From a virus: 64,000 bases of DNA. Position 1 is the first letter of the stretch. Every line of letters starts with the position of its first letter. The DNA lies in IMG/VR virus record IMGVR_UViG_3300036781_000275, positions 1-64,000 of that record; one strand, given 5' to 3'. This document shows, piece by piece, positions 1-64,000 of the stretch. The position numbers and the translations under genes were made by a program. The notes beneath the pieces are model-generated. The model made no database searches, had not been told where the DNA came from, and was given only the letters and a program-made list of their open reading frames with translations.

Positions 1-3000
1 TGTATTCGATCCGCGCCAACCACACGTTCGCCGATGCCAAATAGGACATCACGCTCGCGCCTTCCGCGGCGCTCACGCCCTGCAAACCGCCGCTATTCGA
101 GGCGGATGTCGGCGACGCTGCCCCACCGCCACCCCCACCGCCACCGCCGCCCGTGTCCGTGGCAGTCGTCGTCGGGTTCGCCTTCGCCTCGGCATCGAGA
201 AATTGTTGAATCTCCCGATTTAGCTCGCGCTGCGCGTCGGTCAGCTCCTGTCCGGGCGTGACCTTCGTGAACAGCGCGCGAATCTGATCATCTGACATGC
301 CGCCAAAGCCGAACAGATCCCTTAGTGTGTCGACCTGATCGCCGGGCGTCGTGCCAAACACGTCGAACTGCACCTGCAAATCACTGACGGCTTCGTTGAT
401 CTTCCGAATCGATTCGGCGATCGCGTCAGCAGCTGCCTGTGCGGCGCTGGCCTGATCCTCGTACTGATAAATCAGTTTGAGGATTTCTTTGTCTGAATCT
501 GACGCCGCGTCCATTTCCATCTGACGTTTCAGCGCGAGTTCATCGGCGCTATCACCTTCGGCTTGGTAGAGCCGAATCATCAGATTGTTCGTGGTCTCCA
601 GCTTCTGACGCGCTTCCTCGGCCTGCTTCGCTGCATACTCGGCAAAGTCGGCCGCCAACGTCAACGACGGATCGAGTCCATTGTCGATCGCATGCTGCAT
701 ATCGGCCAAGAGCCGGTTCTGGAATTCCAAAGCATCGGCTTCATCGTTGTGACCGGTCGCGCGGAGAATGCGCAAATTCGCATCCTGATCAATCTCCCGC
801 TGCGTCGCCGCGGTCGCTAAGACCACCGCCGTATGTAGCGCAAGCCATTGATCGATCACCGACTGCGGCACGCCGGCCCATGCCGGTGCGGTGCCGGTCG
901 TTTCGATCTGGTGCAAAATATCCGGCGTAAAATTGCCGTGCCCGGTCAGCCCGTTGCCTTGGGCGTCGTAACCGGCTGCTTCAAACTTGTCCTGTGCATC
1001 CTTGGCCGCCGACAGGACGCTCTGCAAGCGCTGAATGAACTGATCCTCGGTGCCCGCCATCGAGTCGGTAATTGACCGCACGGCCGTGTTCAGCGCCGTC
1101 ATTGAGTCGACAAACGCCTGCTCGCGCGCCGCCCACTCCGCCGCAATGCGTGCCTGCTCTGCTTCGAGCGCTTTTGTTTCCGCTAAGCCGCCTTCAAAAA
1201 TGCCGACGATCGCCCCAATGACGGCCCCAACCGGGCCGCCGGCGGATCCGCTCTGCGCGCCCGACGCCGCACCGGATCCGCCGTTGCCGCCGATCGTGCT
1301 GCTCTCGCGTGCGGCATCGGCCGCGGACTCGGCGACCTTCAGCATTGCCTGCACGAGTAGCGCCGTTTGCTGATCTGCTTGGCTTAGCGCGCCAACGATG
1401 CCGCCCACAACGTCGAACACGTTGCGCATCGACCGCTCCCATTCCTTCGTCGCGGCGTTCGCGTCCTTGATCTCTTGCTTGAGTCCAGCATCGAGATCGA
1501 CCGTACTAAACTTCTTCTGGCCAAACGCATCACCGCCCGGCCCGCCTTCGGCGGCCATCGCGGCCTGAAGATCCTTGAAGTTCTGCGTTTGCGCCGTCGC
1601 CGACGTGATCGCAGCCGTGTAGGCGTCCCATACCGCCGTCACATGGCCTGTCGTCTCGCCGGCCTTCGCGAGCGCCGCGTCGACGAGTTCCGCGGCGCTT
1701 TCTGCATCGAGAAACGATTGCGTGAATGCGTCTATCGGATGCACGATGGCATCCGCCGCCGACTCAAACGCCTGCACGGTTTCAATGTTCTTGTTGAACG
1801 CGTCGTCGGTACGTTGGATCTGCTCTTGTTGCTCCTTGAATTTCTGTGTTTCCTTGTCGAGCGAGTCGGCCAGCTCGGCCGCCGTCGACTTCGCGACTGC
1901 CATCTTATCGACGTAATCGTTGAGCGCTTTGACGATCTCCACCGTGTTCCCCACGGCGTTTTTCGTTTTCTGGATCTTCGCATCTTCCTGAATGTTCAGC
2001 AGGGCAATGGCGAGCGTACCTTTGTTATAGCCAGCGTTCAACGCATTCTGTTTGTCGAGTTCCTCCTGCGAAGCCCCCACCGCTTTTTTGATTGACGCGG
2101 CCGTTTCATCCTGTGCTTTTTGATGCGCCACTAGCGATGCCGTGCGCTTCTTCATGGCCGCGTCGGCCGCTTCGTATGCCTTCGTCTGCTCGTCGGTCAT
2201 GCCGTCGAGCGACTTGTAGCCCGTAATGACGCCCGCGATGGCCTGCTCCCACCCGCTCAGCGTGAGCAAATCGGGTTTCTGCGCCGTGACATTCGCGATC
2301 GCGTTCGTGAATTTGTCCCACGTGCTGAGGTTTGTTTTGAGCGCGAGATCCATCGACTGGACTGCCCACCCGAGTGCGTTGATGAACCCGGCGATCGGGC
2401 TCGATGTGCCCGGCGACAGTTCCAACAGATCGTGGAAGTCGTTCTTCAGCCCGCGTAGCGCGCCGCCAAGCGTATCCTTGGCCGCTGCGGCTGCGCCGCC
2501 GAACTTTTGCTGCACCACGTCGAGAATGATGTTCTGCGCCTTCGCCGCGTCGCCGGTCTCATACAACGACTTGATCAGCTCCTGCTGTCCTTCCGTGAAC
2601 GTGACGCCCGTGCGGCGCAGCATGGTCAGGCCGACGCTCGGATCCTCCAGCGCCTTTCCGAGCTGAAGCGCGGCGCTCTGCGCATCGGTGCCCATGCCGC
2701 GCGCGAGATCCGTAACCGCGGCCGTCGCGCGGACCAACACGTCGCCGCTAATGTTGCCCATCGTGAGCAGGAATGCTTCCGCACCCTCCACGGCCGCATG
2801 CGAAAACCCGGTCTGCTCCTGCAAGGCATAGGCGAGTTCGGTCAATTTGGAAACCGACTCGCCCGCCGCGCCGCCCGTCGAGCGAATGCGGGCTTCGAGC
2901 TGCGCGAGCGCATCTTCAGACTCTGACGACGACTTGATGATCTCGCGCGAGAGTGCCCCAGCGCCCAGTATTTCGGTGAGCCCACCAAATGCTTTGCTCA

Positions 3001-3142
3001 ACTGATCGAACGCGTCTTTGATCTGGTTCGCCGCCTTGGATCCGGCGTCACCGGCGTCGCGCGATGCGTTTTTGAAGTTGGCAAAACCGGAGACCGCGCC
3101 GGCCGAATCAACTGTCAGTGAAAGACTGTAGAGATCCGCCAT
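1..3142 (-). CDS. tail tape measure protein (3' end cut by window edge)
   Basis: An uninterrupted frame of about 1,047 codons starts at an ATG (residues MADLYSLSLT) and runs off the left edge. A central stretch reads LRRTGVTFTEGQQELIK, then a G-D-A-A-K-A-Q segment and KFGGAAAAAKDTLGGALRGL; this matches the lambda/prophage-type tape measure family (TMP/PF06791 style). The rest is Ala- and Gln-rich helix with coiled-coil character, and a Gly run lies near the left edge. Such proteins set tail length and sit in the tail lumen. The gene follows the G/GT chaperone pair by 26 bases, the usual order. The C-terminus is not in the window. Confidence 0.9.
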   Translation of the reverse strand, partial: MADLYSLSLTVDSAGAVSGFANFKNASRDAGDAGSKAANQIKDAFDQLSKAFGGLTEILGAGALSREIIKSSSESEDALAQLEARIRSTGGAAGESVSKLTELAYALQEQTGFSHAAVEGAEAFLLTMGNISGDVLVRATAAVTDLARGMGTDAQSAALQLGKALEDPSVGLTMLRRTGVTFTEGQQELIKSLYETGDAAKAQNIILDVVQQKFGGAAAAAKDTLGGALRGLKNDFHDLLELSPGTSSPIAGFINALGWAVQSMDLALKTNLSTWDKFTNAIANVTAQKPDLLTLSGWEQAIAGVITGYKSLDGMTDEQTKAYEAADAAMKKRTASLVAHQKAQDETAASIKKAVGASQEELDKQNALNAGYNKGTLAIALLNIQEDAKIQKTKNAVGNTVEIVKALNDYVDKMAVAKSTAAELADSLDKETQKFKEQQEQIQRTDDAFNKNIETVQAFESAADAIVHPIDAFTQSFLDAESAAELVDAALAKAGETTGHVTAVWDAYTAAITSATAQTQNFKDLQAAMAAEGGPGGDAFGQKKFSTVDLDAGLKQEIKDANAATKEWERSMRNVFDVVGGIVGALSQADQQTALLVQAMLKVAESAADAARESSTIGGNGGSGAASGAQSGSAGGPVGAVIGAIVGIFEGGLAETKALEAEQARIAAEWAAREQAFVDSMTALNTAVRSITDSMAGTEDQFIQRLQSVLSAAKDAQDKFEAAGYDAQGNGLTGHGNFTPDILHQIETTGTAPAWAGVPQSVIDQWLALHTAVVLATAATQREIDQDANLRILRATGHNDEADALEFQNRLLADMQHAIDNGLDPSLTLAADFAEYAAKQAEEARQKLETTNNLMIRLYQAEGDSADELALKRQMEMDAASDSDKEILKLIYQYEDQASAAQAAADAIAESIRKINEAVSDLQVQFDVFGTTPGDQVDTLRDLFGFGGMSDDQIRALFTKVTPGQELTDAQRELNREIQQFLDAEAKANPTTTATDTGGGGGGGGGGAASPTSASNSGGLQGVSAAEGASVMSYLASANVWLARIEY

Positions 3143-3168
3143 GGTCGGTCCCGGTTATTGCCCGTGCA

Positions 3169-3971
3169 CTATTTCCGTTTCTGTTGTTTCGACGCGAGGA
3201 ATTCGAGGAACGTCCCGTCCACCGCGTCAATCAATGCCAAGTCGAACAGTGAAAGCGTCTGCCGGTAGTTGTGCTCCCACGCCTGAATGTCCTGCTGCGT
3301 AATTCTGCTCACGCCGCCCATCCCAACCTGTCGCTTCGGATGCAACTGCGTGAGAAACACGGTCCGCCATATCCACTCCACCTCTTCCGGCAATGGGGGG
3401 CCATCGAGTGCGGTTTCATCGGGTTCCAACCCACTCTCGATCGCCCCTTCGATCGTTTGCCGCCACGTGAGCAGCGAGTCGTCGCTTACTCGGTCGTTGA
3501 TTCGCCAGTACCACTTGGCGTATTCGACGAGCTGCTCGCGGCAGGAGTCAAAAAATTGGCGTTCTCTCCCATGAATTCGCCGACCTGTCCGCGCAACCAC
3601 GGCCGTACGCGATAGAGCATCGCGATGTTCGCCGGCGTGCATTCGAGCGGCTCACCCTTCCACTCGACGCCCCTCCACCACTTCGTGAGCGCCGTGTACA
3701 GCTCGATCAGATACGCCGTGGTCTCCGCGTCCGTCATGGGCCGGCCGAGCCGTTTGCGCTGACGATCGCGCGCTTTCTTTTTGATCGCTTCCGCCGTCGA
3801 CGACTCCAGTCCCAACAGACCGATCTGCATCGGCGTCTTCCCGTCCGCCGCATAAAGCTGCGACCGGTCGATCGGGCTGAGGACGTCCATCGTGGCCGCC
3901 TCGTCCTGCATGGCGGTCAGATCGAGGTCATCCAGCGTCGGCCGTTTGTCCTGCGTGTTGTCCGTGCTCAT
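3169..3971 (-). CDS. tail assembly chaperone GT fusion made by -1 frameshift
   Basis: Two overlapping frames lie directly before the tape measure gene. Ribosomes that slip back one base at T-TTT-TTG (3555-3549) join the first 141 residues of the upstream frame to 126 residues of the downstream frame, giving about 267 residues. The joint reads GENANFL then DSCREQLVEYAKWYW. The downstream part (ending ASKQQKRK) has no convincing start of its own. Known role of the family: G and GT bind the tape measure and recruit tail tube subunits. Both products are inferred from sequence. Confidence 0.82.
3486..3971 (-). CDS. tail assembly chaperone G (unshifted product)
   Basis: This 161-residue zero-frame product begins MSTDNTQDKRPTLDD and ends in a Ser-rich tail (AASSSSNTPSGTGESTTE) after the slip site. 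I chose the ATG at 3971 because GAGG lies about 11 bases upstream; the frame is open further upstream but would run into the tail tube gene. The protein is acidic at its N-terminus and helical, with no transmembrane segment, as expected for gpG-like chaperones. It should be the major product, with the GT fusion as the minor one. Confidence 0.82.
   Translation of the reverse strand: MSTDNTQDKRPTLDDLDLTAMQDEAATMDVLSPIDRSQLYAADGKTPMQIGLLGLESSTAEAIKKKARDRQRKRLGRPMTDAETTAYLIELYTALTKWWRGVEWKGEPLECTPANIAMLYRVRPWLRGQVGEFMGENANFLTPAASSSSNTPSGTGESTTE
3549..3555 (-). other. -1 ribosomal frameshift slippery heptamer
   Basis: On the minus strand the heptamer is T TTT TTG, read in the zero frame as AAT TTT TTG. 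It fits X XXY YYZ with X and Y both T. The TTG is codon 141 of the upstream chaperone frame, and the next -1 codon is GAC, which enters the long downstream frame. It lies inside the 157-base overlap of the two frames. Confidence 0.85.
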
Positions 3972-3995
3972 ACGTTGCTGCCTCATCGTGCGATG

Positions 3996-4019
3996 CCGGC
4001 GCGCACCGCTGCGCGCCGG
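3996..4019 (-). other. perfect 10-bp hairpin between tail tube and chaperone genes
   Basis: The arms CCGGCGCGCA and TGCGCGCCGG are exact complements around a 4-base loop. The gap between the tail tube stop and the chaperone start is 137 bases, long for this tightly packed module. No T-run follows on the minus strand, so a simple intrinsic terminator is not supported. It could be an attenuator, an mRNA stabiliser for the abundant tube transcript, or a processing site. Confidence 0.55.
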
Positions 4020-4108
4020 GTTCCGTTCCGCTCGCCGTAGAGACGTGTCGCCAGAGAGGAAGCGGCTCCCCCGAGCGCATGGCCGTAGCCCGACACGCCT
4101 CGCCGCTG

Positions 4109-5023
4109 TTACGGCGTGCGCGTGATTTTGAGTGTGGTGTCCGTCGCGTCGACGCGCGCCTTCCACCCGAGCTTTTGCGAAATGCTGTTGTTCGGCCCCG
4201 GATTCGGGTTGCCGAGTTCCGTGATGTACGCCTTCGCAATCGCGAACGCGTACTTGAGGCTCGACACTCCGCCGAATGTGAATGCGAGGGACGTCAGCGT
4301 ATGCGCGAGGAACTTCGCGGTGTACGTGTCGTCCTGAAAGTACAGCATGATCGAGCCTTCGAGCATGAACTGGCCCGGCAGAATGTCGAGCGGGTTCACG
4401 TTTGCAAGCTGCGGCTGGTTGATGATGCCGCGCGTGATTTTGAGTTGCAGCTCGGTCGCACCAGCCACCGACCCTGACCCGCCCTCCTGAATGAGCTGGA
4501 TCGAGTTGATCGGATCCATCACGGCGTTCGTGCCCACCGCCGTGTATGCGCCAGCGCCGGCCGTTGCGCTGGCCGAGATCATCGGGTTCGACGAGCCCTT
4601 CACGGATGCCGTCATGATCTTGCCGAGTGCCACGTCAATATCCAGCTCAGACGCCTGCCATCCCTTGTACGTCTGGAAACGGCCGATGTCCGTGAACGCC
4701 CGCTCCATCGTCAGCGCCTGTCGGGTCGTGCCCACCTTCAGCACGTTCGTCGCCCATGACGCCGCGAAGAGCGAGCCCATGATGTCGTCGAGCGCGCCAA
4801 ACGTGAGTTCCGAATCGAACCCAAGGTCTGCGCCCTGTTCGACCTGCACGATGTCCGCGATTTCCGCGTTCGCCGTGTTCTGCGCGCTGACGATGGTCGT
4901 TTTCTTCGGCGTGTCCGTGATCTTCGTGTACGGCAGTGCCTGCAACGCGGATGCTGGCGTGGTGCCACGCGTGACTTCCTTGATGTAGCCGAGCTGCTCT
5001 TTGTGGGAAATGGCAACGGTCAT
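4109..5023 (-). CDS. major tail tube protein
   Basis: A 304-residue protein starting MTVAISHKEQLGYIKEVTRG. It has the beta-rich, Gly/Thr/Ala-rich composition of siphovirus tail tube subunits and an N-terminal region like the 'phage tail tube protein' family (polymer inner-tube fold, related to lambda gpV and Hcp). It lies between the tail terminator-like gene and the chaperone pair, the standard place. It should polymerise around the tape measure. Assignment rests on pattern and position, not an alignment. Confidence 0.8.
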   Translation of the reverse strand: MTVAISHKEQLGYIKEVTRGTTPASALQALPYTKITDTPKKTTIVSAQNTANAEIADIVQVEQGADLGFDSELTFGALDDIMGSLFAASWATNVLKVGTTRQALTMERAFTDIGRFQTYKGWQASELDIDVALGKIMTASVKGSSNPMISASATAGAGAYTAVGTNAVMDPINSIQLIQEGGSGSVAGATELQLKITRGIINQPQLANVNPLDILPGQFMLEGSIMLYFQDDTYTAKFLAHTLTSLAFTFGGVSSLKYAFAIAKAYITELGNPNPGPNNSISQKLGWKARVDATDTTLKITRTP

Positions 5024-5043
5024 TGGTCAGTTCTCCGCGTGGT

Positions 5044-5487
5044 TCACTGGATGTACTGGTACTCGTACGTCACGAGCACCGGCAGTTTGTCCCAACCGTT
5101 CTCCGATCTGTTCCCGCCTTTCTGCGCGCTCAACACCATCGGTGCGGCGATCGCGCCGGCGAGCGTGAGCTGCGCCCCTTGAAACGCCACGACGATCGCG
5201 TTCGCGAGTGCCATCTGCGCGTTGTAGCCGTCGCCCAGCGGCACGCACACATCGACCTCGTACACAGACCGCACCGCCACATACTTCTGGTCGCCGCCCA
5301 TCGCGCGATACGTTTCGTTCGACACGAGCGACATTTCCTGAAGCCAGAAGACGCCTTTCCCAGTTTCTGGGTTCGGCTTCGCGAATGCCGGCGACTCGCG
5401 GTAATACGACACCTTCGTGTCGTCGATGCCCGCGACTGTCACCAGTCGGTTGCGCATCATGCCGAGTTCGCCGTCTTGAATGGCCAC
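5044..5487 (-). CDS. tail terminator/completion-like protein
   Basis: A 147-residue protein (MAIQDGELGMMRNRLVTVAG) located between the HK97 gp10-like gene and the tail tube gene. Its size and position fit the tail terminator family that caps the tube (DUF4128/gpU-like). It contains LPVLVTYEYQYIQ at the C-terminus, a strand-rich end common in that group. The gap to the tube gene is 20 bases, so the genes are co-transcribed. Function is inferred from synteny. Confidence 0.6.
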   Translation of the reverse strand: MAIQDGELGMMRNRLVTVAGIDDTKVSYYRESPAFAKPNPETGKGVFWLQEMSLVSNETYRAMGGDQKYVAVRSVYEVDVCVPLGDGYNAQMALANAIVVAFQGAQLTLAGAIAAPMVLSAQKGGNRSENGWDKLPVLVTYEYQYIQ

Positions 5488-5498
5488 TCATCGCGTCC

Positions 5499-5930
5499 TC
5501 AATCCTTCGCGTTCTGCACGGCGCGATCCATGATCGCTCCCCATGCCGCGATCCCTGACTTGATCATGCCCGCGTGCGGCTCCACGTACGGCGCGTAGTG
5601 CGCGCTGAAGCCCATGCGCACCATGTCGCCGATCTTGATTTGCGTGAGCGCAGCCTGCACCGACGCATCCGCGGCGGACGCCGCCGAGAGCACCGCCCCC
5701 GTGTGTCGGCCCGCGATGTGGCGCGGATACGGCGCGCTGAGCGCAAACCCGCCCTCGCCGTTCACCTGCACGCTCAGCGAGACGCGCAGATAGCCCGTGT
5801 CGACCGGCGTCGCGCGCGCAATTACTTCGTGGAGCTGCGTGATCCCGTCGAACATGACACGCTTGCCGCGCCGCGCCACTTCGGCCGGCACCGTGAAAGC
5901 CAACGCGTACGCAAAGGCGTCTCCGTCCAT
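5499..5930 (-). CDS. HK97 gp10-like head-tail joining protein
   Basis: A 143-residue protein with the family's hallmark around residues 39-50, ARATPVDTGYLRVS: a helix, then 'PVDTG.L', then a strand. The C-terminal half (HYAPYVEPHAGMIKSG) also fits the pattern of a beta-hairpin facing the neck. Members sit at the portal-tail interface. The gene is 3 bases from the upstream stop, consistent with translational coupling. Confidence 0.72.
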   Translation of the reverse strand: MDGDAFAYALAFTVPAEVARRGKRVMFDGITQLHEVIARATPVDTGYLRVSLSVQVNGEGGFALSAPYPRHIAGRHTGAVLSAASAADASVQAALTQIKIGDMVRMGFSAHYAPYVEPHAGMIKSGIAAWGAIMDRAVQNAKD

Positions 5931-5933
5931 GGC

Positions 5934-6347
5934 TCATCGCTCGACCCTGATCGTCCACAGCGCCGGCGCGCCCGTTGGCCCAACCGGCGTCGCGCCCGTG
6001 ATCTTTTTTGTTTCGGTTGCGGTCGCGCTCGTCGACATCGTGATGTCCATGCCCTGCTGCGGATTGAACAGGACGTCGGCCGCCGGCACCGTGATCTCCG
6101 CGTACTTCGTGAGGTCTTGCCCGCTCGTTGACGGTTCCTCTGCCCATGCACGTTTCACGGCGTCGATAATGGCGGCCGTGCTCGTCCATTCCGTCACGTA
6201 GCCCGGCGTCGGCGACGCTGGCGGCGCGTACACGCCAGTCGTGCGGTTCATGACGCCGCGCTCGGCCGGCCGCTTGACCGTGACCGTGCCGCGCACGCCC
6301 GTAGGAATGGCGCGCATGCCGCTCGCGACGATCGCCCCGAGATCCAT
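5934..6347 (-). CDS. putative head-tail connector (stopper-like)
   Basis: A 137-residue protein beginning MDLGAIVASGMRAIPTGVRG. It is beta-rich, has no membrane segment and no catalytic motif, and lies between an adaptor-like gene and the gp10-like gene, where SPP1/HK97-like phages place the stopper. I do not recognise a specific family by motif, so the role is positional inference. Stop and next start are 3 bases apart. Confidence 0.5.
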   Translation of the reverse strand: MDLGAIVASGMRAIPTGVRGTVTVKRPAERGVMNRTTGVYAPPASPTPGYVTEWTSTAAIIDAVKRAWAEEPSTSGQDLTKYAEITVPAADVLFNPQQGMDITMSTSATATETKKITGATPVGPTGAPALWTIRVER

Positions 6348-6350
6348 AGC

Positions 6351-6866
6351 TCAGATCAACCGTGGCTGCGAGGATCCCAGCACGTTGCCGCGCCGGAGAA
6401 TGTCCGCAATGCGTCCATACAGAAACTGCTCCGCGGCGCTCGTGCTATCCGCGCGCCATTCGAGTTCGACCGGCCCTGCCTTCAGGCGCTGAAGCGCCTG
6501 CTCATCACCCGGCAACAGCTTGTCCGTCGCCAGTCCGTTCCCAGCCATCCAGCACTGCAACTCGCCTTGTGCCTGCTTCACGCACGCCGGAATCTCGGTC
6601 AGGCTGTACGCGATACCGCTCGGGTGATAGATGTCGAACCGCGGAAACTGAAGGATCTGCGTGTCCGTCACCGGTCTCCCCATCCACGGGAACTGCGCGT
6701 CGATGATGCGCACCGCGCGCACCATCATCAGAATTTTCCCCGACGATCCGAGCGCCGACCACTGCGCCGCATTGAGATGCGGCGCAGCGTAGGCGTTGGC
6801 CTCGACCAACGTTTGGTAGCTGTTGGTTGATGGCCCCCCGACTGTCGTATCGAGCAGAACCGACAC
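6351..6866 (-). CDS. head-tail adaptor-like (DnaT-like family) protein
   Basis: A 171-residue protein starting MSVLLDTTVGGPSTNSYQTL. The N-terminal 'NSY.(T/S)L.EAN.Y' and the following W lie as in the phage 'putative DnaT-like' proteins encoded just after the coat gene. The middle is helical with a conserved-looking MGRPVTDTQILQFPR. Position and size match head-tail adaptors. Despite the family name, a role in replication is not indicated here. Confidence 0.6.
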   Translation of the reverse strand: MSVLLDTTVGGPSTNSYQTLVEANAYAAPHLNAAQWSALGSSGKILMMVRAVRIIDAQFPWMGRPVTDTQILQFPRFDIYHPSGIAYSLTEIPACVKQAQGELQCWMAGNGLATDKLLPGDEQALQRLKAGPVELEWRADSTSAAEQFLYGRIADILRRGNVLGSSQPRLI

Positions 6867-6879
6867 TGGCTACCGCTCG

Positions 6880-7227
6880 TTACGCTGACGGCGCGTCCTG
6901 CGCCGGGTCTTTCGGTGCACCGCCCTGCGCGAGCTTGTCGGCATCCTTGTCGCCAGACACGGTGCCGGCGTTCAAATCATTGCCCGTGCCCACCGGCGTG
7001 TTGCCATTGCCGGCTGCGTCGCTCCCGCTACCAGCGCCCTTCGGCGCGCTCACGCTGCGGCCGGCCGACGCGCCGGCTGCTTTCTTCGCCGCGTTCTCCT
7101 TGGCGATCTGCTCTTTCTTCGCGGCTTCCGCCTTGTCGAGCTGATCCTGCTTCAGCGCGAGCGGATGCGTCTCGTCGATGATGACGGTCTTCCCGAACTT
7201 CTCGATGTGCCGCCTCTGCGTTGCCAT
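6880..7227 (-). CDS. hypothetical Lys/Ala/Gly-rich structural-region protein
   Basis: A 115-residue protein of two parts: an N-terminal Lys/Glu/Ala-rich helix (about residues 20-50) and a disordered Gly/Asn/Asp/Ser tail. It lies between the decoration-like protein and the adaptor. Composition suggests a linker, head fibre or small virion protein. No family recognised. Confidence 0.6.
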   Translation of the reverse strand: MATQRRHIEKFGKTVIIDETHPLALKQDQLDKAEAAKKEQIAKENAAKKAAGASAGRSVSAPKGAGSGSDAAGNGNTPVGTGNDLNAGTVSGDKDADKLAQGGAPKDPAQDAPSA

Positions 7228-7299
7228 GGCCGTACGTCCCTCGATTCGAAGTGGAACTGCTCGCTAGCTCCTCTGCTTTCCAGCCCCGCACCCCGCGAT

Positions 7300-7983
7300 T
7301 TACAGCGAGGCAACCAGCACGTACGCCGTGCACGCCACGTTCGTGTTGTGTGCGGCCGTGAAACGCAACGTGTCGCCGGCCGCAAACACGACCTGTGCCG
7401 GGTCGAACGTGCCCGCACGAATGATCGCGTTCACGGTGGCCGTCTTCGCCAACGCGTTCGTGATCGCGGTCGCGCCTTTCTTGAGCTGCACGGTGTCCAG
7501 CGTGGCATGCGCTGCGATCCCCGTGTTCAGGATGAAGAAATCGAGCACGCGCAGCGCGTCGTCGACGATGATGTCCGTGTCAGCAGACGCGTCGAGAATG
7601 TTCTGCATTAGCAGCCGCGCCACGCTGCCCTTCGTGCTCGCGCTGGCAATCGCGGTCCGCGGCGTGAGCAGCGGATCCACGAGCCCCTGATGCCGCACGT
7701 CCGTGATGTCCGTGATGAGCGCGGTGCCCGTCTTCACGATGTACAGGAACGTGGTCGTCGACGAAAACTTCGACGTGTTGCTCGTGATGTTGCCGTTGTC
7801 GTCCACTTCGACGTAATTCGTGGCGCTCGCCGCCAGCGCCACCGTCGCGCCCGGCGTGGACACAGGACCGCGCGCCGCGTCGATCCGCGCGCCGCCACGG
7901 ATCCGCAAGTTCAGGCCCTTGGTCAAGTCGTAATCGACGTCGAACATGCGCGATGCAAAGATGAACTTGTCGTGAGACAGCAT
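7300..7983 (-). CDS. putative virion decoration/auxiliary protein
   Basis: A 227-residue, Ala/Thr/Val-rich, strongly beta protein (MLSHDKFIFASRMFDVDYD) directly downstream of the coat gene. That position is often used for head decoration or cement proteins. It has no signal peptide or enzyme motif. A hairpin with a T-rich tail between it and the coat gene could make it less transcribed than coat. Function is inferred only from context. Confidence 0.55.
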   Translation of the reverse strand: MLSHDKFIFASRMFDVDYDLTKGLNLRIRGGARIDAARGPVSTPGATVALAASATNYVEVDDNGNITSNTSKFSSTTTFLYIVKTGTALITDITDVRHQGLVDPLLTPRTAIASASTKGSVARLLMQNILDASADTDIIVDDALRVLDFFILNTGIAAHATLDTVQLKKGATAITNALAKTATVNAIIRAGTFDPAQVVFAAGDTLRFTAAHNTNVACTAYVLVASL

Positions 7984-8019
7984 CGGTGGGATCGCTCCAG
8001 CAAAAAGGTCGGGAAAAGA

Positions 8020-8055
8020 AACGAGGGGTCGGGGCTGCTCCCCCGGCCCCTCGTT
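8020..8055 (-). terminator. intrinsic terminator after the coat protein gene
   Basis: On the minus strand AACGAGGGG pairs with CCCCTCGTT, with extra G/C pairs inside, and TTCTTTTCCC follows. It lies 37 bases past the coat stop. It probably limits read-through so coat mRNA exceeds the downstream connector and tail mRNA. Confidence 0.75.
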
Positions 8056-8091
8056 CGGGAATTCCTACTGGTCCTGCGCGGTCTCAGCCGA

Positions 8092-9234
8092 TTACGCTTG
8101 CACCACGCGCAGTGCGAGCTGCGGATCGAGCAGCTTGACGCCGAACAGCGCGTCGAGCGCCACGACCACCTTCGAGTTGGTCTGGTCGTACCACATCCGC
8201 ACGCGCAGCGCGAGCTGCGTCTTCGGATCCGAGATCGACGACATCCGCGTGCCGCCGAACGACGCGCCCATCGTGGAGAGCGGGGCCATCGCGAGCGCCG
8301 CGAAATTGCGGTGGAACATCAGGTTCTGCCGCTTCGATGCGCCGCCGAGATAGAACGTCAGCACCTCCGCGCCCACCGTCGCCTGCTTGAGCGCCGGCGT
8401 GAATGCCAACGTCGCCGCATTGCCGTCCGCGTCCGTGCCGTCCGTCGAGATCACGTACCGCTGCGCGTCGCCGGCGATCGAGAACGAGTCGCCCGCCTTG
8501 TACGTGATGCCCGCCGTGAAGCCCGAGGCGAGAATCGAGCTGACGCCGATCGCGTTCGCGCCGTCGACGGTGCCCGTGAAGTCCGCGGACACGCCCGACG
8601 TGTGCGTCGGCATGTTCTGGTTCTGGAACATTTCGAAGTCGAACAGGCGGCCCATCGTGCCGCGGCGCACCGCGACGTCCTGCTGATTCGGCTGCATGCC
8701 CGACGCGGCCAGTCCCTTCAGGATCGCGGCTTCCGTCGCGCCGGTCACCCCGAAGAACAGGTTCTCCGAATCTTCGAGCGGCCACAGCAAGTCCGTCGCC
8801 GCGGCGCGCGCGTCCGCGATGTCGTTCAGCGTGAACGGCGTCGCAGCGAGGTAGTAGTTGGGGAGCTGCTTGTAGATCGCCGCGAGTGCGAGATCGATCT
8901 TGTCGGCGAGCGCGTACGCAGCGGGCCGAATGTGGTCGGTGATGATCTGCGGCGCGGAGAGCGTCAGATCCTTGTCGTTCAACCCGAACCGGACGCCCTT
9001 CCACGTGTCGAGATTGATCGACAGCGAGTCCGTGTTCAGATCCTGAATCGACGACGGCTCGTCCTGTGCGGTGAACGTGCCCGGTCGGCGGATCTGGATC
9101 GTCGACCCCTTCTGCTGCACGGTCGGGTCATAGCCGCGATAGACGCGGCTCGCGAAACCGAGCGCCTTTTCGAGCTGAATCAGCGCTTCCTGCGCGAAAA
9201 AGTCTTCGTCGTAATTGCCAAGATTGTTCGGCAT
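8092..9234 (-). CDS. major capsid (coat) protein, P22-like
   Basis: A 380-residue protein beginning MPNNLGNYDEDFFAQEALIQ. The pattern 'LE..LGFA..V.R.YDP.....G.TI.IRRP' at residues 22-53 and 'LTLSAPQIITDHIRPAA.ALAD.ID' around 91-115 is that of P22 coat-type (gp5) proteins with an HK97 fold. It builds the icosahedral shell on the scaffold encoded upstream. A GGAG-like site precedes the ATG. The leader is unusually long and structured, and a terminator follows. Confidence 0.85.
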   Translation of the reverse strand: MPNNLGNYDEDFFAQEALIQLEKALGFASRVYRGYDPTVQQKGSTIQIRRPGTFTAQDEPSSIQDLNTDSLSINLDTWKGVRFGLNDKDLTLSAPQIITDHIRPAAYALADKIDLALAAIYKQLPNYYLAATPFTLNDIADARAAATDLLWPLEDSENLFFGVTGATEAAILKGLAASGMQPNQQDVAVRRGTMGRLFDFEMFQNQNMPTHTSGVSADFTGTVDGANAIGVSSILASGFTAGITYKAGDSFSIAGDAQRYVISTDGTDADGNAATLAFTPALKQATVGAEVLTFYLGGASKRQNLMFHRNFAALAMAPLSTMGASFGGTRMSSISDPKTQLALRVRMWYDQTNSKVVVALDALFGVKLLDPQLALRVVQA

Positions 9235-9482
9235 TGTCGGTCTCGCTCCTCAACGGTTGGAAAACGAAAAGGCGCGCCACGCGGACACCCACGGCTGAGC
9301 AGTTGCAGCTCAACAGCAGTGAATCAGCGGAGCGCGCCTTGCGCGGTATCCGTGCCAGCTTTGCCGGCGGGGTCGTCAGTTGTCTTGCACGGGCGGCCTT
9401 TGGCCCTCGTGCCGGGTCACATCGGCTTGGCTTCTGTGACCTTGCTGGGAAACACGATAGTAGGCGTATCCGATCGTGTCAA
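9235..9482 (-). promoter_or_regulatory. structured non-coding leader upstream of the coat gene
   Basis: About 248 bases hold no credible gene but several inverted repeats: GGTCACA...TGTGACC (7-bp arms), GCACG...CGTGC around a GGCC stem, and AAGGCGCGC...GCGCGCCTTTT with a T-run near the coat start. On the minus strand the last resembles a terminator placed before the coat gene. The block could be a separate coat promoter plus leader or an RNA-processing region. No clear -35/-10 pair was seen. Confidence 0.5.
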
Positions 9483-9929
9483 CTACCGTATCCCCGGCAA
9501 CGTGAGCACGTCGATCCCATCCCCGCAAAACACGTCGAAGTCACACGCCACCTCCACCGCCTTTGCGCGCATCGTGTCCGAGCGCCATAGCAGCCACAGC
9601 ATAATCGCGGCCGGATCCATCCGCGAAGAACTTCTCATGAATCGGCACCGGATACGGCTTGCCCTCGTACCGGCTCAAGCTGCCATCGGGAGCCACGACC
9701 AGTGCCCACACACGCGCTCGTCTTCCGTGTCCCCCATGTGGGGCGGCCAGCGGTCGGCGTGCGCTCCTGCCCTGAACCAGTCCATAAACGGTTCACACAG
9801 ATTGCGTCCGCTGAAACCGATCAAATGGTCATTCACGGCGTAAATCTTCGTCGCCGTCCGCCGCATGCCCTGACAAACCGTTCTCCGGTCTGCCGCGAGC
9901 ATGCGGCCATCCCACGCGATGACGGTCAC
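9483..9929 (-). pseudogene. HslV/proteasome-beta-like protease, broken by two compensating frameshifts
   Basis: The first frame gives MTVIAWDGRMLAADRRTVCQ and FSGRN, matching phage Ntn-hydrolases of the HslV type; Thr2 would be the N-terminal nucleophile. After about residue 72 homology moves to the -1 frame (VWALVVAPDGSLSRYEG, then GSGRDYAVAAMALGHDARK). It then returns to the original frame for AVEVACDFDVFCGDGIDVL and the stop at 9485-9483. The shifts lie near 9706-9718, a GTGTGTGGG run on the minus strand, and near 9550-9565. Without them the protein is about 148 residues, normal for the family. Either the gene is decaying or two single-base sequencing errors occurred. It sits between scaffold and coat, where a prohead protease is usual. 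Confidence 0.7.
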
Positions 9930-9933
9930 GTGG

Positions 9934-10794
9934 CTATTCTGGTCGCTTCTTGACCGACCCCCCTCGCTTGGCAGCCAGTGCCTTCGCGGCGCGGTACTTC
10001 TCAGGGATACGGAAATCTTCCGCGCTCAGCCAGACGTCGACGCCGCCCTCGCTCTGCCGGCCACCGTTCGCGCGGCCACCCGAGCCTGACGTATCGGGCG
10101 CGGGAAAGTTTTTCGCGAACTTCTTGTTCTCGCGCATCTCGGCGATTGCATCGGCGATCGTGACCGGCGCGCCGTCGAGCCCCTTCGTGCGCACGTTCCC
10201 TTCCGCGTCGACAACACGCGTCACGTAGCCCGTGCCTTCCTTGACCATCTTGAGTTGCTTGATCAGGTGCGGCAACAGTACGTCCACGTCGTCAGTCTGG
10301 CCGGCGAGCCCAGTCATCGCGCGCGCTTCGATCATTTCGGAGTGCAAGCTGACCAGCGCTTCATCGCGCTCCGCGGTGATCGTGGCGATCTGCTTCGCGG
10401 CTTCTTTCTTGACGCGTTCCTGCTCGGCCAATAGCGCGTCTTTGCCTGATGTGTCGACGCCCTTTTTGCGCAGCTCCGCCAGCTCGGCGCGTTCGGCTTG
10501 GATCTCTTCGATCGTCCCGAATTCCTCGTACCGTTTCTTTTCGTCGGCGAGTTTGCGATTCGCCTTGAGCAAGTCGTCGCGTTTTTTGATGACGCCCTGA
10601 ACTTCGCTCTCCTTGTATGTCTTCTCCGCTTTGGCCCCGGTGCCGCCCTCGCCACCGTCACCTCCGTCGCCGCCGGCCGCACCGTCGTCTCCCCCTGCGC
10701 CGCCCGTGCCGCCGCCCGTGCCGCCGCCCGCACCGCCATCGCCATCAGGAGGGAATTTGTAAAACGCCCTCGCATACCACCGACGTCCGCGCAT
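9934..10794 (-). CDS. capsid scaffolding protein
   Basis: A 286-residue protein with an N-terminal Gly/Asp-rich disordered segment, a long charged coiled coil (about 75-180; EEIQAERAELAELRKKGVD) and a Gly-rich linker before a basic C-terminus. This is the layout of GP20-type/scaffold proteins. It is encoded just before the protease-like gene and the coat gene. I prefer the ATG at 10794 (preceded by GGCGGGTGG) over a GTG at 10851. It should direct coat assembly and leave the head before packaging. Confidence 0.7.
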   Translation of the reverse strand: MRGRRWYARAFYKFPPDGDGGAGGGTGGGTGGAGGDDGAAGGDGGDGGEGGTGAKAEKTYKESEVQGVIKKRDDLLKANRKLADEKKRYEEFGTIEEIQAERAELAELRKKGVDTSGKDALLAEQERVKKEAAKQIATITAERDEALVSLHSEMIEARAMTGLAGQTDDVDVLLPHLIKQLKMVKEGTGYVTRVVDAEGNVRTKGLDGAPVTIADAIAEMRENKKFAKNFPAPDTSGSGGRANGGRQSEGGVDVWLSAEDFRIPEKYRAAKALAAKRGGSVKKRPE

Positions 10795-10931
10795 GTCTAC
10801 CACCCGCCGCTGAGTGTGTTTGTCGGGCGTCGGGGCCGCTCCCCGCGCCACTTGCTTTCAATCACGAACGGCATGGAGTATGCGTGCCCCTTGCGGAAAA
10901 CGCAACAGGGCAGGACGAGTTTTCTGGCGCG

Positions 10932-12002
10932 CTACGCGGCGCGCTGCTGATCTTCGCGCTGGCCTAACGGTTGCCGCGATGAGGCCGCAAGGAAATCGGC
11001 CCGCCGCGTCGCGTTGACCGGGAGCACGCTGATTACCTGCGTGCACCGGCAGTTGTAGACGCCATCGCCCGGCACCATGACGCCCCCGTCGACCGGATAT
11101 AGCTCGTTGATTCCGACTGTCGTCCCGTGGGCGTCGTGATGCTCGTCGCGTTCACGGCCGTCGAGTGTGGTCACCCACGTCTTCACGATGTCCTGCTCGT
11201 CGACGCCGGCCGCGTCCGCGAAGTTGAGCCACGCGCCGAACTGCGCGTTCTTCAGCGCGCCGAGTGAGGCCGTACGTGACCATGCCTCTGCGCGATTTGC
11301 GAGCAGCTTCCGGCCGTACGCGAGTACCATGCTGTCGATCTTTGCTTGCGTAATCGTGCCTTGCCCGGCAATCAGTTTTTCGAGTATCGAGTCATAGCGC
11401 TGATCACGGAGCGCGCGCGTCAGCACCTTCGGATCGCCAGCGATCGCGTTAATGACGTCCGCGCGAAACGATTGAATCAGCGAGTTGTCGTACGGGGTGA
11501 GCCCGATGAACTGTCGCGCCTCAACCGCCACTTGCCGCGGGTTGATGCCGGCCGCGAGTCCGCGCGAAATTACGTCGACGAACCCGGCGCGCGCCTGCCC
11601 CAAGAGCTGCGGCACCATCTGCTGCACGTAGCCAGCGAGCACTTCCTGCGCCGGCCCTATGTTCGGGTTCCATGTGAAGCGCGCCAGTGTCCCGCCGGCG
11701 GCCGTCACGATGCGCGGCAGATCGGCGTTCGACACGATCTGTCCGCCGCGGCTGAAGGTGTCCGCAATCGACCGCACGATCATCGCGGTTGCCGCGTTCG
11801 ACAGTCCTGAGCCGTACACGGCGTCGGCCGCGGCGAGCACGTTGCCTGAAGCGATCGCGTCGACGACCGCCTTGAACGCGATGTTATCCCTGATCTGCGC
11901 GATCGCCGATTCGAAGGCGCGCCGCACGACCGGCCCGCGCTCCGCGAGCAGCCGATCGAGCCGCGACAGGAGTCGCGCCTGCGTGCCGGTGAGCTGTGCC
12001 AC
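10932..12002 (-). CDS. phage head morphogenesis (minor head) protein
   Basis: A 356-residue helical protein. The C-terminal third carries the SPP1 gp7/Mu gpF-type motif: TWVTTLDGRERDEHHDAHG, then a pro-rich segment and GVYNCRC (about 300-325), where the paired Cys/His residues are typical. Members are minor capsid proteins near the portal and are thought to help DNA ejection. It lies two genes from the scaffold. A Gln/Arg-rich tail ends the protein. Confidence 0.8.
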   Translation of the reverse strand: MAQLTGTQARLLSRLDRLLAERGPVVRRAFESAIAQIRDNIAFKAVVDAIASGNVLAAADAVYGSGLSNAATAMIVRSIADTFSRGGQIVSNADLPRIVTAAGGTLARFTWNPNIGPAQEVLAGYVQQMVPQLLGQARAGFVDVISRGLAAGINPRQVAVEARQFIGLTPYDNSLIQSFRADVINAIAGDPKVLTRALRDQRYDSILEKLIAGQGTITQAKIDSMVLAYGRKLLANRAEAWSRTASLGALKNAQFGAWLNFADAAGVDEQDIVKTWVTTLDGRERDEHHDAHGTTVGINELYPVDGGVMVPGDGVYNCRCTQVISVLPVNATRRADFLAASSRQPLGQREDQQRAA

Positions 12003-12003
12003 G

Positions 12004-12276
12004 TTACGGCTTTTTGGTCTCCGCCTGTCGGCCCTTGATGGCTTCGACGAGCGCGCCCAAACACAGATCCTTCATGAACCGGCCGGCGGCGAATTGCGCT
12101 TGGGCTTCCGACATGCCGCCTTTCACGAGTCCGACGAAATACGCGGCGTGCATGAGGCCGAGCATCGTGGTACTCGCGGAGATTTCGCTTGCGCGCTGCG
12201 CGAGGAAGTTCGCGACGACCTCTTCGATCATGTCCCTCGCTTTTTCCCGATTCGCGTCACTCGGTTGGTCACTCAT
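12004..12276 (-). CDS. small helical hypothetical protein
   Basis: A 90-residue protein (MSDQPSDANREKARDMIEEV). The ATG at 12276 is chosen because it overlaps the upstream stop in an ATGAGTGA junction, the usual coupling style here. It is helical, with LGLMHAAYFVGLVKGGMSEAQ in the centre and a Lys-rich end. No family recognised. Its place next to the head morphogenesis gene suggests a virion-assembly accessory role. Confidence 0.6.
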   Translation of the reverse strand: MSDQPSDANREKARDMIEEVVANFLAQRASEISASTTMLGLMHAAYFVGLVKGGMSEAQAQFAAGRFMKDLCLGALVEAIKGRQAETKKP

Positions 12277-12658
12277 TCTCGACGACTCCCGGTCGTGCAT
12301 CGTTGTACTCGCATTCCAGCGTCAACCGTTGATCGGTGTCCACGATGATCGTGATGATCGGCGTCGCGCCGCTCCCAAAGAGCTGCGACATCAAGGACGG
12401 CGTGAGGCCGACCGCATCGAAGTGAATCAGCCAATCACCAACTTCCTGTTCTGGCTGATCGCCGACATACACAACGGTCGCATCACAACCGGGATCCGGC
12501 GAGACGGTCGTTGAGGCGTCGCTCGCCGCGAGAAACGCCGACACCGCCTTCATCATGCTCGGGATGAGCGGCACTTTCGCGCCCGTCGTCAGATCAACCG
12601 TTTGTAGCGGCACAATCAGGTCGATGTCGTTGAGCGGACTTACCGGGATAGTCGCCAT
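12269..12658 (-). CDS. hypothetical structural-region protein
   Basis: A 129-residue, beta-rich, acidic protein (MATIPVSPLNDIDLIVPLQT). It contains repeated 'VD.(D/T)' strands and ends DARPGVVENE. It lies between the big repeat protein and the head morphogenesis gene and is coupled to both (10-base gap upstream, 8-base overlap downstream). Function unknown; a small tail or neck component is possible. Confidence 0.6.
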   Translation of the reverse strand: MATIPVSPLNDIDLIVPLQTVDLTTGAKVPLIPSMMKAVSAFLAASDASTTVSPDPGCDATVVYVGDQPEQEVGDWLIHFDAVGLTPSLMSQLFGSGATPIITIIVDTDQRLTLECEYNDARPGVVENE

Positions 12659-12668
12659 GTGGGCTCCG

Positions 12669-14300
12669 TTACGTGTTCGGCTCGATGCGTCGAATGCGAA
12701 TAATAGGGACCGTGTTGATGACGGTCACGGTTGGCGTCGTATCCAATGCCAGCACCGGCGCTGAGGTGTCGAGTAGCGCGACCGTACGCGAGACGTCGAG
12801 ATACTGGATCGCCGCCGGATCCGTCCGGTGCACGCGCGCCAGCGAGCGCCCGTAGCATCGCGCAAAGGCACGCGCCGTGCCGATCGAGATAAAGCCGGCG
12901 TCGCTGAGCGCGAACGCACGGGCCAGCGCACGCGCGGTGCCGGCCACTTCGATCGTGGTCCGTGCGTGCCCGGTCGCTCTGGAGAGCGCGCGCGCCGTGC
13001 CACGCACGTCGTCCGTGGTCGTGCTGCGGCCGACCGCGCGCGCCAGCGCCACCGCGTGCCCCGTGCAGCCGACGCGTGTTTCCGCTTGCCCGAAGGCTCG
13101 TGCCAGCGCACAGGCGGTGCCGCGAGCCGCGTCGACGTTCTCCGACTGTCCGAGAGCCCGGCCAAGCGCGCGCGCCATACCCTGCGCGGCGACTCCAGTG
13201 GCACCCGGCGCTTCCGCGCGGCTCAGGGCGCGGGCGGTGCCAGCCGTGGCCACCCGCGACGCCCCGTGGCCACTCAGCGCCCGGCTGAGCGCGCGCGCTA
13301 TGCCGGCCGATTCGAGCCGACTGGATCCGGGTCCGCCGAGTCCGCGGGCCAGCGCGCTCGCCCGCCCCGCGCACGGGATGATCGTGGTCGTAAAGCCAAG
13401 CCCAGTCCCGCGCGCGAGCGCGCGCGCTACGCCGGTGCAAGCGACGGTCGTGCCAATGATCTCCGACGTACCAACCGCGCGGCCAAGCGCGCGCGCCGTG
13501 CCCGCGCACGCAACCGTTGTTCCCGCGATCTGCGCCTGACCGTAGGCGCGCGCGAGCGCGCGAGCGGGCGCGGCCAGCGAATACAGTACGACTTCGCCCG
13601 GCGTGAATGCTCTGGCGAGCGCCCGCGCCGTGCCGGTGCATTCGACGAATGTGCCAGCCGTCGCGACGCCATAGGCGCGGGCGAGTGCGCGCGCCGGCGC
13701 GGCATAGCCGACAAGGTTGATCCCGGTCGCGAGCGCGCGCGGTAGCGCGTGCGCAATGCCAGCCGTTGGCACCGTGGTCCCGATGAGATCGCTGAGCCCG
13801 CTTGCGCGCGAGAGCGCGCGAGCGACGCCGACGCATTCGAGCCGCGTGTCACCGGGGCCAAGCCCGCGCGCGAACGTGCGTGCCGTGCCGGTGCACGGGA
13901 TGATTGTGGTCGTGAAGCTGAGCCCGGTGGCGCGTGGTAGCGTGCGCGCGAGACCGGCTGTCGCGACACGCGTCGCGCCCGGAGCGGTAACGCGACTGAG
14001 GCTGCGCGCCACGCCCGCCGTCGCGAGTCGGCTCGATCCAGCGCCGCCGAGCCCGCGCGTCAACGCTCGCGCTTTCCCGGCGCATGCTACGATGTCGCTG
14101 CCGCCGGCCGCCGTCGCCACACCGAATGCGCGCGGCAACGCCCTCGCCGGAGCTGCGTAGCCGACAAGGTTGACACTGAGCGCGAGTGCAACCGCCAACG
14201 CGCGCGCTTTGCCATTGCATGCGACGATGTTCGCCGGGTTGCCGACTTGGCCTTGCCCGACGTACGCGCTATTCGCGCCGACGACGATCCCGTTCGCCAT
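12669..14300 (-). CDS. giant A-R-A-L repeat protein (about 22 tandem ~20-24-residue repeats)
   Basis: A 543-residue protein (MANGIVVGANSAYVGQG). Residues about 27-475 are a tandem array with consensus 'x-G-x-A-R-A-L-(A/S)-R-A-x-G', followed by a variable 6-10-residue Thr/Gly/Val segment. Examples are GTARALARAF, GVARALSRAS and APARALARAY. Larger blocks recur, such as FTTTIIP before two repeats and NLVGYAAPARAL twice. The C-terminus (about 500-543) is a short beta region with LLDTSAPVLALDTTPTV. There is no signal peptide. It lies among fibre-like genes, so a virion fibre or display protein is likely. I know of no named family with this repeat. Confidence 0.85.
   Translation of the reverse strand: MANGIVVGANSAYVGQGQVGNPANIVACNGKARALAVALALSVNLVGYAAPARALPRAFGVATAAGGSDIVACAGKARALTRGLGGAGSSRLATAGVARSLSRVTAPGATRVATAGLARTLPRATGLSFTTTIIPCTGTARTFARGLGPGDTRLECVGVARALSRASGLSDLIGTTVPTAGIAHALPRALATGINLVGYAAPARALARAYGVATAGTFVECTGTARALARAFTPGEVVLYSLAAPARALARAYGQAQIAGTTVACAGTARALGRAVGTSEIIGTTVACTGVARALARGTGLGFTTTIIPCAGRASALARGLGGPGSSRLESAGIARALSRALSGHGASRVATAGTARALSRAEAPGATGVAAQGMARALGRALGQSENVDAARGTACALARAFGQAETRVGCTGHAVALARAVGRSTTTDDVRGTARALSRATGHARTTIEVAGTARALARAFALSDAGFISIGTARAFARCYGRSLARVHRTDPAAIQYLDVSRTVALLDTSAPVLALDTTPTVTVINTVPIIRIRRIEPNT
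12810..14230 (-). repeat. degenerate ~60-72-bp coding repeat array
   Basis: The DNA of the A-R-A-L protein holds about 22 diverged copies of a unit built around GCGCGCGC-rich words coding A-R-A-L. Unit lengths change in steps of three, which suggests growth by in-frame recombination between copies. Larger segments of two or more units are duplicated. It is also the reason long open frames appear on the opposite strand here. Confidence 0.8.
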
Positions 14301-14311
14301 GCTCGCTTACG

Positions 14312-15292
14312 TCACACGAGTTCGACGGTCGCGGTTTCTACGACCAGCTCGTCCGATGCGTTGCTCACGTTCATCGTGAATTGCACGCTCAATACCCGAT
14401 CGCCGGCATTAGAGTCGACCGCCGCTGCACCCGAAAATGGGCCGCCTGTTGGTAGCGTGCCAGCCGTAGTCGGAAATGCTGGACCAATGCCAGTCGTCGC
14501 AGTCGTACGTGCCCCGATCGGGCTGATGCTGAGCATGCCGACCAACGCCTGATCGGCGTTCGCCTGCGCGCACACGTCGAACGTCAGGAACCACGCCGCG
14601 CGATCGGCGTCCGCGGTCGAGGCGGCTGACGTTACATCGAACATCGTGGTGCCACCGTAGATGATCTTGATGCGCACGGTGGGCGTGCCGCTATTCCAGA
14701 GGAAGTTTCCGCCCATGCGGACGCGCAGCGTCTTCCCCGACAAAAAGAGTCCGCTCGGGATCGTGACGCCAGACCCCGCCTTGTTGAGCGCCTCAATCGC
14801 CGACGATGTGGTGTTCGTGGTCTCGGCGGCCACCGTCTTGAAAATGGTGATCGGCCCCGATGCCTGAATGACGCGCATGTCGACAATCTGATCCGTACTG
14901 ATCGTCGTGTCTGAGGCCGGCACATACACCGCCGCAATCACCACGTCGTTCGCCGTGCGCGCCGGTGGTGCGGGGGTCGCCGATGGCGTGCCGGCGCGCA
15001 CGGCCTTCGTGCCAGAGGAATTGACCACGACGAGATCGATGCGCGGATTCGAGCCGTCCGCTGTCGTAATCGTCACGTTCCCAGCGGTGACCGGCTTGAG
15101 TATGCCGTTCGTGAGCACCGCGCCTTTCGCGACCGCGCATGTCATGTCGGGCGAGCCTTGCGCGGTGACTGCGCAGCCCGAGAGCACGCAATCGGTGCCC
15201 ACCATGCCGGCGGTGAGCACGTCGAGATATGCGCTGAACAGCACACTCTGAAAATCGCTCTGCGCGGTGCCCTTATCGGGAATCGTCCACAT
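14312..15292 (-). CDS. putative tail fibre / receptor-binding-type protein
   Basis: A 326-residue beta-rich protein. The N-terminal half (TAQSDFQSVLFSAYLDVLTA; GCAVTAQGSPDMTCAVAKGA; NPRIDLVVVNSSGTKAVRAG; NDVVIAAVYVPASDTTISTD) is a pattern I recognise from phage fibre/baseplate-associated proteins with an N-terminal virion-binding module. The C-terminal half is a jelly-roll-like segment (LRVRMGGNFLWNSGTPTVRI). It is encoded beside other fibre-like genes. The specific receptor cannot be predicted. Confidence 0.6.
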   Translation of the reverse strand: MWTIPDKGTAQSDFQSVLFSAYLDVLTAGMVGTDCVLSGCAVTAQGSPDMTCAVAKGAVLTNGILKPVTAGNVTITTADGSNPRIDLVVVNSSGTKAVRAGTPSATPAPPARTANDVVIAAVYVPASDTTISTDQIVDMRVIQASGPITIFKTVAAETTNTTSSAIEALNKAGSGVTIPSGLFLSGKTLRVRMGGNFLWNSGTPTVRIKIIYGGTTMFDVTSAASTADADRAAWFLTFDVCAQANADQALVGMLSISPIGARTTATTGIGPAFPTTAGTLPTGGPFSGAAAVDSNAGDRVLSVQFTMNVSNASDELVVETATVELV

Positions 15293-15301
15293 GGTTCATC
15301 C

Positions 15302-16060
15302 TCAGAGTTTGATCAAGACCTTGACGTATTGCGCGAGCTGCCTGATGCGGAGCGTTGCGAGTGCGCGCGCGATCGCGATCGCCACGCCCGCTGTTGGCAC
15401 CGTCGTTGCACCGGTTGCCGGCAAGTAGGCGACGGCTAAGCCGAACCAGTTCAAATTCACGCCACAGTCCACCGTGAGCGCCGGCGAACTATCGCTGCCG
15501 ATCAGTTTGTATTGCACATAACCAGTGATGAAGCCGGTGCCGTTGTTCTGAGAAAATATCAGTGAGTCGCTAGCGGCCGTGTAGGTCAATACGCCAGAGC
15601 TATCTTCGTTGAGCAGCGAAACCACGACGCCGCCTGCATGTGCTCCTACTGCGCCGCTGCTCTCCGCTTCTGTCGATCCCGTATTTGTGACCGGCGAGCC
15701 GTCGAGCGGCGAGGCGTTGAAATTGGAATACTCGGCTGCCCCAGCAAATCCGAGATCTGAAGAGGGATCCGCTAATAGCGTCAGCGATCCGCTCCCGGTC
15801 ACCGGTACGCGCCATATCTGCTGCTTGAGGTGCCCGCTGAGTACAGAGTTCTCCGCATCCTTCACTGGCGTACCGAGGGTCGCCGTTCCAGCCGTTTTCG
15901 TTATAACAAACGACCCACCAGCACCGGCGGAGTTGAAGCTGGTTCCCGTTACGACAATCGTATTGCCATTCGTTACGTCGACCGACATAACGAGCGGTAT
16001 CGCGGCTACCGTAACCGACCATGCGGCACCCTGCGTCTGGACGCATGCGATAGAAGTCAT
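15302..16060 (-). CDS. fibre-like beta protein with a terminal ARAL-type repeat
   Basis: A 252-residue Ser/Thr/Gly/Val-rich protein with Ig-like or lectin-like strand spacing (NGNTIVVTGTSFNSAGAGG). Near the C-terminus it carries TVPTAGVAIAIARALA, clearly similar to the repeat unit of the 543-residue neighbour. This suggests shared ancestry or a shared docking motif. No catalytic motif. Confidence 0.6.
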   Translation of the reverse strand: MTSIACVQTQGAAWSVTVAAIPLVMSVDVTNGNTIVVTGTSFNSAGAGGSFVITKTAGTATLGTPVKDAENSVLSGHLKQQIWRVPVTGSGSLTLLADPSSDLGFAGAAEYSNFNASPLDGSPVTNTGSTEAESSGAVGAHAGGVVVSLLNEDSSGVLTYTAASDSLIFSQNNGTGFITGYVQYKLIGSDSSPALTVDCGVNLNWFGLAVAYLPATGATTVPTAGVAIAIARALATLRIRQLAQYVKVLIKL

Positions 16061-16067
16061 GAATCAA

Positions 16068-16808
16068 TCAAAGATTGTGAGCGGCCCACTGGCTGAATCC
16101 GTACTCGGCATTATGCCCCGCGCCTGCTGCTTCCAGATTGAAACCCATCCCCGGTGTCCCATCGGACCACTCGCTATCCGTGGCCGAGCCAATCAGCACG
16201 CCGTTCTTATACAGACTGATCACGTTGCCAATCGCGTCAGCGGTAATCGTATCGCCGGTCACGACGTTGTATTGCGATCCGCTGAATGGCGAACCGCCGA
16301 TGTAGTCGAAGTCTCCGAGATCGCCATGCCATACGACGATGATCGCGTACCCGCCGCCGCCCTGATCCATCGAGAGCGAACACTCGTATCCGCGGTTCGT
16401 ATTGGCGGAGATTGCTGAACGGAGGTTGACGATAGTGCCGGTCGCGCGCTGATTCGCCGAGAACGGCGTCGTCAGAATCGCGGTGGCGTCGCGGAACCCA
16501 CCGCTCACGTCGATCTGCTGGCGGCCGAATGCGAGTCCCGGCGTCTTCTGCACGTTGGCCCATTTGAGCCCCGTCGTGAACCCGCCCCTCCAGATGCCGC
16601 CCTCTGAAATGGGGTTCTCTGTGCCGGCAAACGCCGAGCCGTAGCCCAACAATCCGTTCGCGCGTGCGCGTGCGAGCGCACGCCCAGTTCCCAGCCCGTC
16701 TACAAACGTTTGGCTGGGAACTGGCGCAACGAGTCGGTTTCGAACACGTACGGACGGCAGCTCAGATCTGGATGACCAGCGCGGCCGACGCGAATTCTGG
16801 CGTCGCAT
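16068..16808 (-). CDS. lectin-like (concanavalin/SPRY-type) fibre protein
   Basis: A 246-residue protein. Residues about 60-240 look like a SPRY/concanavalin-like sandwich: GDTITADAIGNVISLYKNG, then DGTPGMGF. Before it is an A-R-A-L type segment (GLGTGRALARARANGLLGYG). The only ATG is at 16808 and overlaps the upstream gene by 47 bases, so the start is uncertain; the first ~20 Arg/Ser-rich residues may not be translated. Likely a carbohydrate-binding fibre part. Confidence 0.55.
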   Translation of the reverse strand: MRRQNSRRPRWSSRSELPSVRVRNRLVAPVPSQTFVDGLGTGRALARARANGLLGYGSAFAGTENPISEGGIWRGGFTTGLKWANVQKTPGLAFGRQQIDVSGGFRDATAILTTPFSANQRATGTIVNLRSAISANTNRGYECSLSMDQGGGGYAIIVVWHGDLGDFDYIGGSPFSGSQYNVVTGDTITADAIGNVISLYKNGVLIGSATDSEWSDGTPGMGFNLEAAGAGHNAEYGFSQWAAHNL

Positions 16809-17388
16809 TCTGTGCGATCGCGAGCGCCGTGTACGGGATGAACATGGCCGCGCCTGATGCGGTCACGTCAACCGCGGATCCGCCCGACGTTGTGGAGAGC
16901 TTGAACGCGTCCGTCGTCAAACCCGACGCGAGCACGAAATACGCCGTGTTCTCTGCGAGCCCTGCTGGCAACACCGCGCCCGGCGCAGCGAGCACGAACA
17001 CGCGCTGATCCGTCGAGAGGCCATGCGCGGGCGCGGTGATCAAATCGCCCGTGTCCGCGGTGCCCACGATCGGCACATCCGAATCGAGCAGCCCGATCCA
17101 CTTGAGCGTGCCCGCCGTCGACGCGCTGTAAATGCCCCAGCCAATCGCGTTGACCGAGCCTGCGTCCGTCTTCTGGCCGCCCGTGCACGCGGAAGAGTTC
17201 GCGCGCTGACGGCCGCCCGCCGGCGACGTCGTGGCTGGTGAGCCGAACGTGATCGCGGCGCGCGCATAGCCCGCGTACGACAGCTCCGTGACGGTGCCGG
17301 CGCGGTAGTCGGTGATCGCGGACAACCACCCCACGTAATGCGAATCGAACGTGTTGAGGATGGCGTCGCGTGCTGATGTGGTAAGCAT
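16762..17388 (-). CDS. hypothetical tail/fibre protein
   Basis: A 208-residue protein (MLTTSARDAILNTFDSHYVG). The N-terminus, with Leu-Thr-Thr-x-A then a helix, resembles virion proteins encoded next to portal genes. The remainder has small repeated strands with GGSAVDVTASG and DSDVPIVGTADTGDLITAPA; the latter resembles a beta-prism or fibre shaft module. Encoded right after the portal. Role inferred from position. Confidence 0.55.
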   Translation of the reverse strand: MLTTSARDAILNTFDSHYVGWLSAITDYRAGTVTELSYAGYARAAITFGSPATTSPAGGRQRANSSACTGGQKTDAGSVNAIGWGIYSASTAGTLKWIGLLDSDVPIVGTADTGDLITAPAHGLSTDQRVFVLAAPGAVLPAGLAENTAYFVLASGLTTDAFKLSTTSGGSAVDVTASGAAMFIPYTALAIAQNATPEFASAALVIQI

Positions 17389-17440
17389 GAAATGTCTCCG
17401 AAAAGTGTGTGAGCTGTGATCCGATCAAAACACGCGAACG

Positions 17441-19174
17441 CTACGCCGCTTGCTGTCCTTTCCCCGGTGGCGGTGGCGCGCCGCCACCACCGCCCGGCCC
17501 TGCCGCTGATCCCGTCGCTTCGATGTTCGTACCGTCTGGCGTCGTGGCCGTGACGTGTACGCCTTCCGCCTCTGCGATCTTCACCCCCGACTTCGCTTCC
17601 GCGAGCATCCGGTCCTTCGTGAGCGCCGCGAGCTGCGTCAGGAGCGCATCATCGAGGCCCATGTCATCCGGCAACTTGCCGGTGCGCAGCACGTGCTGCA
17701 TCGCGGCCAAATCGATGCCGTCCTTGAGGTAAATCTCCCAGCACAGTTGCACGAACGGCAGGTTGAACTCTTCGAAGAACGACGTGTCGAATTCGAGCGA
17801 GCCGCCGGCCACGGGATCCAGTCCCATGTATGCGGCCATATCGCCCTGTGCGCCTTCGAGTGCGTCCTTGAGCGATTCGACGGCCGCCTTCAATCGGCCA
17901 TTGCGCGACCGTACCATGATCGCGACTTCCGTCGCGGTCATCGGGCTCGCGTCGGTCTTCCCTTCGAGCATGATGCCGCCCTGCAATTCCATGCGGCGTT
18001 CAAGATCGACGAGCCGCGTGCGCACTGCGCCAATGTCAACGCCAGATGTCTCCAGCATCTTCGCGTCGCCGCCCATCGGGACGTCGATGCCGTAACCGCC
18101 CATCTTCACGGTGCCTTCGCCTTTCGCTCTCGCGTCGCGGCCGATGAACACAGGCGTCGGGTTGCACATTTTGTGCATTTTTATCGCGTAATCGCTCGTG
18201 ACTTGCGTGTGCTCGACGTTCGTCTGCGCGAGCCCCCACAGATACGGCTCGCTCTTCAGCATGCCGAGCCGGCGGCCGAGGTACGCGACGCGCAGCGGAA
18301 TCGTCTTGGGGCCGCGCACGGTGCCCGACGTGTCAATCTGGATCGCGGTGCGACCGGTGCGCCGGCCATTGCTGGCCATGACGTCCTGCTCTTTCCAGAC
18401 CTCCCACGTGATTTCGCCGAGCCCAATAGGTTGCGGGTCGCCAACCGGATCGCCATCGTCGTTCATGCCGGTCGTCGTGGCCTGATCGTAAATGACTTCC
18501 TGCGTGAACACGCGGTACTGCTCGACTTCCTTCGTGCCGAAGCGTCCTTTCTTTTCTTCGATGCACTCTTTGATCACGACCTGCGCCAAGCGCTCGATGC
18601 CGCCAATGACCACGGGCACCCACGAGATGATCTGATCGGCGCGCACGACGCGCATGTACGGCCGGATCCCGCGCGTGTTGAGATCATCGAGCGTGAGATT
18701 CGATCCGACTGGCACGTTGGGATATTCCGTCAGAATCGCGACGTGCCCGTCGAGTCCTTCATCGAACGCCTGCCGCGCGAACACGTCGAGGTTTTGGCCT
18801 TCGCCGTCGATGTTCTCCAGCAGCTCAACGATCTTCTTGTCGATGTCGTCGCCGCGTTTGATGCCGCGGGCGAACACGATGCCCATCAGGCCCTGCGCGG
18901 TCTGCTCGTACGCGTCGAACGCCCACGTGATGGCGAGGCGGGCTTGATAGTCGAGCGTGTCTTCAGAGAGAAACTTGGGGAGATATTGCGCCGACTGGTT
19001 CTGCGAGTACGTCGCGTCGGGCATCATGGCGACGGAGCCGCGAAATGCCGGCGTGCCGCGGCGCACGTCGTGACAGAAGTCCCACTTCAGCTTCTGCAAG
19101 TCGTACGCGGCGCATGTCGCGTCTGGCGTATCGCCCGACGAGGCCGCGTCGGGTGTGTCGTTCGAAGATGCCAT
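17441..19174 (-). CDS. portal protein (DUF4055-type)
   Basis: A 577-residue protein. The motif DFCHDVRRGTPAFRGSVAMM near the N-terminus, the wing/stem region (WAFDAYEQTAQGLMGIVFAR), and SRNGRLKAAVESLKDALEGA plus the C-terminal acidic and Gly/Pro-rich tail fit the DUF4055 portal family. It forms the dodecameric vertex through which terminase pumps DNA. The location between fibre genes and terminase, rather than immediately next to terminase, is a little unusual; a TOPRIM protein and small genes intervene. Confidence 0.82.
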   Translation of the reverse strand: MASSNDTPDAASSGDTPDATCAAYDLQKLKWDFCHDVRRGTPAFRGSVAMMPDATYSQNQSAQYLPKFLSEDTLDYQARLAITWAFDAYEQTAQGLMGIVFARGIKRGDDIDKKIVELLENIDGEGQNLDVFARQAFDEGLDGHVAILTEYPNVPVGSNLTLDDLNTRGIRPYMRVVRADQIISWVPVVIGGIERLAQVVIKECIEEKKGRFGTKEVEQYRVFTQEVIYDQATTTGMNDDGDPVGDPQPIGLGEITWEVWKEQDVMASNGRRTGRTAIQIDTSGTVRGPKTIPLRVAYLGRRLGMLKSEPYLWGLAQTNVEHTQVTSDYAIKMHKMCNPTPVFIGRDARAKGEGTVKMGGYGIDVPMGGDAKMLETSGVDIGAVRTRLVDLERRMELQGGIMLEGKTDASPMTATEVAIMVRSRNGRLKAAVESLKDALEGAQGDMAAYMGLDPVAGGSLEFDTSFFEEFNLPFVQLCWEIYLKDGIDLAAMQHVLRTGKLPDDMGLDDALLTQLAALTKDRMLAEAKSGVKIAEAEGVHVTATTPDGTNIEATGSAAGPGGGGGAPPPPGKGQQAA

Positions 19175-19296
19175 CGTCCCCCGGATTGACGCGGGGAACT
19201 ATGACGGCACGTATGCCTCTCTGTCAACGAGCTGTTTGGCAGCCTGAGCCGGTTTGGGCGGCCACTTTGCGCGTTTCGTCCCACCTGAACGCGACG

Positions 19297-19320
19297 ATGG
19301 GCGGCATTTCGGCCGCCCAT
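19297..19320 (-). other. perfect 9-bp hairpin upstream of the portal gene
   Basis: The arms ATGGGCGGC and GCCGCCCAT are exact complements around a 6-base loop. It sits in the 162-base gap between the TopoVI-A-like gene and the portal gene. No T-run follows on either strand, so it is not a clear terminator. The rest of the gap shows no gene. Confidence 0.5.
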
Positions 19321-19336
19321 CTGTCACCCCGGCGAG

Positions 19337-20386
19337 TTACTCCTCTTCGTCCCCGTCCGGTTCCTCCTCCTCGTCTTCATCGTCGCTCGGCTCAACTGGC
19401 GGCTCCTCATCGATGAGCGCCGCAAGGTTGCCCGCGAAATCGTCGGGCATCTCTTTGCGCAGATCCTGCGCGACGGTCGTGTACGCATCGCTCACCAGCC
19501 CCAGCTCGGTGCGCGCCTCCTGCTCTGCGCGCAACACGCTGTTCCATGCGTCGACGTCCAGCTCTTTCATGACCTCGCGTTCCACGAGATCCGCGAGCAC
19601 GGTCGGATCGAGCGCGTCCAGCTCCCACGATTCGTCGCCGTACTTGAACTGGTAATCGTTGAACCGGCTGTCGGTTTCCTTCGCCGGGTTCGGCGGCGGC
19701 TTGTACCGATCTATCTGCGGCATGTTGAGCGCGAGCCGCCGCACCTCGACGCTGCGCGCGCCGAATAGCACGAGGCGATCACGAATGTCGCGCGTCATGT
19801 CGATCCCGCTCGGATCGTGATCGCCGAAATGCAGGATCAAAATGTCACGGCCCGGATTGATGCGCCCGACACCCTTCGGCTTGGTGCCGACGCTCACGTG
19901 CCTCAGTCGCTGCGCTGCGCCCCAGATTTCGGAATCGCTCGTGTAGCCGCGGCACGAGAAGAACGGCAACCGCCATTTGTGCGCGACGCGTTCGAACACG
20001 CCCATCAGTGCGTCTTTCTCGAACCACACTTCGATGTACGTGGGCTGCGTCAGCCACCGATCAAAGCGGAATTGTTCGGCGACGGCCTGCACGATGTCGG
20101 CCGGCGATTCCCACTTCGACAGATCCTGAAGGTTGCGTGTGCGATCGACAATCGCGCTCCAGTCAATCAGGCCAGCGCGCCGGCCCTTGCTGACGATGTT
20201 GCCGAGCCGGTTGTATTCGCGCGCCGTGTTCGGGATGTAATCACGGCTCACGAATTGGTAATAGAGCTGGCGCAGCGTGAGCGTGTAGCCGAGCGCTGCG
20301 TACTCGTCGATGATCTGGTTCGCCTGTACGATCACCGCGAGTGTGGCGTCCTTCATGCCGACGACTTCGTACGCAATCTTCGGCAT
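19337..20386 (-). CDS. topoisomerase VI A / Spo11-like TOPRIM domain protein
   Basis: A 349-residue protein (MPKIAYEVVGMKDATLAVIV). The N-terminal half is helical with LTLRQLYYQFVSRDYIPNT, a winged-helix-like region, and a Tyr/Arg-rich RRAGLIDWSAIVDRTR. The TOPRIM-type core DILILHFGDHDPSGIDMTRD carries the acidic D-x-D as in TopoVI-A. An acidic tail (DDEDEEEEPDGDEEE) follows. Such proteins are known in phages, but function is not settled; DNA cleavage is inferred from fold only. Located between the portal and small genes. Confidence 0.68.
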   Translation of the reverse strand: MPKIAYEVVGMKDATLAVIVQANQIIDEYAALGYTLTLRQLYYQFVSRDYIPNTAREYNRLGNIVSKGRRAGLIDWSAIVDRTRNLQDLSKWESPADIVQAVAEQFRFDRWLTQPTYIEVWFEKDALMGVFERVAHKWRLPFFSCRGYTSDSEIWGAAQRLRHVSVGTKPKGVGRINPGRDILILHFGDHDPSGIDMTRDIRDRLVLFGARSVEVRRLALNMPQIDRYKPPPNPAKETDSRFNDYQFKYGDESWELDALDPTVLADLVEREVMKELDVDAWNSVLRAEQEARTELGLVSDAYTTVAQDLRKEMPDDFAGNLAALIDEEPPVEPSDDEDEEEEPDGDEEE

Positions 20387-20387
20387 G

Positions 20388-21029
20388 CTATTTCGCGTCG
20401 CCGCTCACGCAAAACTGATCCAGCCATGCGTGTACATCCGCCAAGGTGCGTTGATCCGCGTCATTCCATCCTCGCACAACGGACACCATCTCCTCTGTGC
20501 CACCAACTTCCAGCACCGCGCCGGCGAGACAGAAGCAATCGCCTTTGTCTGGCAGCACTTTCTTGTCAGCGCCCTTGATCCAATGTTCGGGGTCAAGCAA
20601 CGCTTTCGCTTTTGTTGCGATTTCGCACGTGGGTTGCGCATAAGGCTTCGGCGCGGCAATGAGACCGCCACCGTGCCAGTCGCCACCGTGCCAGTCGCCA
20701 CCGCGCCAGACGCCACCGCGCCAGTCGCCACCGCGCCAGACGCCACCGCGCCAGTCGCCACCGTGCCAGTCGCCACCGCGCCAGACGCCACCGCGCCAGT
20801 CGCCACCGCGCCAGACGCCACCGCGCCAGTCGCCACCGCGCCAGACGCCACCGCGCCAGTCGCCACCGTGCCAGACGCCACCGTGCCAGACGCCACCGCG
20901 CCAGACGCCACCGTGCCAGTCGCCACCGCGCCAGACAACGCGGCCTCGCGCGTCGATCTCTATGTCGGCGTTTTCGGTAATCGCGCGCACCAGCCATGCG
21001 GGCGCGTTTGAGAGTTCGGAAATTTTCAT
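20388..21029 (-). CDS. WxGG pentapeptide-repeat protein
   Basis: A 213-residue protein starting MKISELSNAPAWLVRAITEN at an ATG preceded by a purine-rich stretch. Residues about 37-127 hold 18 exact pentads W(R/H)GG(D/V). A C-terminal domain follows (KALLDPEHWIKGADKKVLP, then a Cys-containing GDCFCLAGAVLEVGG). Repeats of this kind are seen in scattered phage and bacterial proteins and may form a beta-helix-like or Trp-ladder structure. Function unknown. The DNA copy number is likely to vary. Confidence 0.75.
   Translation of the reverse strand: MKISELSNAPAWLVRAITENADIEIDARGRVVWRGGDWHGGVWRGGVWHGGVWHGGDWRGGVWRGGDWRGGVWRGGDWRGGVWRGGDWHGGDWRGGVWRGGDWRGGVWRGGDWHGGDWHGGGLIAAPKPYAQPTCEIATKAKALLDPEHWIKGADKKVLPDKGDCFCLAGAVLEVGGTEEMVSVVRGWNDADQRTLADVHAWLDQFCVSGDAK
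20666..20935 (-). repeat. 18 tandem copies of a 15-bp repeat
   Basis: The unit is cgccaccgYgccagW on the plus strand and holds exactly 18 copies (270 bp) with only two variable positions. It encodes the WxGG pentads in the overlapping gene. Because units are 15 bp, slippage keeps the frame. Variation is confined to R/H and D/V codons. Confidence 0.95.
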
Positions 21030-21054
21030 TGCCTTAGAGAGAAGAATCTGGTCA

Positions 21055-21408
21055 TCACAAACCGTCCGCTTTGCGCATGAGCGTTTTCGCCTGCTCGATT
21101 GTAAACGCGCCACCCATGCGCCGATGAAACTGCTGCACTGCCGCTGCTTCCGACATATGCCTGAACAGTTTGATTTCCTCGGCGTTTGGAGCTGGCCATT
21201 GTGGCTGTACATCTGGCGCGAGCACGCGCACGCCGCCATCGGTTCTATAGACTTCGACCACGTTGATTGCCGGCGTAATGCCGTTGTCGAATTGGCGCAG
21301 TGAGATTAGCCCGCCAGTGCCATCGGGAAAGCTGAACTGCACGATCCGTTCGCCCGGCGCAGCACATTTCTGCGCGCCGGGCGCTGGTTCCACCTGTGCC
21401 AGCTTCAC
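21055..21408 (-). CDS. hypothetical protein
   Basis: A 117-residue protein beginning VKLAQVEPAPGAQKCAAPG from a GTG that overlaps the upstream stop (CTGTGA). Middle: FSFPDGTGGLISLRQFDNG, a beta segment. The C-terminus is helical (MSEAAAVQQFHRRMGGAFTI). No family recognised. It is in a two-gene unit with the upstream 87-residue gene under promoter-operator a. Confidence 0.6.
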   Translation of the reverse strand: MKLAQVEPAPGAQKCAAPGERIVQFSFPDGTGGLISLRQFDNGITPAINVVEVYRTDGGVRVLAPDVQPQWPAPNAEEIKLFRHMSEAAAVQQFHRRMGGAFTIEQAKTLMRKADGL

Positions 21409-21668
21409 AGTTCTTCCTCGGTGATTGGCAATGGTTCGCCCGTGTCCTCGTTGACCGCGCTCAGCGTGTACGCGTGCCGGTAGTCGAGGCACCGGCTGAT
21501 CTCGTGCCGCGCCATCGCGAACGCATGCTCGCGATCCTGCTCGGACCACGACGCGCTGACCGGCATGCCGTCCGTCGAGACCCAGCGGCGATGACCGCCG
21601 TTCACGGGATCTCGCTCGATGTGCAGCACGATGCTCGTGCGTTGCGTTTCGGTTTCCGTCATTGCCAC
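21405..21668 (-). CDS. hypothetical acidic protein, first gene under promoter-operator a
   Basis: An 87-residue protein (MAMTETETQRTSIVLHIERD) with an N-terminal beta segment, then HAFAMARHEISRCLDYRHAY and an acidic end. The start follows the conserved leader (GGAAG...GGAGTCAATG pattern). No family recognised. Being directly behind a regulon promoter suggests it belongs to the early/regulated set although it neighbours terminase. Confidence 0.6.
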   Translation of the reverse strand: MAMTETETQRTSIVLHIERDPVNGGHRRWVSTDGMPVSASWSEQDREHAFAMARHEISRCLDYRHAYTLSAVNEDTGEPLPITEEEL

Positions 21669-21717
21669 ATTGACTCCGCATTGGAAGTTGTTTGGTCTGG
21701 CCCTGCCCGATGAGATA

Positions 21718-21745
21718 AAGCTAACGCCTGTTAGGTGCCTGTCAA
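21718..21745 (-). promoter_or_regulatory. regulon promoter-operator a
   Basis: TTGACA, 16-bp spacer and TAGCTT. The palindrome CTAACGCCTGTTAG (21721-21734) lies in the spacer and ends in the -10. The flanks (TGTTTTACGTGAGGGC upstream; a GGGCAGGGCC leader downstream) match two other copies, e and k. Drives 21668 leftward. Confidence 0.75.
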
Positions 21746-21776
21746 GCCCTCACGTAAAACATTGATTTTCCCACAG

Positions 21777-23186
21777 TTAGAACCGCACACGCACTCGGCC
21801 CCATTTCCCGCGCACCGTATTCAGCCGGTAGCGCCACTCGTCGCCGATATGGTCCTCGTTCTCTGTGTTGACGTCGTTGATCTTGATCAAATCGCGCTGG
21901 AGCGCCGGCACGGTGCGAATGAATTGCGGGCACGTGTTCCAGCAGAAAAACCCCGCCTCTTCCATCGCCGATTTCTTCGCGTCCTTGAAATCGTGCGACG
22001 CCATTAGCATCGATCGGCATTTCTCCCAGCCATTGACGCGATGGTTGTCGGCGTCAATCCAATCAACGCCGCGCTCCTTCATCTGCTTCGCAATCGAGTC
22101 GCCGGTTGTGGCGTCGTGCGTGATCGTCGGATCAGCCGGCCCACCGTACACGGTCACACCGTACTTGTCCTGAATTGTTTTGTCTGCTGCGAGCACCGCC
22201 TCTGCGATCTGGCGGTTTGTCCAGTGCACGCCCTCGTTCGGCTTGCCTGACCACCCGTAAATCTCTGCGATGCGAAACACTGTGCCGGGCGGAAACTTGT
22301 ACATGCGCCCGTCCGCCAGCTCGCACGGCGTGCCGTCGCTCTCCGCGTAGTAGCCCACGCTGAACGGTTTCGCCGAGCCCCAGTCGAACGCACGGTCAAC
22401 GTACCACGCCTTCGGGATCCTGAATGGCTGCATCACGTGCACATCAGCGTTCCACAGATCATCGAAGAATCCGCCGGCCACTATGTCCCACCCACCCTTG
22501 AGCCACGCTTTGCGCCGGTGCGGATCCGTGTCGGCGGCCAAGATGTGCGGATACCGCGGGTCCGCTTTGATCAGCGCTTTGTTCTCGGACCAGTGGCCGC
22601 GCACGCGCACGCGTGTGATGCCGCCTTTGAGCCGGATGATCTTGCCGGCGGGCGCGGGATCGATGACGTACGCCTTCACGACGTGGTGCCCAACACCGAA
22701 CGGGTTCGTGGTCGCGCGGATCCGCCGCGGCACGCCCGGATGCGTCGAGCGACAGCACGTGTTCATCGCCTCATAGCACTGCATGTTCGGCCAGTTCGTT
22801 AGCTCATCCCAGCCGATCCACGGGTACTCGTGCCCGTGATAATTCCAGTAGTCTTTCGGCGATGCCATGTAGCGCAACAACAGCTCTTCGCCCGTTGCGA
22901 ATTTCCAAATGTGGTCGCTGGCGTTGTACTTGGCGTCAGGGAAGCATGCCGAGAACAGACGGATCGATTTCTCGATGACGTCGCTCAGCTCCTTGTAGGT
23001 GCGCCGGAACAGGATGCCGCGCCAGTATCGGCCGTACCCCTGCCCGACCTCGCTCGCGAAGTCCGCGAGCAGCGCGACGGTCTTACCGGGTCCGCGCGTC
23101 CCGTCGTAAATCGTCTCTAGCGCCGGCGATGTCAGGAACACGCGCTGCGAGCCGGGTTGCGCTTCCCACGCGGCGAAATCGATCAC
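21777..23186 (-). CDS. terL: terminase large subunit
   Basis: A 469-residue ATPase-nuclease. Walker A GTRGPGKT at residues 29-36, Walker B YPWIGWDEL near 120, and a coupling motif ATTNPFG near 160. The nuclease domain has FDWGSAKPFSVGYY (about 270) and further acidic residues (YGGPADPTITHD). This matches the phage TerL arrangement that packages and cuts DNA at the portal. The start overlaps the upstream HNH stop by 4 bases. A regulon promoter lies just beyond its 3' end. Confidence 0.92.
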   Translation of the reverse strand: MIDFAAWEAQPGSQRVFLTSPALETIYDGTRGPGKTVALLADFASEVGQGYGRYWRGILFRRTYKELSDVIEKSIRLFSACFPDAKYNASDHIWKFATGEELLLRYMASPKDYWNYHGHEYPWIGWDELTNWPNMQCYEAMNTCCRSTHPGVPRRIRATTNPFGVGHHVVKAYVIDPAPAGKIIRLKGGITRVRVRGHWSENKALIKADPRYPHILAADTDPHRRKAWLKGGWDIVAGGFFDDLWNADVHVMQPFRIPKAWYVDRAFDWGSAKPFSVGYYAESDGTPCELADGRMYKFPPGTVFRIAEIYGWSGKPNEGVHWTNRQIAEAVLAADKTIQDKYGVTVYGGPADPTITHDATTGDSIAKQMKERGVDWIDADNHRVNGWEKCRSMLMASHDFKDAKKSAMEEAGFFCWNTCPQFIRTVPALQRDLIKINDVNTENEDHIGDEWRYRLNTVRGKWGRVRVRF

Positions 23187-23821
23187 CGTTGGTCCTCGGA
23201 TGATTCGTCATCAGCCGCGTCGTCTGTCACAGACGGCAGCGGTCGCATACCGAATTCCAGCGGTTTTGACGGCTCTCCTATCACAATCTGCGTCGGGTCG
23301 TCCTTCGATCTCCGCCGGCCGCGTCGCCATTCGCGGGTCACGTGCAGGTGGCACGGATAGCACAACAGACGCAAATTCGCCGGGCGATCATCACCGCCGT
23401 CTGCTACCGGGATAATGTGGTCACACTGCCACGGTGCTGCTGCGAGTGGGCACGCCGGTCCCTGCTCGCCTCGGTAGATCCGGCGCTTCTCGTTGTCCCA
23501 CGAACTGTGCCAGTCGTACCGCATCCAGCCCGGATGTTCGAGCTTGCATCGACGGCACCGCCTGTCGCGCCGCTTGATCGTCTCCGCGAGCGCCTCCCAC
23601 GACGCCACGCACAGAAATTGGTCGACGCACCCCTCGCCACAGAACGTCGATCGCCGCGGCGCGACTTCACGACCGCACCACCGACACAGCCGGCGGCCGT
23701 GCGCGCCGCGTCCAGCCGGCTGCTGCACGTCGAGCCCGCGCCGCACGCGCCACCGCCCCCATGGCGGGATGATGAGTTTTTTTACGCGATCGTGCGGACT
23801 GCCTTCGGCGAACCCGCTCAT
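23183..23821 (-). CDS. HNH endonuclease next to terminase
   Basis: A 212-residue protein. It has zinc-binding pairs (CRWCG..CGEGC; CRRCKLEHPGW) and an HNH core QCDHIIPVADGGDDRPANLR followed by LLCYPCHLHVT (about 132-165). HNH nucleases beside terminase assist packaging cleavage in several phage groups. The gene overlaps both neighbours by 4 bases, so it is part of the terminase unit. Cleavage specificity unknown. Confidence 0.85.
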   Translation of the reverse strand: MSGFAEGSPHDRVKKLIIPPWGRWRVRRGLDVQQPAGRGAHGRRLCRWCGREVAPRRSTFCGEGCVDQFLCVASWEALAETIKRRDRRCRRCKLEHPGWMRYDWHSSWDNEKRRIYRGEQGPACPLAAAPWQCDHIIPVADGGDDRPANLRLLCYPCHLHVTREWRRGRRRSKDDPTQIVIGEPSKPLEFGMRPLPSVTDDAADDESSEDQR

Positions 23822-24459
23822 CGCGCGGGCTCATCATCGAGCGCGTTCACGGCACGCTCCGCTTCCGCGGCCAGCTCGGCCTGTTGGCGCGTCGATACCT
23901 TCTCCCACTCCGCCTCATCGGTAAGGCGCATCGGCAGCTTGAGCACGCCAGCCTTCGCGCGCTCTTGACTGTCGTCTTTCTCGACACTTGCCGCGGTTTC
24001 CTTCCCGTTCACGTCATGCGCGCGACGTTCGAGATCCGCCGAGAGCTTCGCCATGCGCGTCAAGTCGGTGACGTCTTTGATGTCCTCGGGCTTCATGCTG
24101 GCCAGCTTCTGCACGACCTGTAGCTGCATGGCCTTCGCGATCTTGATGTGTCGCGCCGCCATTTTTTTTCGCTCGGCCACCGCGCTCCGCGTCTCTTCGC
24201 GGGCGAGATGTCGGTCGTATTCAAGCGCCCGGCTTACCCAATCGTTTGCCTGTGACCACTTCTTGAGTTGTGGGACACCATACGGCAACCCCTTTGCAGT
24301 GCGTTTGCCGGCGGCGTTCTCAGCGGCGTAAACGATTGTCGCGGCTTCTCTTACGGTTCGTCGTGCGCCGAGATCGAGATAGACCGTGAACGCCCCGAAC
24401 GACCGCGACGATTCACGGTCGAGCGCATCCCATGGGTTGCGTTCGTCGGCTGCCGGCAT
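23818..24459 (-). CDS. terS: terminase small subunit (probable)
   Basis: A 213-residue protein with an N-terminal SFGAFTVYLDLGARRTVREA and a helix-turn-helix-like QLKKWSQANDWVSRALEYDR, a pattern typical of terminase small subunits that bind pac DNA. The middle is a charged helix; the C-terminus is acidic (NALDDEPAR). It is encoded just upstream of the HNH and large subunit genes. The DNA site it recognises is not visible. Confidence 0.7.
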   Translation of the reverse strand: MPAADERNPWDALDRESSRSFGAFTVYLDLGARRTVREAATIVYAAENAAGKRTAKGLPYGVPQLKKWSQANDWVSRALEYDRHLAREETRSAVAERKKMAARHIKIAKAMQLQVVQKLASMKPEDIKDVTDLTRMAKLSADLERRAHDVNGKETAASVEKDDSQERAKAGVLKLPMRLTDEAEWEKVSTRQQAELAAEAERAVNALDDEPAR

Positions 24460-24500
24460 GACGGACGTGCGCGCGTGCCCAGCGTCGGGCGAGCGCGGAG

Positions 24501-25292
24501 CTACACGGTGTACGGGAGTACGATCCGCCGGCGGCCCTTATTGAGTACGCGTTTCGTGAGCGGGTTTCCTTTCGGGCTGCCGCGTTGAATGGCTTCGCCG
24601 AAGTGCGCGCGCAGAAACTGGTACGCTTCTTCTTCGGCTGTTGGGTGCCGGAATTCGGCGAGCCCGCCTTGTCCGGTGTAGGTCTCTTTGAATCCGCATG
24701 CGAACCGCTGATCGAGCCAGCAGTACCGGTGCAGTGCCGCGTTGAGCAACGACAGCCAGAAATCGCTCACGGGCAGCGAGCTGTCGGGACAGAAGAGCTT
24801 CGAGCCGGCCGCGATGCCGATGCAGCCGTCGAGCACGTAGCCACCGAACGAGTAGGGTCTGAGCTGGCGGTACGAGGCGGGATTCACGTGGGTGGCGAAG
24901 CCGAACAGATACGTGTTCATCATGACGGCGGTCGCGTAGCAGTTCTGAATGATGTCGTACGCTTCGCGGCCGGTCGTGCGGGTTTTGCGTCTGGCGCGGT
25001 TCGGGGTTTTCGAATCGGGCGCTTTGCCCATGTAGAGCCGGAACAGGCCGATGAAGTCATCATCCACCATGCACACGGGCGCAAAGTTGTTGATGATCCA
25101 CGTGCGTTTTCTGGCGATACCGATGATCGAGTCGGGGTGTGTGACGATTTGATCGGCCGCGTGATGCTTGCGGTACTCGTCGTACTGGGCTTCAGGCACG
25201 CACAGCTTGCCGCCGTCGAGGAATTGCATCGTGGTCACGCGGCCGGCGCGCTTGTGCGACGGGATGATGATCGCGCAGTCGGGGCCGTTCAC
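24501..25292 (-). CDS. TET-associated-type DNA glycosyltransferase
   Basis: A 263-residue protein starting VNGPDCAIIIPSHKRAGRV at a GTG overlapping the upstream stop. It has 'IIIPSxKRAG', a KLCVPEAQYDEYRKHH segment, IARKRTWIINN and the metal-binding MVDDDFIGLFRLY. This order is what I recall for TAGT-type glycosyltransferases that add sugar to modified pyrimidines in phage DNA. The neighbouring ParB-like gene fits published TET/JBP-type phage modification operons. No oxygenase or hydroxymethylating enzyme is visible in this window. Family assignment moderate; substrate inferred. Confidence 0.6.
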   Translation of the reverse strand: MNGPDCAIIIPSHKRAGRVTTMQFLDGGKLCVPEAQYDEYRKHHAADQIVTHPDSIIGIARKRTWIINNFAPVCMVDDDFIGLFRLYMGKAPDSKTPNRARRKTRTTGREAYDIIQNCYATAVMMNTYLFGFATHVNPASYRQLRPYSFGGYVLDGCIGIAAGSKLFCPDSSLPVSDFWLSLLNAALHRYCWLDQRFACGFKETYTGQGGLAEFRHPTAEEEAYQFLRAHFGEAIQRGSPKGNPLTKRVLNKGRRRIVLPYTV

Positions 25293-26110
25293 AGGTCGGT
25301 CCCCGTGGCAGCGGGACGCAGCTCTTCGGTGAGCGCGGCGAGATCCTCGGTGACGGCTTGCGCGTGTTCGCTCGGCGTGGGCTCTGCTGGTTTCGCTGAC
25401 GGCGCTGGCGCGGGTTGCGCGCGCTGCACGCATCGTTCGAGCACGTCGTTCGCGAACATGACGGCCGTTTGTCCGAGCGAGCCTTTGCGATCACGCATGA
25501 CCTGCGGGTTCAGGAGCGTCTTCAGTCGTGCCCACTCCATTTCCGTACGACAGACCAAGATGATCGCGTTGTAACCCTCGTCCCAGTTCGGCGCGATCGG
25601 ATACGCGACGGCGCTCGGCTTGTCGTCTTTTTCGGTGGGCACGTCGTCACTGGCTTCGCGGATCGTGAGCGCTTCGGCGAGTTCGGTGAGATTGGCGTCG
25701 CCGGCCATCTGGTCGAGCAACGCGGACAGGGCGAGTTCATCGGTCTCGGCCATTTGCCCGATCGCATCGTGTGACGCGATGACCGCATCGGCCTCGTCGT
25801 CGTTGAGATCGGTGAGCAACACGGGCACGTCGCCGGTCGCGAGTTCCTCGTGCCGCAAGTGCCCGTCGATGATCGTGAGCCCACCGTACCGCGGCGAGTC
25901 GTACACGACGAGCGCTGTCGTGAAGCCGAGCCGGTTTAGCGAGAGACGGAGCGCGCTGCGTTGATCCGCGCCGTGTATGCGCCAGTTCTTCGGGTGTGTG
26001 CGCAGCGTCGCGGCGTCGACGAGGCGCATCGCGGTGATGCGGTTACGGATCCCATTAGCCAAGGCCAAGGGTGTGCTGCTGTTCGCGCTGTTGTTGGCGG
26101 GGCTCGTCAT
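25289..26110 (-). CDS. ParB-like nuclease domain protein
   Basis: A 273-residue protein. Residues about 25-110 hold the phage ParB/sulfiredoxin-type core: LRTHPKNWRIHG, SLNRLGFTTALVVYD, TIIDGHLRHEELATGDVPVL. The motif differs from the GERR of canonical CTPase ParB, and no HTH domain is seen. The C-terminus is Pro/Ala-rich. The ATG at 26110 overlaps the upstream gene; TTG codons near residue 15 are alternatives. Located between a clamp-loader-like gene and the glycosyltransferase. Confidence 0.72.
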   Translation of the reverse strand: MTSPANNSANSSTPLALANGIRNRITAMRLVDAATLRTHPKNWRIHGADQRSALRLSLNRLGFTTALVVYDSPRYGGLTIIDGHLRHEELATGDVPVLLTDLNDDEADAVIASHDAIGQMAETDELALSALLDQMAGDANLTELAEALTIREASDDVPTEKDDKPSAVAYPIAPNWDEGYNAIILVCRTEMEWARLKTLLNPQVMRDRKGSLGQTAVMFANDVLERCVQRAQPAPAPSAKPAEPTPSEHAQAVTEDLAALTEELRPAATGTDL

Positions 26111-26801
26111 GGACCGGTTCTGCGGGGGAGAGAGGTGGGGGCGCGAACGCTAACTGCCGGGCGTGATCCCAGCCATGGCTTCTGACCATGATGCCGAGCG
26201 CGCGGTGCGTGTCGTAATGCCCGGAGAGCATCGAGGGGCCGCGATTATCGCGACGGCCTTCGAATGTGTGATCATCGATCGCGAAAGCCGGCATGCCTGA
26301 CCATGGCATGAGGCACGGGGCGCGAAAAGCATCGGTCGACGGCTTCATGGTGAGCCAAGTCCAGAAAACGTTTCTGGCGCGCGTGGTCATCCAGAATCCG
26401 TAGCGCTTCGCTTCGGCCATCAGGAATTCAGTTTCCGCGTATTTCGCGGCGCGTGCTTCCTGTTCGAGATCGCAGAAGCGATCCGAGAGCGCGCGGATCC
26501 CGTGGTGTGTGTCGCGCGAGCAGAGCGCGGCGAAGTCTTCCGCCTTCAGCTCAGCGAGCGCCGCGGGGAAGCTGGCGAGCGAGGGGAAGGTGTCTTCGAA
26601 AAGCCCAACAGTGAGCGTGGCAGCAATCGTCGAACGGTTCAGCCGGTGGCGCGCCTGAAGGATTCCTTCAGGCCAGCCGATGCGCAGCGCCTTGACGGCG
26701 AGTGATTTCCATGCTGATTCGCTCCAGCCGTCGATAAATCGGATGGGCTTGGCCGCCTTCGGTGTCTTTGGTTCGGAAGTTCGTAACCGCTTTGTTGGCA
26801 C
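26055..26801 (-). CDS. helical protein resembling the MgsA/RarA C-terminal region
   Basis: A 248-residue protein starting at GTG (MPTKRLRTSEPKTP). It has AWKSLAVKALRIGWPEGILQ (about 30-49), GLFEDTFPS, then SGMPAFAIDDHTFEGRRDN and SMLSGHYDT. The spacing recalls the C-terminal collar of MgsA/RarA-like AAA+ proteins, but no Walker motifs are present. The Gln-rich tail may be disordered. It follows promoter-operator b and heads the unit that continues into ParB-like and glycosyltransferase genes. Assignment weak; could be a novel DNA-modification partner. Confidence 0.5.
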   Translation of the reverse strand: MPTKRLRTSEPKTPKAAKPIRFIDGWSESAWKSLAVKALRIGWPEGILQARHRLNRSTIAATLTVGLFEDTFPSLASFPAALAELKAEDFAALCSRDTHHGIRALSDRFCDLEQEARAAKYAETEFLMAEAKRYGFWMTTRARNVFWTWLTMKPSTDAFRAPCLMPWSGMPAFAIDDHTFEGRRDNRGPSMLSGHYDTHRALGIMVRSHGWDHARQLAFAPPPLSPAEPVHDEPRQQQREQQHTLGLG

Positions 26802-26829
26802 TGGTTTAGCTCGTGTGAGAGATGCCCAA

Positions 26830-26858
26830 AAGCTAACACCCGTTAGGTGCTAGCGCTA
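26830..26858 (-). promoter_or_regulatory. regulon promoter-operator b
   Basis: TAGCGC (diverged -35), 17-bp spacer, TAGCTT. The palindrome CTAACACCCGTTAG is at 26833-26846. It faces 26801 leftward and would drive the ParB/glycosyltransferase unit into terminase. Confidence 0.6.
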
Positions 26859-27140
26859 GTGCCTCAGCGAGCGGAAATAGGCGTCGTCCGGGTTATCATT
26901 CATGGCCTGTTTGGCCTGTGGCGAGTAGTCTGGCCCACTGGCTCCTGATTGGATCGACTGGGCACGCGTCAGCGGCACTGGGCGGGCTACTAGGACGCAC
27001 GCGCAGCCGTCCCCCATGTCGCAGTCCTTGGGGTCGTTGAGGTACGGGCAGCGGGTCGCGCGGTACATGGGGATCGGTGCGGCTCGTGTGGCTCGGTCGG
27101 TGCGGGTCGTCATGGCGTCCGCCTGTGCTGACTGTTTCAC
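26856..27140 (-). CDS. hypothetical Cys-containing protein
   Basis: A 94-residue protein starting GTG AAA CAG; an internal ATG (MTTRTDRATRA) is also possible. It has CPYLNDPKDCDMGDGCACVL, four Cys that could bind metal. The 5' end overlaps a parS-like palindrome (27133-27148). No family recognised. Confidence 0.5.
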   Translation of the reverse strand: MKQSAQADAMTTRTDRATRAAPIPMYRATRCPYLNDPKDCDMGDGCACVLVARPVPLTRAQSIQSGASGPDYSPQAKQAMNDNPDDAYFRSLRH

Positions 27141-27148
27141 GTGAAACT
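27133..27148. promoter_or_regulatory. parS-like centromere site (15/16 match)
   Basis: The plus strand reads TGTTTCACGTGAAACT; the bacterial chromosomal parS consensus is TGTTTCACGTGAAACA. The inner 14 bp are a perfect palindrome. It lies at the junction of two genes, covering the last base of one stop and the GTG of the next, so coding constraint does not explain it. It might bind host or phage ParB. No second copy was found. Confidence 0.6.
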
Positions 27149-27578
27149 ATTCGGGCAGGTCCGCGTCGTCGCGGCCCTCGTACGGCAGTACCCACGCCTG
27201 TTCGAGCTGATCGAGCAACGCGAGCGTTTGCAGCGGTGACAACCGCCGGATCTGCTCTGAGAGCTGGTCACGCAGCGTGGTCAGCGGCTGATCGACGTCG
27301 AGATTGCTCACGTGCGCCCACAACAGCCGCGGATCAATCACGGTTCCCTTCAGGGCCTTCGCGAGAAACTCGACCTCGCCGGCCGTTACGCCGAGCTTGG
27401 TACGCTCCTCGCGCATCGCGGTATACGCGCGCAGCAGATCGTGTTTGATCTTCGACGAGAACGCTGCGCCGCCAGCGACGCGTCGCTCCAGCTCTTCACG
27501 CAACCCGCCGCCCAGATGCACCGACGCGTTATCGCGGAGCTTCGTCTTTTCATCATGACTGTCTCCGCTGTTCCTCAC
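27147..27578 (-). CDS. putative ribbon-helix-helix-like regulator
   Basis: About 143 residues. The N-terminal part (DNASVHLGGGLREELERRVA, then FSSKIKHDLLRAY) has the strand-helix-helix look of RHH DNA-binding proteins. The rest is helical. Its promoter (27585-27613) has its own inverted repeat. The start is problematic. The -10 reaches 27585, so translation must begin at or below GTG 27578. An ATGATG after a normal leader at 27556-27551 is out of frame by one base and would be in frame if an A were missing from a run of A. Confidence 0.5.
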   Translation of the reverse strand: MRNSGDSHDEKTKLRDNASVHLGGGLREELERRVAGGAAFSSKIKHDLLRAYTAMREERTKLGVTAGEVEFLAKALKGTVIDPRLLWAHVSNLDVDQPLTTLRDQLSEQIRRLSPLQTLALLDQLEQAWVLPYEGRDDADLPE

Positions 27579-27584
27579 ACGCAC

Positions 27585-27613
27585 ATCGTATCAACATACG
27601 GCGTGGATCGCAA
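27585..27613 (-). promoter_or_regulatory. promoter with CGTAT-N4-ATACG inverted repeat
   Basis: TTGCGA, 17-bp spacer, TACGAT. The inverted repeat CGTATGTTGATACG (27587-27600) overlaps the -10. It lacks the CTAAC-GTTAG operator, so it may be the self-regulated promoter of the regulator that follows. Confidence 0.6.
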
Positions 27614-27637
27614 GGGCCTACGCGGCGCATACGACAA

Positions 27638-27667
27638 CGCCCCCGGATCATCGCGGATCCGGGGGCG
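27638..27667 (-). terminator. 12-bp perfect stem-loop, likely terminator
   Basis: CGCCCCCGGATC pairs exactly with GATCCGGGGGCG, with a 6-base loop. It separates the small-gene unit to the right from the regulator on the left. T-runs are weak (TTGTCGTATG on the minus strand), so termination is likely but not certain. Confidence 0.6.
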
Positions 27668-27702
27668 CATGGTCGGCCGTGCGTACTGCGTCCTACCGCC
27701 GC

Positions 27703-27843
27703 TCAGGGTGGCGCTGATTTCGGCGAGACACCGGTATACGTACCGACGTACCCATACTCCTCACCCATAAGCGCACGCGTCAGATCTTCGAACGCCGTGA
27801 TCCAACCTTTTGTTGCATTGCTAAGCTGATCGTAGCTGTTCAT
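27703..27843 (-). CDS. small protein (46 aa)
   Basis: MNSYDQLSNATKGWITAFED starts at an ATG with a good AGGAAG site 4 bases upstream. It has a helix then GEEYGYVGTYTGV. It is the last gene before the 27638 hairpin. The frame is open further upstream, but that part overlaps the next gene and is Arg-rich, probably not translated. No family recognised. Confidence 0.5.
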   Translation of the reverse strand: MNSYDQLSNATKGWITAFEDLTRALMGEEYGYVGTYTGVSPKSAPP

Positions 27844-27941
27844 GGACTTCCTGAGCGCGCCGGCCGAGCGCCGCATAGCCCATCGCAACCGCCGACGCGT
27901 CCGATTCGCTCGCCGGCGCAACCTGACCTCGCGTCGCCGGG

Positions 27942-28196
27942 TCACGTGCTCGCCTTCCCGCCGTTCTGCGGCTCGAACGGCGATTCGATGCCGAGACTGA
28001 CCGGTTGAAGCGACTCGCCGAAATTGGCCTGCGACAGCCACAGCTTGCCATGCACGAGCACGTGTAGTCGCTCGCGCAGCGTGAGGCTCCAGCGTAACAC
28101 GGTGGTCCGGGCGTCCGTGTAGGCCGGCAACGGCAAGTACGGCGGCTGATTCTCCGCCCATGTCGTGTTCTGCTCGGGAAATGTGATCGGCTTCAT
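27942..28196 (-). CDS. small hypothetical protein
   Basis: 84 residues (MKPITFPEQNTTWAENQPPY). Pro/Tyr-rich N-terminus, then VLRWSLTLRERLHVLVHGKL, an amphipathic helix. The start overlaps the upstream stop by 4 bases. About 98 bases between it and the next small gene hold no supported coding region. Function unknown. Confidence 0.6.
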   Translation of the reverse strand: MKPITFPEQNTTWAENQPPYLPLPAYTDARTTVLRWSLTLRERLHVLVHGKLWLSQANFGESLQPVSLGIESPFEPQNGGKAST

Positions 28197-28411
28197 GTTG
28201 ATGAGGGTAAGTTGTGTTTTCGCTGGAACGCGCGCTTGGCCGCGGCCGATTCGCGCTCGCCAACCTCACTCGGTGCAGTCGCCTCACGGATAGCGTCCGC
28301 GATGTCGAACAGCGCGTAAACCAGCGCCGTCGTTGCATGCGCACGGTTGTTGTCTTGATCAGTACCGGAGATGTGCGCGAGCGCGTACTCGGATCTTTTC
28401 CGAGGTGTCAT
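28193..28411 (-). CDS. small helical hypothetical protein
   Basis: 72 residues (MTPRKRSEYALAHISGTDQD). Helical middle (ALVYALFDIADAIREATAPS) and a basic C-terminal end. The start shares one base with the upstream stop (TGATG). No family recognised. Confidence 0.6.
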   Translation of the reverse strand: MTPRKRSEYALAHISGTDQDNNRAHATTALVYALFDIADAIREATAPSEVGERESAAAKRAFQRKHNLPSST

Positions 28412-28590
28412 CACTTCGGGGCTCCCGGCGCTGGGGTGTCCTGAGCTAATACCGCGCTGCACCACGGACAAAAGACAAAGCGTTTGCCAGTATAGCCCTT
28501 GTAGCTCTGAGGATTTCTCGCGTGGAGCAACAATGTTGGTGCGTTGAGGTGGTCGATGTTTGCGGCCCAATCTTCACAGTCGCATTTCAT
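28411..28590 (-). CDS. small zinc-ribbon-like protein
   Basis: 59 residues starting MKCDCEDWAANIDHLNAP. It has CDC at the N-terminus and FCPWC near the C-terminus, a possible four-Cys metal site, around LLLHARNPQSYKGYTGKRF. The start overlaps the upstream stop (ATGA). One of several such proteins in this region. Function unknown. Confidence 0.6.
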   Translation of the reverse strand: MKCDCEDWAANIDHLNAPTLLLHARNPQSYKGYTGKRFVFCPWCSAVLAQDTPAPGAPK

Positions 28591-28784
28591 TCCCCCGTCC
28601 TCCCGTCTTCTGGGGCAGCACCGCAGAGCCAGTCTTTGCGTGCGCCGGCCGCGTAGTGATATGCACATAGCAATCGGCTGCCGAAGTCTTCTGCTCGGAC
28701 GCCGACGTTCTGACATCGCTCACCATCGGGGCCGATGTACCAGCCGCACGCCGTTGGGGCTATTTGCCGTTGTTCTGCGCTCAT
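28587..28784 (-). CDS. small Cys-containing protein
   Basis: 65 residues (MSAEQRQIAPTACGWYIGPD). Cys residues at CGWYIGPDGERCQNVG and LCAYHY could form a metal site. Overlaps its neighbours by 4 bases. Function unknown. Confidence 0.55.
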   Translation of the reverse strand: MSAEQRQIAPTACGWYIGPDGERCQNVGVRAEDFGSRLLCAYHYAAGARKDWLCGAAPEDGRTGE

Positions 28785-29059
28785 CGGCTCGCTCCGTCTT
28801 CCAGAACATCATCTGAAAAATCGGCGGCGGTTTTCATCCCCCGCGCCGCGCGAATGACTTTGTTGAACGCATCGTCGCCAAACTTCTGACGTACGGTAGC
28901 CAGAATACCCGCCGCGATTCGCGCCACATCGTTCGGCGTGCCGTGCGCCATAATCGGAGAGTCGAGCCTCCCATCAATCGCCCCGAGCAGGAACGCGCTC
29001 GCGTCATCGACCACCACCGCCCGGCGCGATTCGTCAATTCCAGTGATCACGATTTTCAT
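28781..29059 (-). CDS. hypothetical protein
   Basis: 92 residues (MKIVITGIDESRRAVVVDDA). A beta hairpin start, then DGRLDSPIMAHGTPNDVARI and a helix-rich C-terminus ending DDVLEDGASR. ATGA-coupled on both sides. No family recognised. Confidence 0.6.
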   Translation of the reverse strand: MKIVITGIDESRRAVVVDDASAFLLGAIDGRLDSPIMAHGTPNDVARIAAGILATVRQKFGDDAFNKVIRAARGMKTAADFSDDVLEDGASR

Positions 29060-29256
29060 ACCGTGTCTCCGTCTTCCGGTCGGGGGGAACGGGCGGCGTC
29101 AATGGCAGCAAGCAAACGATCTCTGACGCCATACCGCACTGGCCTTTCCATCGCCCAATCTCTCGTGTACGTGAGCGGATCACACGGGAAGCATTGACCC
29201 GCCTTACTCACCTGCTCATTTCCTCGGCCGCATTTGTCGCACGTTCCGATCATCAT
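29056..29256 (-). CDS. small zinc-ribbon-like protein
   Basis: 66 residues (MMIGTCDKCGRGNEQVSKAG). CDKCG and QCFPCD form a clear CxxC...CxxC knuckle of the kind seen in phage accessory proteins. Basic helix after it. ATGA-coupled. Function unknown. Confidence 0.6.
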   Translation of the reverse strand: MMIGTCDKCGRGNEQVSKAGQCFPCDPLTYTRDWAMERPVRYGVRDRLLAAIDAARSPRPEDGDTV

Positions 29257-29771
29257 ACTTTCACTCTGACTGGCCCGATGAGCAGATCAAGGACGACATC
29301 AGCAACCGCGTAAAAGTCGGTGGGTCTCATGCTGACAAATTGCCGCTGAAGTTCCAACGCAATCGCATCACCGACCTGTTTTCTTGTTACCGTGGCGACA
29401 TGGCTTGCTTCAAGCGCATGCATGCTGACGTGATTCTTCGCGCCCATTGTCTGCGCAGCATCCACGAGCGCGCGAATGAAGGGCCGCAGATCATCGTCAA
29501 ACGTTGCTTGGTAATCGTGGCGGCCGTTCTCGCGTAATTCTTGGTTGAGCACGTCGAGCAGCGAGGATTCGCGACTTTCCAGCACAACGCGCCGCTTCGT
29601 GTCTTCGCTTGGCTCCTCTCGCGGGACGCTGGCGGGGGTGGTGGCGCGCTTGACGAGTTCAGCAAGCGCACGCTCCTGCGACGGTAGCAATGACTTGTCT
29701 CGCCGTAGCGCCCATTCTCCATTGCGGACAATCGCCGCCAATTCATCGGCCTTCATTCTGTCGTCAATCAT
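29253..29771 (-). CDS. hypothetical protein
   Basis: 172 residues (MIDDRMKADELAAIVRNGEW). Helical with a Pro/Glu-rich stretch (ASVPREEPSEDTKRR) and a C-terminal LIGPVRVKV strand. No motif that identifies function. ATGA-coupled on the left. Confidence 0.6.
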   Translation of the reverse strand: MIDDRMKADELAAIVRNGEWALRRDKSLLPSQERALAELVKRATTPASVPREEPSEDTKRRVVLESRESSLLDVLNQELRENGRHDYQATFDDDLRPFIRALVDAAQTMGAKNHVSMHALEASHVATVTRKQVGDAIALELQRQFVSMRPTDFYAVADVVLDLLIGPVRVKV

Positions 29772-29971
29772 CGTGGCTCAGTAGGATCGGGTTTGACAAG
29801 CGCCTCTCCGCACCAATCGAAGGCCGTGGTCTTCGGCCAGTACGCTTCGACGTACGCCGGTTGAGGAGCGTAGCGATGGCATTTGCCCGTCGTGTGGCCA
29901 GTCTTCGGCTGTTCTTTCGTAGGGTCTTTCTCCCAGAAACAGCAATTGGCGCACCGCACTTTTTCGGTCAT
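29768..29971 (-). CDS. small zinc-ribbon protein
   Basis: 67 residues (MTEKVRCANCCFWEKDPTKE). CANC-CFW, later GKCHRYAP and DWCGEA, four Cys/His in a pattern typical of zinc-stabilised small proteins. ATGA-coupled to the 57-residue gene upstream. Function unknown. Confidence 0.6.
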   Translation of the reverse strand: MTEKVRCANCCFWEKDPTKEQPKTGHTTGKCHRYAPQPAYVEAYWPKTTAFDWCGEALVKPDPTEPR

Positions 29972-30141
29972 TCCGGCTTCTCCTGCGCTGAATGCCGCCG
30001 CATGATTTCTCGCAGATCACCCTGCAAGCGCCGACCATGACATTGACGGCAAATGGCCTTGTTCGGCGATCCGCTCTCTCTGTCAGGGACTTCCTTGGGA
30101 TTCTTGCCGCACAACTTGCACGGCTTGGTGGGTTTGGTCAT
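29968..30141 (-). CDS. small zinc-finger protein (57 aa)
   Basis: 57 residues (MTKPTKPCKLCGKNPKEVPD). CKLC and CRQCHG give a CxxC/CxxCH zinc knuckle. The C-terminal basic helix (LREIMRRHSAQEKPE) may bind nucleic acid. It shares ATGA junctions on both sides. The zinc-knuckle pattern and junction overlaps support it as a gene. Confidence 0.65.
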   Translation of the reverse strand: MTKPTKPCKLCGKNPKEVPDRESGSPNKAICRQCHGRRLQGDLREIMRRHSAQEKPE

Positions 30142-30437
30142 TCCGGCTTCTCCGGGGTGGCCGAACTTGGATAGGGCGTTGCAGCAGCGACATGCAAACG
30201 ATGCAATGCGTTCTTGAATGCAGTCATCGGCAGACCGTTCTGCTCGCTCTCCATGATCGGCAGGAAATACGAGGCGGCGGCAAGCTGCTTGAAAATGTCC
30301 CCCAGTTCAGACCGAGGAATCAGCAGCGCCGAGACGTCCGCGCAACAGTCATCACACGTACACCGGAGATGGCCCTCGTCGTCGTTGGGCGGATTCACGG
30401 CGAGTTCTTCGCGCAGCACCTTCGCAATCGTGCTCAC
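30138..30437 (-). CDS. hypothetical protein with Cys cluster
   Basis: 99 residues (VSTIAKVLREELAVNPPNDD) from a GTG two bases after the upstream stop. It has CTCDDCCADV, then helical ELGDIFKQLAAASYFLPIME. No family recognised. Start chosen because a longer frame would overlap the upstream gene by about 80 bases. Confidence 0.55.
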   Translation of the reverse strand: MSTIAKVLREELAVNPPNDDEGHLRCTCDDCCADVSALLIPRSELGDIFKQLAAASYFLPIMESEQNGLPMTAFKNALHRLHVAAATPYPSSATPEKPE

Positions 30438-30438
30438 G

Positions 30439-31149
30439 TTATTTGGTCTCCGGGGTGGCGGCAAAGAGAGCGAGGACGTCATCACGACGCAGCCATTCTG
30501 TATCGTCAGCGCCAATGTCTGCTGGCAACGCTTCTACCTGCTCTCGCGTGACTCCGTCCACTCGGGGGGCGGCGGTCCGAAGTGGCATGTGCAGCGTTTC
30601 GCTATCGACCGCCACGTTCGCTTGTTCACGCGCGACGATTGGCGCTACCTGCTTCACGGCTTGCTCGATCATGTCATCAACGCCCCACGGTTTCTCCGGC
30701 GCTCGCGGCCCCTCTACGGGGAGGACGGCGGCTGGTTGTCGGCGGCGAATTGAAACAACAAAGCGCAGAGGGTCGCTCCGATCTTCAACGAGCTGCGATT
30801 CTGAGGGCAGCAGTCCAGTCTCAGCGACCCATGCTTGCACGTACTTTTCGCGTGCGCCAAGAATGGCCGTGGTGACCCTCATCGCCTCGGCTTCGATTTC
30901 CCCCTGCGTCAGTGCAATACGCTGTGCTACCTGTTCTGCGTCCCATTGGGCGTCGGGGATCGGATCAACAGCATCACGATCAAGCACGACACACTTCGCC
31001 ACACTGCCAGTGCCAAGCCTCGCGGCATAATGGAGCGCGCTTTCGTTCGAATCACAGAGCGCGGCAAACCCTTGGTCAATAACGCACCACTGTTCGTCGC
31101 ACAGCACCGCCCTGTGCGGCACTCTGATCGGGGGAGGACTGGCCGTCAT
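30439..31149 (-). CDS. hypothetical protein
   Basis: 236 residues (MTASPPPIRVPHRAVLCDEQ). The N-terminal half has LCDEQWCVIDQGFAALCDSN; the middle is helical (EAEAMRVTTAILGAREKYVQ); the C-terminus is acidic with GVTREQVEALPADIG. No catalytic motif identified. Part of the long coupled operon. Confidence 0.55.
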   Translation of the reverse strand: MTASPPPIRVPHRAVLCDEQWCVIDQGFAALCDSNESALHYAARLGTGSVAKCVVLDRDAVDPIPDAQWDAEQVAQRIALTQGEIEAEAMRVTTAILGAREKYVQAWVAETGLLPSESQLVEDRSDPLRFVVSIRRRQPAAVLPVEGPRAPEKPWGVDDMIEQAVKQVAPIVAREQANVAVDSETLHMPLRTAAPRVDGVTREQVEALPADIGADDTEWLRRDDVLALFAATPETK

Positions 31150-31310
31150 ATCGTGATCTCCAAGTCCAGCGTTTTACGTGACGGTTTGCGGTTAATCGTC
31201 CGCTGGTCGTCGGCAAACGCCTTTGCGATCTTCGCGGATTTCGCCAATGCGGCGGCGAGTTCTTTCTCGCGCCCCGTCCAGTCGATGAACGTGATCTGGG
31301 GAGGACTCAT
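31146..31310 (-). CDS. small basic protein (54 aa)
   Basis: 54 residues (MSPPQITFIDWTGREKELAA). A single helix with Lys-rich end (RTINRKPSRKTLDLEITI). It ends in ATATGA, coupling to the next gene. A plausible small gene by start, stop and junction. Confidence 0.55.
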   Translation of the reverse strand: MSPPQITFIDWTGREKELAAALAKSAKIAKAFADDQRTINRKPSRKTLDLEITI

Positions 31311-31318
31311 GGGAGAGG

Positions 31319-31528
31319 TCATCGGTCGATGATTTGCAAGAGAGTGATTTGCTTCTCGGGGCCACAGTGTTCTGTCTGCGCCTTCGCCTCATCCAGCGTC
31401 CAACGCCCAGCACTATCAAGGGCAGCCGAATAGCCCGCGGCATTCTTACGCCAAAATCGTCCGTGCTCACTGCTCCAAATCACAATCTTCGGTATGGCGG
31501 GGGCTGGCGTGGAGGGGGAGTCAGTCAT
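31319..31528 (-). CDS. small hypothetical protein
   Basis: 69 residues (MTDSPSTPAPAIPKIVIWSS). A Pro-rich N-terminus, then IVIWSSEHGRFWRKNAAGYS, which suggests a small WGR-like or DUF domain. Start overlaps the upstream stop (ATGA). Function unknown. Confidence 0.55.
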   Translation of the reverse strand: MTDSPSTPAPAIPKIVIWSSEHGRFWRKNAAGYSAALDSAGRWTLDEAKAQTEHCGPEKQITLLQIIDR

Positions 31529-31896
31529 CTTTTCCTCACGGTGTCGATCGGGATCACGTACACTTCGACCGCGTGCACGGGGAGCTGCGCGGCCGGCACG
31601 TGATAGTCGCCGTGGTTCCACTTGGCCACCTCGCTCGATGCGCGCCGCTGCGTGAGTAGATTACTCGTCATCTCGCCGCGTGCGTTCACGAGCACATACG
31701 CGTTCGCCAGCGGCACCGGGTCGATCGGCGTCGCCGGCGCTGCTCGCGGTAGATGCCAGCCAGAGATCGCCAACGCGCTCAGCACCATCACGAGCGCGAT
31801 TACCGTCTTCAGGGCGAACCAGTACGCGACGTCGCGCGTCTCGGCGCGTTTGCTTGCTCGGATCTCGCCTGTTGTCATTCTTCGCGCCCACGTCAT
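31525..31896 (-). CDS. membrane protein with one transmembrane helix
   Basis: 123 residues (MTWARRMTTGEIRASKRAET). Residues about 27-47 (FALKTVIALVMVLSALAISG) form a hydrophobic helix with positive charges before it, so the N-terminus is likely cytoplasmic. The remainder is soluble. No signal cleavage site. Its role could be inner-membrane accessory or superinfection functions. ATGA-coupled. Confidence 0.6.
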   Translation of the reverse strand: MTWARRMTTGEIRASKRAETRDVAYWFALKTVIALVMVLSALAISGWHLPRAAPATPIDPVPLANAYVLVNARGEMTSNLLTQRRASSEVAKWNHGDYHVPAAQLPVHAVEVYVIPIDTVRKR

Positions 31897-32174
31897 GCCT
31901 CACCTCGCTTGAGTGCGACCACATACGCGTCGAATTCCTTGCTGATCTGATCCATCCACTGGAGATCGAAGTCGGTGGGCTCGGTGCCCGCATCCACGCC
32001 GCCCACGAGCATCGAGAACATGGTCAGCGCGCCTGTGTAGAACGCGCGGCGCATTTCAGTTTGTTGCCCGATCGGTGCGCGCGCTAACTGAATCGCTTGG
32101 AAGAAATCGTCCCATTGCTCGCGCACCGTGGTGCGTTCGCGTGGCGGGATGCCTTCGACGGGTTGTTGGCTCAC
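31893..32174 (-). CDS. hypothetical helical protein
   Basis: 93 residues (VSQQPVEGIPPRERTTVREQ) from a GTG overlapping the upstream stop (GTGA). Helices DDFFQAIQLARAPIG and MRRAFYTGALTMFSMLVGGV follow. No family recognised. Confidence 0.55.
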   Translation of the reverse strand: MSQQPVEGIPPRERTTVREQWDDFFQAIQLARAPIGQQTEMRRAFYTGALTMFSMLVGGVDAGTEPTDFDLQWMDQISKEFDAYVVALKRGEA

Positions 32175-32383
32175 AGCCCGGCTCCCTGTTCGATGCCGCG
32201 CACGATCCAGTATTCGCGCAACGCTTCGCCCGTCAGATGCCGCGACGGATCCTGCGGCGTCCAGTCTTCCGCGCGGTTGCGATACGTGCGGTCTTCGCGC
32301 GCCGGCCGAGTCGCCAGTACCCACCGTGCGCCCAGCGCGATATACGCGAGCAGGAGCGCCCACGCCACCACATGCGCGGTCAT
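32171..32383 (-). CDS. small membrane-anchored protein
   Basis: 70 residues (MTAHVVAWALLLAYIALGAR). A short N-terminal hydrophobic helix (3-19), then RTYRNRAEDWTPQDPSRH. Likely an inner-membrane anchored small protein. ATGA-coupled to the upstream gene. Confidence 0.55.
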   Translation of the reverse strand: MTAHVVAWALLLAYIALGARWVLATRPAREDRTYRNRAEDWTPQDPSRHLTGEALREYWIVRGIEQGAGL

Positions 32384-32628
32384 CGTAGCCCCCGCTCGAT
32401 TTGGGCCGTGTTGAGGGCACGCTGACTCTCCGCGGCCCAGTCGATGCCGTGCTCCTCCGCGAAATGCGCACAGTCGGCCAGCAGCGCACGGAACGGCTCC
32501 AGCTCGTCCGGGGTGTCACGCGGTCGCTCGATGAGCCCGCGCACCCGTCGCACCGCGGCGTCGGTGCGCGCCGCGATGCGTTGCCGCGCCCGGAACACCG
32601 ACGCGTGCGTCATCAGCACGCGTCTCAC
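32380..32628 (-). CDS. hypothetical helical protein
   Basis: 82 residues; the GTG at 32628 overlaps the upstream stop, an ATG at 32613 is the alternative. Contains RGLIERPRDTPDELEPFRAL and a helix HFAEEHGIDWAAESQRALN. No family recognised. Confidence 0.55.
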   Translation of the reverse strand: MRRVLMTHASVFRARQRIAARTDAAVRRVRGLIERPRDTPDELEPFRALLADCAHFAEEHGIDWAAESQRALNTAQIERGLR

Positions 32629-32873
32629 CGGCCGAGCGCCTTCACGGCTTCACGGTGCGCCTGTCGCATCGTGTTCGAGCGGTCCGCGAGCTTCTTGACG
32701 ATCGCGTCCAGCTCGCGCGCTAACTGCTCCTCTGGCCAGTTCAGCGCCTTGTTCAGGTTGCAGCACGTGCACGTCTCCACGCGCCGGTCGAGCGTCGCGA
32801 TGACCTGCTCCACCAGTTCGGCGGCCGTGTTCAGCTTGCCGGCGTTGACGCTGGCGACTCCAATGGCGCTCAT
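32625..32873 (-). CDS. hypothetical helical protein
   Basis: 82 residues (MSAIGVASVNAGKLNTAAEL). Helical throughout, with a CTCC pair in ETCTCCNLNKALNWPEEQLA. Begins one base after the upstream stop. Function unknown. Confidence 0.55.
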   Translation of the reverse strand: MSAIGVASVNAGKLNTAAELVEQVIATLDRRVETCTCCNLNKALNWPEEQLARELDAIVKKLADRSNTMRQAHREAVKALGR

Positions 32874-32874
32874 G

Positions 32875-33210
32875 TTACGAACCCTCCAGTTCGGCCAGTT
32901 TGTTTTTGATCTCGTCGACGTTGACGCCTGCCTCGATCTCCGGTTCTTCCTCGGCCGAGTCCGCGGCATCGCTCAGAATTTCCGCGGCGCGCTCGATGGC
33001 CTGCCCGTTGTCGCCCTGCTGCAACCCCTCGCTCATGTTGTTAAACTTTTCCTGCTCGGCGTCAGCGAGATCCCGCAACGCGCCGCCGCATTCGTCCTTG
33101 ATGCGCTCGTTGACCGTTTCGATCTGCTCGACGAGCTTCGCGCGCGCCGCGGCTAGCTCGGTCAGCTTGCCTACGATGTCTTCCACCTGCTTCCGGTCTG
33201 CCTGATTCAT
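32875..33210 (-). CDS. acidic coiled-coil protein
   Basis: 111 residues (MNQADRKQVEDIVGKLTELA). Two helical heptad stretches separated by GALRDLADAEQEKFN, ending in acidic NVDEIKNKLAELEGS. A leader with GGAGTCAAC precedes the ATG. Probably a small oligomer. Function unknown. Confidence 0.6.
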   Translation of the reverse strand: MNQADRKQVEDIVGKLTELAAARAKLVEQIETVNERIKDECGGALRDLADAEQEKFNNMSEGLQQGDNGQAIERAAEILSDAADSAEEEPEIEAGVNVDEIKNKLAELEGS

Positions 33211-33241
33211 GGTCGTTGACTCCTCGTTGTGAGTGTGTGGG

Positions 33242-33475
33242 TTACATCACGCAGTTGATGCACAGCTCGTCGTCTTTGTAGCTCAGATCTCCGCCGCACT
33301 TTGTGCAGAGGCGGCCCATTTCGTCGGCAATCTCCGTTAGTGCTTGCGCGCAGAATCTGAGATCGGCCCGGCACCCTGTGCTCGCATCGGCGTCGCTCGC
33401 TTCACCGACACTGAGCTGGTGCATGACGCCCTCAATCCGGCCGGCCCAGTTCTGGCGCTTGTTGTTCCCGTTCAT
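33242..33475 (-). CDS. small zinc-ribbon protein
   Basis: 77 residues (MNGNNKRQNWAGRIEGVMHQ). C-terminal CTKCGGDLSYKDDELCINC is a clear CxxC...CxxC zinc ribbon. The N-terminal part is helical. No transmembrane segment. Function unknown. Confidence 0.65.
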   Translation of the reverse strand: MNGNNKRQNWAGRIEGVMHQLSVGEASDADASTGCRADLRFCAQALTEIADEMGRLCTKCGGDLSYKDDELCINCVM

Positions 33476-33711
33476 GATCGCGCCGCCTTGCGCGCCGCGG
33501 CGCGCTGTTTCCGTTCACTGGTCTTGCGTCGCTTCTCGGCGTAGATGTGCAGCCGCACCGCTTCGAGCAGCGCCTGCCCGTACGGGAGCAAGTACGCCGT
33601 ACGCCGACCGCGCTCGCGCAACCAGATGCCTTCCGGGGCCATCGCGACCACAAGTGGCGTGTGCGCGAGCGTGAGGACCTTCCGCTTCACGGGCTTCGTG
33701 ATGTCGATCAT
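33472..33711 (-). CDS. small basic hypothetical protein
   Basis: 79 residues (MIDITKPVKRKVLTLAHTPL). A beta region (VVAMAPEGIWLRERGRRTAY) followed by an Arg/Lys-rich helix (EKRRKTSERKQRAAARKAAR), probably binding nucleic acid. The ATG overlaps the upstream stop. Confidence 0.6.
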   Translation of the reverse strand: MIDITKPVKRKVLTLAHTPLVVAMAPEGIWLRERGRRTAYLLPYGQALLEAVRLHIYAEKRRKTSERKQRAAARKAARS

Positions 33712-33914
33712 CGCGCGCCCGCCCCAGTCATTTCTCCGGCGAAAGCGAACCATTCGTTGACAACAGCGGCCGTCGCTGGCTCGCTTGCATCGTATTCGGC
33801 GACCGCCGCAAACACCATGTCGTTGAGTGCGCGCATGACGCGTGCGCATGACACCGGGTTCGCTTCGTTGCTGGTCCGCGCAAAGTGCGCGTCGAACTGT
33901 GCTCTGGTCATCAT
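33708..33914 (-). CDS. small hypothetical protein, first gene under promoter-operator c
   Basis: 68 residues (MMTRAQFDAHFARTSNEANP). Helical, ending EWFAFAGEMTGAGAR. Located right after promoter-operator c and its conserved leader (CTTCCAACGCGGAGTCAATG). Function unknown. Confidence 0.6.
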   Translation of the reverse strand: MMTRAQFDAHFARTSNEANPVSCARVMRALNDMVFAAVAEYDASEPATAAVVNEWFAFAGEMTGAGAR

Positions 33915-33955
33915 TGACTCCGCGTTGGAAGTGTCAAGAGTGCTGCTCTGCCATA

Positions 33956-33983
33956 AGCCTAACGCCTGTTAGCTCGGTGTCAA
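33956..33983 (-). promoter_or_regulatory. regulon promoter-operator c
   Basis: TTGACA, 16-bp spacer, TAGGCT. The palindrome CTAACGCCTGTTAG lies at 33959-33972. It drives the operon of small genes from 33914 leftward. Confidence 0.75.
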
Positions 33984-34802
33984 GTGCTCGGTTTCCGTCG
34001 CGCCGCCCAGAAATGACTCGTACCCGTCCGCCGACTCCGCCGGCCGTTCCTGCTCGGTCAGGCATGCCGGGAGCGCTTCCCTGCGCCCGCACCACTGGCC
34101 GCCACTCCAGCGGAACCCAGCGGCCTTCAGGGCGTCCAAGGTCGCCCGCGCCGGCTTCTCGGCGAAAGTGACTGCGCAGTACTCCGCGCCGCCCGTGATC
34201 GTGAACCCGTTCGGCGCGTCTTCCGCGGCGGCCGTGCGCTGCTGGCGCGCCTTGACTTCCCCGATTCGCTGCTCGGCCGTCTTGATCTTCGCGAGACGGT
34301 TCGAGAGTCGCGCCCGCGGCACCGGCTGTTTTTCCCAGCTATACGCGTCCGCAATCTGCGCATCGATCCGCGCGGCCGTCACGTCGTTCATGCCCGGATA
34401 CCCGACCATGGTCTTGTGTTTGCGCCACCACTGATTCAGCGCCTTGTCGCGCTCCTGTTCCGCGCGCAGCTCGACGACCTTCGCTTCGAGCTGCTCCACC
34501 GCGTCCGGGTCGTCGCTGAAGATGGTGCGGTCCAATTGGTCCGACAGCCCGTGCGCCCGACCGCGGTGATGCGCGGCCAGCTTCTGCTGGGCCACCGCCT
34601 TGTCCATGTTGCTCGCCATGCGATCGAGGTCGCGCCGGTGACGGCGCTCGGAGTGGTGACCCACGAGGATCGGCTGCCCGAGCGGGATCCCCGCGACCGC
34701 GCGGTGCGCTGCGTCGCTCGCGCGCTCTGAGCGCGCGTCAGCCTTCACGGCCCACTCCGCGCGTAGTGCCAGTTTCCTCTCCAGTCGCTCCCGTCGTGTC
34801 AT
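33969..34802 (-). CDS. DUF3560-type protein
   Basis: 277 residues (MTRRERLERKLALRAEWAVK). The highly charged N-terminal half contains DAAHRAVAGIPLGQPILVGH, then SERRHRRDLDRM, the hallmark of DUF3560 proteins from phages and mobile elements. The C-terminal half has DALKAAGFRWSGGQWCGRRE. Function of DUF3560 is unknown. Its stop lies 4 bases inside promoter-operator c. Confidence 0.75.
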   Translation of the reverse strand: MTRRERLERKLALRAEWAVKADARSERASDAAHRAVAGIPLGQPILVGHHSERRHRRDLDRMASNMDKAVAQQKLAAHHRGRAHGLSDQLDRTIFSDDPDAVEQLEAKVVELRAEQERDKALNQWWRKHKTMVGYPGMNDVTAARIDAQIADAYSWEKQPVPRARLSNRLAKIKTAEQRIGEVKARQQRTAAAEDAPNGFTITGGAEYCAVTFAEKPARATLDALKAAGFRWSGGQWCGRREALPACLTEQERPAESADGYESFLGGATETEHLTPS

Positions 34803-34840
34803 TGCTCGTTTTCTCCAGTAGTGAAAAGTTGACCGATGCT

Positions 34841-35008
34841 TCAGGCGTACCGCTCGTCGAGATTCGACGCGCGCTCGGCGTCATCGGGATTGCGCGCACT
34901 GATCCATTCCCGGCATTGCTGGCACGTGCCGTACCCGTGGTCGCGGCCGGGGTTGTGCGGCCTCGCATCGGCGAAGCGATGGCCGCAACAGCAACAGGAG
35001 TACGTCAC
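34841..35008 (-). CDS. small zinc-finger protein (55 aa)
   Basis: 55 residues (VTYSCCCCGHRFADARPHNP) from a GTG overlapping the upstream stop (GTGA). CCCCGH and later CQQCREW form a metal site. The acidic tail (PDDAERASNLDERYA) follows. Function unknown. Confidence 0.6.
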   Translation of the reverse strand: MTYSCCCCGHRFADARPHNPGRDHGYGTCQQCREWISARNPDDAERASNLDERYA

Positions 35009-35253
35009 GCCCGGTTTCTCCAGTCGGTGGCGGGGGTGAGCGTGGCGACGAAATCGCGCCACGCCGTGCGGTATTCGTCCTGTTCGATCGCCAACTCGTG
35101 CGCCACTTCGACCGGCCAGTGTCGCGGCCACGGCCCGTACAGCGCGGCGAGCGCGTGCCCGATGAAAAATTGTCGACACCCCGTGACTTCGCGCTCGCCG
35201 CGCCATGTGAATTCCGAAGTGAACAGCAGCGCCGACGACAGTGCGCTTTGCAT
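35005..35253 (-). CDS. hypothetical protein
   Basis: 82 residues (MQSALSSALLFTSEFTWRGE). Helical with aromatic FFIGHALAALYGPWPRHWPV. No family recognised. Coupled by a GTGA junction to the zinc-finger gene downstream. Confidence 0.55.
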   Translation of the reverse strand: MQSALSSALLFTSEFTWRGEREVTGCRQFFIGHALAALYGPWPRHWPVEVAHELAIEQDEYRTAWRDFVATLTPATDWRNRA

Positions 35254-35268
35254 GTGCGTCGCTCCGGG

Positions 35269-35751
35269 TTAGATGCGTTTCGCGCAGACTGGCCCGATGC
35301 CAGCCGCGACCGATTTCGCATCCTTCAGGAGCGCGCCGCAAACACAGCAGACTCCGTACTGGATCCCGAATGCTTTCGCCTGCTCCAGTGTCACGCGTTC
35401 CGTCGCGGTGAGCCGATAGATCGCGCCGGCCGCATAGCGGAATTCCCACTGCACGGTTTCGCCGTTCTCGGTGAGGCGGTCGCCGCCGATCGCGACGAGT
35501 TCCTTCGCGTAAAGGTTGCCGCTTTCCTTCGAGCGCTGGACCTTGAAAAGTCGCGCGTCCGCCGTGCGGTAAATGCCCGGCTCGGTCACTGGATCCGGCG
35601 CGGCTGGCGGAAGCGTCGCGAGTAAGCGCTCAATGATCGCGCTCGCATCGCGTTTCGTGAGCGGCTCGGCGGCCGTCACGGTGCCGCGTCCCTGTGCGAC
35701 GAGTTTCCCGATGAAAGCGCGCTGGTTCGTGGTGGCGAGTTCGAATGTCAT
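35269..35751 (-). CDS. DUF6011-like protein
   Basis: 160 residues (MTFELATTNQRAFIGKLVAQ). The C-terminal segment YGVCCVCGALLKDAKSVAAG with the final GPVCAKRI gives a four-Cys pattern common in phage proteins of this type (DUF6011-like). The N-terminal part has helix-strand ELVAIGGDRLTENG. First gene under promoter-operator d. Confidence 0.6.
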   Translation of the reverse strand: MTFELATTNQRAFIGKLVAQGRGTVTAAEPLTKRDASAIIERLLATLPPAAPDPVTEPGIYRTADARLFKVQRSKESGNLYAKELVAIGGDRLTENGETVQWEFRYAAGAIYRLTATERVTLEQAKAFGIQYGVCCVCGALLKDAKSVAAGIGPVCAKRI

Positions 35752-35805
35752 GGCCCTTTGTCTCCGCGTTGGAAGATGATTTGTTTAGCCCTGCCCGATG
35801 CCTCA

Positions 35806-35833
35806 AGCCTAACGGGTGTTAGGTCGGTGTCAA
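35806..35833 (-). promoter_or_regulatory. regulon promoter-operator d
   Basis: TTGACA, 16-bp spacer, TAGGCT. Palindrome CTAACGGGTGTTAG at 35809-35822. It faces 35751. Its downstream leader shares GGGCAGGGC with copies a, e and k. Confidence 0.75.
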
Positions 35834-35851
35834 GTGCCGTTGCGTGCTCGT

Positions 35852-36127
35852 TCAGTCTTGCGCGATTGCGCCCGGCGTATCTTGCGGGAATTCCACGGCG
35901 GTCGTCTCATCGATGCCGGCCGCGTTGAGCATATCCAGCGCGCGCCCCGCGTTCGCATTCTCGCATGCGCGCATGAGCCGGCGGCACAGTTTGCGCGTCG
36001 CCTTGTCCACGGTCGTGTCGATGGCGATCTCGCCGAAAAATGAACCGCAATCGTCGATCTCTTCCGCCGCGAGAAAAAGCCGCTGAAGTAGCGCGCTAAT
36101 GCGTTCCTGCGCCGTTGCCGTTGCCAT
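35852..36127 (-). CDS. hypothetical helical protein
   Basis: 91 residues (MATATAQERISALLQRLFLA). Helical, with RRLMRACENANAGRALDMLN. No family recognised. First gene under promoter-operator e and its GGAGACAAC leader. Confidence 0.6.
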   Translation of the reverse strand: MATATAQERISALLQRLFLAAEEIDDCGSFFGEIAIDTTVDKATRKLCRRLMRACENANAGRALDMLNAAGIDETTAVEFPQDTPGAIAQD

Positions 36128-36175
36128 GGTCGTTGTCTCCGCATTGGAAGAGTGTTGGCCCTGCCCGATGAGGTA

Positions 36176-36203
36176 AAGCTAACAGGTGTTAGATGCCTGT
36201 CAA
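36176..36203 (-). promoter_or_regulatory. regulon promoter-operator e
   Basis: TTGACA, 16-bp spacer, TAGCTT. Palindrome CTAACAGGTGTTAG at 36179-36192. The region 36130-36240 is near-identical to copies a and k, including TGTG...TTTTGCGTAAG upstream. Faces 36127. Confidence 0.75.
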
Positions 36204-36243
36204 GGGCTTACGCAAAACCTTCATTTTCACACAGTTAGCCCCG

Positions 36244-36825
36244 CTACTCGCGCTCGCGCCGGCGGTAGGCCATTTCCTGCCTCACCATCCGGTCAGGCAA
36301 TCGGAGACCGCGCGCCTGTGCGACCGCACGTAGCTGCCGCTCCAGCGCCGGCATGACGATCGCGTTCGCGGCGTTGCGCACGCGTTTGTACACGTGGGCG
36401 TTTGGGATCCGCTGATCTTTCGTCATCCACTCTGGCCGCCACCGCTTGTTGCCGATGTGCATCGAGAGCGCCGCCGCCGCGGACACCGAGCGCCGCTTAC
36501 CGGCCTCGCAATGCACCACGAGTCGCTTGGCGCGTCGATGCTGGAACGCGAACCGTGCGATCTCGTTCGCATCGATCACGCTGCACGCGTCGTCATGCTC
36601 GCCGTCGATGTCATCGAACTTCAGCCGCAACAGGTCGTGCCAGCCCTCGCAGAGCACTGGATCCGGCGCGCTCTTCGAGACGATCGAAATGATCACGTGA
36701 TCTGCGCCCGGAATGAAGGTGCGCGCCTCGACCAGACCGCACGTGACGATCTCGGGGAACGGACGCGGCGCGTCCAAGAATTGTTGCAGCGCATGCGCGG
36801 CGTTCACGGCGTCTTTTTTGTTCAT
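36244..36825 (-). CDS. tyrosine/dual-specificity phosphatase-like protein
   Basis: 193 residues (MNKKDAVNAAHALQQFLDAP). Residues around 100-108 (VVHCEAGKRRSVS) give the catalytic HC(x)5R signature, here HCEAGKRRS with the usual Ser/Thr after Arg. The rest is a Rossmann-like core with a Lys-rich C-terminal helix. Targets unknown; phosphatases of this class may act on nucleotides, RNA 5' ends or proteins. It precedes operator e and follows the DUF1643 gene (ATGA junction). Confidence 0.68.
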   Translation of the reverse strand: MNKKDAVNAAHALQQFLDAPRPFPEIVTCGLVEARTFIPGADHVIISIVSKSAPDPVLCEGWHDLLRLKFDDIDGEHDDACSVIDANEIARFAFQHRRAKRLVVHCEAGKRRSVSAAAALSMHIGNKRWRPEWMTKDQRIPNAHVYKRVRNAANAIVMPALERQLRAVAQARGLRLPDRMVRQEMAYRRRERE

Positions 36826-37319
36826 AGCTCGAACGGGAGAAACGGTTGAGTTTTCGACACGTATAGCGGGTGTCGCGGGTTGCCGCTCTTCGTGAGTCCC
36901 AAACAGTGCACGGCGCGATTCGCGTGGCCGTCGCGGATCAGCGCGCTGACCGCGCGGTGTCGATCCTTGAACGTGCCGAGATCGCCCCACGCGACGACGG
37001 TAATTGCCTGCTCGTTGTGAATGAACCGGAGCAAGTTGTCGTCATTCGCCGGCCCCACGGGATCGGGGTGGCCGTGCAAATACGTCGGGTCCGTCGAGCG
37101 CAGCGCGAACAGGTTGAGCATGACGAGTCGCCGGCATTGCTCGCGAATCGCGAAGCCGACACACCGCCTGATCGTCGGATCGTCGACGTGGCCGTCCGCG
37201 GTGGACGGATTGAATCCGATCACGACGAGTGTTGGGCCGGGCGCAAGGCGCAGATCGCGCCAGAGCTGATACCGATACCGCTTGCACGGCGACAGGAGCG
37301 CGCCGCTCCCGAAATACAT
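36822..37319 (-). CDS. DUF1643 protein
   Basis: 165 residues (MYFGSGALLSPCKRYRYQLW). LVVIGFNPSTADGHVDDPTI and LVMLNLFALRSTDPTYLHG are the hallmarks of DUF1643 phage and plasmid proteins. The C-terminus has CLGLTKSGNPRHPLYVSKTQ, also typical. Role unknown. A GTG at 37331 is the alternative start. Confidence 0.85.
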   Translation of the reverse strand: MYFGSGALLSPCKRYRYQLWRDLRLAPGPTLVVIGFNPSTADGHVDDPTIRRCVGFAIREQCRRLVMLNLFALRSTDPTYLHGHPDPVGPANDDNLLRFIHNEQAITVVAWGDLGTFKDRHRAVSALIRDGHANRAVHCLGLTKSGNPRHPLYVSKTQPFLPFEL

Positions 37320-37327
37320 GGACGGTT

Positions 37328-37771
37328 TCACCGGGGCCGCGGCTCGCGCGTCGCGTTGAGATGATCCCTGACCAACGTATCGGGAATGTCGAAGAGCCCT
37401 TGCCTGCCCTTGTACGGGATCGGGTGCGTGAGCAACACGAAATGCGAGAACATCCACGCCCACCGATCGTCGTCGTAGTTGCCGAGTAACAGCTCGGTTG
37501 GGCTCAAGCTATCACGGATCGTTTCGACGCGAACGCAACCGTCGAGCTGCGCCAACGCGACGATCGCCCCCAGTGGCACCGTGTGTATGGTGAGCGGCGC
37601 GAGCAACTTCGCGATTTCTGGCCGTTCCGCGAACGCTCGCTCCTCGCGCTGGAATCGTTGCGCAGCGTGAATCGCAATGGCCCCGCGGTGCCGGGTGGAC
37701 CAGTGCCGGGTCTCGTTGCGTTTGATCCCGATCAACGATGCCCACGGTTGCCAGAGCGAGATCGCTTTCAT
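37328..37771 (-). CDS. ASCH-domain protein
   Basis: 147 residues (MKAISLWQPWASLIGIKRNE). ISLWQPWASLI, ETRHWSTRHRGAIAIHAAQR and GAIVALAQLDGCV match ASCH/EVE-like PUA folds that bind RNA or modified bases. A family member linked to base recognition is consistent with a modified-DNA phage, but this is inference. Stop overlaps the next start. Confidence 0.8.
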   Translation of the reverse strand: MKAISLWQPWASLIGIKRNETRHWSTRHRGAIAIHAAQRFQREERAFAERPEIAKLLAPLTIHTVPLGAIVALAQLDGCVRVETIRDSLSPTELLLGNYDDDRWAWMFSHFVLLTHPIPYKGRQGLFDIPDTLVRDHLNATREPRPR

Positions 37772-38079
37772 CGCGCCGGCCGTTTCGGCGGCGAAGTGAA
37801 ATGCTGGCTGTAGAAATTCTTCAGCTTCGGGTTAGCGCCGATCAATGCGTGCACGCGAGTGATCGCTTGCTCCACGTTGCCGATCTCCGTGAGCAACTGA
37901 TTGATGTTGTTCACGCCGTCCATTTCGTACGGGTTCCTTTTGCGCCAGCCGAACCGACTGATCTTCGAGCCGGCCACGATGACCTCAGCGCATTCTTCCA
38001 TGAGCTGCGTCAGCGCACGCCGCTCCGGCTCACTCACATCGCGCGCGAGTTTCCGGCGCTTGAATTGTTCTTCACCCAT
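37768..38079 (-). CDS. MazG-like nucleotide pyrophosphohydrolase
   Basis: 103 residues (MGEEQFKRRKLARDVSEPER). Residues 25-37 (LMEECAEVIVAGSK) supply the E-E-x-x-E helix, and NINQLLTEIGNVEQAI the second acidic helix (E-x-x-(N/D)), typical of all-alpha NTP pyrophosphatases. The usual D in the second motif is N here (GNVEQ). The substrate is uncertain. Such proteins adjust nucleotide pools. Confidence 0.6.
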   Translation of the reverse strand: MGEEQFKRRKLARDVSEPERRALTQLMEECAEVIVAGSKISRFGWRKRNPYEMDGVNNINQLLTEIGNVEQAITRVHALIGANPKLKNFYSQHFTSPPKRPAR

Positions 38080-38172
38080 TGCGCTTACCCCTTATCGTTG
38101 ATTGCCGCGCCCGCGGCCGCCGTGAGAATCCCCTCGACGCGCTTCACAAACTTCGGTTCGATCTTCGCGCGA

Positions 38173-38388
38173 TCATAGCGTCGGTTCCTCTGGGGGCAAA
38201 ATGCTCGCGATGGCGCGAAACCGCGCTGGCGTGAATTTGACTCGTTGCACTTCGGTCCACCGTCCGTTGATCACGCGATGGTAGAGCTTGCCGCCCTGAA
38301 AGCCCCACTCGCCCGTGCCGTCGTGGTGCGGATCCCTGATCGTATATTCGCGCCGGATGTAGAACATGCGCGGCCGTAACGGGCTCAC
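38173..38388 (-). CDS. hypothetical beta-rich protein
   Basis: 71 residues (VSPLRPRMFYIRREYTIRDP) from a GTG overlapping the upstream stop. Has GEWGFQGGKLYHRVINGRW, a strand-rich core. No family recognised. About 93 bases after it hold no supported gene. Confidence 0.55.
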   Translation of the reverse strand: MSPLRPRMFYIRREYTIRDPHHDGTGEWGFQGGKLYHRVINGRWTEVQRVKFTPARFRAIASILPPEEPTL

Positions 38389-38690
38389 TCGTCGTCTCCG
38401 TCGAGTACCACGTGGAAAATCGCCGTGTAGCACGCATCGCAGTGAAACGCGCCTCGATCTTTCTTTTTCTTCCCACAGATCACGCACCGGCCGCGGCGCA
38501 GATATTTGAGCGCGAGCGTGCGTGATCTGTTTTGCGGCGCATCGACCGGTAGCATCGCCTCGTCCTTGAGCAGCTCCGGCATGGAACGCTGAAGGATCCC
38601 GCCATGGTTCGCGCCTTCGCACGCGCAGTGGCAGCGCTGACCCGTCGCGGCCTCGCAGCGCGCTGCCCAGCCCTTCGAGCATTCAGCCAC
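38385..38690 (-). CDS. zinc-ribbon protein
   Basis: 101 residues (VAECSKGWAARCEAATGQRC). C-terminal CVICGKKKKDRGAFHCDAC gives a CxxC...CxxC ribbon. The N-terminal CHCACEGANHGG may be a second site. GTG start overlaps the upstream gene. Function unknown. Confidence 0.55.
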   Translation of the reverse strand: MAECSKGWAARCEAATGQRCHCACEGANHGGILQRSMPELLKDEAMLPVDAPQNRSRTLALKYLRRGRCVICGKKKKDRGAFHCDACYTAIFHVVLDGDDE

Positions 38691-39060
38691 CGGCCGTGCG
38701 GCCGATCCCCACGGCGCGCGCCTTGCGGATCGGTACGCGCTTTTTCTTCGTGGCGCGTTTGCCCGTGGCGGCCGTCGTCTCCGGGTCGGCCTCACGAATC
38801 ACGTAACAGCGGGTCTGCTCGTCGATCGATTCGGCGCGCGCGTACGTACCGTCATCGTGCTTGACCATGATCGCGTAGCCGCGCTTTTGCATGTCCTTCA
38901 GCATCTTGAGCGCGCGCTCAACGTCGACCTCGTTCTCGTCGCTGAACGTGACCTCGATGTCGCCCTCGCCCGTATTGAGCACGGACAGCATGCCCGTGAT
39001 GCCGGCGGGCAACGGTTCGCTGAGATCTTCGGCGCTGTCTACGATCATGCTCGCGGTCAT
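38683..39060 (-). CDS. hypothetical protein
   Basis: 125 residues (MTASMIVDSAEDLSEPLPAG). An acidic beta part (EGDIEVTFSDENEVDVERAL), then a Lys-rich end (KRATKKKRVPIRKARAVG), suggesting a basic tail. No family recognised. Confidence 0.55.
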   Translation of the reverse strand: MTASMIVDSAEDLSEPLPAGITGMLSVLNTGEGDIEVTFSDENEVDVERALKMLKDMQKRGYAIMVKHDDGTYARAESIDEQTRCYVIREADPETTAATGKRATKKKRVPIRKARAVGIGRTAGG

Positions 39061-39091
39061 TGCATCGCTCCGGTTAAATCGGGAATCGCGC

Positions 39092-39799
39092 TCACAAGCC
39101 GCTCTCCGCGGTGTCGAGCGCGTGCTGGTTCGCCTTGCGCCAGAACATGGCCTCATCGCCCCGCATCAGCAACAGATGCGCGATCACGTCGTCAGTCGGC
39201 GTCATCGAGCCGACGAACGTTTTGTCGTAAAACCCGATCGGGTGCAAACAGAGCGCGCAGAGCGGATACGTGTGCTCGCCGCGGTCCTTCAGGGCGAGCG
39301 TCGGCCGGCCTTTTCGGAACACGTAGCTCACCCCGGAGCGCTTGCTCGTCTCGACGAACATGCCGAGCAGCATGAACTGCGTGAACTGTCGGTCCGTGAC
39401 GTGATTCGCGAGCAGCTTGAGCGCGAGCGCCTCGGCTTGCATGTCGAACACCATGGACGCCGCACCCATCGAATTCACCATGAGCGCGATGCGCATCATG
39501 ACCGGATCCCGTGACGACTTCATGGCGCGGCGCTTCCCGGTCGCGGCCGATTCGAGGACCATCACGCACTGCCCGGTCGAGCGCGTCACCCACGAGTTGA
39601 TCACGTGGAACCGTTCCTCCTGATCGTCCTCGGGACGCTCCGGTTTGTCGAACATGTGCTCTAGCCGGTCCTTGTCGGGATAACCGGGAGCAACGGTGAG
39701 CGGAAACTCGGTGGTGGGCATCGGACACCCAGCCCATTCGCCGCGCTCGCGCATCAGGCGCGCCAGTGCGCGGCGTACCTCATCCCACGTGACGCTCAT
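39092..39799 (-). CDS. hypothetical protein
   Basis: 235 residues (MSVTWDEVRRALARLMRERG). Middle: NSWVTRSTGQCVMVLESAAT, then helical MVFDMQAEALALKLLANHVT and CALCLHPIGFYDKTF. A Cys pair suggests metal binding. No family recognised. ATGA overlap with the small gene upstream. Confidence 0.55.
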   Translation of the reverse strand: MSVTWDEVRRALARLMRERGEWAGCPMPTTEFPLTVAPGYPDKDRLEHMFDKPERPEDDQEERFHVINSWVTRSTGQCVMVLESAATGKRRAMKSSRDPVMMRIALMVNSMGAASMVFDMQAEALALKLLANHVTDRQFTQFMLLGMFVETSKRSGVSYVFRKGRPTLALKDRGEHTYPLCALCLHPIGFYDKTFVGSMTPTDDVIAHLLLMRGDEAMFWRKANQHALDTAESGL

Positions 39800-39987
39800 C
39801 GCGGTTCCTTGAACGTGGCCACGGCTTTCCGTGTGGCCTCGTTGAATTCGGTGACCGTGTACTCGGCCGGGATCCACGGCGGAGCGATCGGACAGAGGAT
39901 CGTCACACCCCGGCTCGGCGCGTGCACGTTCATGTCGAGCCGGATCCCATCGTACGAGCCGCCGCGGAATTCCATGTCGAGAATCAC
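39796..39987 (-). CDS. small hypothetical protein
   Basis: 63 residues (MILDMEFRGGSYDGIRLDMN). Beta-rich: GVTILCPIAPPWIPAEYTV. ATGA-coupled. Function unknown. Confidence 0.55.
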   Translation of the reverse strand: MILDMEFRGGSYDGIRLDMNVHAPSRGVTILCPIAPPWIPAEYTVTEFNEATRKAVATFKEPR

Positions 39988-40724
39988 AGGAGCTGCCCGC
40001 CCATGTATTTCTGGATCATCGCATGATGCGTCACCCCGTCGAGCAGCGCCTTGTCATGGGCGCGCGCGTCGGGCCAGCCGCCCAGTTGCTTCAGATCGAA
40101 CTTCGTGCCCGTGTCGCGGCACTCATCGCGCAGCCGGCGCGCCCACGCGAGATCCATGGGGCGCGGATCGTGACCGCTCTCGCCGCCCGTGATGACCAAC
40201 GAGATCGGGTTGCCTCGCTCGTCGGCCCGGAGTGCCGTGTACAGGGACAGCGGCCCCAAGAGCGGCTCCGCCGAAATGAACCGGCCGCCGATGCTGGGAA
40301 TCTGGTTCAGCAAATCCGCGCGATGCGCGAACCGTTGATTCTCCACGCTCACTCCGAGCACCACGTTCGGCCAGCCTTGACCCCACGATTTCGGCGCGCA
40401 CTCTGGCCAGCGCTCGATTCGCTTCGTGAGGATCATGTACGTGTGTGGCGTGTCCGCGATGATCTCCCACGCCTCATCGCGCCACGCGTCGGCCGCGGGA
40501 TGCAGGAAGTCGCTCATCGAGCACGTAAACACGATGAGCGGCTCTTTCCATTTGCGCGGATCCGCAAACGTGGTCTTCGAGCGCGTCACGGTATCGAAGT
40601 CCTGACCGAACCGTTTCATTTCGCGCTCAGCGTAGCAATGAGCGCAGCCAGCGCTCACCTTGTTGCACCCTCTCCACGGATTCCAGCTCGCTTCCGTCCA
40701 ACCGATACCGGTATGCTTACCCAC
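39984..40724 (-). CDS. DUF5131 (phage gp37/gp68-type) protein
   Basis: 246 residues (VGKHTGIGWTEASWNPWRGC) from GTG. The cluster WNPWRGCNKVSAGCAHCYAE gives CX6CX2C, a hallmark of the gp37/gp68 family, related to radical-SAM-like proteins. Later MSDFLHPAADAWRDEAWEII and GGRFISAEPLLGPLSL also fit. The reaction is unknown. Confidence 0.82.
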   Translation of the reverse strand: MGKHTGIGWTEASWNPWRGCNKVSAGCAHCYAEREMKRFGQDFDTVTRSKTTFADPRKWKEPLIVFTCSMSDFLHPAADAWRDEAWEIIADTPHTYMILTKRIERWPECAPKSWGQGWPNVVLGVSVENQRFAHRADLLNQIPSIGGRFISAEPLLGPLSLYTALRADERGNPISLVITGGESGHDPRPMDLAWARRLRDECRDTGTKFDLKQLGGWPDARAHDKALLDGVTHHAMIQKYMGGQLL

Positions 40725-40950
40725 GCGGTGCCTCCAGCGCGACGCTGGCATTGAGTAATGGACACACCTCCGCATGCGCGAGAATCGCGCGCAGCGTCGC
40801 CACACTTACCTCTTCGTTACCGATCTGCACGTACGGTTCTCTCGGCTCTCGTTCGTCCGCTTTCCCCGTGTGGCACGAGAAAAATTCATCATCCGGCGTC
40901 AGATGCTGATGGTCGATCTCGATTAGCGGGCGATTGTGTTCCTTACCCAT
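40717..40950 (-). CDS. small hypothetical protein
   Basis: 77 residues (MGKEHNRPLIEIDHQHLTPD). Acidic and His-rich start, then PYVQIGNEEVSVATLRAILA. No family recognised. Overlaps its neighbours by 8 bases each. Confidence 0.55.
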   Translation of the reverse strand: MGKEHNRPLIEIDHQHLTPDDEFFSCHTGKADEREPREPYVQIGNEEVSVATLRAILAHAEVCPLLNASVALEAPRG

Positions 40951-41128
40951 GGCGATTGCGCTCCCGTTTACGCGCGCGCTTTTCTCGGGCGCGCTCCAGC
41001 GCCGCGCGATCACCGTCGTTGCGCGGCGTTTTTGGTTTGTACTCGGGCGTCGGCTTCGACGGATCCGGCCGGCCGAGCGGCGTGACGCCGGGATGCACGT
41101 ACCGCTTCTGCGGTTGACGTCGCCTCAT
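40943..41128 (-). CDS. small basic protein
   Basis: 61 residues (MRRRQPQKRYVHPGVTPLGR). Pro/Lys/Arg-rich, ending AREKRARKRERNRHG. Likely disordered and nucleic-acid binding. Coupled to the AP2-like gene by an ATGA junction. Confidence 0.5.
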   Translation of the reverse strand: MRRRQPQKRYVHPGVTPLGRPDPSKPTPEYKPKTPRNDGDRAALERAREKRARKRERNRHG

Positions 41129-41541
41129 TGCGCTTCCGCCTTCCGTTTGATTCGGCGCTCCGCGGCTTTCCGCGCACGCACAACCTCTGAGAATGAACCG
41201 TACAGCGAGTTGCGGTGCGCCGGCGGATCATACCAGACGGCACGCCACATGTCGGGCGTTCTCGCCCGGCTGACGCCACGAATGCCGCTCTGCGCCCGTA
41301 CCGGCGTGCGATGGATGCAGTAGCGCCCGCGCTGGCCCTGCCCGTTCAGGCGTGGCCGTTTGCGGAGCCGGGCGGCCAACCGTGTCGCGCGTCGACGCGC
41401 CTCGATCTGTCCGAGTTGCTTCACAGAAAAATATCGTTGATAGGTCTGATGTTGCCGTTGCACGTGCACGCGATAACACCGGAACGGCACGATGTACGTG
41501 ACGCCCGGTGCTATGCGTATGCAGCGCCCATCGCCTTTCAC
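41125..41541 (-). CDS. AP2-like DNA-binding protein
   Basis: 138 residues starting VKGDGRCIRIAPGV (GTG, GTGA overlap). The C-terminal half (SGIRGVSRARTPDMWRAVWY, then SLYGSFSEVVRARKAAERRI) resembles an AP2 domain: three strands and a helix. The N-terminal half has VTYIVPFRCYRVHVQRQHQ and may be a second, diverged copy. AP2 proteins in phages are often linked to HNH nucleases; here it stands alone. Possible DNA-binding regulator. Confidence 0.62.
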   Translation of the reverse strand: MKGDGRCIRIAPGVTYIVPFRCYRVHVQRQHQTYQRYFSVKQLGQIEARRRATRLAARLRKRPRLNGQGQRGRYCIHRTPVRAQSGIRGVSRARTPDMWRAVWYDPPAHRNSLYGSFSEVVRARKAAERRIKRKAEAQ

Positions 41542-41711
41542 GTCGACGGAGACTCCGGCGCAGTCACCTTGGACCGCCTGCGCCTCGGCGTGGATGGCGT
41601 GAGTAAGCGCGCCATCTTGAGCAACGACGGCGGTTCCTCGACCGACGCGCGGAACACGATCTGCTCGCCGCTCTCGTCGATCGCGGTGACGGTGACTTCG
41701 AAGCGCTTCAT
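41538..41711 (-). CDS. small hypothetical protein (57 aa)
   Basis: 57 residues (MKRFEVTVTAIDESGEQIVF). A beta hairpin then a basic C-terminus (PSTPRRRRSKVTAPESPST). Start chosen at ATG 41711 because it overlaps the upstream stop (CGATGA). Function unknown. Confidence 0.5.
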   Translation of the reverse strand: MKRFEVTVTAIDESGEQIVFRASVEEPPSLLKMARLLTPSTPRRRRSKVTAPESPST

Positions 41712-42187
41712 CGCGTGCGCTTCCGCCATGCCGTCTTCACTGCGTTGCGCTTCGCGCGTGCGGCGCGGCCGGCGACGGTCGTCGGGCGCAGCAGTTTTCT
41801 GTTGCTCACGCGGCTCAGCCGGCGCTTCTCGACCGACGCCAGTTTCTTCGCGACCGCTATCGCCGCGAGTTCGGCGGCCTTTTCCTGCTCTGCCCTGAGT
41901 TCATCCGTGGCCTTGACGAAATCGCGCCGGAATGAATCGGCGGTGTCGCGCATCGTCTCCATGTCGGGCTGGCGCAGCACGGTCAGCTTCCGATCCTTGA
42001 ATTCGTCCAACGCGCGGAACAATACGTTCCGATTCATCGGAGAGAGGAACAACGCTGCGTTCGCCGGCGCGGTGCGGATGGTTTCCATCAGCGACTGCGC
42101 AATGCTCGTGTCGGCCGCCGCGGCGTCGCGCCCGGTCAGTCCTTCCTGTTTCGTGCCGTCAACACTGACGGTTTCCTTGAGTGCCAT
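41708..42187 (-). CDS. hypothetical basic helical protein, first under promoter-operator f
   Basis: 159 residues (MALKETVSVDGTKQEGLTGR). A helical middle (LMETIRTAPANAALFLSPMN; KLTVLRQPDMETMRDTADSF) and a basic C-terminus (SRVSNRKLLRPTTVAGRAAR). Located behind promoter-operator f. No family recognised. Confidence 0.6.
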   Translation of the reverse strand: MALKETVSVDGTKQEGLTGRDAAAADTSIAQSLMETIRTAPANAALFLSPMNRNVLFRALDEFKDRKLTVLRQPDMETMRDTADSFRRDFVKATDELRAEQEKAAELAAIAVAKKLASVEKRRLSRVSNRKLLRPTTVAGRAARAKRNAVKTAWRKRTR

Positions 42188-42234
42188 AGCGAATGTGTGT
42201 GCGAAGAGTGGAACAGCGCGGTTCGTGAGCCCAT

Positions 42235-42263
42235 ACCCTAACACCTGTTAGGATTCTGCGCAA
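42235..42263 (-). promoter_or_regulatory. regulon promoter-operator f
   Basis: TTGCGC, 17-bp spacer, TAGGGT. Palindrome CTAACACCTGTTAG at 42238-42251. Drives 42187 leftward; lies in the gap after the 42276 gene. Confidence 0.75.
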
Positions 42264-42275
42264 GTACCGGCCTCG

Positions 42276-42539
42276 TTATGCGCCCGCGCTCAGCTTTTTG
42301 CTGCGATATTCGACCAGCGCCTGCGCGACGCACCGGTGCAGCGTCACGAGCGGATCCTCGCCGTGCTGGTATGCTCGCGACAGTGCGTCCTGTGTCACTT
42401 CGACGTTCGCGCCGCTCGGCGCATGCGTGACCCGATAGGCCGCATGCAAATAGTCGTACGCGATCGTCAACGGCTGATCTTTCCAGAGCGGATGCGCGCG
42501 GATGTGCTCCAAGCTCGGCGCGAGATGCCCGTACGCCAC
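42276..42539 (-). CDS. hypothetical protein
   Basis: 87 residues (VAYGHLAPSLEHIRAHPLWK) from GTG 2 bases after the upstream stop. Helical with LTIAYDYLHAAYRVTHAPSG. No family recognised. Ends before promoter-operator f. Confidence 0.5.
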   Translation of the reverse strand: MAYGHLAPSLEHIRAHPLWKDQPLTIAYDYLHAAYRVTHAPSGANVEVTQDALSRAYQHGEDPLVTLHRCVAQALVEYRSKKLSAGA

Positions 42540-42540
42540 G

Positions 42541-42915
42541 CTAACTCTCCCTGATCGGCAGCACCAGTACGCAGTCGCCGGGGTGCCCGCTCCACACAAA
42601 CGGCAACCCCGCCTTGCGCAGCGCCGCGCACACCGCGTGCCCGATCTGCTCGTTCGCGTAGTAGTCGCCGCTGCACATAGCAAACTGAATCGGCAGCGGC
42701 GTCTTGAGCGCGCCGCGCGGCGTCACGGCCTCACGCGTGACTTCCCGTGTCACGTAGATCGTGGTCTGCCCAACCGCGCACCCATTCGAGAAGCGCGCCG
42801 ATGCGTGCTCGTTGCAGCAGATCGTGTCGACCTCCACGATGGGCCGATGCGTCGCGCGCGGAAACGCGTCCTTCATCGGGGCCAGCGCGCGCTTCACGTC
42901 GTCCAGCGTGATCAC
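42541..42915 (-). CDS. hypothetical protein
   Basis: 124 residues (MITLDDVKRALAPMKDAFPR). Has CCNEHASARFSNGCAVGQTT and CSGDYYANEQIGHAVCAALR. Cys content suggests a metal site or disulfide. No family recognised. Confidence 0.5.
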   Translation of the reverse strand: MITLDDVKRALAPMKDAFPRATHRPIVEVDTICCNEHASARFSNGCAVGQTTIYVTREVTREAVTPRGALKTPLPIQFAMCSGDYYANEQIGHAVCAALRKAGLPFVWSGHPGDCVLVLPIRES

Positions 42916-42922
42916 TGGATCC

Positions 42923-43198
42923 TCATGGCAAGCCGTCGCGCCGGATCATGGTGCGAATCTGCGTGGGCGTTCGGCCGGCGACCAGCTCGAACAGGCGCGG
43001 CGCGCGCACCCCGTGCTGGCGCGCGACACGCTCGACCCGCGTGCGGAATGTCGCGCGCATCGTGGCGATCTCGCGCAACGCGGCCCGTTCAGCCACCGTC
43101 AGATGCAACCGCTTGCTCGCCGGAATCGGCCGCGGGCGGGCGCGGGACGTCGTGGCCTTCGGCCGTGCCTTCCGGCGTGCTGTGCGCTTCCTCACCAC
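42923..43198 (-). CDS. basic HTH-like DNA-binding protein
   Basis: 91 residues (GTG start; MVRKRTARRKARPKATTSRA). An Arg/Lys-rich N-terminal tail, then a helical domain (RLHLTVAERAALREIATMRA; RAPRLFELVAGRTPTQIRTM) that may bind DNA. Its N-terminal 110 bases overlap the 3' end of the 443-residue gene in another frame, so one of the two ends may be wrong. Confidence 0.45.
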   Translation of the reverse strand: MVRKRTARRKARPKATTSRARPRPIPASKRLHLTVAERAALREIATMRATFRTRVERVARQHGVRAPRLFELVAGRTPTQIRTMIRRDGLP

Positions 43199-44420
43199 TG
43201 TGAGACTCCGGGTTTTGGGATGCCGCTAACCTACCTACGACGGCCGCCGCTGCGCTACGCCGCCGGGCATGGTGCGCGCCGATCGCCTCCACGGCCGCAC
43301 GGTCGCGTGCCTCTCGGCGGACGTCGTACGTCTTGTTCACGCTCCCGCGCTCAGCGTTGCCTCTGACTTGTTGGTGCCAGAAGTAGGTGCCGACCGCACG
43401 ACCGAACAACGGACGCTCCTCCGTGAACGTCTTGAAATGCCCGCGCGCGATATGCAGCGCGGCCTCGATGCGCTGCGCACCCGTCTTCCCGCGCGATTCG
43501 CGCAGAATCTGCTTGAGCGGCTCCACGACGACCGTGCTCCACCGGACCAGTGGCTTGCGCCGATTGATCTCGCGGATCCGGTTGAGCTTGGCGAAGCTCT
43601 CCGGTGTGTGCATCGGCTCGACCGTGACGTTCTTGCAATTCATGAACCCGAGCGTCATCAGCGCCGGCGTGACGAGCCCGCGGAGATAATGCAGCGCAAA
43701 CTCGCGCGTTTCGGCGTTCGCGGCCAGCACGATCAAGTGATCGTCAAACGTGCCGTCTGTTGGATCCGGCAGGATGAGCTTGCCCAGCTCATCGAGATAG
43801 ACAAACACGGTTCCCATCGGGCCGACCACGATTTCGCCGGCCTCGTGGTGCCTGTACCCGACAAACCCGCTGATCGCGAGCATCCAGCGCGCCACGCGGG
43901 CATGGCGTCGCAGCGCGCGCGCCATGTTGATCGTGCGGGGCGGCGCGTTGATGTCACCCATGATGCCCGCGGTGAGCTGATCCGTCAGCACTTCGATGGT
44001 GATGCGGTCGCTCTGGGTCTCCACGAGTGCGGCCGTCGCATAGAGTCCCTTGCCACGTTCGACGTTGCCCGCGCCATTCGTCGTGTATTCCGGTACGCGC
44101 CCCTCGACCCACATCACTTCGAACGGCGGCGCAATCGGCGGCAGATCGGTCCACGCGTGATCGTCCATCGAGGTTCCGTACAGATGCGACCACACGTCAT
44201 CTGCGATGATCGGGGTCGCCTGATTCAGCGACTTGACGAGCGCGCGCGCCGTGTCGTCGCCGACGACCTCGTGATACGGCACGTACCCGCGCTGGATCTC
44301 TGGCGGGCCGGGCAGTTTCGCCGCGGCGCTGTCGCGGGCGGCCGGCCGCGGTACTGCGACTCGGCCGAGGATGCAGGGCGGTCCTTCCTGCAACGCCGCG
44401 AGAATCCGCTCGTGCCGCAC
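43089..44420 (-). CDS. large hypothetical phage protein
   Basis: 443 residues (VRHERILAALQEGPPCILGR) from GTG 44420, just after the upstream stop. Contains MWVEGRVPEYTTNGAGNVER, LDELGKLILPDP and RGNAERGSVNKTYDVRREA. The C-terminus is Ala/Arg/Glu-rich. No catalytic motif recognised. Proteins like this occur as unannotated phage genes near HTH genes. Overlap with the DNA-binding gene is 110 bases. Confidence 0.6.
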   Translation of the reverse strand: MRHERILAALQEGPPCILGRVAVPRPAARDSAAAKLPGPPEIQRGYVPYHEVVGDDTARALVKSLNQATPIIADDVWSHLYGTSMDDHAWTDLPPIAPPFEVMWVEGRVPEYTTNGAGNVERGKGLYATAALVETQSDRITIEVLTDQLTAGIMGDINAPPRTINMARALRRHARVARWMLAISGFVGYRHHEAGEIVVGPMGTVFVYLDELGKLILPDPTDGTFDDHLIVLAANAETREFALHYLRGLVTPALMTLGFMNCKNVTVEPMHTPESFAKLNRIREINRRKPLVRWSTVVVEPLKQILRESRGKTGAQRIEAALHIARGHFKTFTEERPLFGRAVGTYFWHQQVRGNAERGSVNKTYDVRREARDRAAVEAIGAHHARRRSAAAAVVGRLAASQNPESHSGEEAHSTPEGTAEGHDVPRPPAADSGEQAVASDGG

Positions 44421-44424
44421 GCGG

Positions 44425-44985
44425 CTACCGTCGCGAAGAGAAGACGGTGACCGGGGAGATCGGCCGCACAAGGTTCGTGATGTTGCGGCCGTCTTCGGTG
44501 CCCACGACGATCGCGCGCAGTTTGAGCGTGGTCGTGCGCGGTTCCGTCGAGGTGTAATACGCGGTCACCACTGGGCCGGATTGGCCCAGCCGGTCAGCAG
44601 AGAATGCGGCGACGGCGAGCGTTGAGTCGTCGAGTTGATTCGCAAAGGCAGTCCAGCCGGCCACGTTCACGGTGACCGAATCGAAATGCAGCGGATGACC
44701 GCTCGGGATCGATGCCGAAATCAGGCGCACATCCAGCGATGCGACGGTCTCGGTGTCCGCTTGCGAGAGGTCGACCACGACCGGGAACGCGTGAGACACG
44801 CCGACTTTCACAGTGGTCGGCGATGGCACGCCGATCGAAAGGCCAATCGAAGGGCCGGTGACATGCGCGCGATCCACGACGACACTGGCAGCGGCTGGCG
44901 GTGCGATGGGATCGCCGGCACACGCGGCGAGCGCGATCACGGCGAGGACACGGCGGATACTGCTACTGCGGCTGACGGAATTCAT
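44425..44985 (-). CDS. exported lipoprotein
   Basis: 186 residues. Signal with Arg-rich start (MNSVSRSSSIRRVLAVIALA) and lipobox LAAC, Cys at residue 22, then GDPIAPP. The mature part is beta-rich with VKVGVSHAFPVVVDLSQADT, an Ig-like or cohesin-like pattern. Likely anchored to the outer or inner membrane of a Gram-negative host. Such phage lipoproteins often block superinfection, but that is inference. Coupled (ATGA) to the AraC-like gene. Confidence 0.72.
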   Translation of the reverse strand: MNSVSRSSSIRRVLAVIALAACAGDPIAPPAAASVVVDRAHVTGPSIGLSIGVPSPTTVKVGVSHAFPVVVDLSQADTETVASLDVRLISASIPSGHPLHFDSVTVNVAGWTAFANQLDDSTLAVAAFSADRLGQSGPVVTAYYTSTEPRTTTLKLRAIVVGTEDGRNITNLVRPISPVTVFSSRR

Positions 44986-45566
44986 GCGGTACGCTCCTTG
45001 GGTTGGTTGTGCCGGGTTTTCCGGTGTGCAGCGTGCGGGAGGTTGTCGACCCGTAGCTGCGTCAGGGCCGTAACATAGGGGGCGAAGAGGGTGACGCGCA
45101 TCTGCTCGATGAGCGCGGCCGATGTTTGCGTGCGACGGAACTCGGTGGCGGTCATGCCGCACTCAATGCGCACGAACCGCTGGAAATTCTGCGGCGCAGC
45201 CCACCCCTCGTCCAGCGCGATCAACGAGATCGACCGGCGCGGGTTCGCTTCGAGCGCGCCCGCCATGCACGCCAATTTGATCGCGCTGAGATAGCGCTTT
45301 GGCGATGGCAACCCGAGCCGATCAAACCGGCTCACCATGCTTTGCGGGTGGCTCATGCAGAAGTCGGCGACCATGCCGCGCACCGTCGACCACCGCGTGC
45401 GCCGCGCGGCCATGCCGGCGAAAAGCTGATGCGTGCTCCAGTGCAACGCCACTGTGTCCGCGATCGCGATCATAATGCGATGCTCCATCGGCACACCGGC
45501 GTCAATCGGTTTCGTCTGGCGCGACGGCAGTCGCTGCCCGCACGCCAGACACGTTTCAGAATTCAT
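44982..45566 (-). CDS. AraC-type transcription regulator
   Basis: 194 residues. N-terminal CLACGQRLPS pair, then helical core. About residues 90-150 (PSPKRYLSAIKLACMAGALE; RSISLIALDEGWAAPQNFQR; FVRIECGMTATEFRR) match the two-helix AraC/XylS DNA-binding domain, including the final G.(T/S)..(E/Y)(F/Y)R. It overlaps the lipoprotein gene and so may control it or early promoters. A complete HTH pair is present. Confidence 0.75.
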   Translation of the reverse strand: MNSETCLACGQRLPSRQTKPIDAGVPMEHRIMIAIADTVALHWSTHQLFAGMAARRTRWSTVRGMVADFCMSHPQSMVSRFDRLGLPSPKRYLSAIKLACMAGALEANPRRSISLIALDEGWAAPQNFQRFVRIECGMTATEFRRTQTSAALIEQMRVTLFAPYVTALTQLRVDNLPHAAHRKTRHNQPKERTA

Positions 45567-45571
45567 CGCGC

Positions 45572-46258
45572 TTATCTCGTTTGCTTGAGTAGTTCGCCCG
45601 CGTCGAACTCGATCGAGGCGAGGATTTTGCCGACGTAAGCATCGGTCGCGCCGCTCGTGGCGTTCCGCGCACGCTGCACTTCGCGCTGGATCCGCCGCGC
45701 GATCTTCGCGAGCGCGTTTTTTTCAGCGTTCGTCATGCCGCGCATTGCGGGCGCTTCCGGCTCGGCTGGCGTTTCCACTGCCACCGGCTCCGGCTCGATG
45801 GCCGGCTCTGGCGCTGTGACCGTCTCGGCCGCCTCCGCCATCGCGCCGACGTCGGCCGCGCTCATGTCGGGTTCATTCGTAAATACCAGCGGGCGCGCAT
45901 CAACCAGCGCCCGCTCCTCACGGGTCAGCTTGAATAGCGAAGGTGGCGCGACGATTGGCCGATCATCAGGCGTCAGCGCGAACTCCGCACCCGGTGTGGG
46001 CATCGGTCCGCGATGCGATCGACGCCAGCTTCCGACGCTCTTGGCGACTTTGAGGCACGATGTGAGCGGCAACACTTCACCGTAGCTCGCCTCGTTGTCG
46101 GCGAATTTCTTCCGTATGCTCGCCTGTAGCTTGCGCTGTTCGATCTCGTCGGGGAACGACAGCGGATATTCCGCGCCGGCGCTCTTGGCGTGCGGCCGGC
46201 ATGGCGCGAGATATGCGCCAGTGTAGGCCATGATACCGTCGATCTTGCTGTCGATCAT
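45572..46258 (-). CDS. hypothetical protein, first gene under promoter-operator g
   Basis: 228 residues (MIDSKIDGIMAYTGAYLAPC). Has CLKVAKSVGSWRRSHRGPM, a Pro/Glu/Ala/Val-rich linker (PEPAIEPEPVAVETPAEPE) and a basic C-terminal helix (NALAKIARRIQREVQRARNA). No family recognised. Directly behind promoter-operator g and its leader. Confidence 0.55.
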   Translation of the reverse strand: MIDSKIDGIMAYTGAYLAPCRPHAKSAGAEYPLSFPDEIEQRKLQASIRKKFADNEASYGEVLPLTSCLKVAKSVGSWRRSHRGPMPTPGAEFALTPDDRPIVAPPSLFKLTREERALVDARPLVFTNEPDMSAADVGAMAEAAETVTAPEPAIEPEPVAVETPAEPEAPAMRGMTNAEKNALAKIARRIQREVQRARNATSGATDAYVGKILASIEFDAGELLKQTR

Positions 46259-46298
46259 CGTTGACTCCGCGTTGGAAGTGGGAAGTGTCTACACCCCT

Positions 46299-46326
46299 AG
46301 CCTAACATGTGTTAGGTAGGGCGCAA
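46299..46326 (-). promoter_or_regulatory. regulon promoter-operator g
   Basis: TTGCGC, 16-bp spacer, TAGGCT. Palindrome CTAACATGTGTTAG at 46302-46315. Faces 46258. The conserved CTTCCAACGCGGAGTCAACG leader follows before the ATG. Confidence 0.75.
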
Positions 46327-46337
46327 GCCCCCCCGGT

Positions 46338-47501
46338 TTAGCCGTCGATCCCCACTACCTCGCCGAAGGGGGCCGCCTCGATGGTTCCGGTGACTGCCCA
46401 GAGCACTGGGAGCGCCGGCGGCTCACTGGGGAAGCTCCCGGCAAGGTCCGTCAGATACACCGCGCAGACTGGCGGCTCGTCCATCGTGTCGACCGCCTCC
46501 AGTGCCGGCGCGAAGTCGGTGCCGCCGCCGCCCATGGGGCGCAGCTCGACCGGCTCGCCCTGCTCGAAGGTCTCCGCCGCGTTCACCGCCGCGTCCGCGT
46601 ACACCACGTGAATGCGCGCGGGCTGTAACTCGTCGGCAATCGCGTTGATTTCGGCCGCGAACTTCGCGAGCGTCACGTCGTCAATCGAGCCCGACGTATC
46701 CACGATCACCGCGATCGCGCCGAGCTGTTCCGAGCGCAGCGACGGCAGATACAGCCGGCGCGCCAGATAGCGAGTGTTCGGGCGCGTCCACGCGTAGTCC
46801 GCCTGTGCGGCTTGCTGCACGAATCGGCGGAGCGCTGATCGCCAGTCGACTCGCGGCTTCACGGCTTGCTTTACGAATCGGCCGAGCCCCGCCGGCAGTG
46901 CACCGCGCGCCCGTGCTGCCGCCGCGGCTTGCTGCACCGCTTCGCGCCACTCCGGTTCTGTGTTGCTGTCTTCGGTGGCATCGGCTGGCGCGTCGCGCAC
47001 TTCACCCGGCTGTTCCTGCTCGGTGCCGTGCGGCTCGCTCTGCTCTGCGTCCGGTTGCGGCGCGCCGTTCTCGTCTGGCGTTCCCTTGCCGTCCTGCCCG
47101 TCTGAGCGCGGCAACCGATCGTAAATCCACTCCGACGCTTTGCCCGTGAACTGCGCCTCGCAGAGCACGCCTTTCGGCAGCTTGAACCCCGACTCGCGGA
47201 GCATCGTGTTGATCGCGTGGTCGCACGCAATGTTCCATTTTTTCTGTTCGCGCCCGTCTCTGCGCCACGGGTGTCCGCATGCGCAGTGCATCACTTCGTG
47301 CGCGATGATGCCGACGATCACGTTGTGTGATTGCGCATCGATAAACTCGGCGTTGTAGCCGAGTGTGCGGCCGTCGACCCACGCCGTTTTGCAGCTCGGA
47401 TCCTCCACGAGCTTCAGGCGAAGCGCCAGCGCGCCGAAAAACGGTTGATCGATCACGAGCGCCGCGCGCGCCACCATCATTTTCTTTTCCGTCTGGTTCA
47501 T
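46338..47501 (-). CDS. VWA-like metallopeptidase (DUF2201-type)
   Basis: 387 residues (MNQTEKKMMVARAALVIDQP). Residues about 65-76 have HEVMHCACGH, a zinc-peptidase HExxH(x5)H-type motif. After a Gln/Glu/Asp-rich acidic linker the C-terminal half is a VWA domain with MIDAS DTSGSIDD, plus MGGGGTDFAPALE and YLTDLAGSFPSEPP. This pairing is the DUF2201 architecture, often beside MoxR-type AAA+ ATPases. Those genes are found here immediately to the right. The ATG 47501 follows the conserved leader. Confidence 0.82.
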   Translation of the reverse strand: MNQTEKKMMVARAALVIDQPFFGALALRLKLVEDPSCKTAWVDGRTLGYNAEFIDAQSHNVIVGIIAHEVMHCACGHPWRRDGREQKKWNIACDHAINTMLRESGFKLPKGVLCEAQFTGKASEWIYDRLPRSDGQDGKGTPDENGAPQPDAEQSEPHGTEQEQPGEVRDAPADATEDSNTEPEWREAVQQAAAAARARGALPAGLGRFVKQAVKPRVDWRSALRRFVQQAAQADYAWTRPNTRYLARRLYLPSLRSEQLGAIAVIVDTSGSIDDVTLAKFAAEINAIADELQPARIHVVYADAAVNAAETFEQGEPVELRPMGGGGTDFAPALEAVDTMDEPPVCAVYLTDLAGSFPSEPPALPVLWAVTGTIEAAPFGEVVGIDG

Positions 47502-47543
47502 TCGCGTTGACTCCACGTTGTGAGTGTCTCGCCTGCCTGATCC

Positions 47544-47572
47544 CAGCCTAACGCCTGTTAGGTGCGATGGCA
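47544..47572 (-). promoter_or_regulatory. regulon promoter-operator h
   Basis: TTGCCA, 17-bp spacer, TAGGCT. Palindrome CTAACGCCTGTTAG at 47547-47560. Faces 47501, so the VWA gene has its own promoter apart from the MoxR unit. Confidence 0.75.
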
Positions 47573-47615
47573 AGGGGAGAAGCGGCCGGCGGCCGTCTCT
47601 CCCGATGCCGGTGGG

Positions 47616-48539
47616 CTATTCCTGCTCGGCGGGCGGCTCATAGAAGCCACTCATTGCGTCGAGAATCGACTGGGTGCGCGCCGCCGCGTCTGCCCGGAGT
47701 GTCTCCGCGGCTGACCCCGTTTCACGCAGCAGCTTGGGACTGAGCGTCATGATCTCCCGCGCGACTCGCGTGCGGATCACTTCGAGGTTCGCGTCATCCA
47801 CCACGTTCAGCCGGGCCACGAGGTCCGTCGTGTCCGTGGTTTGCTTCACGATCGCGTCGCGAATCGCGGCGCGCTTCGCCTGACCGGTTGGGCTGTCCTC
47901 GTTGATCGCGGGATCCGCGACGAGTCGGTGAATTCTGGCCACCGCCTCATAGACTCGCGACCATGTGTCCGTCATGGCATCCTTCACGGCGCTCTCCACA
48001 CGGTCCGTGATGGACTTCTCCAGCTCGGCGATTTGATCCGCCGGCAACGCGAGCCGAAAATCGCCCTGCGCTGGGAGCGGCGCGAAGTGGAGCGCGAACT
48101 CGAACTTGCCGCGCACTTCGCTCTCGGCGGGATAGTCCGCCTCGTTGTACAGGCCGTTCAGGCGCACTTTCGCCTGTTCCTTCAGCGCCGTGTAGTCGCT
48201 GACGAATTGATCAACTGCGGCCTCGAAGGCTACACGGGCCTTGCGGAGCTGCTCCGTGTACTGGAAATAGTTGGTCGACGGCAGCAGCCTCCAGCCCTTG
48301 TCAGACCACGGCAGCGCGTTGACGTCGTGGAGTGCGCGCGCGGCCGTCGCGGCGGAAATCACCTTGTTGAGACTGGTATCGGGGCCGCCGAGCAGATGTT
48401 TGTTGTACCGGCCCGCGTCACGCCCCGCGGCGTGCTCAGTGTTCACCTTGTCGGTGACCTTCTTGTCGAAGCGTCGCGCCGTCCATGTCGAGACATGGAG
48501 CTTCACGGTCAGCGCGCGGGATTGAATGTCGATGCTCAT
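47616..48539 (-). CDS. DUF3150-like helical partner of the MoxR ATPase
   Basis: 307 residues (MSIDIQSRALTVKLHVSTWT). VKLHVSTWTARRFDKKVTDK and a long helical middle (YTEQLRKARVAFEAAVDQFV) fit proteins encoded between MoxR-like ATPase and VWA genes (DUF3150-like). Function is unknown in phages. The stop leads into promoter h; the start overlaps the AAA+ gene by one base. Family call moderate. Confidence 0.6.
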   Translation of the reverse strand: MSIDIQSRALTVKLHVSTWTARRFDKKVTDKVNTEHAAGRDAGRYNKHLLGGPDTSLNKVISAATAARALHDVNALPWSDKGWRLLPSTNYFQYTEQLRKARVAFEAAVDQFVSDYTALKEQAKVRLNGLYNEADYPAESEVRGKFEFALHFAPLPAQGDFRLALPADQIAELEKSITDRVESAVKDAMTDTWSRVYEAVARIHRLVADPAINEDSPTGQAKRAAIRDAIVKQTTDTTDLVARLNVVDDANLEVIRTRVAREIMTLSPKLLRETGSAAETLRADAAARTQSILDAMSGFYEPPAEQE

Positions 48540-49570
48540 TACTTGGTTTCTCCAGAGAGAAGTTGACCCAGCTCGCCAGAGCTGAGTTTGATGAAATCGG
48601 CTGTCTGTGTGATCGCGGGGTTCCGCCGGCTTGCATCGCGCGCCAGCAGCGCCGCGAACTCGCCGTGTTGCGCATCGATCAAGCGTTGCGCGTACAGCGC
48701 GACTCGACCGAAGTTGGTGGGCGTCGCCTTGGTCGCGAGCGCCGTGGTGATCGCATAGAGCGCCGCGGGCTTTTCAGGAATCGGCGCGACGTCGGGATTG
48801 AGCAGCACCATGTCGATGCTCGGCAACTCTTTGAAAAGTTGCAGGAAGCCGCGCAGCTCGACCGCCGCGCCATCGCCAACCGCTCCAGCAAGCGCCGCCT
48901 GCTCCACGGCCGCCGGCAAATTCATTCCGAGCACGCGGGCCGCGTTCGACCATGTGCGCGGCGTCGGACTGTTCGTGAGATCAGCGCTCGCCTTGAACTG
49001 GCTCAGCAGCTCCGGGCGGAAGCGTAGGAAGGCAATCAGCTCGGCCGGAATGTGCGACTGCGTGAATGCCCACTGGCACCACTCATCAAGATCGGCCTCC
49101 AGCTCGACGATCGCCGTGAAGCGCGACTTGACCGGTTCGAGAATGCCGCTGACGCCGGCCTTGTCGGTGCGACGATTCGTTGCCGCGATGAATGTCACAC
49201 AGTCGGGCAATTTGTGCCCGTTGACTCGGCGCGCAAGCAGGAGCTGCATGAAACTGGCCTGCACCGCCGGCGTTGCCTGTCCGAGATCATCGAGAAACCA
49301 CACGGTCGGTGCGGTCGCGTTGATCGCGCGCGCCAATTCGCCGAACGGGAGAAAGTGTGCGGACTGCTCGTCTTTGCCGACCCACGGCAAGCCCTTGACG
49401 TCGGTGGGATCCGATACGGCGGGATGGCTCAGGATCAGCTCGGCACCGACCGCCGTGGCGGCCTTGGCCACGATGTCAGATTTGCCGATGCCCGGCGCGC
49501 CCGTGATGAGGACCGGCTGTCGTGCGGCGATCGCACTGCCCAGCAGGGTAGAAAGTTCCGATGGTTTCAT
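48539..49570 (-). CDS. MoxR-like AAA+ ATPase
   Basis: 343 residues. Walker A GAPGIGKS (24-31), Walker B VWFLDDLGQA (about 90-99), sensor 1 TFIAATNRRTD (about 125-135). These match MoxR/CbbQ-like AAA+ ATPases. MoxR ATPases pair with VWA proteins to remodel or insert metals into target proteins. First gene of the unit under promoter i. Confidence 0.85.
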   Translation of the reverse strand: MKPSELSTLLGSAIAARQPVLITGAPGIGKSDIVAKAATAVGAELILSHPAVSDPTDVKGLPWVGKDEQSAHFLPFGELARAINATAPTVWFLDDLGQATPAVQASFMQLLLARRVNGHKLPDCVTFIAATNRRTDKAGVSGILEPVKSRFTAIVELEADLDEWCQWAFTQSHIPAELIAFLRFRPELLSQFKASADLTNSPTPRTWSNAARVLGMNLPAAVEQAALAGAVGDGAAVELRGFLQLFKELPSIDMVLLNPDVAPIPEKPAALYAITTALATKATPTNFGRVALYAQRLIDAQHGEFAALLARDASRRNPAITQTADFIKLSSGELGQLLSGETK

Positions 49571-49614
49571 GCGTTGACTCCTCGTTGGAAGTGGAATGTT
49601 GTCGTGCTTCGCGT

Positions 49615-49644
49615 AGCCTAACGGGTGTTAGGTCGTGGGCGCAA
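49615..49644 (-). promoter_or_regulatory. regulon promoter-operator i
   Basis: TTGCGC, 18-bp spacer, TAGGCT. Palindrome CTAACGGGTGTTAG at 49618-49631. Faces 49570 and drives the MoxR unit. Confidence 0.75.
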
Positions 49645-49885
49645 GGGGGGTAATGATCGAGCGCGGCGCAGTGAAGACCATGAACTGTCGGTGGCCCGTC
49701 TCCAGCACGACGACCGGGCAGCCGTCGCGGTCGAACACTGGCACCGACTGGCTGTAGCGGTACGGCTGGTATGGGTAGAGATGGCTCGGCGCTTCGCCGA
49801 TGGGCTCAGCGCTCAACTCGGCGCAAAAGCGGGCATGCGCCGAGTATCCGCGCAGCGTCTTGATTTTGGTAGGGGTCGTGTTCAT
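49628..49885 (-). CDS. small hypothetical protein, under promoter-operator j
   Basis: 85 residues (MNTTPTKIKTLRGYSAHARF). Tyr-rich (YPYQPYRYSQSVPVFDRDGC) with a beta C-terminus. It ends inside the -35 side of promoter i. No family recognised. Confidence 0.55.
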   Translation of the reverse strand: MNTTPTKIKTLRGYSAHARFCAELSAEPIGEAPSHLYPYQPYRYSQSVPVFDRDGCPVVVLETGHRQFMVFTAPRSIITPLAPTT

Positions 49886-49920
49886 GGCGTTGCCTCCACG
49901 TTGGGAAGGTTGATGCGTGA

Positions 49921-49949
49921 AGCCTAACGGGTGTTAGGTCGTGGCGCAA
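49921..49949 (-). promoter_or_regulatory. regulon promoter-operator j
   Basis: TTGCGC, 17-bp spacer, TAGGCT. Palindrome CTAACGGGTGTTAG at 49924-49937. Faces 49885. It overlaps the end of the gene to the right. Confidence 0.75.
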
Positions 49950-50173
49950 GTGGGCGCAGTGGCGCGCATCGCGAGCCGCGCGAGGATCGACTCGGTGGAC
50001 TCCATTTCGCGCGCCTCGCCGCCGAAAGTTTTGGCGTAGTCTTTCGCGCGCGCCTCTGTGATGTTGACCATGTGCTGCGAGATGAACTGGCCCGTCCACT
50101 CCCACGTTTTCGGTTCGGGTCCGCTCATGCGCGCAGCGAGATCGCGGAAGTACTGGAGTGTTGCCTCGGTCAT
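49934..50173 (-). CDS. small hypothetical protein
   Basis: 79 residues (MTEATLQYFRDLAARMSGPE). Helical with TWEWTGQFISQHMVNITEAR. Starts after a leader like the others but has no operator of its own visible in the 32 bases to the kinase gene, so it is probably transcribed from promoter k. No family recognised. Confidence 0.55.
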   Translation of the reverse strand: MTEATLQYFRDLAARMSGPEPKTWEWTGQFISQHMVNITEARAKDYAKTFGGEAREMESTESILARLAMRATAPTCATT

Positions 50174-50205
50174 TATCGTTGCCCTCTCGTTGGAAGGTTG
50201 GGGGT

Positions 50206-50679
50206 TTAGTGCTGTTCGTCGTTGTTGATCACGACCACTGTGTCCGTCTCGCGGCTCACGATGTCGAAGCTCGTTGCGATGTCGCGAGATTTTTCGGTCA
50301 GAATCTGCGCCGGCACCGTCCGTGCGCGCTGCGCATTGCGTACCATCGCCGTGTTCAGCGAGCAAACCACGTAGCATAGCTCGGTCGTGAAGCCGGCCGC
50401 GCGCGCATCGCGAATGCGCCGCGTCATGCGCTCGGCGTTCGTGCCAGTGCCGTCGATGATCCAGTTACCGGCCTTGCCCGCCACCGCCGCCGCGAACTGC
50501 TGCTCGGCGATTTCCATCGAGTAGTTGTGCAGGGGAGCCGGGTTTTTCGGATCGTAATCCGGGTGTGCCGCTTTGATCGCGTCGGGATCGATCACGGTGA
50601 ATCCTTCGTAGCGCGCCCGTCCAACTGTGCTCTTGCCAGCGGCCGGAAGCCCCATGAGAAAGATCATCGTTGCCGTCAT
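50206..50679 (-). CDS. P-loop kinase (zeta/AAA-type)
   Basis: 157 residues. Walker A GLPAAGKST at residues 10-18, then VIDPDAIKAAHP and NWIIDGTGTNAERMTRRIRD, the 'lid and base' pattern of P-loop kinases such as zeta toxin or polynucleotide kinases. The C-terminus reads VVVINNDEQH. It might phosphorylate a nucleotide, sugar or DNA-base intermediate. The acceptor cannot be told. First gene under promoter k. Confidence 0.72.
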   Translation of the reverse strand: MTATMIFLMGLPAAGKSTVGRARYEGFTVIDPDAIKAAHPDYDPKNPAPLHNYSMEIAEQQFAAAVAGKAGNWIIDGTGTNAERMTRRIRDARAAGFTTELCYVVCSLNTAMVRNAQRARTVPAQILTEKSRDIATSFDIVSRETDTVVVINNDEQH

Positions 50680-50727
50680 GTCGTTGTCTCCGCGTTGGAA
50701 GATCAGTGAGCCCTGCCCGATGAGAGA

Positions 50728-50755
50728 AAGCTAACACCTGTTAGGTCCGTGTCAA
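50728..50755 (-). promoter_or_regulatory. regulon promoter-operator k
   Basis: TTGACA, 16-bp spacer, TAGCTT. Palindrome CTAACACCTGTTAG at 50731-50744. Flanks match copies a and e over roughly 110 bp. Faces 50679. Confidence 0.75.
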
Positions 50756-50786
50756 GCCCTCACGTAAAACATTGATTCTGGCACAG

Positions 50787-51242
50787 TTAGCGAGTCTTGC
50801 GCCGGAACTGGGTGGGGCGGCCGGGTCGTTTCGTCGGTTCCTTGCGGTATCCCTTGCTCGCCCATCGCGCGACGAGCTGCCGGCAATGATCAAGGCTGTT
50901 CGATATTCTCCCGCCCAACATGACCGCATGCGTGGCGTGCAGGTCATCGAACGTGCCACAGATCGCGAGCACGCCCGCGTCGAGCCGCGCGACGAGAAAC
51001 TCGTGCTGCGCGCGCGTCAACTGTCCCTTGGCGGCCTTCGCTTCCCACCACAGCGCGTGACCGTACTTGTCGTAATAGCGATCGCTCACGCCTTTCGTCA
51101 TGCCAATCACGTGCATCGGGAGCGAGAACTCAACGCGCGAGAACCCGGCACGCAACATGTAGTCGTCGCCGAGCTGCTCCTCGTCGGTCTCGCTGCGCAC
51201 GCGTGGTTTCGCGAAGTCGGGGAGCGGTGGCATGTCGCTCAT
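50787..51242 (-). CDS. VRR-NUC-type nuclease
   Basis: 151 residues (MSDMPPLPDFAKPRVRSETD). WWEAKAAKGQLTRAQHEFLV is the PD-(D/E)XK VRR-NUC core (E-x-K), with GDDYMLRAGFSRVE before it. Phage VRR-NUC proteins resolve Holliday junctions or flaps. The C-terminus is basic (KRPGRPTQFRRKTR). ATG chosen for its ATGA overlap. It ends just before the k flank. Confidence 0.75.
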   Translation of the reverse strand: MSDMPPLPDFAKPRVRSETDEEQLGDDYMLRAGFSRVEFSLPMHVIGMTKGVSDRYYDKYGHALWWEAKAAKGQLTRAQHEFLVARLDAGVLAICGTFDDLHATHAVMLGGRISNSLDHCRQLVARWASKGYRKEPTKRPGRPTQFRRKTR

Positions 51243-51778
51243 TTCAGGCATACGGTCGCTCCCTTTCGCCATGGGGCGCGTTCTCTGAACCGAGCCAGCT
51301 CGGTCTCGCTGACAGCCCACCCGTCGTCGTTCGCAGCCATGACTTCTACCTGCACCTTCACCTCATCGCGTAGCCGATCTAACTGCATCTTCATGCGATA
51401 GTCAGTCTTAAATCGCGACGTAACTCGCTCATCGAGCGCTTTGATCGCCGCCGTCATGGCCGGTTTCACGCCTGTTCCCATTAGCTCGGCGAAACGCACA
51501 GGATCGCGTGACGTCATGCCTGCGAATGCGTACGCCGCATAGTCGCATCGCGGCATGTCCCGTGCAAGAACGCTGAACCTGACTTCGCGCCACTGATCGA
51601 GCGTGACGGAATCGCGCAGCGGCGTGAAACCCGGCACGAGCAGCCGCCGTGGCGCGGCGCGCTCCAGCGCTTCGAGCAAGCTTGGCACTACCAGCAGTCC
51701 AGCGCCGACCGCGGCCGTGATCTTCGCCGACGTCAGCAGGAATCTGCGCCGGCTCTGCACGAGATCAAATTCTCTCAT
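51239..51778 (-). CDS. Tat-signal protein of unknown function
   Basis: 179 residues. The N-terminus has a twin-arginine motif SRRRFLLTSAKITAAVG, then VGAGLLVVPSLLEAL, consistent with Tat export. The mature part has Arg/Lys-rich helices (RFKTDYRMKMQLDRLRDEVK). No known enzyme motif. Placed between the nuclease and tRNA-Lys. Could be exported to the periplasm or used by the virion. The Tat call is from motif only. Confidence 0.58.
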   Translation of the reverse strand: MREFDLVQSRRRFLLTSAKITAAVGAGLLVVPSLLEALERAAPRRLLVPGFTPLRDSVTLDQWREVRFSVLARDMPRCDYAAYAFAGMTSRDPVRFAELMGTGVKPAMTAAIKALDERVTSRFKTDYRMKMQLDRLRDEVKVQVEVMAANDDGWAVSETELARFRERAPWRKGATVCLK

Positions 51779-51799
51779 CGTGTTCCCTCGGTGTGAAGG

Positions 51800-51872
51800 T
51801 ATGCCGTGAGGGACTCGAACCCTCGACCTTCCGATTAAAAGTCGAATGCTCTACCTGTTGAGCTACCGGCGC
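51800..51872 (-). tRNA. tRNA-Lys: tRNA-Lys (anticodon TTT)
   Basis: A 73-base cloverleaf: D arm GCTC...GAGC, anticodon stem TTCGA/TCGGA around CTTTTAA (anticodon TTT), T arm GAGGG-TTCGAGT-CCCTC. The acceptor stem is imperfect (GCGCCGG against ACGGCAT, with two mismatches), and CCA is not fully encoded. It may still be functional or be degrading. Confidence 0.85.
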
Positions 51873-51880
51873 TGACGTGC

Positions 51881-52168
51881 TCAAATGCCACGGATCGAGC
51901 GGAGGACTCGCCGATCTTTCCGTTCGGCGTCAAACAGGTCCACTTCTCGCTGCACATTGAGCCAGAACTGAACTGACGTGTTCAGCGCCTTCGATAGGCG
52001 TAGCGCCACCGCCGCCGTGACCTGTGCGCGGCCTCGCACGATGTTGCGAACACGATGAGCTGGAAACTTCATGCGGGCCGCTAAGCCTTTCTGCGTTAGA
52101 TCAGGATGTTCGCGAATGTAATTGCCGAGCACTTCGCCCGGCGTTGGCGGCCGTACCGGTCTTCTCAT
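51881..52168 (-). CDS. HigA/XRE-type regulator
   Basis: 95 residues (MRRPVRPPTPGEVLGNYIRE). PTPGEVLGNYIREHPDLTQK, LAARMKFPAHRVRNIVRGR and VTAAVALRLSKALNTSVQFW are the HigA (VapI) type XRE domain. No HigB toxin gene adjoins it. It could be a phage repressor and a candidate binder of the CTAAC-GTTAG operator. Starts at ATG 52168. Confidence 0.75.
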   Translation of the reverse strand: MRRPVRPPTPGEVLGNYIREHPDLTQKGLAARMKFPAHRVRNIVRGRAQVTAAVALRLSKALNTSVQFWLNVQREVDLFDAERKDRRVLRSIRGI

Positions 52169-52193
52169 GTCGCGCTCCACGGAGTGTGTTCTG

Positions 52194-52664
52194 TCATTCG
52201 CCGCGCACGTCGAGCGGCTTGCCGTCCCGCATGTACCGGAAGAATCTGACACGGACCATCACATCATCACCGAGCCCCGGCCGATAATTCCCCTCATGCA
52301 AAAAGTCGTCCGCTACCGCAACCCACCCTGCGCGATCTCGCCGATTCTCCAGCAACACACTCTCGATATACGCGGCCGTCTCCGTGCTCGGCTGCCGCGT
52401 CCCACCAGCGTCAACCGTGAATTGCACTCGTGATTTGCGAATCACGAGATCGCGTTCTTCGAGTTCACGCGTCGCGCCCAGCAGCGCTAAGTGCTCGACA
52501 TCGCACGTCAGCAACTGCACGCTGCGCGTCATGATGATCTCCGCGAGCTGCGACGCCAGCATCGTAAACTGAATGAAATCAGCGCGGCTCTGTTCGTCCT
52601 GCACGCTGAATACGATGCTGCCGCCGGCGGTCGCGTGAATGGATACGTTCGTGAGAAGTCTCAT
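52194..52664 (-). CDS. hypothetical protein, under diverged operator l
   Basis: 156 residues (MRLLTNVSIHATAGGSIVFS). Beta-rich N-terminal half, then helical REDRLVIRK-type parts (ELEERDLVIRKSRVQFTV). No family recognised. Precedes the HigA-like gene by 25 bases and may share its transcript. Confidence 0.55.
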   Translation of the reverse strand: MRLLTNVSIHATAGGSIVFSVQDEQSRADFIQFTMLASQLAEIIMTRSVQLLTCDVEHLALLGATRELEERDLVIRKSRVQFTVDAGGTRQPSTETAAYIESVLLENRRDRAGWVAVADDFLHEGNYRPGLGDDVMVRVRFFRYMRDGKPLDVRGE

Positions 52665-52672
52665 GGCACGCA

Positions 52673-52689
52673 AACCTAACACATGTGAG
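52673..52689 (-). promoter_or_regulatory. regulon operator l (diverged)
   Basis: TAGGTT is present and the half-site palindrome reads CTAACACATGTGAG (52676-52689), with one arm altered. No good -35 was found 16-18 bases upstream. Possibly a weak or inactive copy controlling 52664. Confidence 0.45.
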
Positions 52690-52739
52690 GACAGGCACGG
52701 AAGGCTTCGAGGATCTCCACATTCCCACGCGGTTGTTCT

Positions 52740-52981
52740 GGTAGTGCCAGTTAGTCGACACACCGGAACCAGTAACTGTAATAGTAGCGTGGATAAGCGT
52801 GGATAACTCTGTAACTGATTGCGGTTGCTAACGTTGACGCTGATTTACTTCTGTGGAAATCGTGTGCATAACGTGTCGACAAGTCCGGTTGTCCACTCAC
52901 CGTGAGGCGCGCGCCGCGGGCGAGGTGGAGAACGGGAGCGGATCCACAAGTAATCCACCGAGTTGTCAACAGTCGTGCGGG
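52740..52981. other. candidate replication origin with DnaA-box cluster
   Basis: A ~290-base non-coding gap. CGTGGATAA occurs at 52788-52796 and 52798-52806, ten bases apart; each matches TGTGGATAA (inverse of TTATCCACA) at 8/9. Weaker 7/9 boxes lie at 52852-52860, 52889-52897, 52940-52948 and 52951-52959. GTCGACAC (52754) and GTGTCGAC (52873) form an inverted pair. The stretch is AT-richer than its surroundings. This is a guess from motif clustering; no replication initiator gene was seen next to it. Confidence 0.5.
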
Positions 52982-53449
52982 TCAATACGGCCAGCATTCA
53001 ACGCGGCGCGGCACACTGGCCGCTTCCTCCGCGCTCGATGCTACGCGGATCGGCCCCATAGGCACGTGAAACCTGACGGGCTCGCGCTGGCCAGTCGTGA
53101 TGTCGCGCACGAGCACGCAGACCACGCGGCGCGCCAACCACTCGTGGTCCTTCGGGTCATAGATCTTCTCTCCGAATAGCACGAACGGCCGCCGCTCTTC
53201 GTGGTACAGCTTCCTGAGAGCGCTCTCCGCCACGCTGCGCACCATGTGATAAATCGCGTCTTCGTCTGCATTCACATTCGCGAGGAAATCAACCGTGAAC
53301 GTGCATGGCAGTTCGCGCGGAGATCGATCGACCACGTTCCCGCTGAGCTGGATCCAGTACCGTACGGAGAGCACGTTGTCGATCAATTCGATGCGCCGCC
53401 CCAGTTTGCCGACGATGCTATGCTCGCCCGGATACGTACCGACGCTCAC
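52982..53449 (-). CDS. hypothetical protein
   Basis: 155 residues (MSVGTYPGEHSIVGKLGRRI). Has RPFVLFGEKIYDPKDHEWLA and a helical middle. No family recognised. Next to the putative origin and the HTH gene, so it may belong to the replication/regulation block. Confidence 0.55.
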   Translation of the reverse strand: MSVGTYPGEHSIVGKLGRRIELIDNVLSVRYWIQLSGNVVDRSPRELPCTFTVDFLANVNADEDAIYHMVRSVAESALRKLYHEERRPFVLFGEKIYDPKDHEWLARRVVCVLVRDITTGQREPVRFHVPMGPIRVASSAEEAASVPRRVECWPY

Positions 53450-53781
53450 CCGATGGCACCGGTTCCGAAAACCCGGTGCTGTGCGCCCAGATTGCCCGTG
53501 GAGAGCCGATCGCGCCCTGACCGGTAGAGGAGTCCCATCTTGACCAGTTCGGCCCGCCGCGAGCGAATGCCGCTCGCCGTCTGTGCGACTAGCGCCACCC
53601 CGGTCTCCCGGTGTTTCAGATAGAGCGAGATGGCTTGCTCGTCCGTGAGCGGCGCTTTCGCGTCGACGAACACGTACAGCACGTCGCGATGCGATTGCAG
53701 CAGCTTGAGGCCGCGATACGGGTCGAGCTGGAGCGGGAGCTGCGCCGGGTCATCCGGCGCAGCAAGTTTCGCGGATCCCAC
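53446..53781 (-). CDS. winged-helix/HTH protein
   Basis: 111 residues (MGSAKLAAPDDPAQLPLQLD). The middle AISLYLKHRETGVALVAQ, then ASGIRSRRAELVKMGLLYRS, is a winged-helix-like pattern with a recognition helix. The end has NLGAQHRVFGTG. Possible DNA-binding regulator near the putative origin. Confidence 0.6.
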   Translation of the reverse strand: MGSAKLAAPDDPAQLPLQLDPYRGLKLLQSHRDVLYVFVDAKAPLTDEQAISLYLKHRETGVALVAQTASGIRSRRAELVKMGLLYRSGRDRLSTGNLGAQHRVFGTGAIG

Positions 53782-53784
53782 GGC

Positions 53785-54723
53785 TCAGCGCGGACGTGTC
53801 ACGTTGTAATACTGCGACAGCCCCTGCACGTGGTACGGCGCGATGATCCGCGCGAGTGCCCGCGTCCCGTCGACGTCGCCGAAGTTGTACGTGATGATGT
53901 CCTCGTGCTTGCCGGCCAGATAGGCCGCGTATACCTCGCTCCCGTGCATGCCCGCCTTACCGGGCAACCCGAACGCGGCAAGCCACTCGTCGAGTTTCCC
54001 GGTCGCCCGCATGTCCCAATTCGAGAGCGCCATGCGCACGTCGAAGTGCGGACAGTGCCGGTAGCGTTGAAACAACGTGCCAAGCTCGAACGGGTTCGGC
54101 AACGCCAGCGGCACGGTTAACTCGTCTGGCAATACGATGCGCTCACCCACCGGGATCTTCGCGACTAGCGCATCGCGCGTGCGCTTGATCTGCCCGCGCA
54201 GAATGTGCGAGCGCACCACGCCGAACGTGAGGTCGAATGCGCCACTGTACGTGACCACGAGCGCTGCGCCGCTGATCTGGCGCAGCATCGAGTCAACGAC
54301 GCCCGTTTCCTCCTGCTCATCCTTCGCGTAGAAACACACGCGATCGCGCGCGGTCTCGTCGCGCCAAAAGGTTTCCGGGGTATCCGTGAGCACCGCACAG
54401 CTCAGAATGCGGCCCGTGCGCGCCGACAAGCCCAGTTCGCCCACGCGCTCGGCGCGCTCGACTTCGAGCTTCATCATTCGCTCAACCTGCTTCTCGGCCC
54501 ACGTGGTTTTATCCGTCTCGCGCCACGCATCGATCGTGTCTTGCTTCTTGTAGCTCTTCGGTGCCGGCCGGTCCTCTTCGCTGTAGGTCTCCGCGTTGAT
54601 GACGGCTGACCGCTTCTGAATCTCCTCGTCGATGCGCGCCACCTCCGCGTTGATCGGGATCGTCTCGATGTCCACGGTACAGATCGCGCCGCCGTGGTAC
54701 TCGTACTGATTGTCGTACGCCAT
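53785..54723 (-). CDS. 3'-5' exonuclease (PolB-type DEDD)
   Basis: 312 residues. ICTVDIETIP gives the first DxE motif. A long segment with ALVVTYSGAFDLTFGVVRSH (the NxxxD-type second motif) and HFDVRMALSNWDMRATGKLD follows; FGLPGKAGMHGSEVYAAYLA and ITYNFGDVDGTRAL complete the exonuclease core. It likely proofreads or trims DNA during recombination or replication. No polymerase domain. Placed directly behind promoter m. Confidence 0.8.
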   Translation of the reverse strand: MAYDNQYEYHGGAICTVDIETIPINAEVARIDEEIQKRSAVINAETYSEEDRPAPKSYKKQDTIDAWRETDKTTWAEKQVERMMKLEVERAERVGELGLSARTGRILSCAVLTDTPETFWRDETARDRVCFYAKDEQEETGVVDSMLRQISGAALVVTYSGAFDLTFGVVRSHILRGQIKRTRDALVAKIPVGERIVLPDELTVPLALPNPFELGTLFQRYRHCPHFDVRMALSNWDMRATGKLDEWLAAFGLPGKAGMHGSEVYAAYLAGKHEDIITYNFGDVDGTRALARIIAPYHVQGLSQYYNVTRPR

Positions 54724-54765
54724 GTCGTGTGTACTCCGCCGCTGGAGTGAAATAGGTGAGCGCGC

Positions 54766-54795
54766 AACCTAACAGGTGTTAGCGCTCATTCGCAA
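54766..54795 (-). promoter_or_regulatory. regulon promoter-operator m
   Basis: TTGCGA, 18-bp spacer, TAGGTT. Palindrome CTAACAGGTGTTAG at 54769-54782. Faces 54723. Confidence 0.72.
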
Positions 54796-54800
54796 GCCGC

Positions 54801-55784
54801 TCAGGGATCGTCTTCCGCAAACGTGGGTGCCAATTCCAGATCGACCTGCTCGGTCTCTAGCGCACCAATAGCGCCCACGTTTTTCACGGCCTGTCGATAG
54901 TACGACGGTTTCAGTTCCGCGCCAACCGCGCGTCGGCCAGCGCTCACTGCGCTATAAACTTCCGAGCCAACGCCCATAAACGGCGTGAGCACCGTCTCGT
55001 TTGGATTGGACCAAAGCACAAGGCACCGATCTATCACGTCGAGCTGCAACGGATGCACGTGCTTCTCGTCTTCGGCATCACGCGCAGCGCGATATGGTAG
55101 TACGCGGCCGAGGCGAATGTCATCCCAAAACGCTGACGCATATTGTCGCCAGATCCAATGCGAGTAGCGGTTCTCGATTTGGTTGCCGGTCCAGCCGCGA
55201 TACCGTAGTAACTCAGCCGGCATCACGCGTTCTCCCGCGTACTCCATAAGTCCCGTGGGATGCGCAATCGGAATCGTGTTCTGTCCAGAGCGCCTGAACA
55301 CAAGAAGATAATCGGCCGACGCCACCGTGCACCGCGACGAATCTTCCACGATAGACTTATGCGCAAGCGCTTTCGTCATGGTGCGATTGCGCACGGCGAG
55401 CGGTTCCTTCCAGATGTGGTAGCGCGCGACGTAGTGAAAGCCGATCTTCTCGTGGAGGCGAATGATGTCACCGGGAAAATCGGTCAGCGAATCGAGTCCA
55501 GTGTTGCCGGTTGGAACGTCCATGCAATGCACGGCCGTCATGCGCCCCGGCAGGGTGAGGCGATGGATCTCCCTGACCACAAACTCGTAGTGGGCGAAAA
55601 ACTCCTCGCGGTTGGCGCAGTTCGATAGATCGCGGTCGCTGGATGAGTAATGGTAGAGCCCAGCGAACGGCGGAGAATAAATAGACAGATGGATGCTGGA
55701 GTCTGGGAGATTCTGCATGACCTCCATACAGTCGCCAGAATAGAGCGCGTACCTATCGGTGATTACCTGTTCGGCAATAGCCAT
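54801..55784 (-). CDS. DNA methyltransferase (N4C/N6A)
   Basis: 327 residues. Motif IV IYSPPF at residues 35-40, target-recognition middle (PMAHPTGLMEYAGERV), and motif I PFMGVGSEVYSAVSAGRRAV at the C-terminus, the beta-type order. SPPF with Ser rather than Asp points to cytosine-N4 methylation, though adenine-N6 cannot be excluded. Its start overlaps the helicase gene by 22 bases. No cognate restriction enzyme is visible. Confidence 0.8.
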   Translation of the reverse strand: MAIAEQVITDRYALYSGDCMEVMQNLPDSSIHLSIYSPPFAGLYHYSSSDRDLSNCANREEFFAHYEFVVREIHRLTLPGRMTAVHCMDVPTGNTGLDSLTDFPGDIIRLHEKIGFHYVARYHIWKEPLAVRNRTMTKALAHKSIVEDSSRCTVASADYLLVFRRSGQNTIPIAHPTGLMEYAGERVMPAELLRYRGWTGNQIENRYSHWIWRQYASAFWDDIRLGRVLPYRAARDAEDEKHVHPLQLDVIDRCLVLWSNPNETVLTPFMGVGSEVYSAVSAGRRAVGAELKPSYYRQAVKNVGAIGALETEQVDLELAPTFAEDDP

Positions 55785-57142
55785 GATGGTATTTGTGTTG
55801 ATTCGCTAAATGTGGATTGGCGCTCGAGCGCCATCTCGTGATTCATATGCTGAACCAACGAGGAGAACATTTGATCGGCGGCCTGTGATTTCCGCTGGAG
55901 ATTCTGCTTGATCCCTTGCCCGCCAGCCGTGGTCACAATGTCAACGGTCACCGGCCGGTTCTGCCCGAAGCGCAATGAGCGGCGCACCGCTTGATAGTAT
56001 GCCTCGAACGAATGCGATGGAAAAAACGTCATGTGCGCGCAATGCTGCCAGTTTAGGCCCCACGCGCCGATCTTGGGTTTCGTAATAAGCACGCGGATCT
56101 GACCGCGCGCAAATCGTAGAAAGGCGTCCTCTTTCTCGTCGTCAGAATTGGCCCCGCTGATCTCTACAGCGTCGGGGATTAACTGCCGAAGTTGCTTGCC
56201 CTCGTCGTTCAGGTGGCACCAGACAACGGCGGGCTCGCCCGTATTGTTTACGAGCGATGCCGCACGCTCACAGCGTTCCGCGAGCGTGCGACGTGCTTCT
56301 TCGCGTTCTTCCCAGAGTCCATGCGCTGGGAGATCGAACAGCATGCCTTCGCGCGTATTTCTAGCATCCACGACGTGCTCTTGCTCGATCAATGGCGGTA
56401 GCACAAACCGCATGTCGCTAAACCCGAGATCGGATGGCCGTCGAATCGCCCGTGCCCACGAGCACACCCACCGCCAAAAATGCTGTTCGGCGTGACCCTT
56501 GAATCGCCATTTCGCCGCACCGCCGTATTGCCGGCCGGTTGCGGAATTGTTCAGATCGTTCTTGAAAAACCGATTCAGCATGTCCATATACCCAAGACAC
56601 CCGAGCGCTTCGCTCGTCGTCCCCAGCTCTATGTAGTCGTTCGGGGCGGCAGTCGCCGTGCAGAGTAACCGGTATTGCATTTTCTTCATGAACGCCGTCA
56701 CGGCCTGTCGTCGCGCGCCGTCAAATGATTTGATCGCGCTCGATTCATCACAGATCACACCGACATAATCAGCCGGATTGAAATGGTGTAGCCGTTCATA
56801 GTTCGTGACTGTGATACCGGCATGGCGGGTGCCGTCGATGGACTTGCGCACTTCGATGCCGAACTTGGCCCCCTCCTCAACGGTTTGCGCCGAGACCGCC
56901 AGTGGAGTGAGAATCAACACACGGCCGTTTGTATGCCTGACCACGTTGTCAGCCCATGCCAATTGCATCGGCGTTTTCCCGAGCCCGCAATCCGCGAAGA
57001 TCGCACCACGTCCCTTGCGGGTAATCCATTCGACGAGTGCCGCCTGAAAATCGAACAGGAACCCGTGTGCTGAGGTCGCCGCGAATCCATCCATCGACCC
57101 AATCTGGGCTTTCGCATCGAGAAACTTCTCGTAGTCCGTCAT
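55763..57142 (-). CDS. SNF2/DEAD-type helicase
   Basis: 459 residues (MTDYEKFLDAKAQIGSMDGF). Walker A ADCGLGKTPMQLAW, motif II CDESSAIKS, motif III LLCTATAAPND, and the C-terminal lobe AFLRFARGQIRVLITKPKIG with YYQAVRRSLRFGQ (Q-x-x-R-x-x-R). It belongs with the SNF2-like superfamily 2. Often followed by a methyltransferase gene in phages, as here. Start chosen at ATG 57142 in an ATGA overlap. Confidence 0.85.
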   Translation of the reverse strand: MTDYEKFLDAKAQIGSMDGFAATSAHGFLFDFQAALVEWITRKGRGAIFADCGLGKTPMQLAWADNVVRHTNGRVLILTPLAVSAQTVEEGAKFGIEVRKSIDGTRHAGITVTNYERLHHFNPADYVGVICDESSAIKSFDGARRQAVTAFMKKMQYRLLCTATAAPNDYIELGTTSEALGCLGYMDMLNRFFKNDLNNSATGRQYGGAAKWRFKGHAEQHFWRWVCSWARAIRRPSDLGFSDMRFVLPPLIEQEHVVDARNTREGMLFDLPAHGLWEEREEARRTLAERCERAASLVNNTGEPAVVWCHLNDEGKQLRQLIPDAVEISGANSDDEKEDAFLRFARGQIRVLITKPKIGAWGLNWQHCAHMTFFPSHSFEAYYQAVRRSLRFGQNRPVTVDIVTTAGGQGIKQNLQRKSQAADQMFSSLVQHMNHEMALERQSTFSESTQIPSWLLPNR

Positions 57143-57411
57143 CCGCGAAACCGTCCGCACTCCGCCATCATATGCGGCTCCTCGATCGGGCATTCGAGGT
57201 GCGCGTGATGACATGTCATGTCGGGATACGCGATCGAAAACGTCACGGTCTCATGGCTCGGATAGTGCGGCTCGTGGCGGCAGTTGTACGGCGCACGCCG
57301 CTCGGTTTTGCCTTCCTCCAACCACACGCCGTGCATCAGCTCGTACAGCACTTCTTCATCGGCGCTGAGTGGCCACGTTGGTACTATCTCATCCTCGGAC
57401 CGGTCGCTCAT
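57139..57411 (-). CDS. hypothetical protein with His/Cys content
   Basis: 90 residues (MSDRSEDEIVPTWPLSADEE). Has CRHEPHYPSHETVT, CHHAHLECP and MMAECGRFRG, perhaps metal binding. No family recognised. ATGA-coupled to helicase. Confidence 0.55.
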   Translation of the reverse strand: MSDRSEDEIVPTWPLSADEEVLYELMHGVWLEEGKTERRAPYNCRHEPHYPSHETVTFSIAYPDMTCHHAHLECPIEEPHMMAECGRFRG

Positions 57412-57641
57412 CTCGCGCGAATGCTCGGCGCAAACAGTTCGTCATGCGATTCGATCTCGCAGAAATAGTCCACCCCGATCCGCCGACGCGCCGGCCGCAA
57501 ACACTGCGTGCTATGCGGCGCTGAATGGTGCTGGCAATACCGGCCGGGAATGATCGGCGGGAGCACGCGCGGCGCATACTCGCCGCGCCGGCGTGACGTG
57601 ATGTAATCGCCCACTGATTCGTATCCGTGCCAGAACATCAC
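57408..57641 (-). CDS. small hypothetical protein
   Basis: 77 residues (MMFWHGYESVGDYITSRRRG). Cys/His-containing (GRYCQHHSAPHSTQCLRPAR). No family recognised. ATGA junctions both sides. Confidence 0.55.
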   Translation of the reverse strand: MMFWHGYESVGDYITSRRRGEYAPRVLPPIIPGRYCQHHSAPHSTQCLRPARRRIGVDYFCEIESHDELFAPSIRAR

Positions 57642-57925
57642 GGATCTCCACGCGTCGCAGCGTCAACGATTTGGCGCTCCGTGATCCCCATGCGGCCAAG
57701 CCCAGCCGCCAAACCATGCCGCGCCAGCTTCATCAGCCACTGACGCTGCGTCTCCGACGTCTCGTTCCATTCCTCATCGCTCAGCTCGAACGGCGTCGTC
57801 GAGAACGCGCTGCCATGCGGCTCCTGCTCGGCCATCGCGGCCGCAATATGATCGGGAAGGCACGACGCGCGCATCGCGCGCGCCGCGGCCTCAACCGCGA
57901 CAACTGGTAAGCGGACGGTGCCCAT
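57638..57925 (-). CDS. hypothetical protein
   Basis: 95 residues (MGTVRLPVVAVEAAARAMRA). Helical, with ELSDEEWNETSETQRQWLMK, then KLARHGLAAGLGRMGITERQ. Start ATG chosen because the frame extended upstream would overlap the previous gene. No family recognised. Confidence 0.55.
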   Translation of the reverse strand: MGTVRLPVVAVEAAARAMRASCLPDHIAAAMAEQEPHGSAFSTTPFELSDEEWNETSETQRQWLMKLARHGLAAGLGRMGITERQIVDAATRGDP

Positions 57926-57927
57926 GG

Positions 57928-58401
57928 TCAATCGGGAATGTCGTCGTCGTTCGTGAGTCCGTCCTTCCACGGCTCGGGCGGATCATCGCTGGCGGGGCGC
58001 TGTGAATCGCTCGTCGGATCGAACGCGTGATCCGTCGAATCAAATGCGCCGCCGTCGCCCTCGACGCGCTCTTCGCCATCGCGCTCATCACCGGGGATCG
58101 TGCCACCGGTCAAGTCGATGACCTCGCCGCCCTTCGCGGGCGGTTCGTCGAACGGGAGATCCGGCTGCTCTCCGACCACGTGCGATTCCGGCGCGGGCTC
58201 GTCCATGATCTGCGGTTTGATCTGATCGCGAATTTCCGCCGCGATCGACAACATCGTGTCGTACCCATCCGTGGGCACGCCGAACTCGCTCGCCTTTTTC
58301 TTCTGCTTGCTCAGGGCGCTTTCGTATTCGGCGAGCGCGTTGTTCACGACGTTGCGCTGCCGGCCGAAGAGCCTGAGTACCATTTCGCCATTCTCGTCCA
58401 C
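57928..58401 (-). CDS. acidic protein with SSB-like C-terminal tip
   Basis: 157 residues (MDENGEMVLRLFGRQRNVVN). An N-terminal helix (NNALAEYESALSKQKKKASE), then an acidic disordered C-terminal half ending DGLTNDDDIPD. The tip DDDIP recalls the conserved acidic SSB tail (DDDIPF) used to recruit repair proteins. There is no OB-fold. Just before the Sak4-like gene. Function not known. Confidence 0.55.
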   Translation of the reverse strand: MDENGEMVLRLFGRQRNVVNNALAEYESALSKQKKKASEFGVPTDGYDTMLSIAAEIRDQIKPQIMDEPAPESHVVGEQPDLPFDEPPAKGGEVIDLTGGTIPGDERDGEERVEGDGGAFDSTDHAFDPTSDSQRPASDDPPEPWKDGLTNDDDIPD

Positions 58402-58441
58402 GTGCCGCTCCGTGTTCGTCAGGGGGGAGAAAGAGTGTGCG

Positions 58442-59956
58442 CTACGCGCAGACGCCGACCTCGCTCTGCATTTTGCGTTTCATCGCGATGATCGCGTCAG
58501 CCCGTGCGCCCGGAAACATCTCACGAATCTTCTCCGGTGCCAAGGTCTCGGCCGCGCGGAGATTTGTGGCGGTATCGATGCGCGCTCTTTCGAACGCGGC
58601 TTCGTCTTCGTCCTGTGCGTCGAGCTGTTCCGGCGTGCGATCGCGCAGCAAGTCGCCGAGCGGTGGCTCGCTGGGCAACGGCACCGGTGTCTCCGTGGTC
58701 GTGGCGAGATGCACCACGCAGAACGGATCCTCAACGCCGTCCTTGCACGTGCATTCCTGCGAGAGCGCGGCGGGCGTTGGTTCGCCGCGCGACAGGTGAT
58801 CCGCGATTTGCGCGGCGCTCGCCGAGCCCAACGGTGGAAGCGGCGCGCGGAGCTGCGGAGCCTTGGCGTCTGGCGCTGGCGTCGCGCCGGCCATCGACTC
58901 AGCGCGCAGTCCTGCCGCCGCCCTGAACAGGCCAGTCGGCTCTAGCCCAGCTACCGGGTCTCCGTCCAGTGTCACGACGTCGCCGCCGAGCGATTCGGCG
59001 AGCGCCGCGTCGGCCGCCGCGTTGTTGCGGTCCTCCAGCTCCGCGGAGAGATCCGCAAACACCTGCGCGATGCGCTCGTTGTCGGGCTGTTTCGCCGCGG
59101 CACCTTGAGCGCGCGCGTACCCGTCCTTCAGCACGTCGAGTGGCAGTTCGGGCAGCGGCTTGCCCGCGTGCTCTTCGAGCCCCTTCATCTTCACGAACCG
59201 CGGCCCCTCATATTTCCGCGCCACGACCTTCTCCTCGGCTTTCGCCGACGACAACCATCGGCGAATGTCGCCAGCCACGTCCGGGTCTTTGAGATCCCAC
59301 AGCGTGTCCGCGTCCGTCCCGAACAAGCCCGTGTTGTCTTTCGTGCAATGCGCCGAGTGCGATGGCATCACGTCGAAGACCAGCGCGAATTCATATTCCG
59401 TGCCCTCGCGCACCGTGGGGTTCACGCCGAGCTTGATGGGCTTCTTGCCGCCGTTGTGGTCGACGAGCTGATACTCCTGCTTCGAGCGCGACGTCGCGAT
59501 CACGTGCACGGGCGCTTCCAGAATGTGCCGGATCAGATCGTCCCATTCGCGGCCGAACATCTTCCAATTCGCGAAGCCATTCGAGCCGGGGTTCGCCTTG
59601 TCGTACTTCTCCTTGCGGTCGAGCAAGTCCTGCCACGCGTGATGCAGCGAATCGATCACGACCACTTTGAATCCGGCCGCGACGGCCGCATCGAGCGCGG
59701 CTTTGTACGCGGCCGGCGTGACCGAACCGATGTCGCTGAGCGAGAGATGCTTGAACGGAAACTCGTCCGCGTAGTACAGCATGCGGTCGTTCTCGCTGTC
59801 GATGGCCGCGATCTCGCCCACGTCGAGCCCGCGCGCCAAGTAGAGCGCGCCTTTGCTTTTGCCGGATCCGCTCGGCCCGTTGATCATGGCTTTGAGCTTG
59901 ACCTTGGCTCGTTCGGCGGTGCGAAAGACGAACGCCGTGTCTGGTTTGGCTGTCAT
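58442..59956 (-). CDS. Sak4-like/RecA-family ATP-binding protein
   Basis: 504 residues (MTAKPDTAFVFRTAERAKVK). Walker A NGPSGSGKSKGALYLA (24-39), Walker B VVVIDSLHHAWQDLL, then RSKQEYQLVDHNGGKKPIKL. The N-terminal ~250 residues match the AAA_24/Sak4 single-strand annealing ATPases of phages. The C-terminal part is long and acidic with low-complexity Ala/Pro. It probably works with the helicase and exonuclease in recombination. SD AAGGGAG supports the start. Confidence 0.8.
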   Translation of the reverse strand: MTAKPDTAFVFRTAERAKVKLKAMINGPSGSGKSKGALYLARGLDVGEIAAIDSENDRMLYYADEFPFKHLSLSDIGSVTPAAYKAALDAAVAAGFKVVVIDSLHHAWQDLLDRKEKYDKANPGSNGFANWKMFGREWDDLIRHILEAPVHVIATSRSKQEYQLVDHNGGKKPIKLGVNPTVREGTEYEFALVFDVMPSHSAHCTKDNTGLFGTDADTLWDLKDPDVAGDIRRWLSSAKAEEKVVARKYEGPRFVKMKGLEEHAGKPLPELPLDVLKDGYARAQGAAAKQPDNERIAQVFADLSAELEDRNNAAADAALAESLGGDVVTLDGDPVAGLEPTGLFRAAAGLRAESMAGATPAPDAKAPQLRAPLPPLGSASAAQIADHLSRGEPTPAALSQECTCKDGVEDPFCVVHLATTTETPVPLPSEPPLGDLLRDRTPEQLDAQDEDEAAFERARIDTATNLRAAETLAPEKIREMFPGARADAIIAMKRKMQSEVGVCA

Positions 59957-60097
59957 GCGATGGTTCTCCCTTGCGTCCACGTGATGAGCGTCCTACGTTG
60001 CTCGGTGTTGCACGCCTCCGGGGCGTGTAGTGAATGGCCTGTGTAATACCCTTGCCTTCGGCGGCTCGCACGTCATCTCGTGCGGGCCGCTGTTGCA
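59957..60097 (-). other. non-coding gap with a strong hairpin
   Basis: A stem of about 12 bp (GCGGCTCGCACG with CGTGCGGGCCGC, one G-U) lies at about 60057-60088, and a smaller CACGCC-TCCG-GGCGTG stem lies nearer the Sak4 start. No T-run, so termination is unclear. No gene supported. Confidence 0.45.
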
Positions 60098-60358
60098 TCA
60101 GACGGCGGCCGGCTCCGCCTCAACCGGTTCAGCGCGTGGAAAGAGATCGTTCACGCTGCGTCCAACACGGTTCGCGATCTCATGCTTGATCGCCGGGTTA
60201 TCCCACTTATCCATCAGCACGGCGTGCACGTTCGTGCGGTGAAAGCCGGTCGCTTTCGCGATGGCTGTCTGCGGCACCCCGTACTCTCGTAGCAACGCGA
60301 ACCGCTCCGCCTGAAGTGGCGTGAGTGCCGGTTTCGGTTTGGTTGGCTTTTTGCCCAT
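60098..60358 (-). CDS. HTH DNA-binding protein under its own operator
   Basis: 86 residues (MGKKPTKPKPALTPLQAERF). A helix-turn-helix pattern LREYGVPQTAIAKATGFHRT, then NVHAVLMDKWDN. Pro/Lys-rich start, acidic end. Its only upstream gap holds promoter-operator n, so it is a leading candidate for the protein that binds the palindrome (auto-regulation). Not proven. Confidence 0.65.
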   Translation of the reverse strand: MGKKPTKPKPALTPLQAERFALLREYGVPQTAIAKATGFHRTNVHAVLMDKWDNPAIKHEIANRVGRSVNDLFPRAEPVEAEPAAV

Positions 60359-60376
60359 GGTTCCCTCCGTGCGAGC

Positions 60377-60405
60377 AATCTAACGGGTGTTAGGCATCCG
60401 CGCTA
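60377..60405 (-). promoter_or_regulatory. regulon promoter-operator n
   Basis: TAGCGC (diverged -35), 17-bp spacer, TAGATT. Palindrome CTAACGGGTGTTAG at 60380-60393. Faces 60358. Confidence 0.65.
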
Positions 60406-61221
60406 GTGCTTTTGATGTTCCTTCCCATCAACAACGTTGAATCCAATCGCCCAGACAAAGGGATTTGATTCCCACGAATGGCCACGCTTCGCGTTCAGCG
60501 AGTCCCAGAGCGCGGCATACGTCTTTACCGGGTTGTCGAGTACGCCCGTGTTCATGCAGTCGAAGCACGCGAGACTCGTCGGCGGCTGATCAAGATGCGT
60601 ACATCGCGTATACGGCACGCCCTCAAGAATGGCGTCGTTGAGCGTGATGTCCTGCACGCGCTGCGCGCGCACCTCGGTCACTTCGAGCGTGATCCGTGAT
60701 GCCCACCGCGGCATGAAGATCGACGGTGTTCGGCGGATCCCGTAATCTTCGGCGGCATCCCCATCTGGGCACGACGCCACGTACTGCACTACTCGGCCGT
60801 CGTCGTGCGTGGCCTCAGCATCCCGCGCAAAGTGCGCCGGCGAGATGTAGGCGGTCTCTTTGACCCAGAGCTGCGACGCCGGCGGCGTGTACGGGTCACG
60901 CCTGTCGGTGCTCGGCTTCTGATCGTAGCAGCGCGCGGGCGCAATCTTCGGCCGTAGTCGATCGACCACCCCGTCACACCCCATGGTTTCACACCATACG
61001 CAACCGTTCGCGCTCTGATGCACCGGCACGTGCAGATATTCAGCGCCGCTCCCAATGCCGTCGCGCCAAGCTCGCGCGAAATCGGCATGCGCGAAGAACT
61101 GACGGCCCCACGCGCCGAACTGCGCGTTATCTGGCGTGATGACGCGCCGCGTCTGCGTCTTCGTGCCGGCGAGAATCGCGCGCACGCTCTCTGCGCCGAA
61201 GATCATACCGCGCTCTGTCAT
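60403..61221 (-). CDS. ASCH-like phage protein
   Basis: 272 residues (MTERGMIFGAESVRAILAGT). GMIFGAESVRAILAGTKTQT, then TRRVI and QLWVKETAYISPAHFARD are typical of phage ASCH/PUA-like proteins that bind RNA or DNA. SRITLEVTEVRAQRVQDITL is a strand-rich later segment. A CxxC and a second Cys pair may bind metal. Function unknown. Confidence 0.7.
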   Translation of the reverse strand: MTERGMIFGAESVRAILAGTKTQTRRVITPDNAQFGAWGRQFFAHADFARAWRDGIGSGAEYLHVPVHQSANGCVWCETMGCDGVVDRLRPKIAPARCYDQKPSTDRRDPYTPPASQLWVKETAYISPAHFARDAEATHDDGRVVQYVASCPDGDAAEDYGIRRTPSIFMPRWASRITLEVTEVRAQRVQDITLNDAILEGVPYTRCTHLDQPPTSLACFDCMNTGVLDNPVKTYAALWDSLNAKRGHSWESNPFVWAIGFNVVDGKEHQKH

Positions 61222-61583
61222 TTGTTAACGGTCTCTCCGCACGTGCTCCAACAAAACCAGTGATCGCCGTAGTCGACCCAATTGTGATTGCACTCCGCGC
61301 TATTAGGTGGCGGCCCAATGATCATCGCGACTGTCTTCTCCGCGCTACGCCAGCGCTCAGCGTCCACCTTGTCCGCCTCGGTCGCGTCAGACCGCGCCTC
61401 CTCGATCGCCACGATCAGCGCGTCGCGCCATTTCGGTAGCTCGCAGTCGTCGACGTGCTTGCCGCTGCGGCATTTACAGACGCGGGCGCGCAAGATCAGT
61501 CCCTCCACGAGCCCCGTACGGTCGAAGCGCCACGCCTCTCGTTGGCGTGGCGCGGCGACCGATTCCGCCGGCGTGTCGCTCAC
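61218..61583 (-). CDS. hypothetical zinc-ribbon-like protein
   Basis: 121 residues (VSDTPAESVAAPRQREAWRF) from GTG overlapping the upstream stop. CKCRSGKHVDDCELPKWR and CNHNWVDYGDHWFCWSTCG give two Cys clusters. No family recognised. Coupled by ATGA to the ASCH gene. Confidence 0.55.
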   Translation of the reverse strand: MSDTPAESVAAPRQREAWRFDRTGLVEGLILRARVCKCRSGKHVDDCELPKWRDALIVAIEEARSDATEADKVDAERWRSAEKTVAMIIGPPPNSAECNHNWVDYGDHWFCWSTCGETVNK

Positions 61584-61891
61584 GAGCCGAGCGGTTCCAG
61601 TTCGCCGAGCGGGTTTACTTCGCTCTTCAGCTCGCCGCGCGCGTTTAGTTCGCCCACGCGTACCGGCCTGCCATCGGATGGCTTGTACTCGACGCTGCCA
61701 TCGACCGGGTGGATGTTGAAGTTTTTCGGCGCGTCGATCAGCACGAATTTCTTGGCGTAGCTCGGCGCTTCGGCCTTGCAATTGCGCAGCGCGATCTTCG
61801 CGTCTGCGCCCTGACCCCAGCAGTTCGAGCCCATGACGAGCGCCGTGCGTCCTGCCGGCGCGGTCCAGATTGCTTTCGCTGATTTCACCAT
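61580..61891 (-). CDS. hypothetical protein, under promoter-operator o
   Basis: 103 residues (MVKSAKAIWTAPAGRTALVM). Beta-rich with MGSNCWGQGADAKIALRNCK and DGSVEYKPSDGRPVRV. No family recognised. Conserved leader and operator o lie upstream. Confidence 0.55.
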   Translation of the reverse strand: MVKSAKAIWTAPAGRTALVMGSNCWGQGADAKIALRNCKAEAPSYAKKFVLIDAPKNFNIHPVDGSVEYKPSDGRPVRVGELNARGELKSEVNPLGELEPLGS

Positions 61892-61938
61892 ACCGTTGTC
61901 TCCGCGTTGGAAGCGCGAGTGAATTCTCGCATATCTCT

Positions 61939-61967
61939 AGCCTAACAGGTGTTAGCTCGGCGCGCAA
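61939..61967 (-). promoter_or_regulatory. regulon promoter-operator o
   Basis: TTGCGC, 17-bp spacer, TAGGCT. Palindrome CTAACAGGTGTTAG at 61942-61955. Faces 61891. It is the rightmost copy seen. Confidence 0.75.
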
Positions 61968-61977
61968 GGGCCAGCAG

Positions 61978-62023
61978 AAAAGCCGCCCGGTGCGCGATAA
62001 TCAGTCGCGTCCGGTACGGCTTT
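61978..62023 (-). terminator. intrinsic terminator
   Basis: On the minus strand AAAGCCG pairs with CGGCTTT through a stem with inner CCGG and CGCGA/TCGCG helices, followed by TTTTC. It ends transcription from the tRNA-Met/Tat-protein side before operator o. Confidence 0.7.
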
Positions 62024-62078
62024 CACTTCAGGCGTTCACGGTTTCCAATATGACCGCGCATGGCCGGGCACACAAGAG

Positions 62079-62114
62079 AACGAGCCGCTTAGGGACGAAT
62101 CCCCGCGGCTCGTT
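62079..62114 (-). terminator. 10-bp perfect hairpin, probable terminator
   Basis: AACGAGCCGC and GCGGCTCGTT are exact complements with inner GGG/CCC pairs. TTCTCTTGTG follows on the minus strand. A second terminator 60 bases from the previous one. Confidence 0.6.
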
Positions 62115-62250
62115 GCGCGACAGAAGCTTAGCGCTTCCTGTAAGCCGGTCTCTTGCGGCGGCCCGGATGATTTGCGATCAAGCGCGCTCCCTCGTGAGAG
62201 TTCGTGCGTCCGTGAACCTCGCATGGTTAACGCCTCTGGCCCGAAAGCGC

Positions 62251-62315
62251 AACGGCCGTAGCACAACCGGGTTCAGCGCTCGCTCTTCGCTGATGGAGCC
62301 GGTGCTACGACCGTT
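62251..62315 (-). ncRNA. strong branched hairpin in a non-coding stretch
   Basis: AACGGCCGTAGCAC pairs with GTGCTACGACCGTT (13 of 14), enclosing TCAGCG/CGCTGA and CCGG/CCGG stems. It lies in the ~380-base gap between the terminators and tRNA-Met, where no gene is supported. Could be a small RNA, a tRNA-processing element or a third terminator without T-run. Confidence 0.4.
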
Positions 62316-62404
62316 GCAAAAGCTGACCACCTATCCTGAGCTGATCCGATGCGCTCGTCCACGCACAAGCAGGAAGAGGCCGGGGCCTTTTGTCAGTGGT
62401 CAAA

Positions 62405-62477
62405 GAGCAGGGACCGGACTCGAACCGGCAACCTCCGAGTTATGAGCCCGGTGCGCTACCAATTGCGCTACCCTGCG
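62405..62477 (-). tRNA. tRNA-Met: tRNA-Met (anticodon CAT), initiator-like
   Basis: A 73-base cloverleaf: acceptor CGCAGGG with CCCTGCT, so pairs 2-7 are good but 1-72 is C-U. D arm GCGC...GCGC, anticodon arm CCGGG-CTCATAA-CTCGG (anticodon CAT), T arm GCCGG-TTCGAGT-CCGGT. The unpaired 1-72 and the G-rich anticodon stem recall initiator tRNA, but one of the three G-C pairs is G-U. It could alternatively be an Ile2-type CAT tRNA. CCA not encoded. Confidence 0.85.
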
Positions 62478-62524
62478 ATCGTCAATCTATGCGGCTGTCT
62501 GCTGTCTCCACCAGAGCCATTCAG

Positions 62525-62980
62525 TCAGGGCGTGCGCGTGATCGTGATACCGTCGGGACCCGACGAGGTGTTCGAAAAGATGACCGACTCCGTGAGCGGA
62601 TCTTTCCGATAGCTCACGCTGGCCGGTTTGCGTGGTTTGCGACGCCACTCCACCGTGACACCGCCGTGCATGGTCGCGTACAACGCTTCGCCGTGTGCGA
62701 GCACAATGTGGCCGTCAGGATCTTCGCGGTACACCGTGATCCAATCCTGATCGAGATCGTACGCAACAACGCCACTCTTGAGTTCGCGCCCGTATCGGCG
62801 GAACACGATGTCCCAGTCTTTCGTGCCGAAGAAATTCTCGTCTTTCCTGACGTCGAGCTTGCGCGGAATTTCCCGCTCAGGCTGCGCGAACAGTTTCGTG
62901 ATCGGCGAGAGCGCGACCACACCGACCGCCGTAGCGAGTGCCGTGGCGTTGCGGAAGAAACTGCGACGGTCTTGATCCAT
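62525..62980 (-). CDS. Tat-signal protein of unknown function
   Basis: 151 residues. The N-terminus MDQDRRSFFRNATALATAVG has a twin-arginine pattern (DRRSFF) and a hydrophobic stretch to about residue 30, then Ala-Gln. The mature part (IVFRRYGRELKSGVVAYDLD; ALYATMHGGVTVEWRRKPRK) is beta-rich with no enzyme motif. Exported in a Gram-negative host if Tat works. A second Tat-type protein lies at 51.2-51.8 kb. Confidence 0.6.
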   Translation of the reverse strand: MDQDRRSFFRNATALATAVGVVALSPITKLFAQPEREIPRKLDVRKDENFFGTKDWDIVFRRYGRELKSGVVAYDLDQDWITVYREDPDGHIVLAHGEALYATMHGGVTVEWRRKPRKPASVSYRKDPLTESVIFSNTSSGPDGITITRTP

Positions 62981-63003
62981 GGCCGTACGGTAGCGCCAGC
63001 CAG

Positions 63004-63711
63004 CTAGAACCGCAACGTCAGCATGCGGAGCTGCACGGGGCCTTGCTTGACCGTGATGTTCGTGGCGCTCGGCTTCTGATCATGCACGGCCAGATAGACG
63101 ATCGTACCGACCGCTACCGCGTGCCCCACCCAGTGCCATGCCGTGCCGGCCGACGCCTGTTTCTTCAGTACCGCGATCTCTCGGTTCCCGTCGTCGACGA
63201 GCCCTTGCAAGGCAAGCCGGGCGCGTTCACCGGCCGCGATCGTACTGGAGTCGTTCGCGATCAAATGGCCCGCCTCGACCAGCCGCGCCTGTAGCGCCAC
63301 GTCCCTCTCGGCGTGTGCGTGTTCTGCCGAGTCACTCGCCGCAACCAGTAACTCTACGTGGTCTCGGAGCTGCGCGGCCGTGCTCGCGGAATCGTGCGCC
63401 GCGGCCAGTGCGGCATCGCGTTCGTTGGCGAGTTGCCTCGTGACGCTATCGGCGTGTGCCGTGGTGCGGTATAGGGCGGCCGTATCGGCACGGTAGATGG
63501 TCCGCGCCTTCGCGTTCACGATGGCCGCCTTGACGGCCGTGTCGACGGCAGCGCGGGTCTCTTTCCCGTGCACGGCTCTGATCGAATCGAGCTGCGCCGT
63601 GAGCAGCTTCCGCGCGCCGACGTCGCGCTCGTGTACGACCAGCATGGTGCCCACGGCCACCGCGACCGTGAGCACCACCGCTGCAACAACCAGCTTCGCT
63701 CCGCTCGTCAC
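63004..63711 (-). CDS. membrane-anchored coiled-coil protein
   Basis: 235 residues. N-terminal TM (AKLVVAAVVLTVAVAVGTML), then a long helical coiled-coil region (ARKLLTAQLDSIRAVHGKET; AQLRDHVELLVAASDSAEHA) and a second hydrophobic stretch near 195 (VGHAVAVGTIVYLAV). The layout resembles Rz/spanin-type or tail-anchor proteins, but no lipobox or partner gene is seen. No lysis gene was found in the window. Confidence 0.55.
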   Translation of the reverse strand: MTSGAKLVVAAVVLTVAVAVGTMLVVHERDVGARKLLTAQLDSIRAVHGKETRAAVDTAVKAAIVNAKARTIYRADTAALYRTTAHADSVTRQLANERDAALAAAHDSASTAAQLRDHVELLVAASDSAEHAHAERDVALQARLVEAGHLIANDSSTIAAGERARLALQGLVDDGNREIAVLKKQASAGTAWHWVGHAVAVGTIVYLAVHDQKPSATNITVKQGPVQLRMLTLRF

Positions 63712-63715
63712 GCGT

Positions 63716-64000
63716 TTACGCCTTCAGACCGATCTTCTTGCGCGTCCAGTGGTAGAAATCGGCCATCATGTGGCGGAACGAGTCCCACTCCCGCTCGATC
63801 CACGGCTCGTTCGCCTTGCCGCCCGGCACCGCGGTCGGCGGCACGCTCGCCGCGACACGGCCGCTCTGATCGATCACGACCGCCTTCACGCCCACCGGCA
63901 GATTGTGCGCCGGATCGCCTTCGGGCAGCAGCGTCGCGACGGGCGAATCCGGGTGCTGAATGGTGGCACCGGCGTCCGTCACCGTGAGCGTCGCGCCCAC
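63716..64000 (-). CDS. hypothetical protein (5' end cut by window edge)
   Basis: The 3' 94 codons of a gene entering from the right. It ends HMMADFYHWTRKKIGLKA; the rest (TVTDAGATIQHPDSPVATLL) is beta-rich and Pro-containing. No family recognised. A start codon at the very edge is probably internal. Confidence 0.5.
   Translation of the reverse strand: MGATLTVTDAGATIQHPDSPVATLLPEGDPAHNLPVGVKAVVIDQSGRVAASVPPTAVPGGKANEPWIEREWDSFRHMMADFYHWTRKKIGLKA

Follow-up and report, generated by a model that had tools for sequence, protein, structure and literature searches.

A 22-repeat protein of a siphovirus-like phage, probably a fibre stalk and a counterpart of the ETD-repeat proteins

Judged by its relatives, the phage analyzed here would be siphovirus-like, and by coat protein the named phages closest to it are those of the Nanhaivirus group (R5C, R26L and Pan1), with Vibrio phage MAR10 further off. 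Among the coat-protein relatives, locus L029 encodes, just upstream of the portal gene, a protein of 206 aa in which a 20-residue repeat of the type GQASETDTGLAFT occurs seven times, and L029 is the only locus with an ETD-type repeat in an earlier set of 84 loci, nearly all of which had been chosen by coat-protein similarity. A scan with the L029 repeat revealed 26 loci including L029's own contig (examples are L029:4001-4621, L103:7065-8450, L095 and others), with about 253 units in all, a modal spacing of 20, 3-40 units per protein and the signature GQAxETDTAQ (G-Q-A-x-E-T-D-x-A). Many of these proteins carry a large non-repeat N-terminal part. PHROG 14065 (function unknown) matches the L029 repeat protein, and gp13 of Streptomyces phage Keanu, which combines a large N-terminal part with similar repeats, is related but diverged. 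No mention of ETD repeat strings was found in the papers searched, and the ETD-repeat proteins are apparently a widely spread class with 20-residue repeats that lacks a description. From their architecture and neighbours, we infer that they are stalks.

Nearly every ETD-repeat gene is accompanied by a gene for a conserved protein of about 157 aa with the motifs VFNIAKGRV...GYARK...DDTNDR...DIPDQTWTAV (L103:4802-5272, L029:5023-5502, L086:5836-6282 and about 20 other ETD loci). The two members tested matched no Pfam family above the cut-off, and the protein is likely an anchor or partner of the ETD stalk. At L109:6435-9557, ETD repeats and a C-terminal part are apparently fused in one open reading frame; the Cys/His pattern of that part, judged by eye, recalls Mu F-like head proteins, a likeness that PHROGs did not confirm. 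Different, highly repetitive proteins with periods of 14, 18 and 26 residues were also detected in coat-protein relatives (L066:16295-16858, L078:10767-14252 and L075:11330-15604), so repeat proteins recur near these coat-protein genes.

Gene neighbourhood and repeat array

The window, which is the whole stretch of 64,000 nucleotides that was analyzed, comes from a 73,323-base virus record. The following genes are relevant here:

4109-5023, minor tail protein
8092..9234, minus strand, P22-like major coat protein
9934..10851, minus strand, head scaffolding protein
10932..12002, minus strand, Mu F-like head morphogenesis protein
12269..12658, minus strand, small protein of 129 aa directly after P0001
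12669..14300, minus strand, P0001, repeat protein of 543 aa, with an ATG start and no internal stop
14312..15292, minus strand, gp14312, 326 aa, fibre/virion-like, directly upstream of P0001
15302..16060, minus strand, P0002, 252 aa, an orphan that by eye looks like a beta-rich head domain
16068..16808, minus strand, P0003, 246 aa, homologous to a product of locus L119
16762..17388, minus strand, gp16762, 208 aa, Pfam PF23140 (podophage GP4 fiber I protein gp80; E 1.5e-9, above the cut-off)
17441..19174, minus strand, portal protein (DUF4055, family matches)
21777-23186, large terminase

P0001 comes fifth after the portal gene in a tight minus-strand run (11 bases to the preceding gene and 10 to the next) between the portal and coat genes. 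The slot after the portal gene holds gp16762, P0003, P0002, gp14312, P0001 and the 129-aa protein in this order, and P0001 lies within a block of fibre-like genes. The 129-aa protein has weak similarity to the small protein encoded behind the R5C portal gene (BLASTP E 3e-5, a single pair only).

The protein itself was divided into three parts:

14241..14300, minus strand, N-terminal 20 residues of P0001, MANGIVVGANSAYVGQGQVG
12837..14240, minus strand, ARAL repeat array, 22 units, consensus xxTRVACAGTARALARALGx
12672..12836, minus strand, C-terminal 55 residues with beta-like repeats of about 10 residues (SRTVALLDT/SAPVLALDT/TPTVTVINT, by eye)

Anchored on the A-R-A-L word, the array comprises 22 repeats of 20-25 residues each (residues 21-488), and the conserved columns are occupied by G in 19, A in 22, R in 18, A in 19, L in 20, R in 21 and A in 16 of the 22 units. 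A hidden Markov model of one unit recovered exactly 22 domains (E = 2.5e-128). The loose ARAL word occurs 29 times in P0001, while 2000 same-composition shuffles averaged 1.7 occurrences and never exceeded 7, so the array is not explained by composition alone. An earlier reading of the sequence alone (hereafter the sequence-only reading) had described about 22 repeats with the consensus G-x-A-R-A-L-(A/S)-R-A in 543 residues, with which the column counts and the model agree, and had found no likeness to collagen, Ig, LRR, pentapeptide or WD repeats, which is borne out in that none of the LRR, WD40, Ig, collagen and pentapeptide families in Pfam scored above the cut-off.

Searches for relatives of P0001 found no close one in 50,697 phage records, 72,556 plasmids, IMG/VR and GTDB genomes, the records nearest the window's own perhaps lying outside the search. 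Nothing was obtained among phages or plasmids by tblastn, or in IMG/VR by peptide patterns or by a two-copy DNA pattern, and three GTDB matches were attributable to chance. P0001 matched no Pfam, PHROG or NCBIfam family; low-score NCBIfam matches and a PDB match at E 1.2 were regarded as composition noise. The C-terminal 55 residues had no match in databases.

In the coding frame, the repeat copies show more synonymous than non-synonymous differences (core pN/pS 0.51), and the other frames showed no synonymous excess except the antisense frame sharing third positions. Selection acts on the P0001 reading frame. The GC content of about 65% and the many overlapping open reading frames on both strands would suit a decaying gene, or a long frame left open by chance in GC-rich DNA, but the 22 protein-level copies with diverged DNA, the selection on the frame, the tight operon spacing on both sides and the conserved start make this origin extremely improbable.

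The most alike units (pairs 2/9 and 6/14) agree at 75% of their residues. Self-matches of 120 bases reach 69% at best, and Tandem Repeats Finder listed no array here. Because the copies have diverged to at most about 75% likeness, the array is considered old. The large internal duplications reported in the sequence-only reading are old and partial; with no near-identical copies, its suggestion of active length change is not supported, and neither is a phase-variable display.

Two further genes upstream of the portal gene were observed in the window. A DNA topoisomerase-like protein is encoded at 19337-20386 on the minus strand (phrog_6247, E 1.8e-105), and the adjoining minus-strand gene (20388-21239) encodes a protein with a DUF6197 domain fused to WRGGD/WHGGV-type pentads. 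The pentad array at 20666-20934 consists of about 18 near-identical 15-base units (92% matches) and, unlike the P0001 array, has a recently expanded look.

Links and gaps between P0001 and the ETD-repeat proteins

The upstream neighbour gp14312 aligns over its length with L103:6108-7064 at 62% identity (E 1e-136). In L103, the gene after this homologue starts at the very next base and encodes a 461-aa ETD-repeat protein, and the order of a gp14312-like gene followed by a repeat gene is common to the window and L103. An ungapped alignment pairs residues 4-22 of P0001 (GIVVGANSAYVGQGQVGNP) with residues 8-26 of the L103 ETD protein (GLVVGSSQSWVGNDMVGAP) at 10/19 identities, and its score of 51 was the best among 4370 N-termini of open reading frames (the next was 39; 0/5000 shuffles), a likeness that concerns one ETD protein, that of L103. 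Over its residues 54-245, P0003 has 36% identity to L119:8001-8654, whose locus includes an ETD-repeat gene, and the only P0003 relatives found in IMG/VR, in L119 and L120, both lie about 2 kb from such a gene, whereas in the earlier set of 84 loci a repeat of this kind turned up once. The repeat period is also comparable (mode 20 and range 20-25 in P0001; mode 20 among 253 ETD units).

The location of P0001 between the portal and the scaffold and coat genes, together with its strongly basic charge (57 Arg against 21 Asp+Glu), would fit an internal head or scaffold-associated protein packed in the capsid and perhaps touching DNA. We consider this improbable, as the adjoining genes are fibre-like (the GP4 fiber I family and gp14312) and the gp14312 homologue in L103 lies just before the tape measure gene, in the tail block and away from the head genes.

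At the level of the repeat letters, the ETD profile did not recognise P0001, and the G-x-A-x-E-x-D-x-A signature is absent from it. Profile-profile comparison of the ARAL and ETD repeats (hhalign) was not significant, and the best register reached a p of only about 0.1-0.25 once the common two-residue alternation was controlled. No single register was accepted, with MAFFT and hhalign scoring a shift of 10 best and BLASTP instead pairing TAQAMTR with TARALSR. A VFNIAKGRV-type partner gene was not found in the 73 kb record, where gp16762 gave a weak profile match only, and the lectin-like N-terminal parts of ETD proteins showed no match to P0002 by sequence. Because the ETD profile fails and the usual partner gene is missing, P0001 is not counted as a member of the ETD class. 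Since the gp14312 homology, the N-terminus match and the P0003 relatives are separate genes in agreement, it is best read as a positional and probably functional counterpart of the ETD-repeat stalks. The repeat letters were previously unfamiliar, as the sequence-only reading stated, but the architecture is matched among the ETD-repeat proteins; its placement of P0001 in a fibre region is supported, and a fibre stalk is the best reading.

A lone repeat unit was detected in a neighbouring gene:

15353..15406, minus strand, single ARAL unit in P0002, TTVPTAGVAIAIARALAT, 14/18 identical to one P0001 unit

P0002 ends in this unit, which ranked top among the 381 open reading frames of the window (0/3000 shuffles) and suggests that P0002 may dock on the P0001 rod by adding one coil. 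A possible unit in the first 53 residues of P0003 does not stand out above composition (score 51, fourth of 381 open reading frames, 7/3000 shuffles). Because this N-terminal stretch is absent from the L119 homologue, translation of P0003 may begin at another start codon and perhaps leave the unit out.

Fold of the ARAL repeat

Structure prediction, which had been proposed along with the sequence-only reading as a check, was run on six repeats by AlphaFold with an alignment of four six-repeat blocks of P0001, and in the resulting low-confidence model (pLDDT 59, pTM 0.53) each repeat forms two beta-strands. This model had no significant structural match (best E 0.075 in PDB and 0.003 in BFVD); its weak PDB neighbours include several beta-helices, and the top BFVD match, a tail fibre of Achromobacter phage JWX, lacks such repeats. 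AlphaFold 2 over-predicts beta-solenoids for repeats (PMC11795689), so no firm claim on the fold is made. A full-length single-sequence model without an alignment failed (pLDDT 35), and a fold search on it was meaningless. Side-chain volume alternates strictly between small and large over 11 positions of the ARAL motif, and proline occurs mid-word in 3/22 units, both of which would favour strands.

Alternatively, the repeats might be alpha/beta or helical, with A-R-A-L-A-R-A-L forming a two-turn amphipathic helix after a short strand, T as N-cap and G as C-cap. Arg and Leu do show a four-residue periodicity, the hydrophobic moment is greatest near 90-100 degrees, and the single-sequence model placed helices at the A-R-A-L words. 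Given the pLDDT of only 35 of that model, the all-beta result from the aligned blocks, the strict alternation and the mid-word prolines, a helical fold seems somewhat unlikely, and the helix-like words of the sequence-only reading are doubtful. This alternative concerns the fold, and a stalk role would still be possible under it. A further proposal, that the ARAL repeat is a new stalk fold, one face of which is all Ala/Gly and the other Arg/Leu, and that P0002 and perhaps P0003 plug onto it via a single repeat copy to give a self-templated, swappable multi-chain fibre, is regarded as rather doubtful.

Role of P0001 and comparison with known systems

Our preferred reading, to which we give a probability of roughly 0.7, is that P0001 is the stalk of a virion fibre, a 22-repeat rod most likely with two strands per repeat, within a module displaying host-binding domains, and a counterpart of the ETD stalks. 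As a long basic rod, it would carry or connect those domains. In other phages, too, a 20-residue-repeat protein follows this upstream gene and begins in a similar way, and in this phage the repeat letters of the stalk may have changed with its position in the module kept. The head domain would be encoded in separate genes (P0002 and P0003) instead of on the stalk chain, and the single unit of P0002 could dock that domain onto P0001 by stacking on the repeats. If the lone P0002 unit does so, fibre heads would be exchangeable without a change of stalk. More generally, the finding points to a class of putative phage stalk proteins, the ETD type, which come with a conserved partner gene and with genes for head domains nearby, and to P0001 as a probable case of rewritten letters in an unchanged place.

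Among known systems, the Dinoroseobacter phages R5C and R26L have a coat protein about 40% identical to that of the window and fibre-like genes in the same slot after the portal gene, but those genes are other sequences, annotated as 'tail repeat-like', without ARAL or ETD units. The fibre module of podophage GP4 (PF23140, gp80) is represented by the neighbour gp16762 above the Pfam cut-off, whereas P0001 itself has no match to it and the phage appears siphovirus-like. Beta-solenoid and beta-helix fibres and spikes share with the low-confidence P0001 model two short strands per repeat of about 20 residues, although an Ala/Gly face opposed to an Arg/Leu face is unusual. With the ETD-repeat proteins, P0001 shares tandem repeats of modal period 20, the gp14312-type neighbour and matching N-terminus (L103) and a nearby P0003 relative (L119). 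It differs from them in carrying G-T-A-R-A-L-A-R-A in place of G-Q-A-x-E-T-D-x-A, in a chain without the large N-terminal domain and with no VFNIAKGRV partner found.
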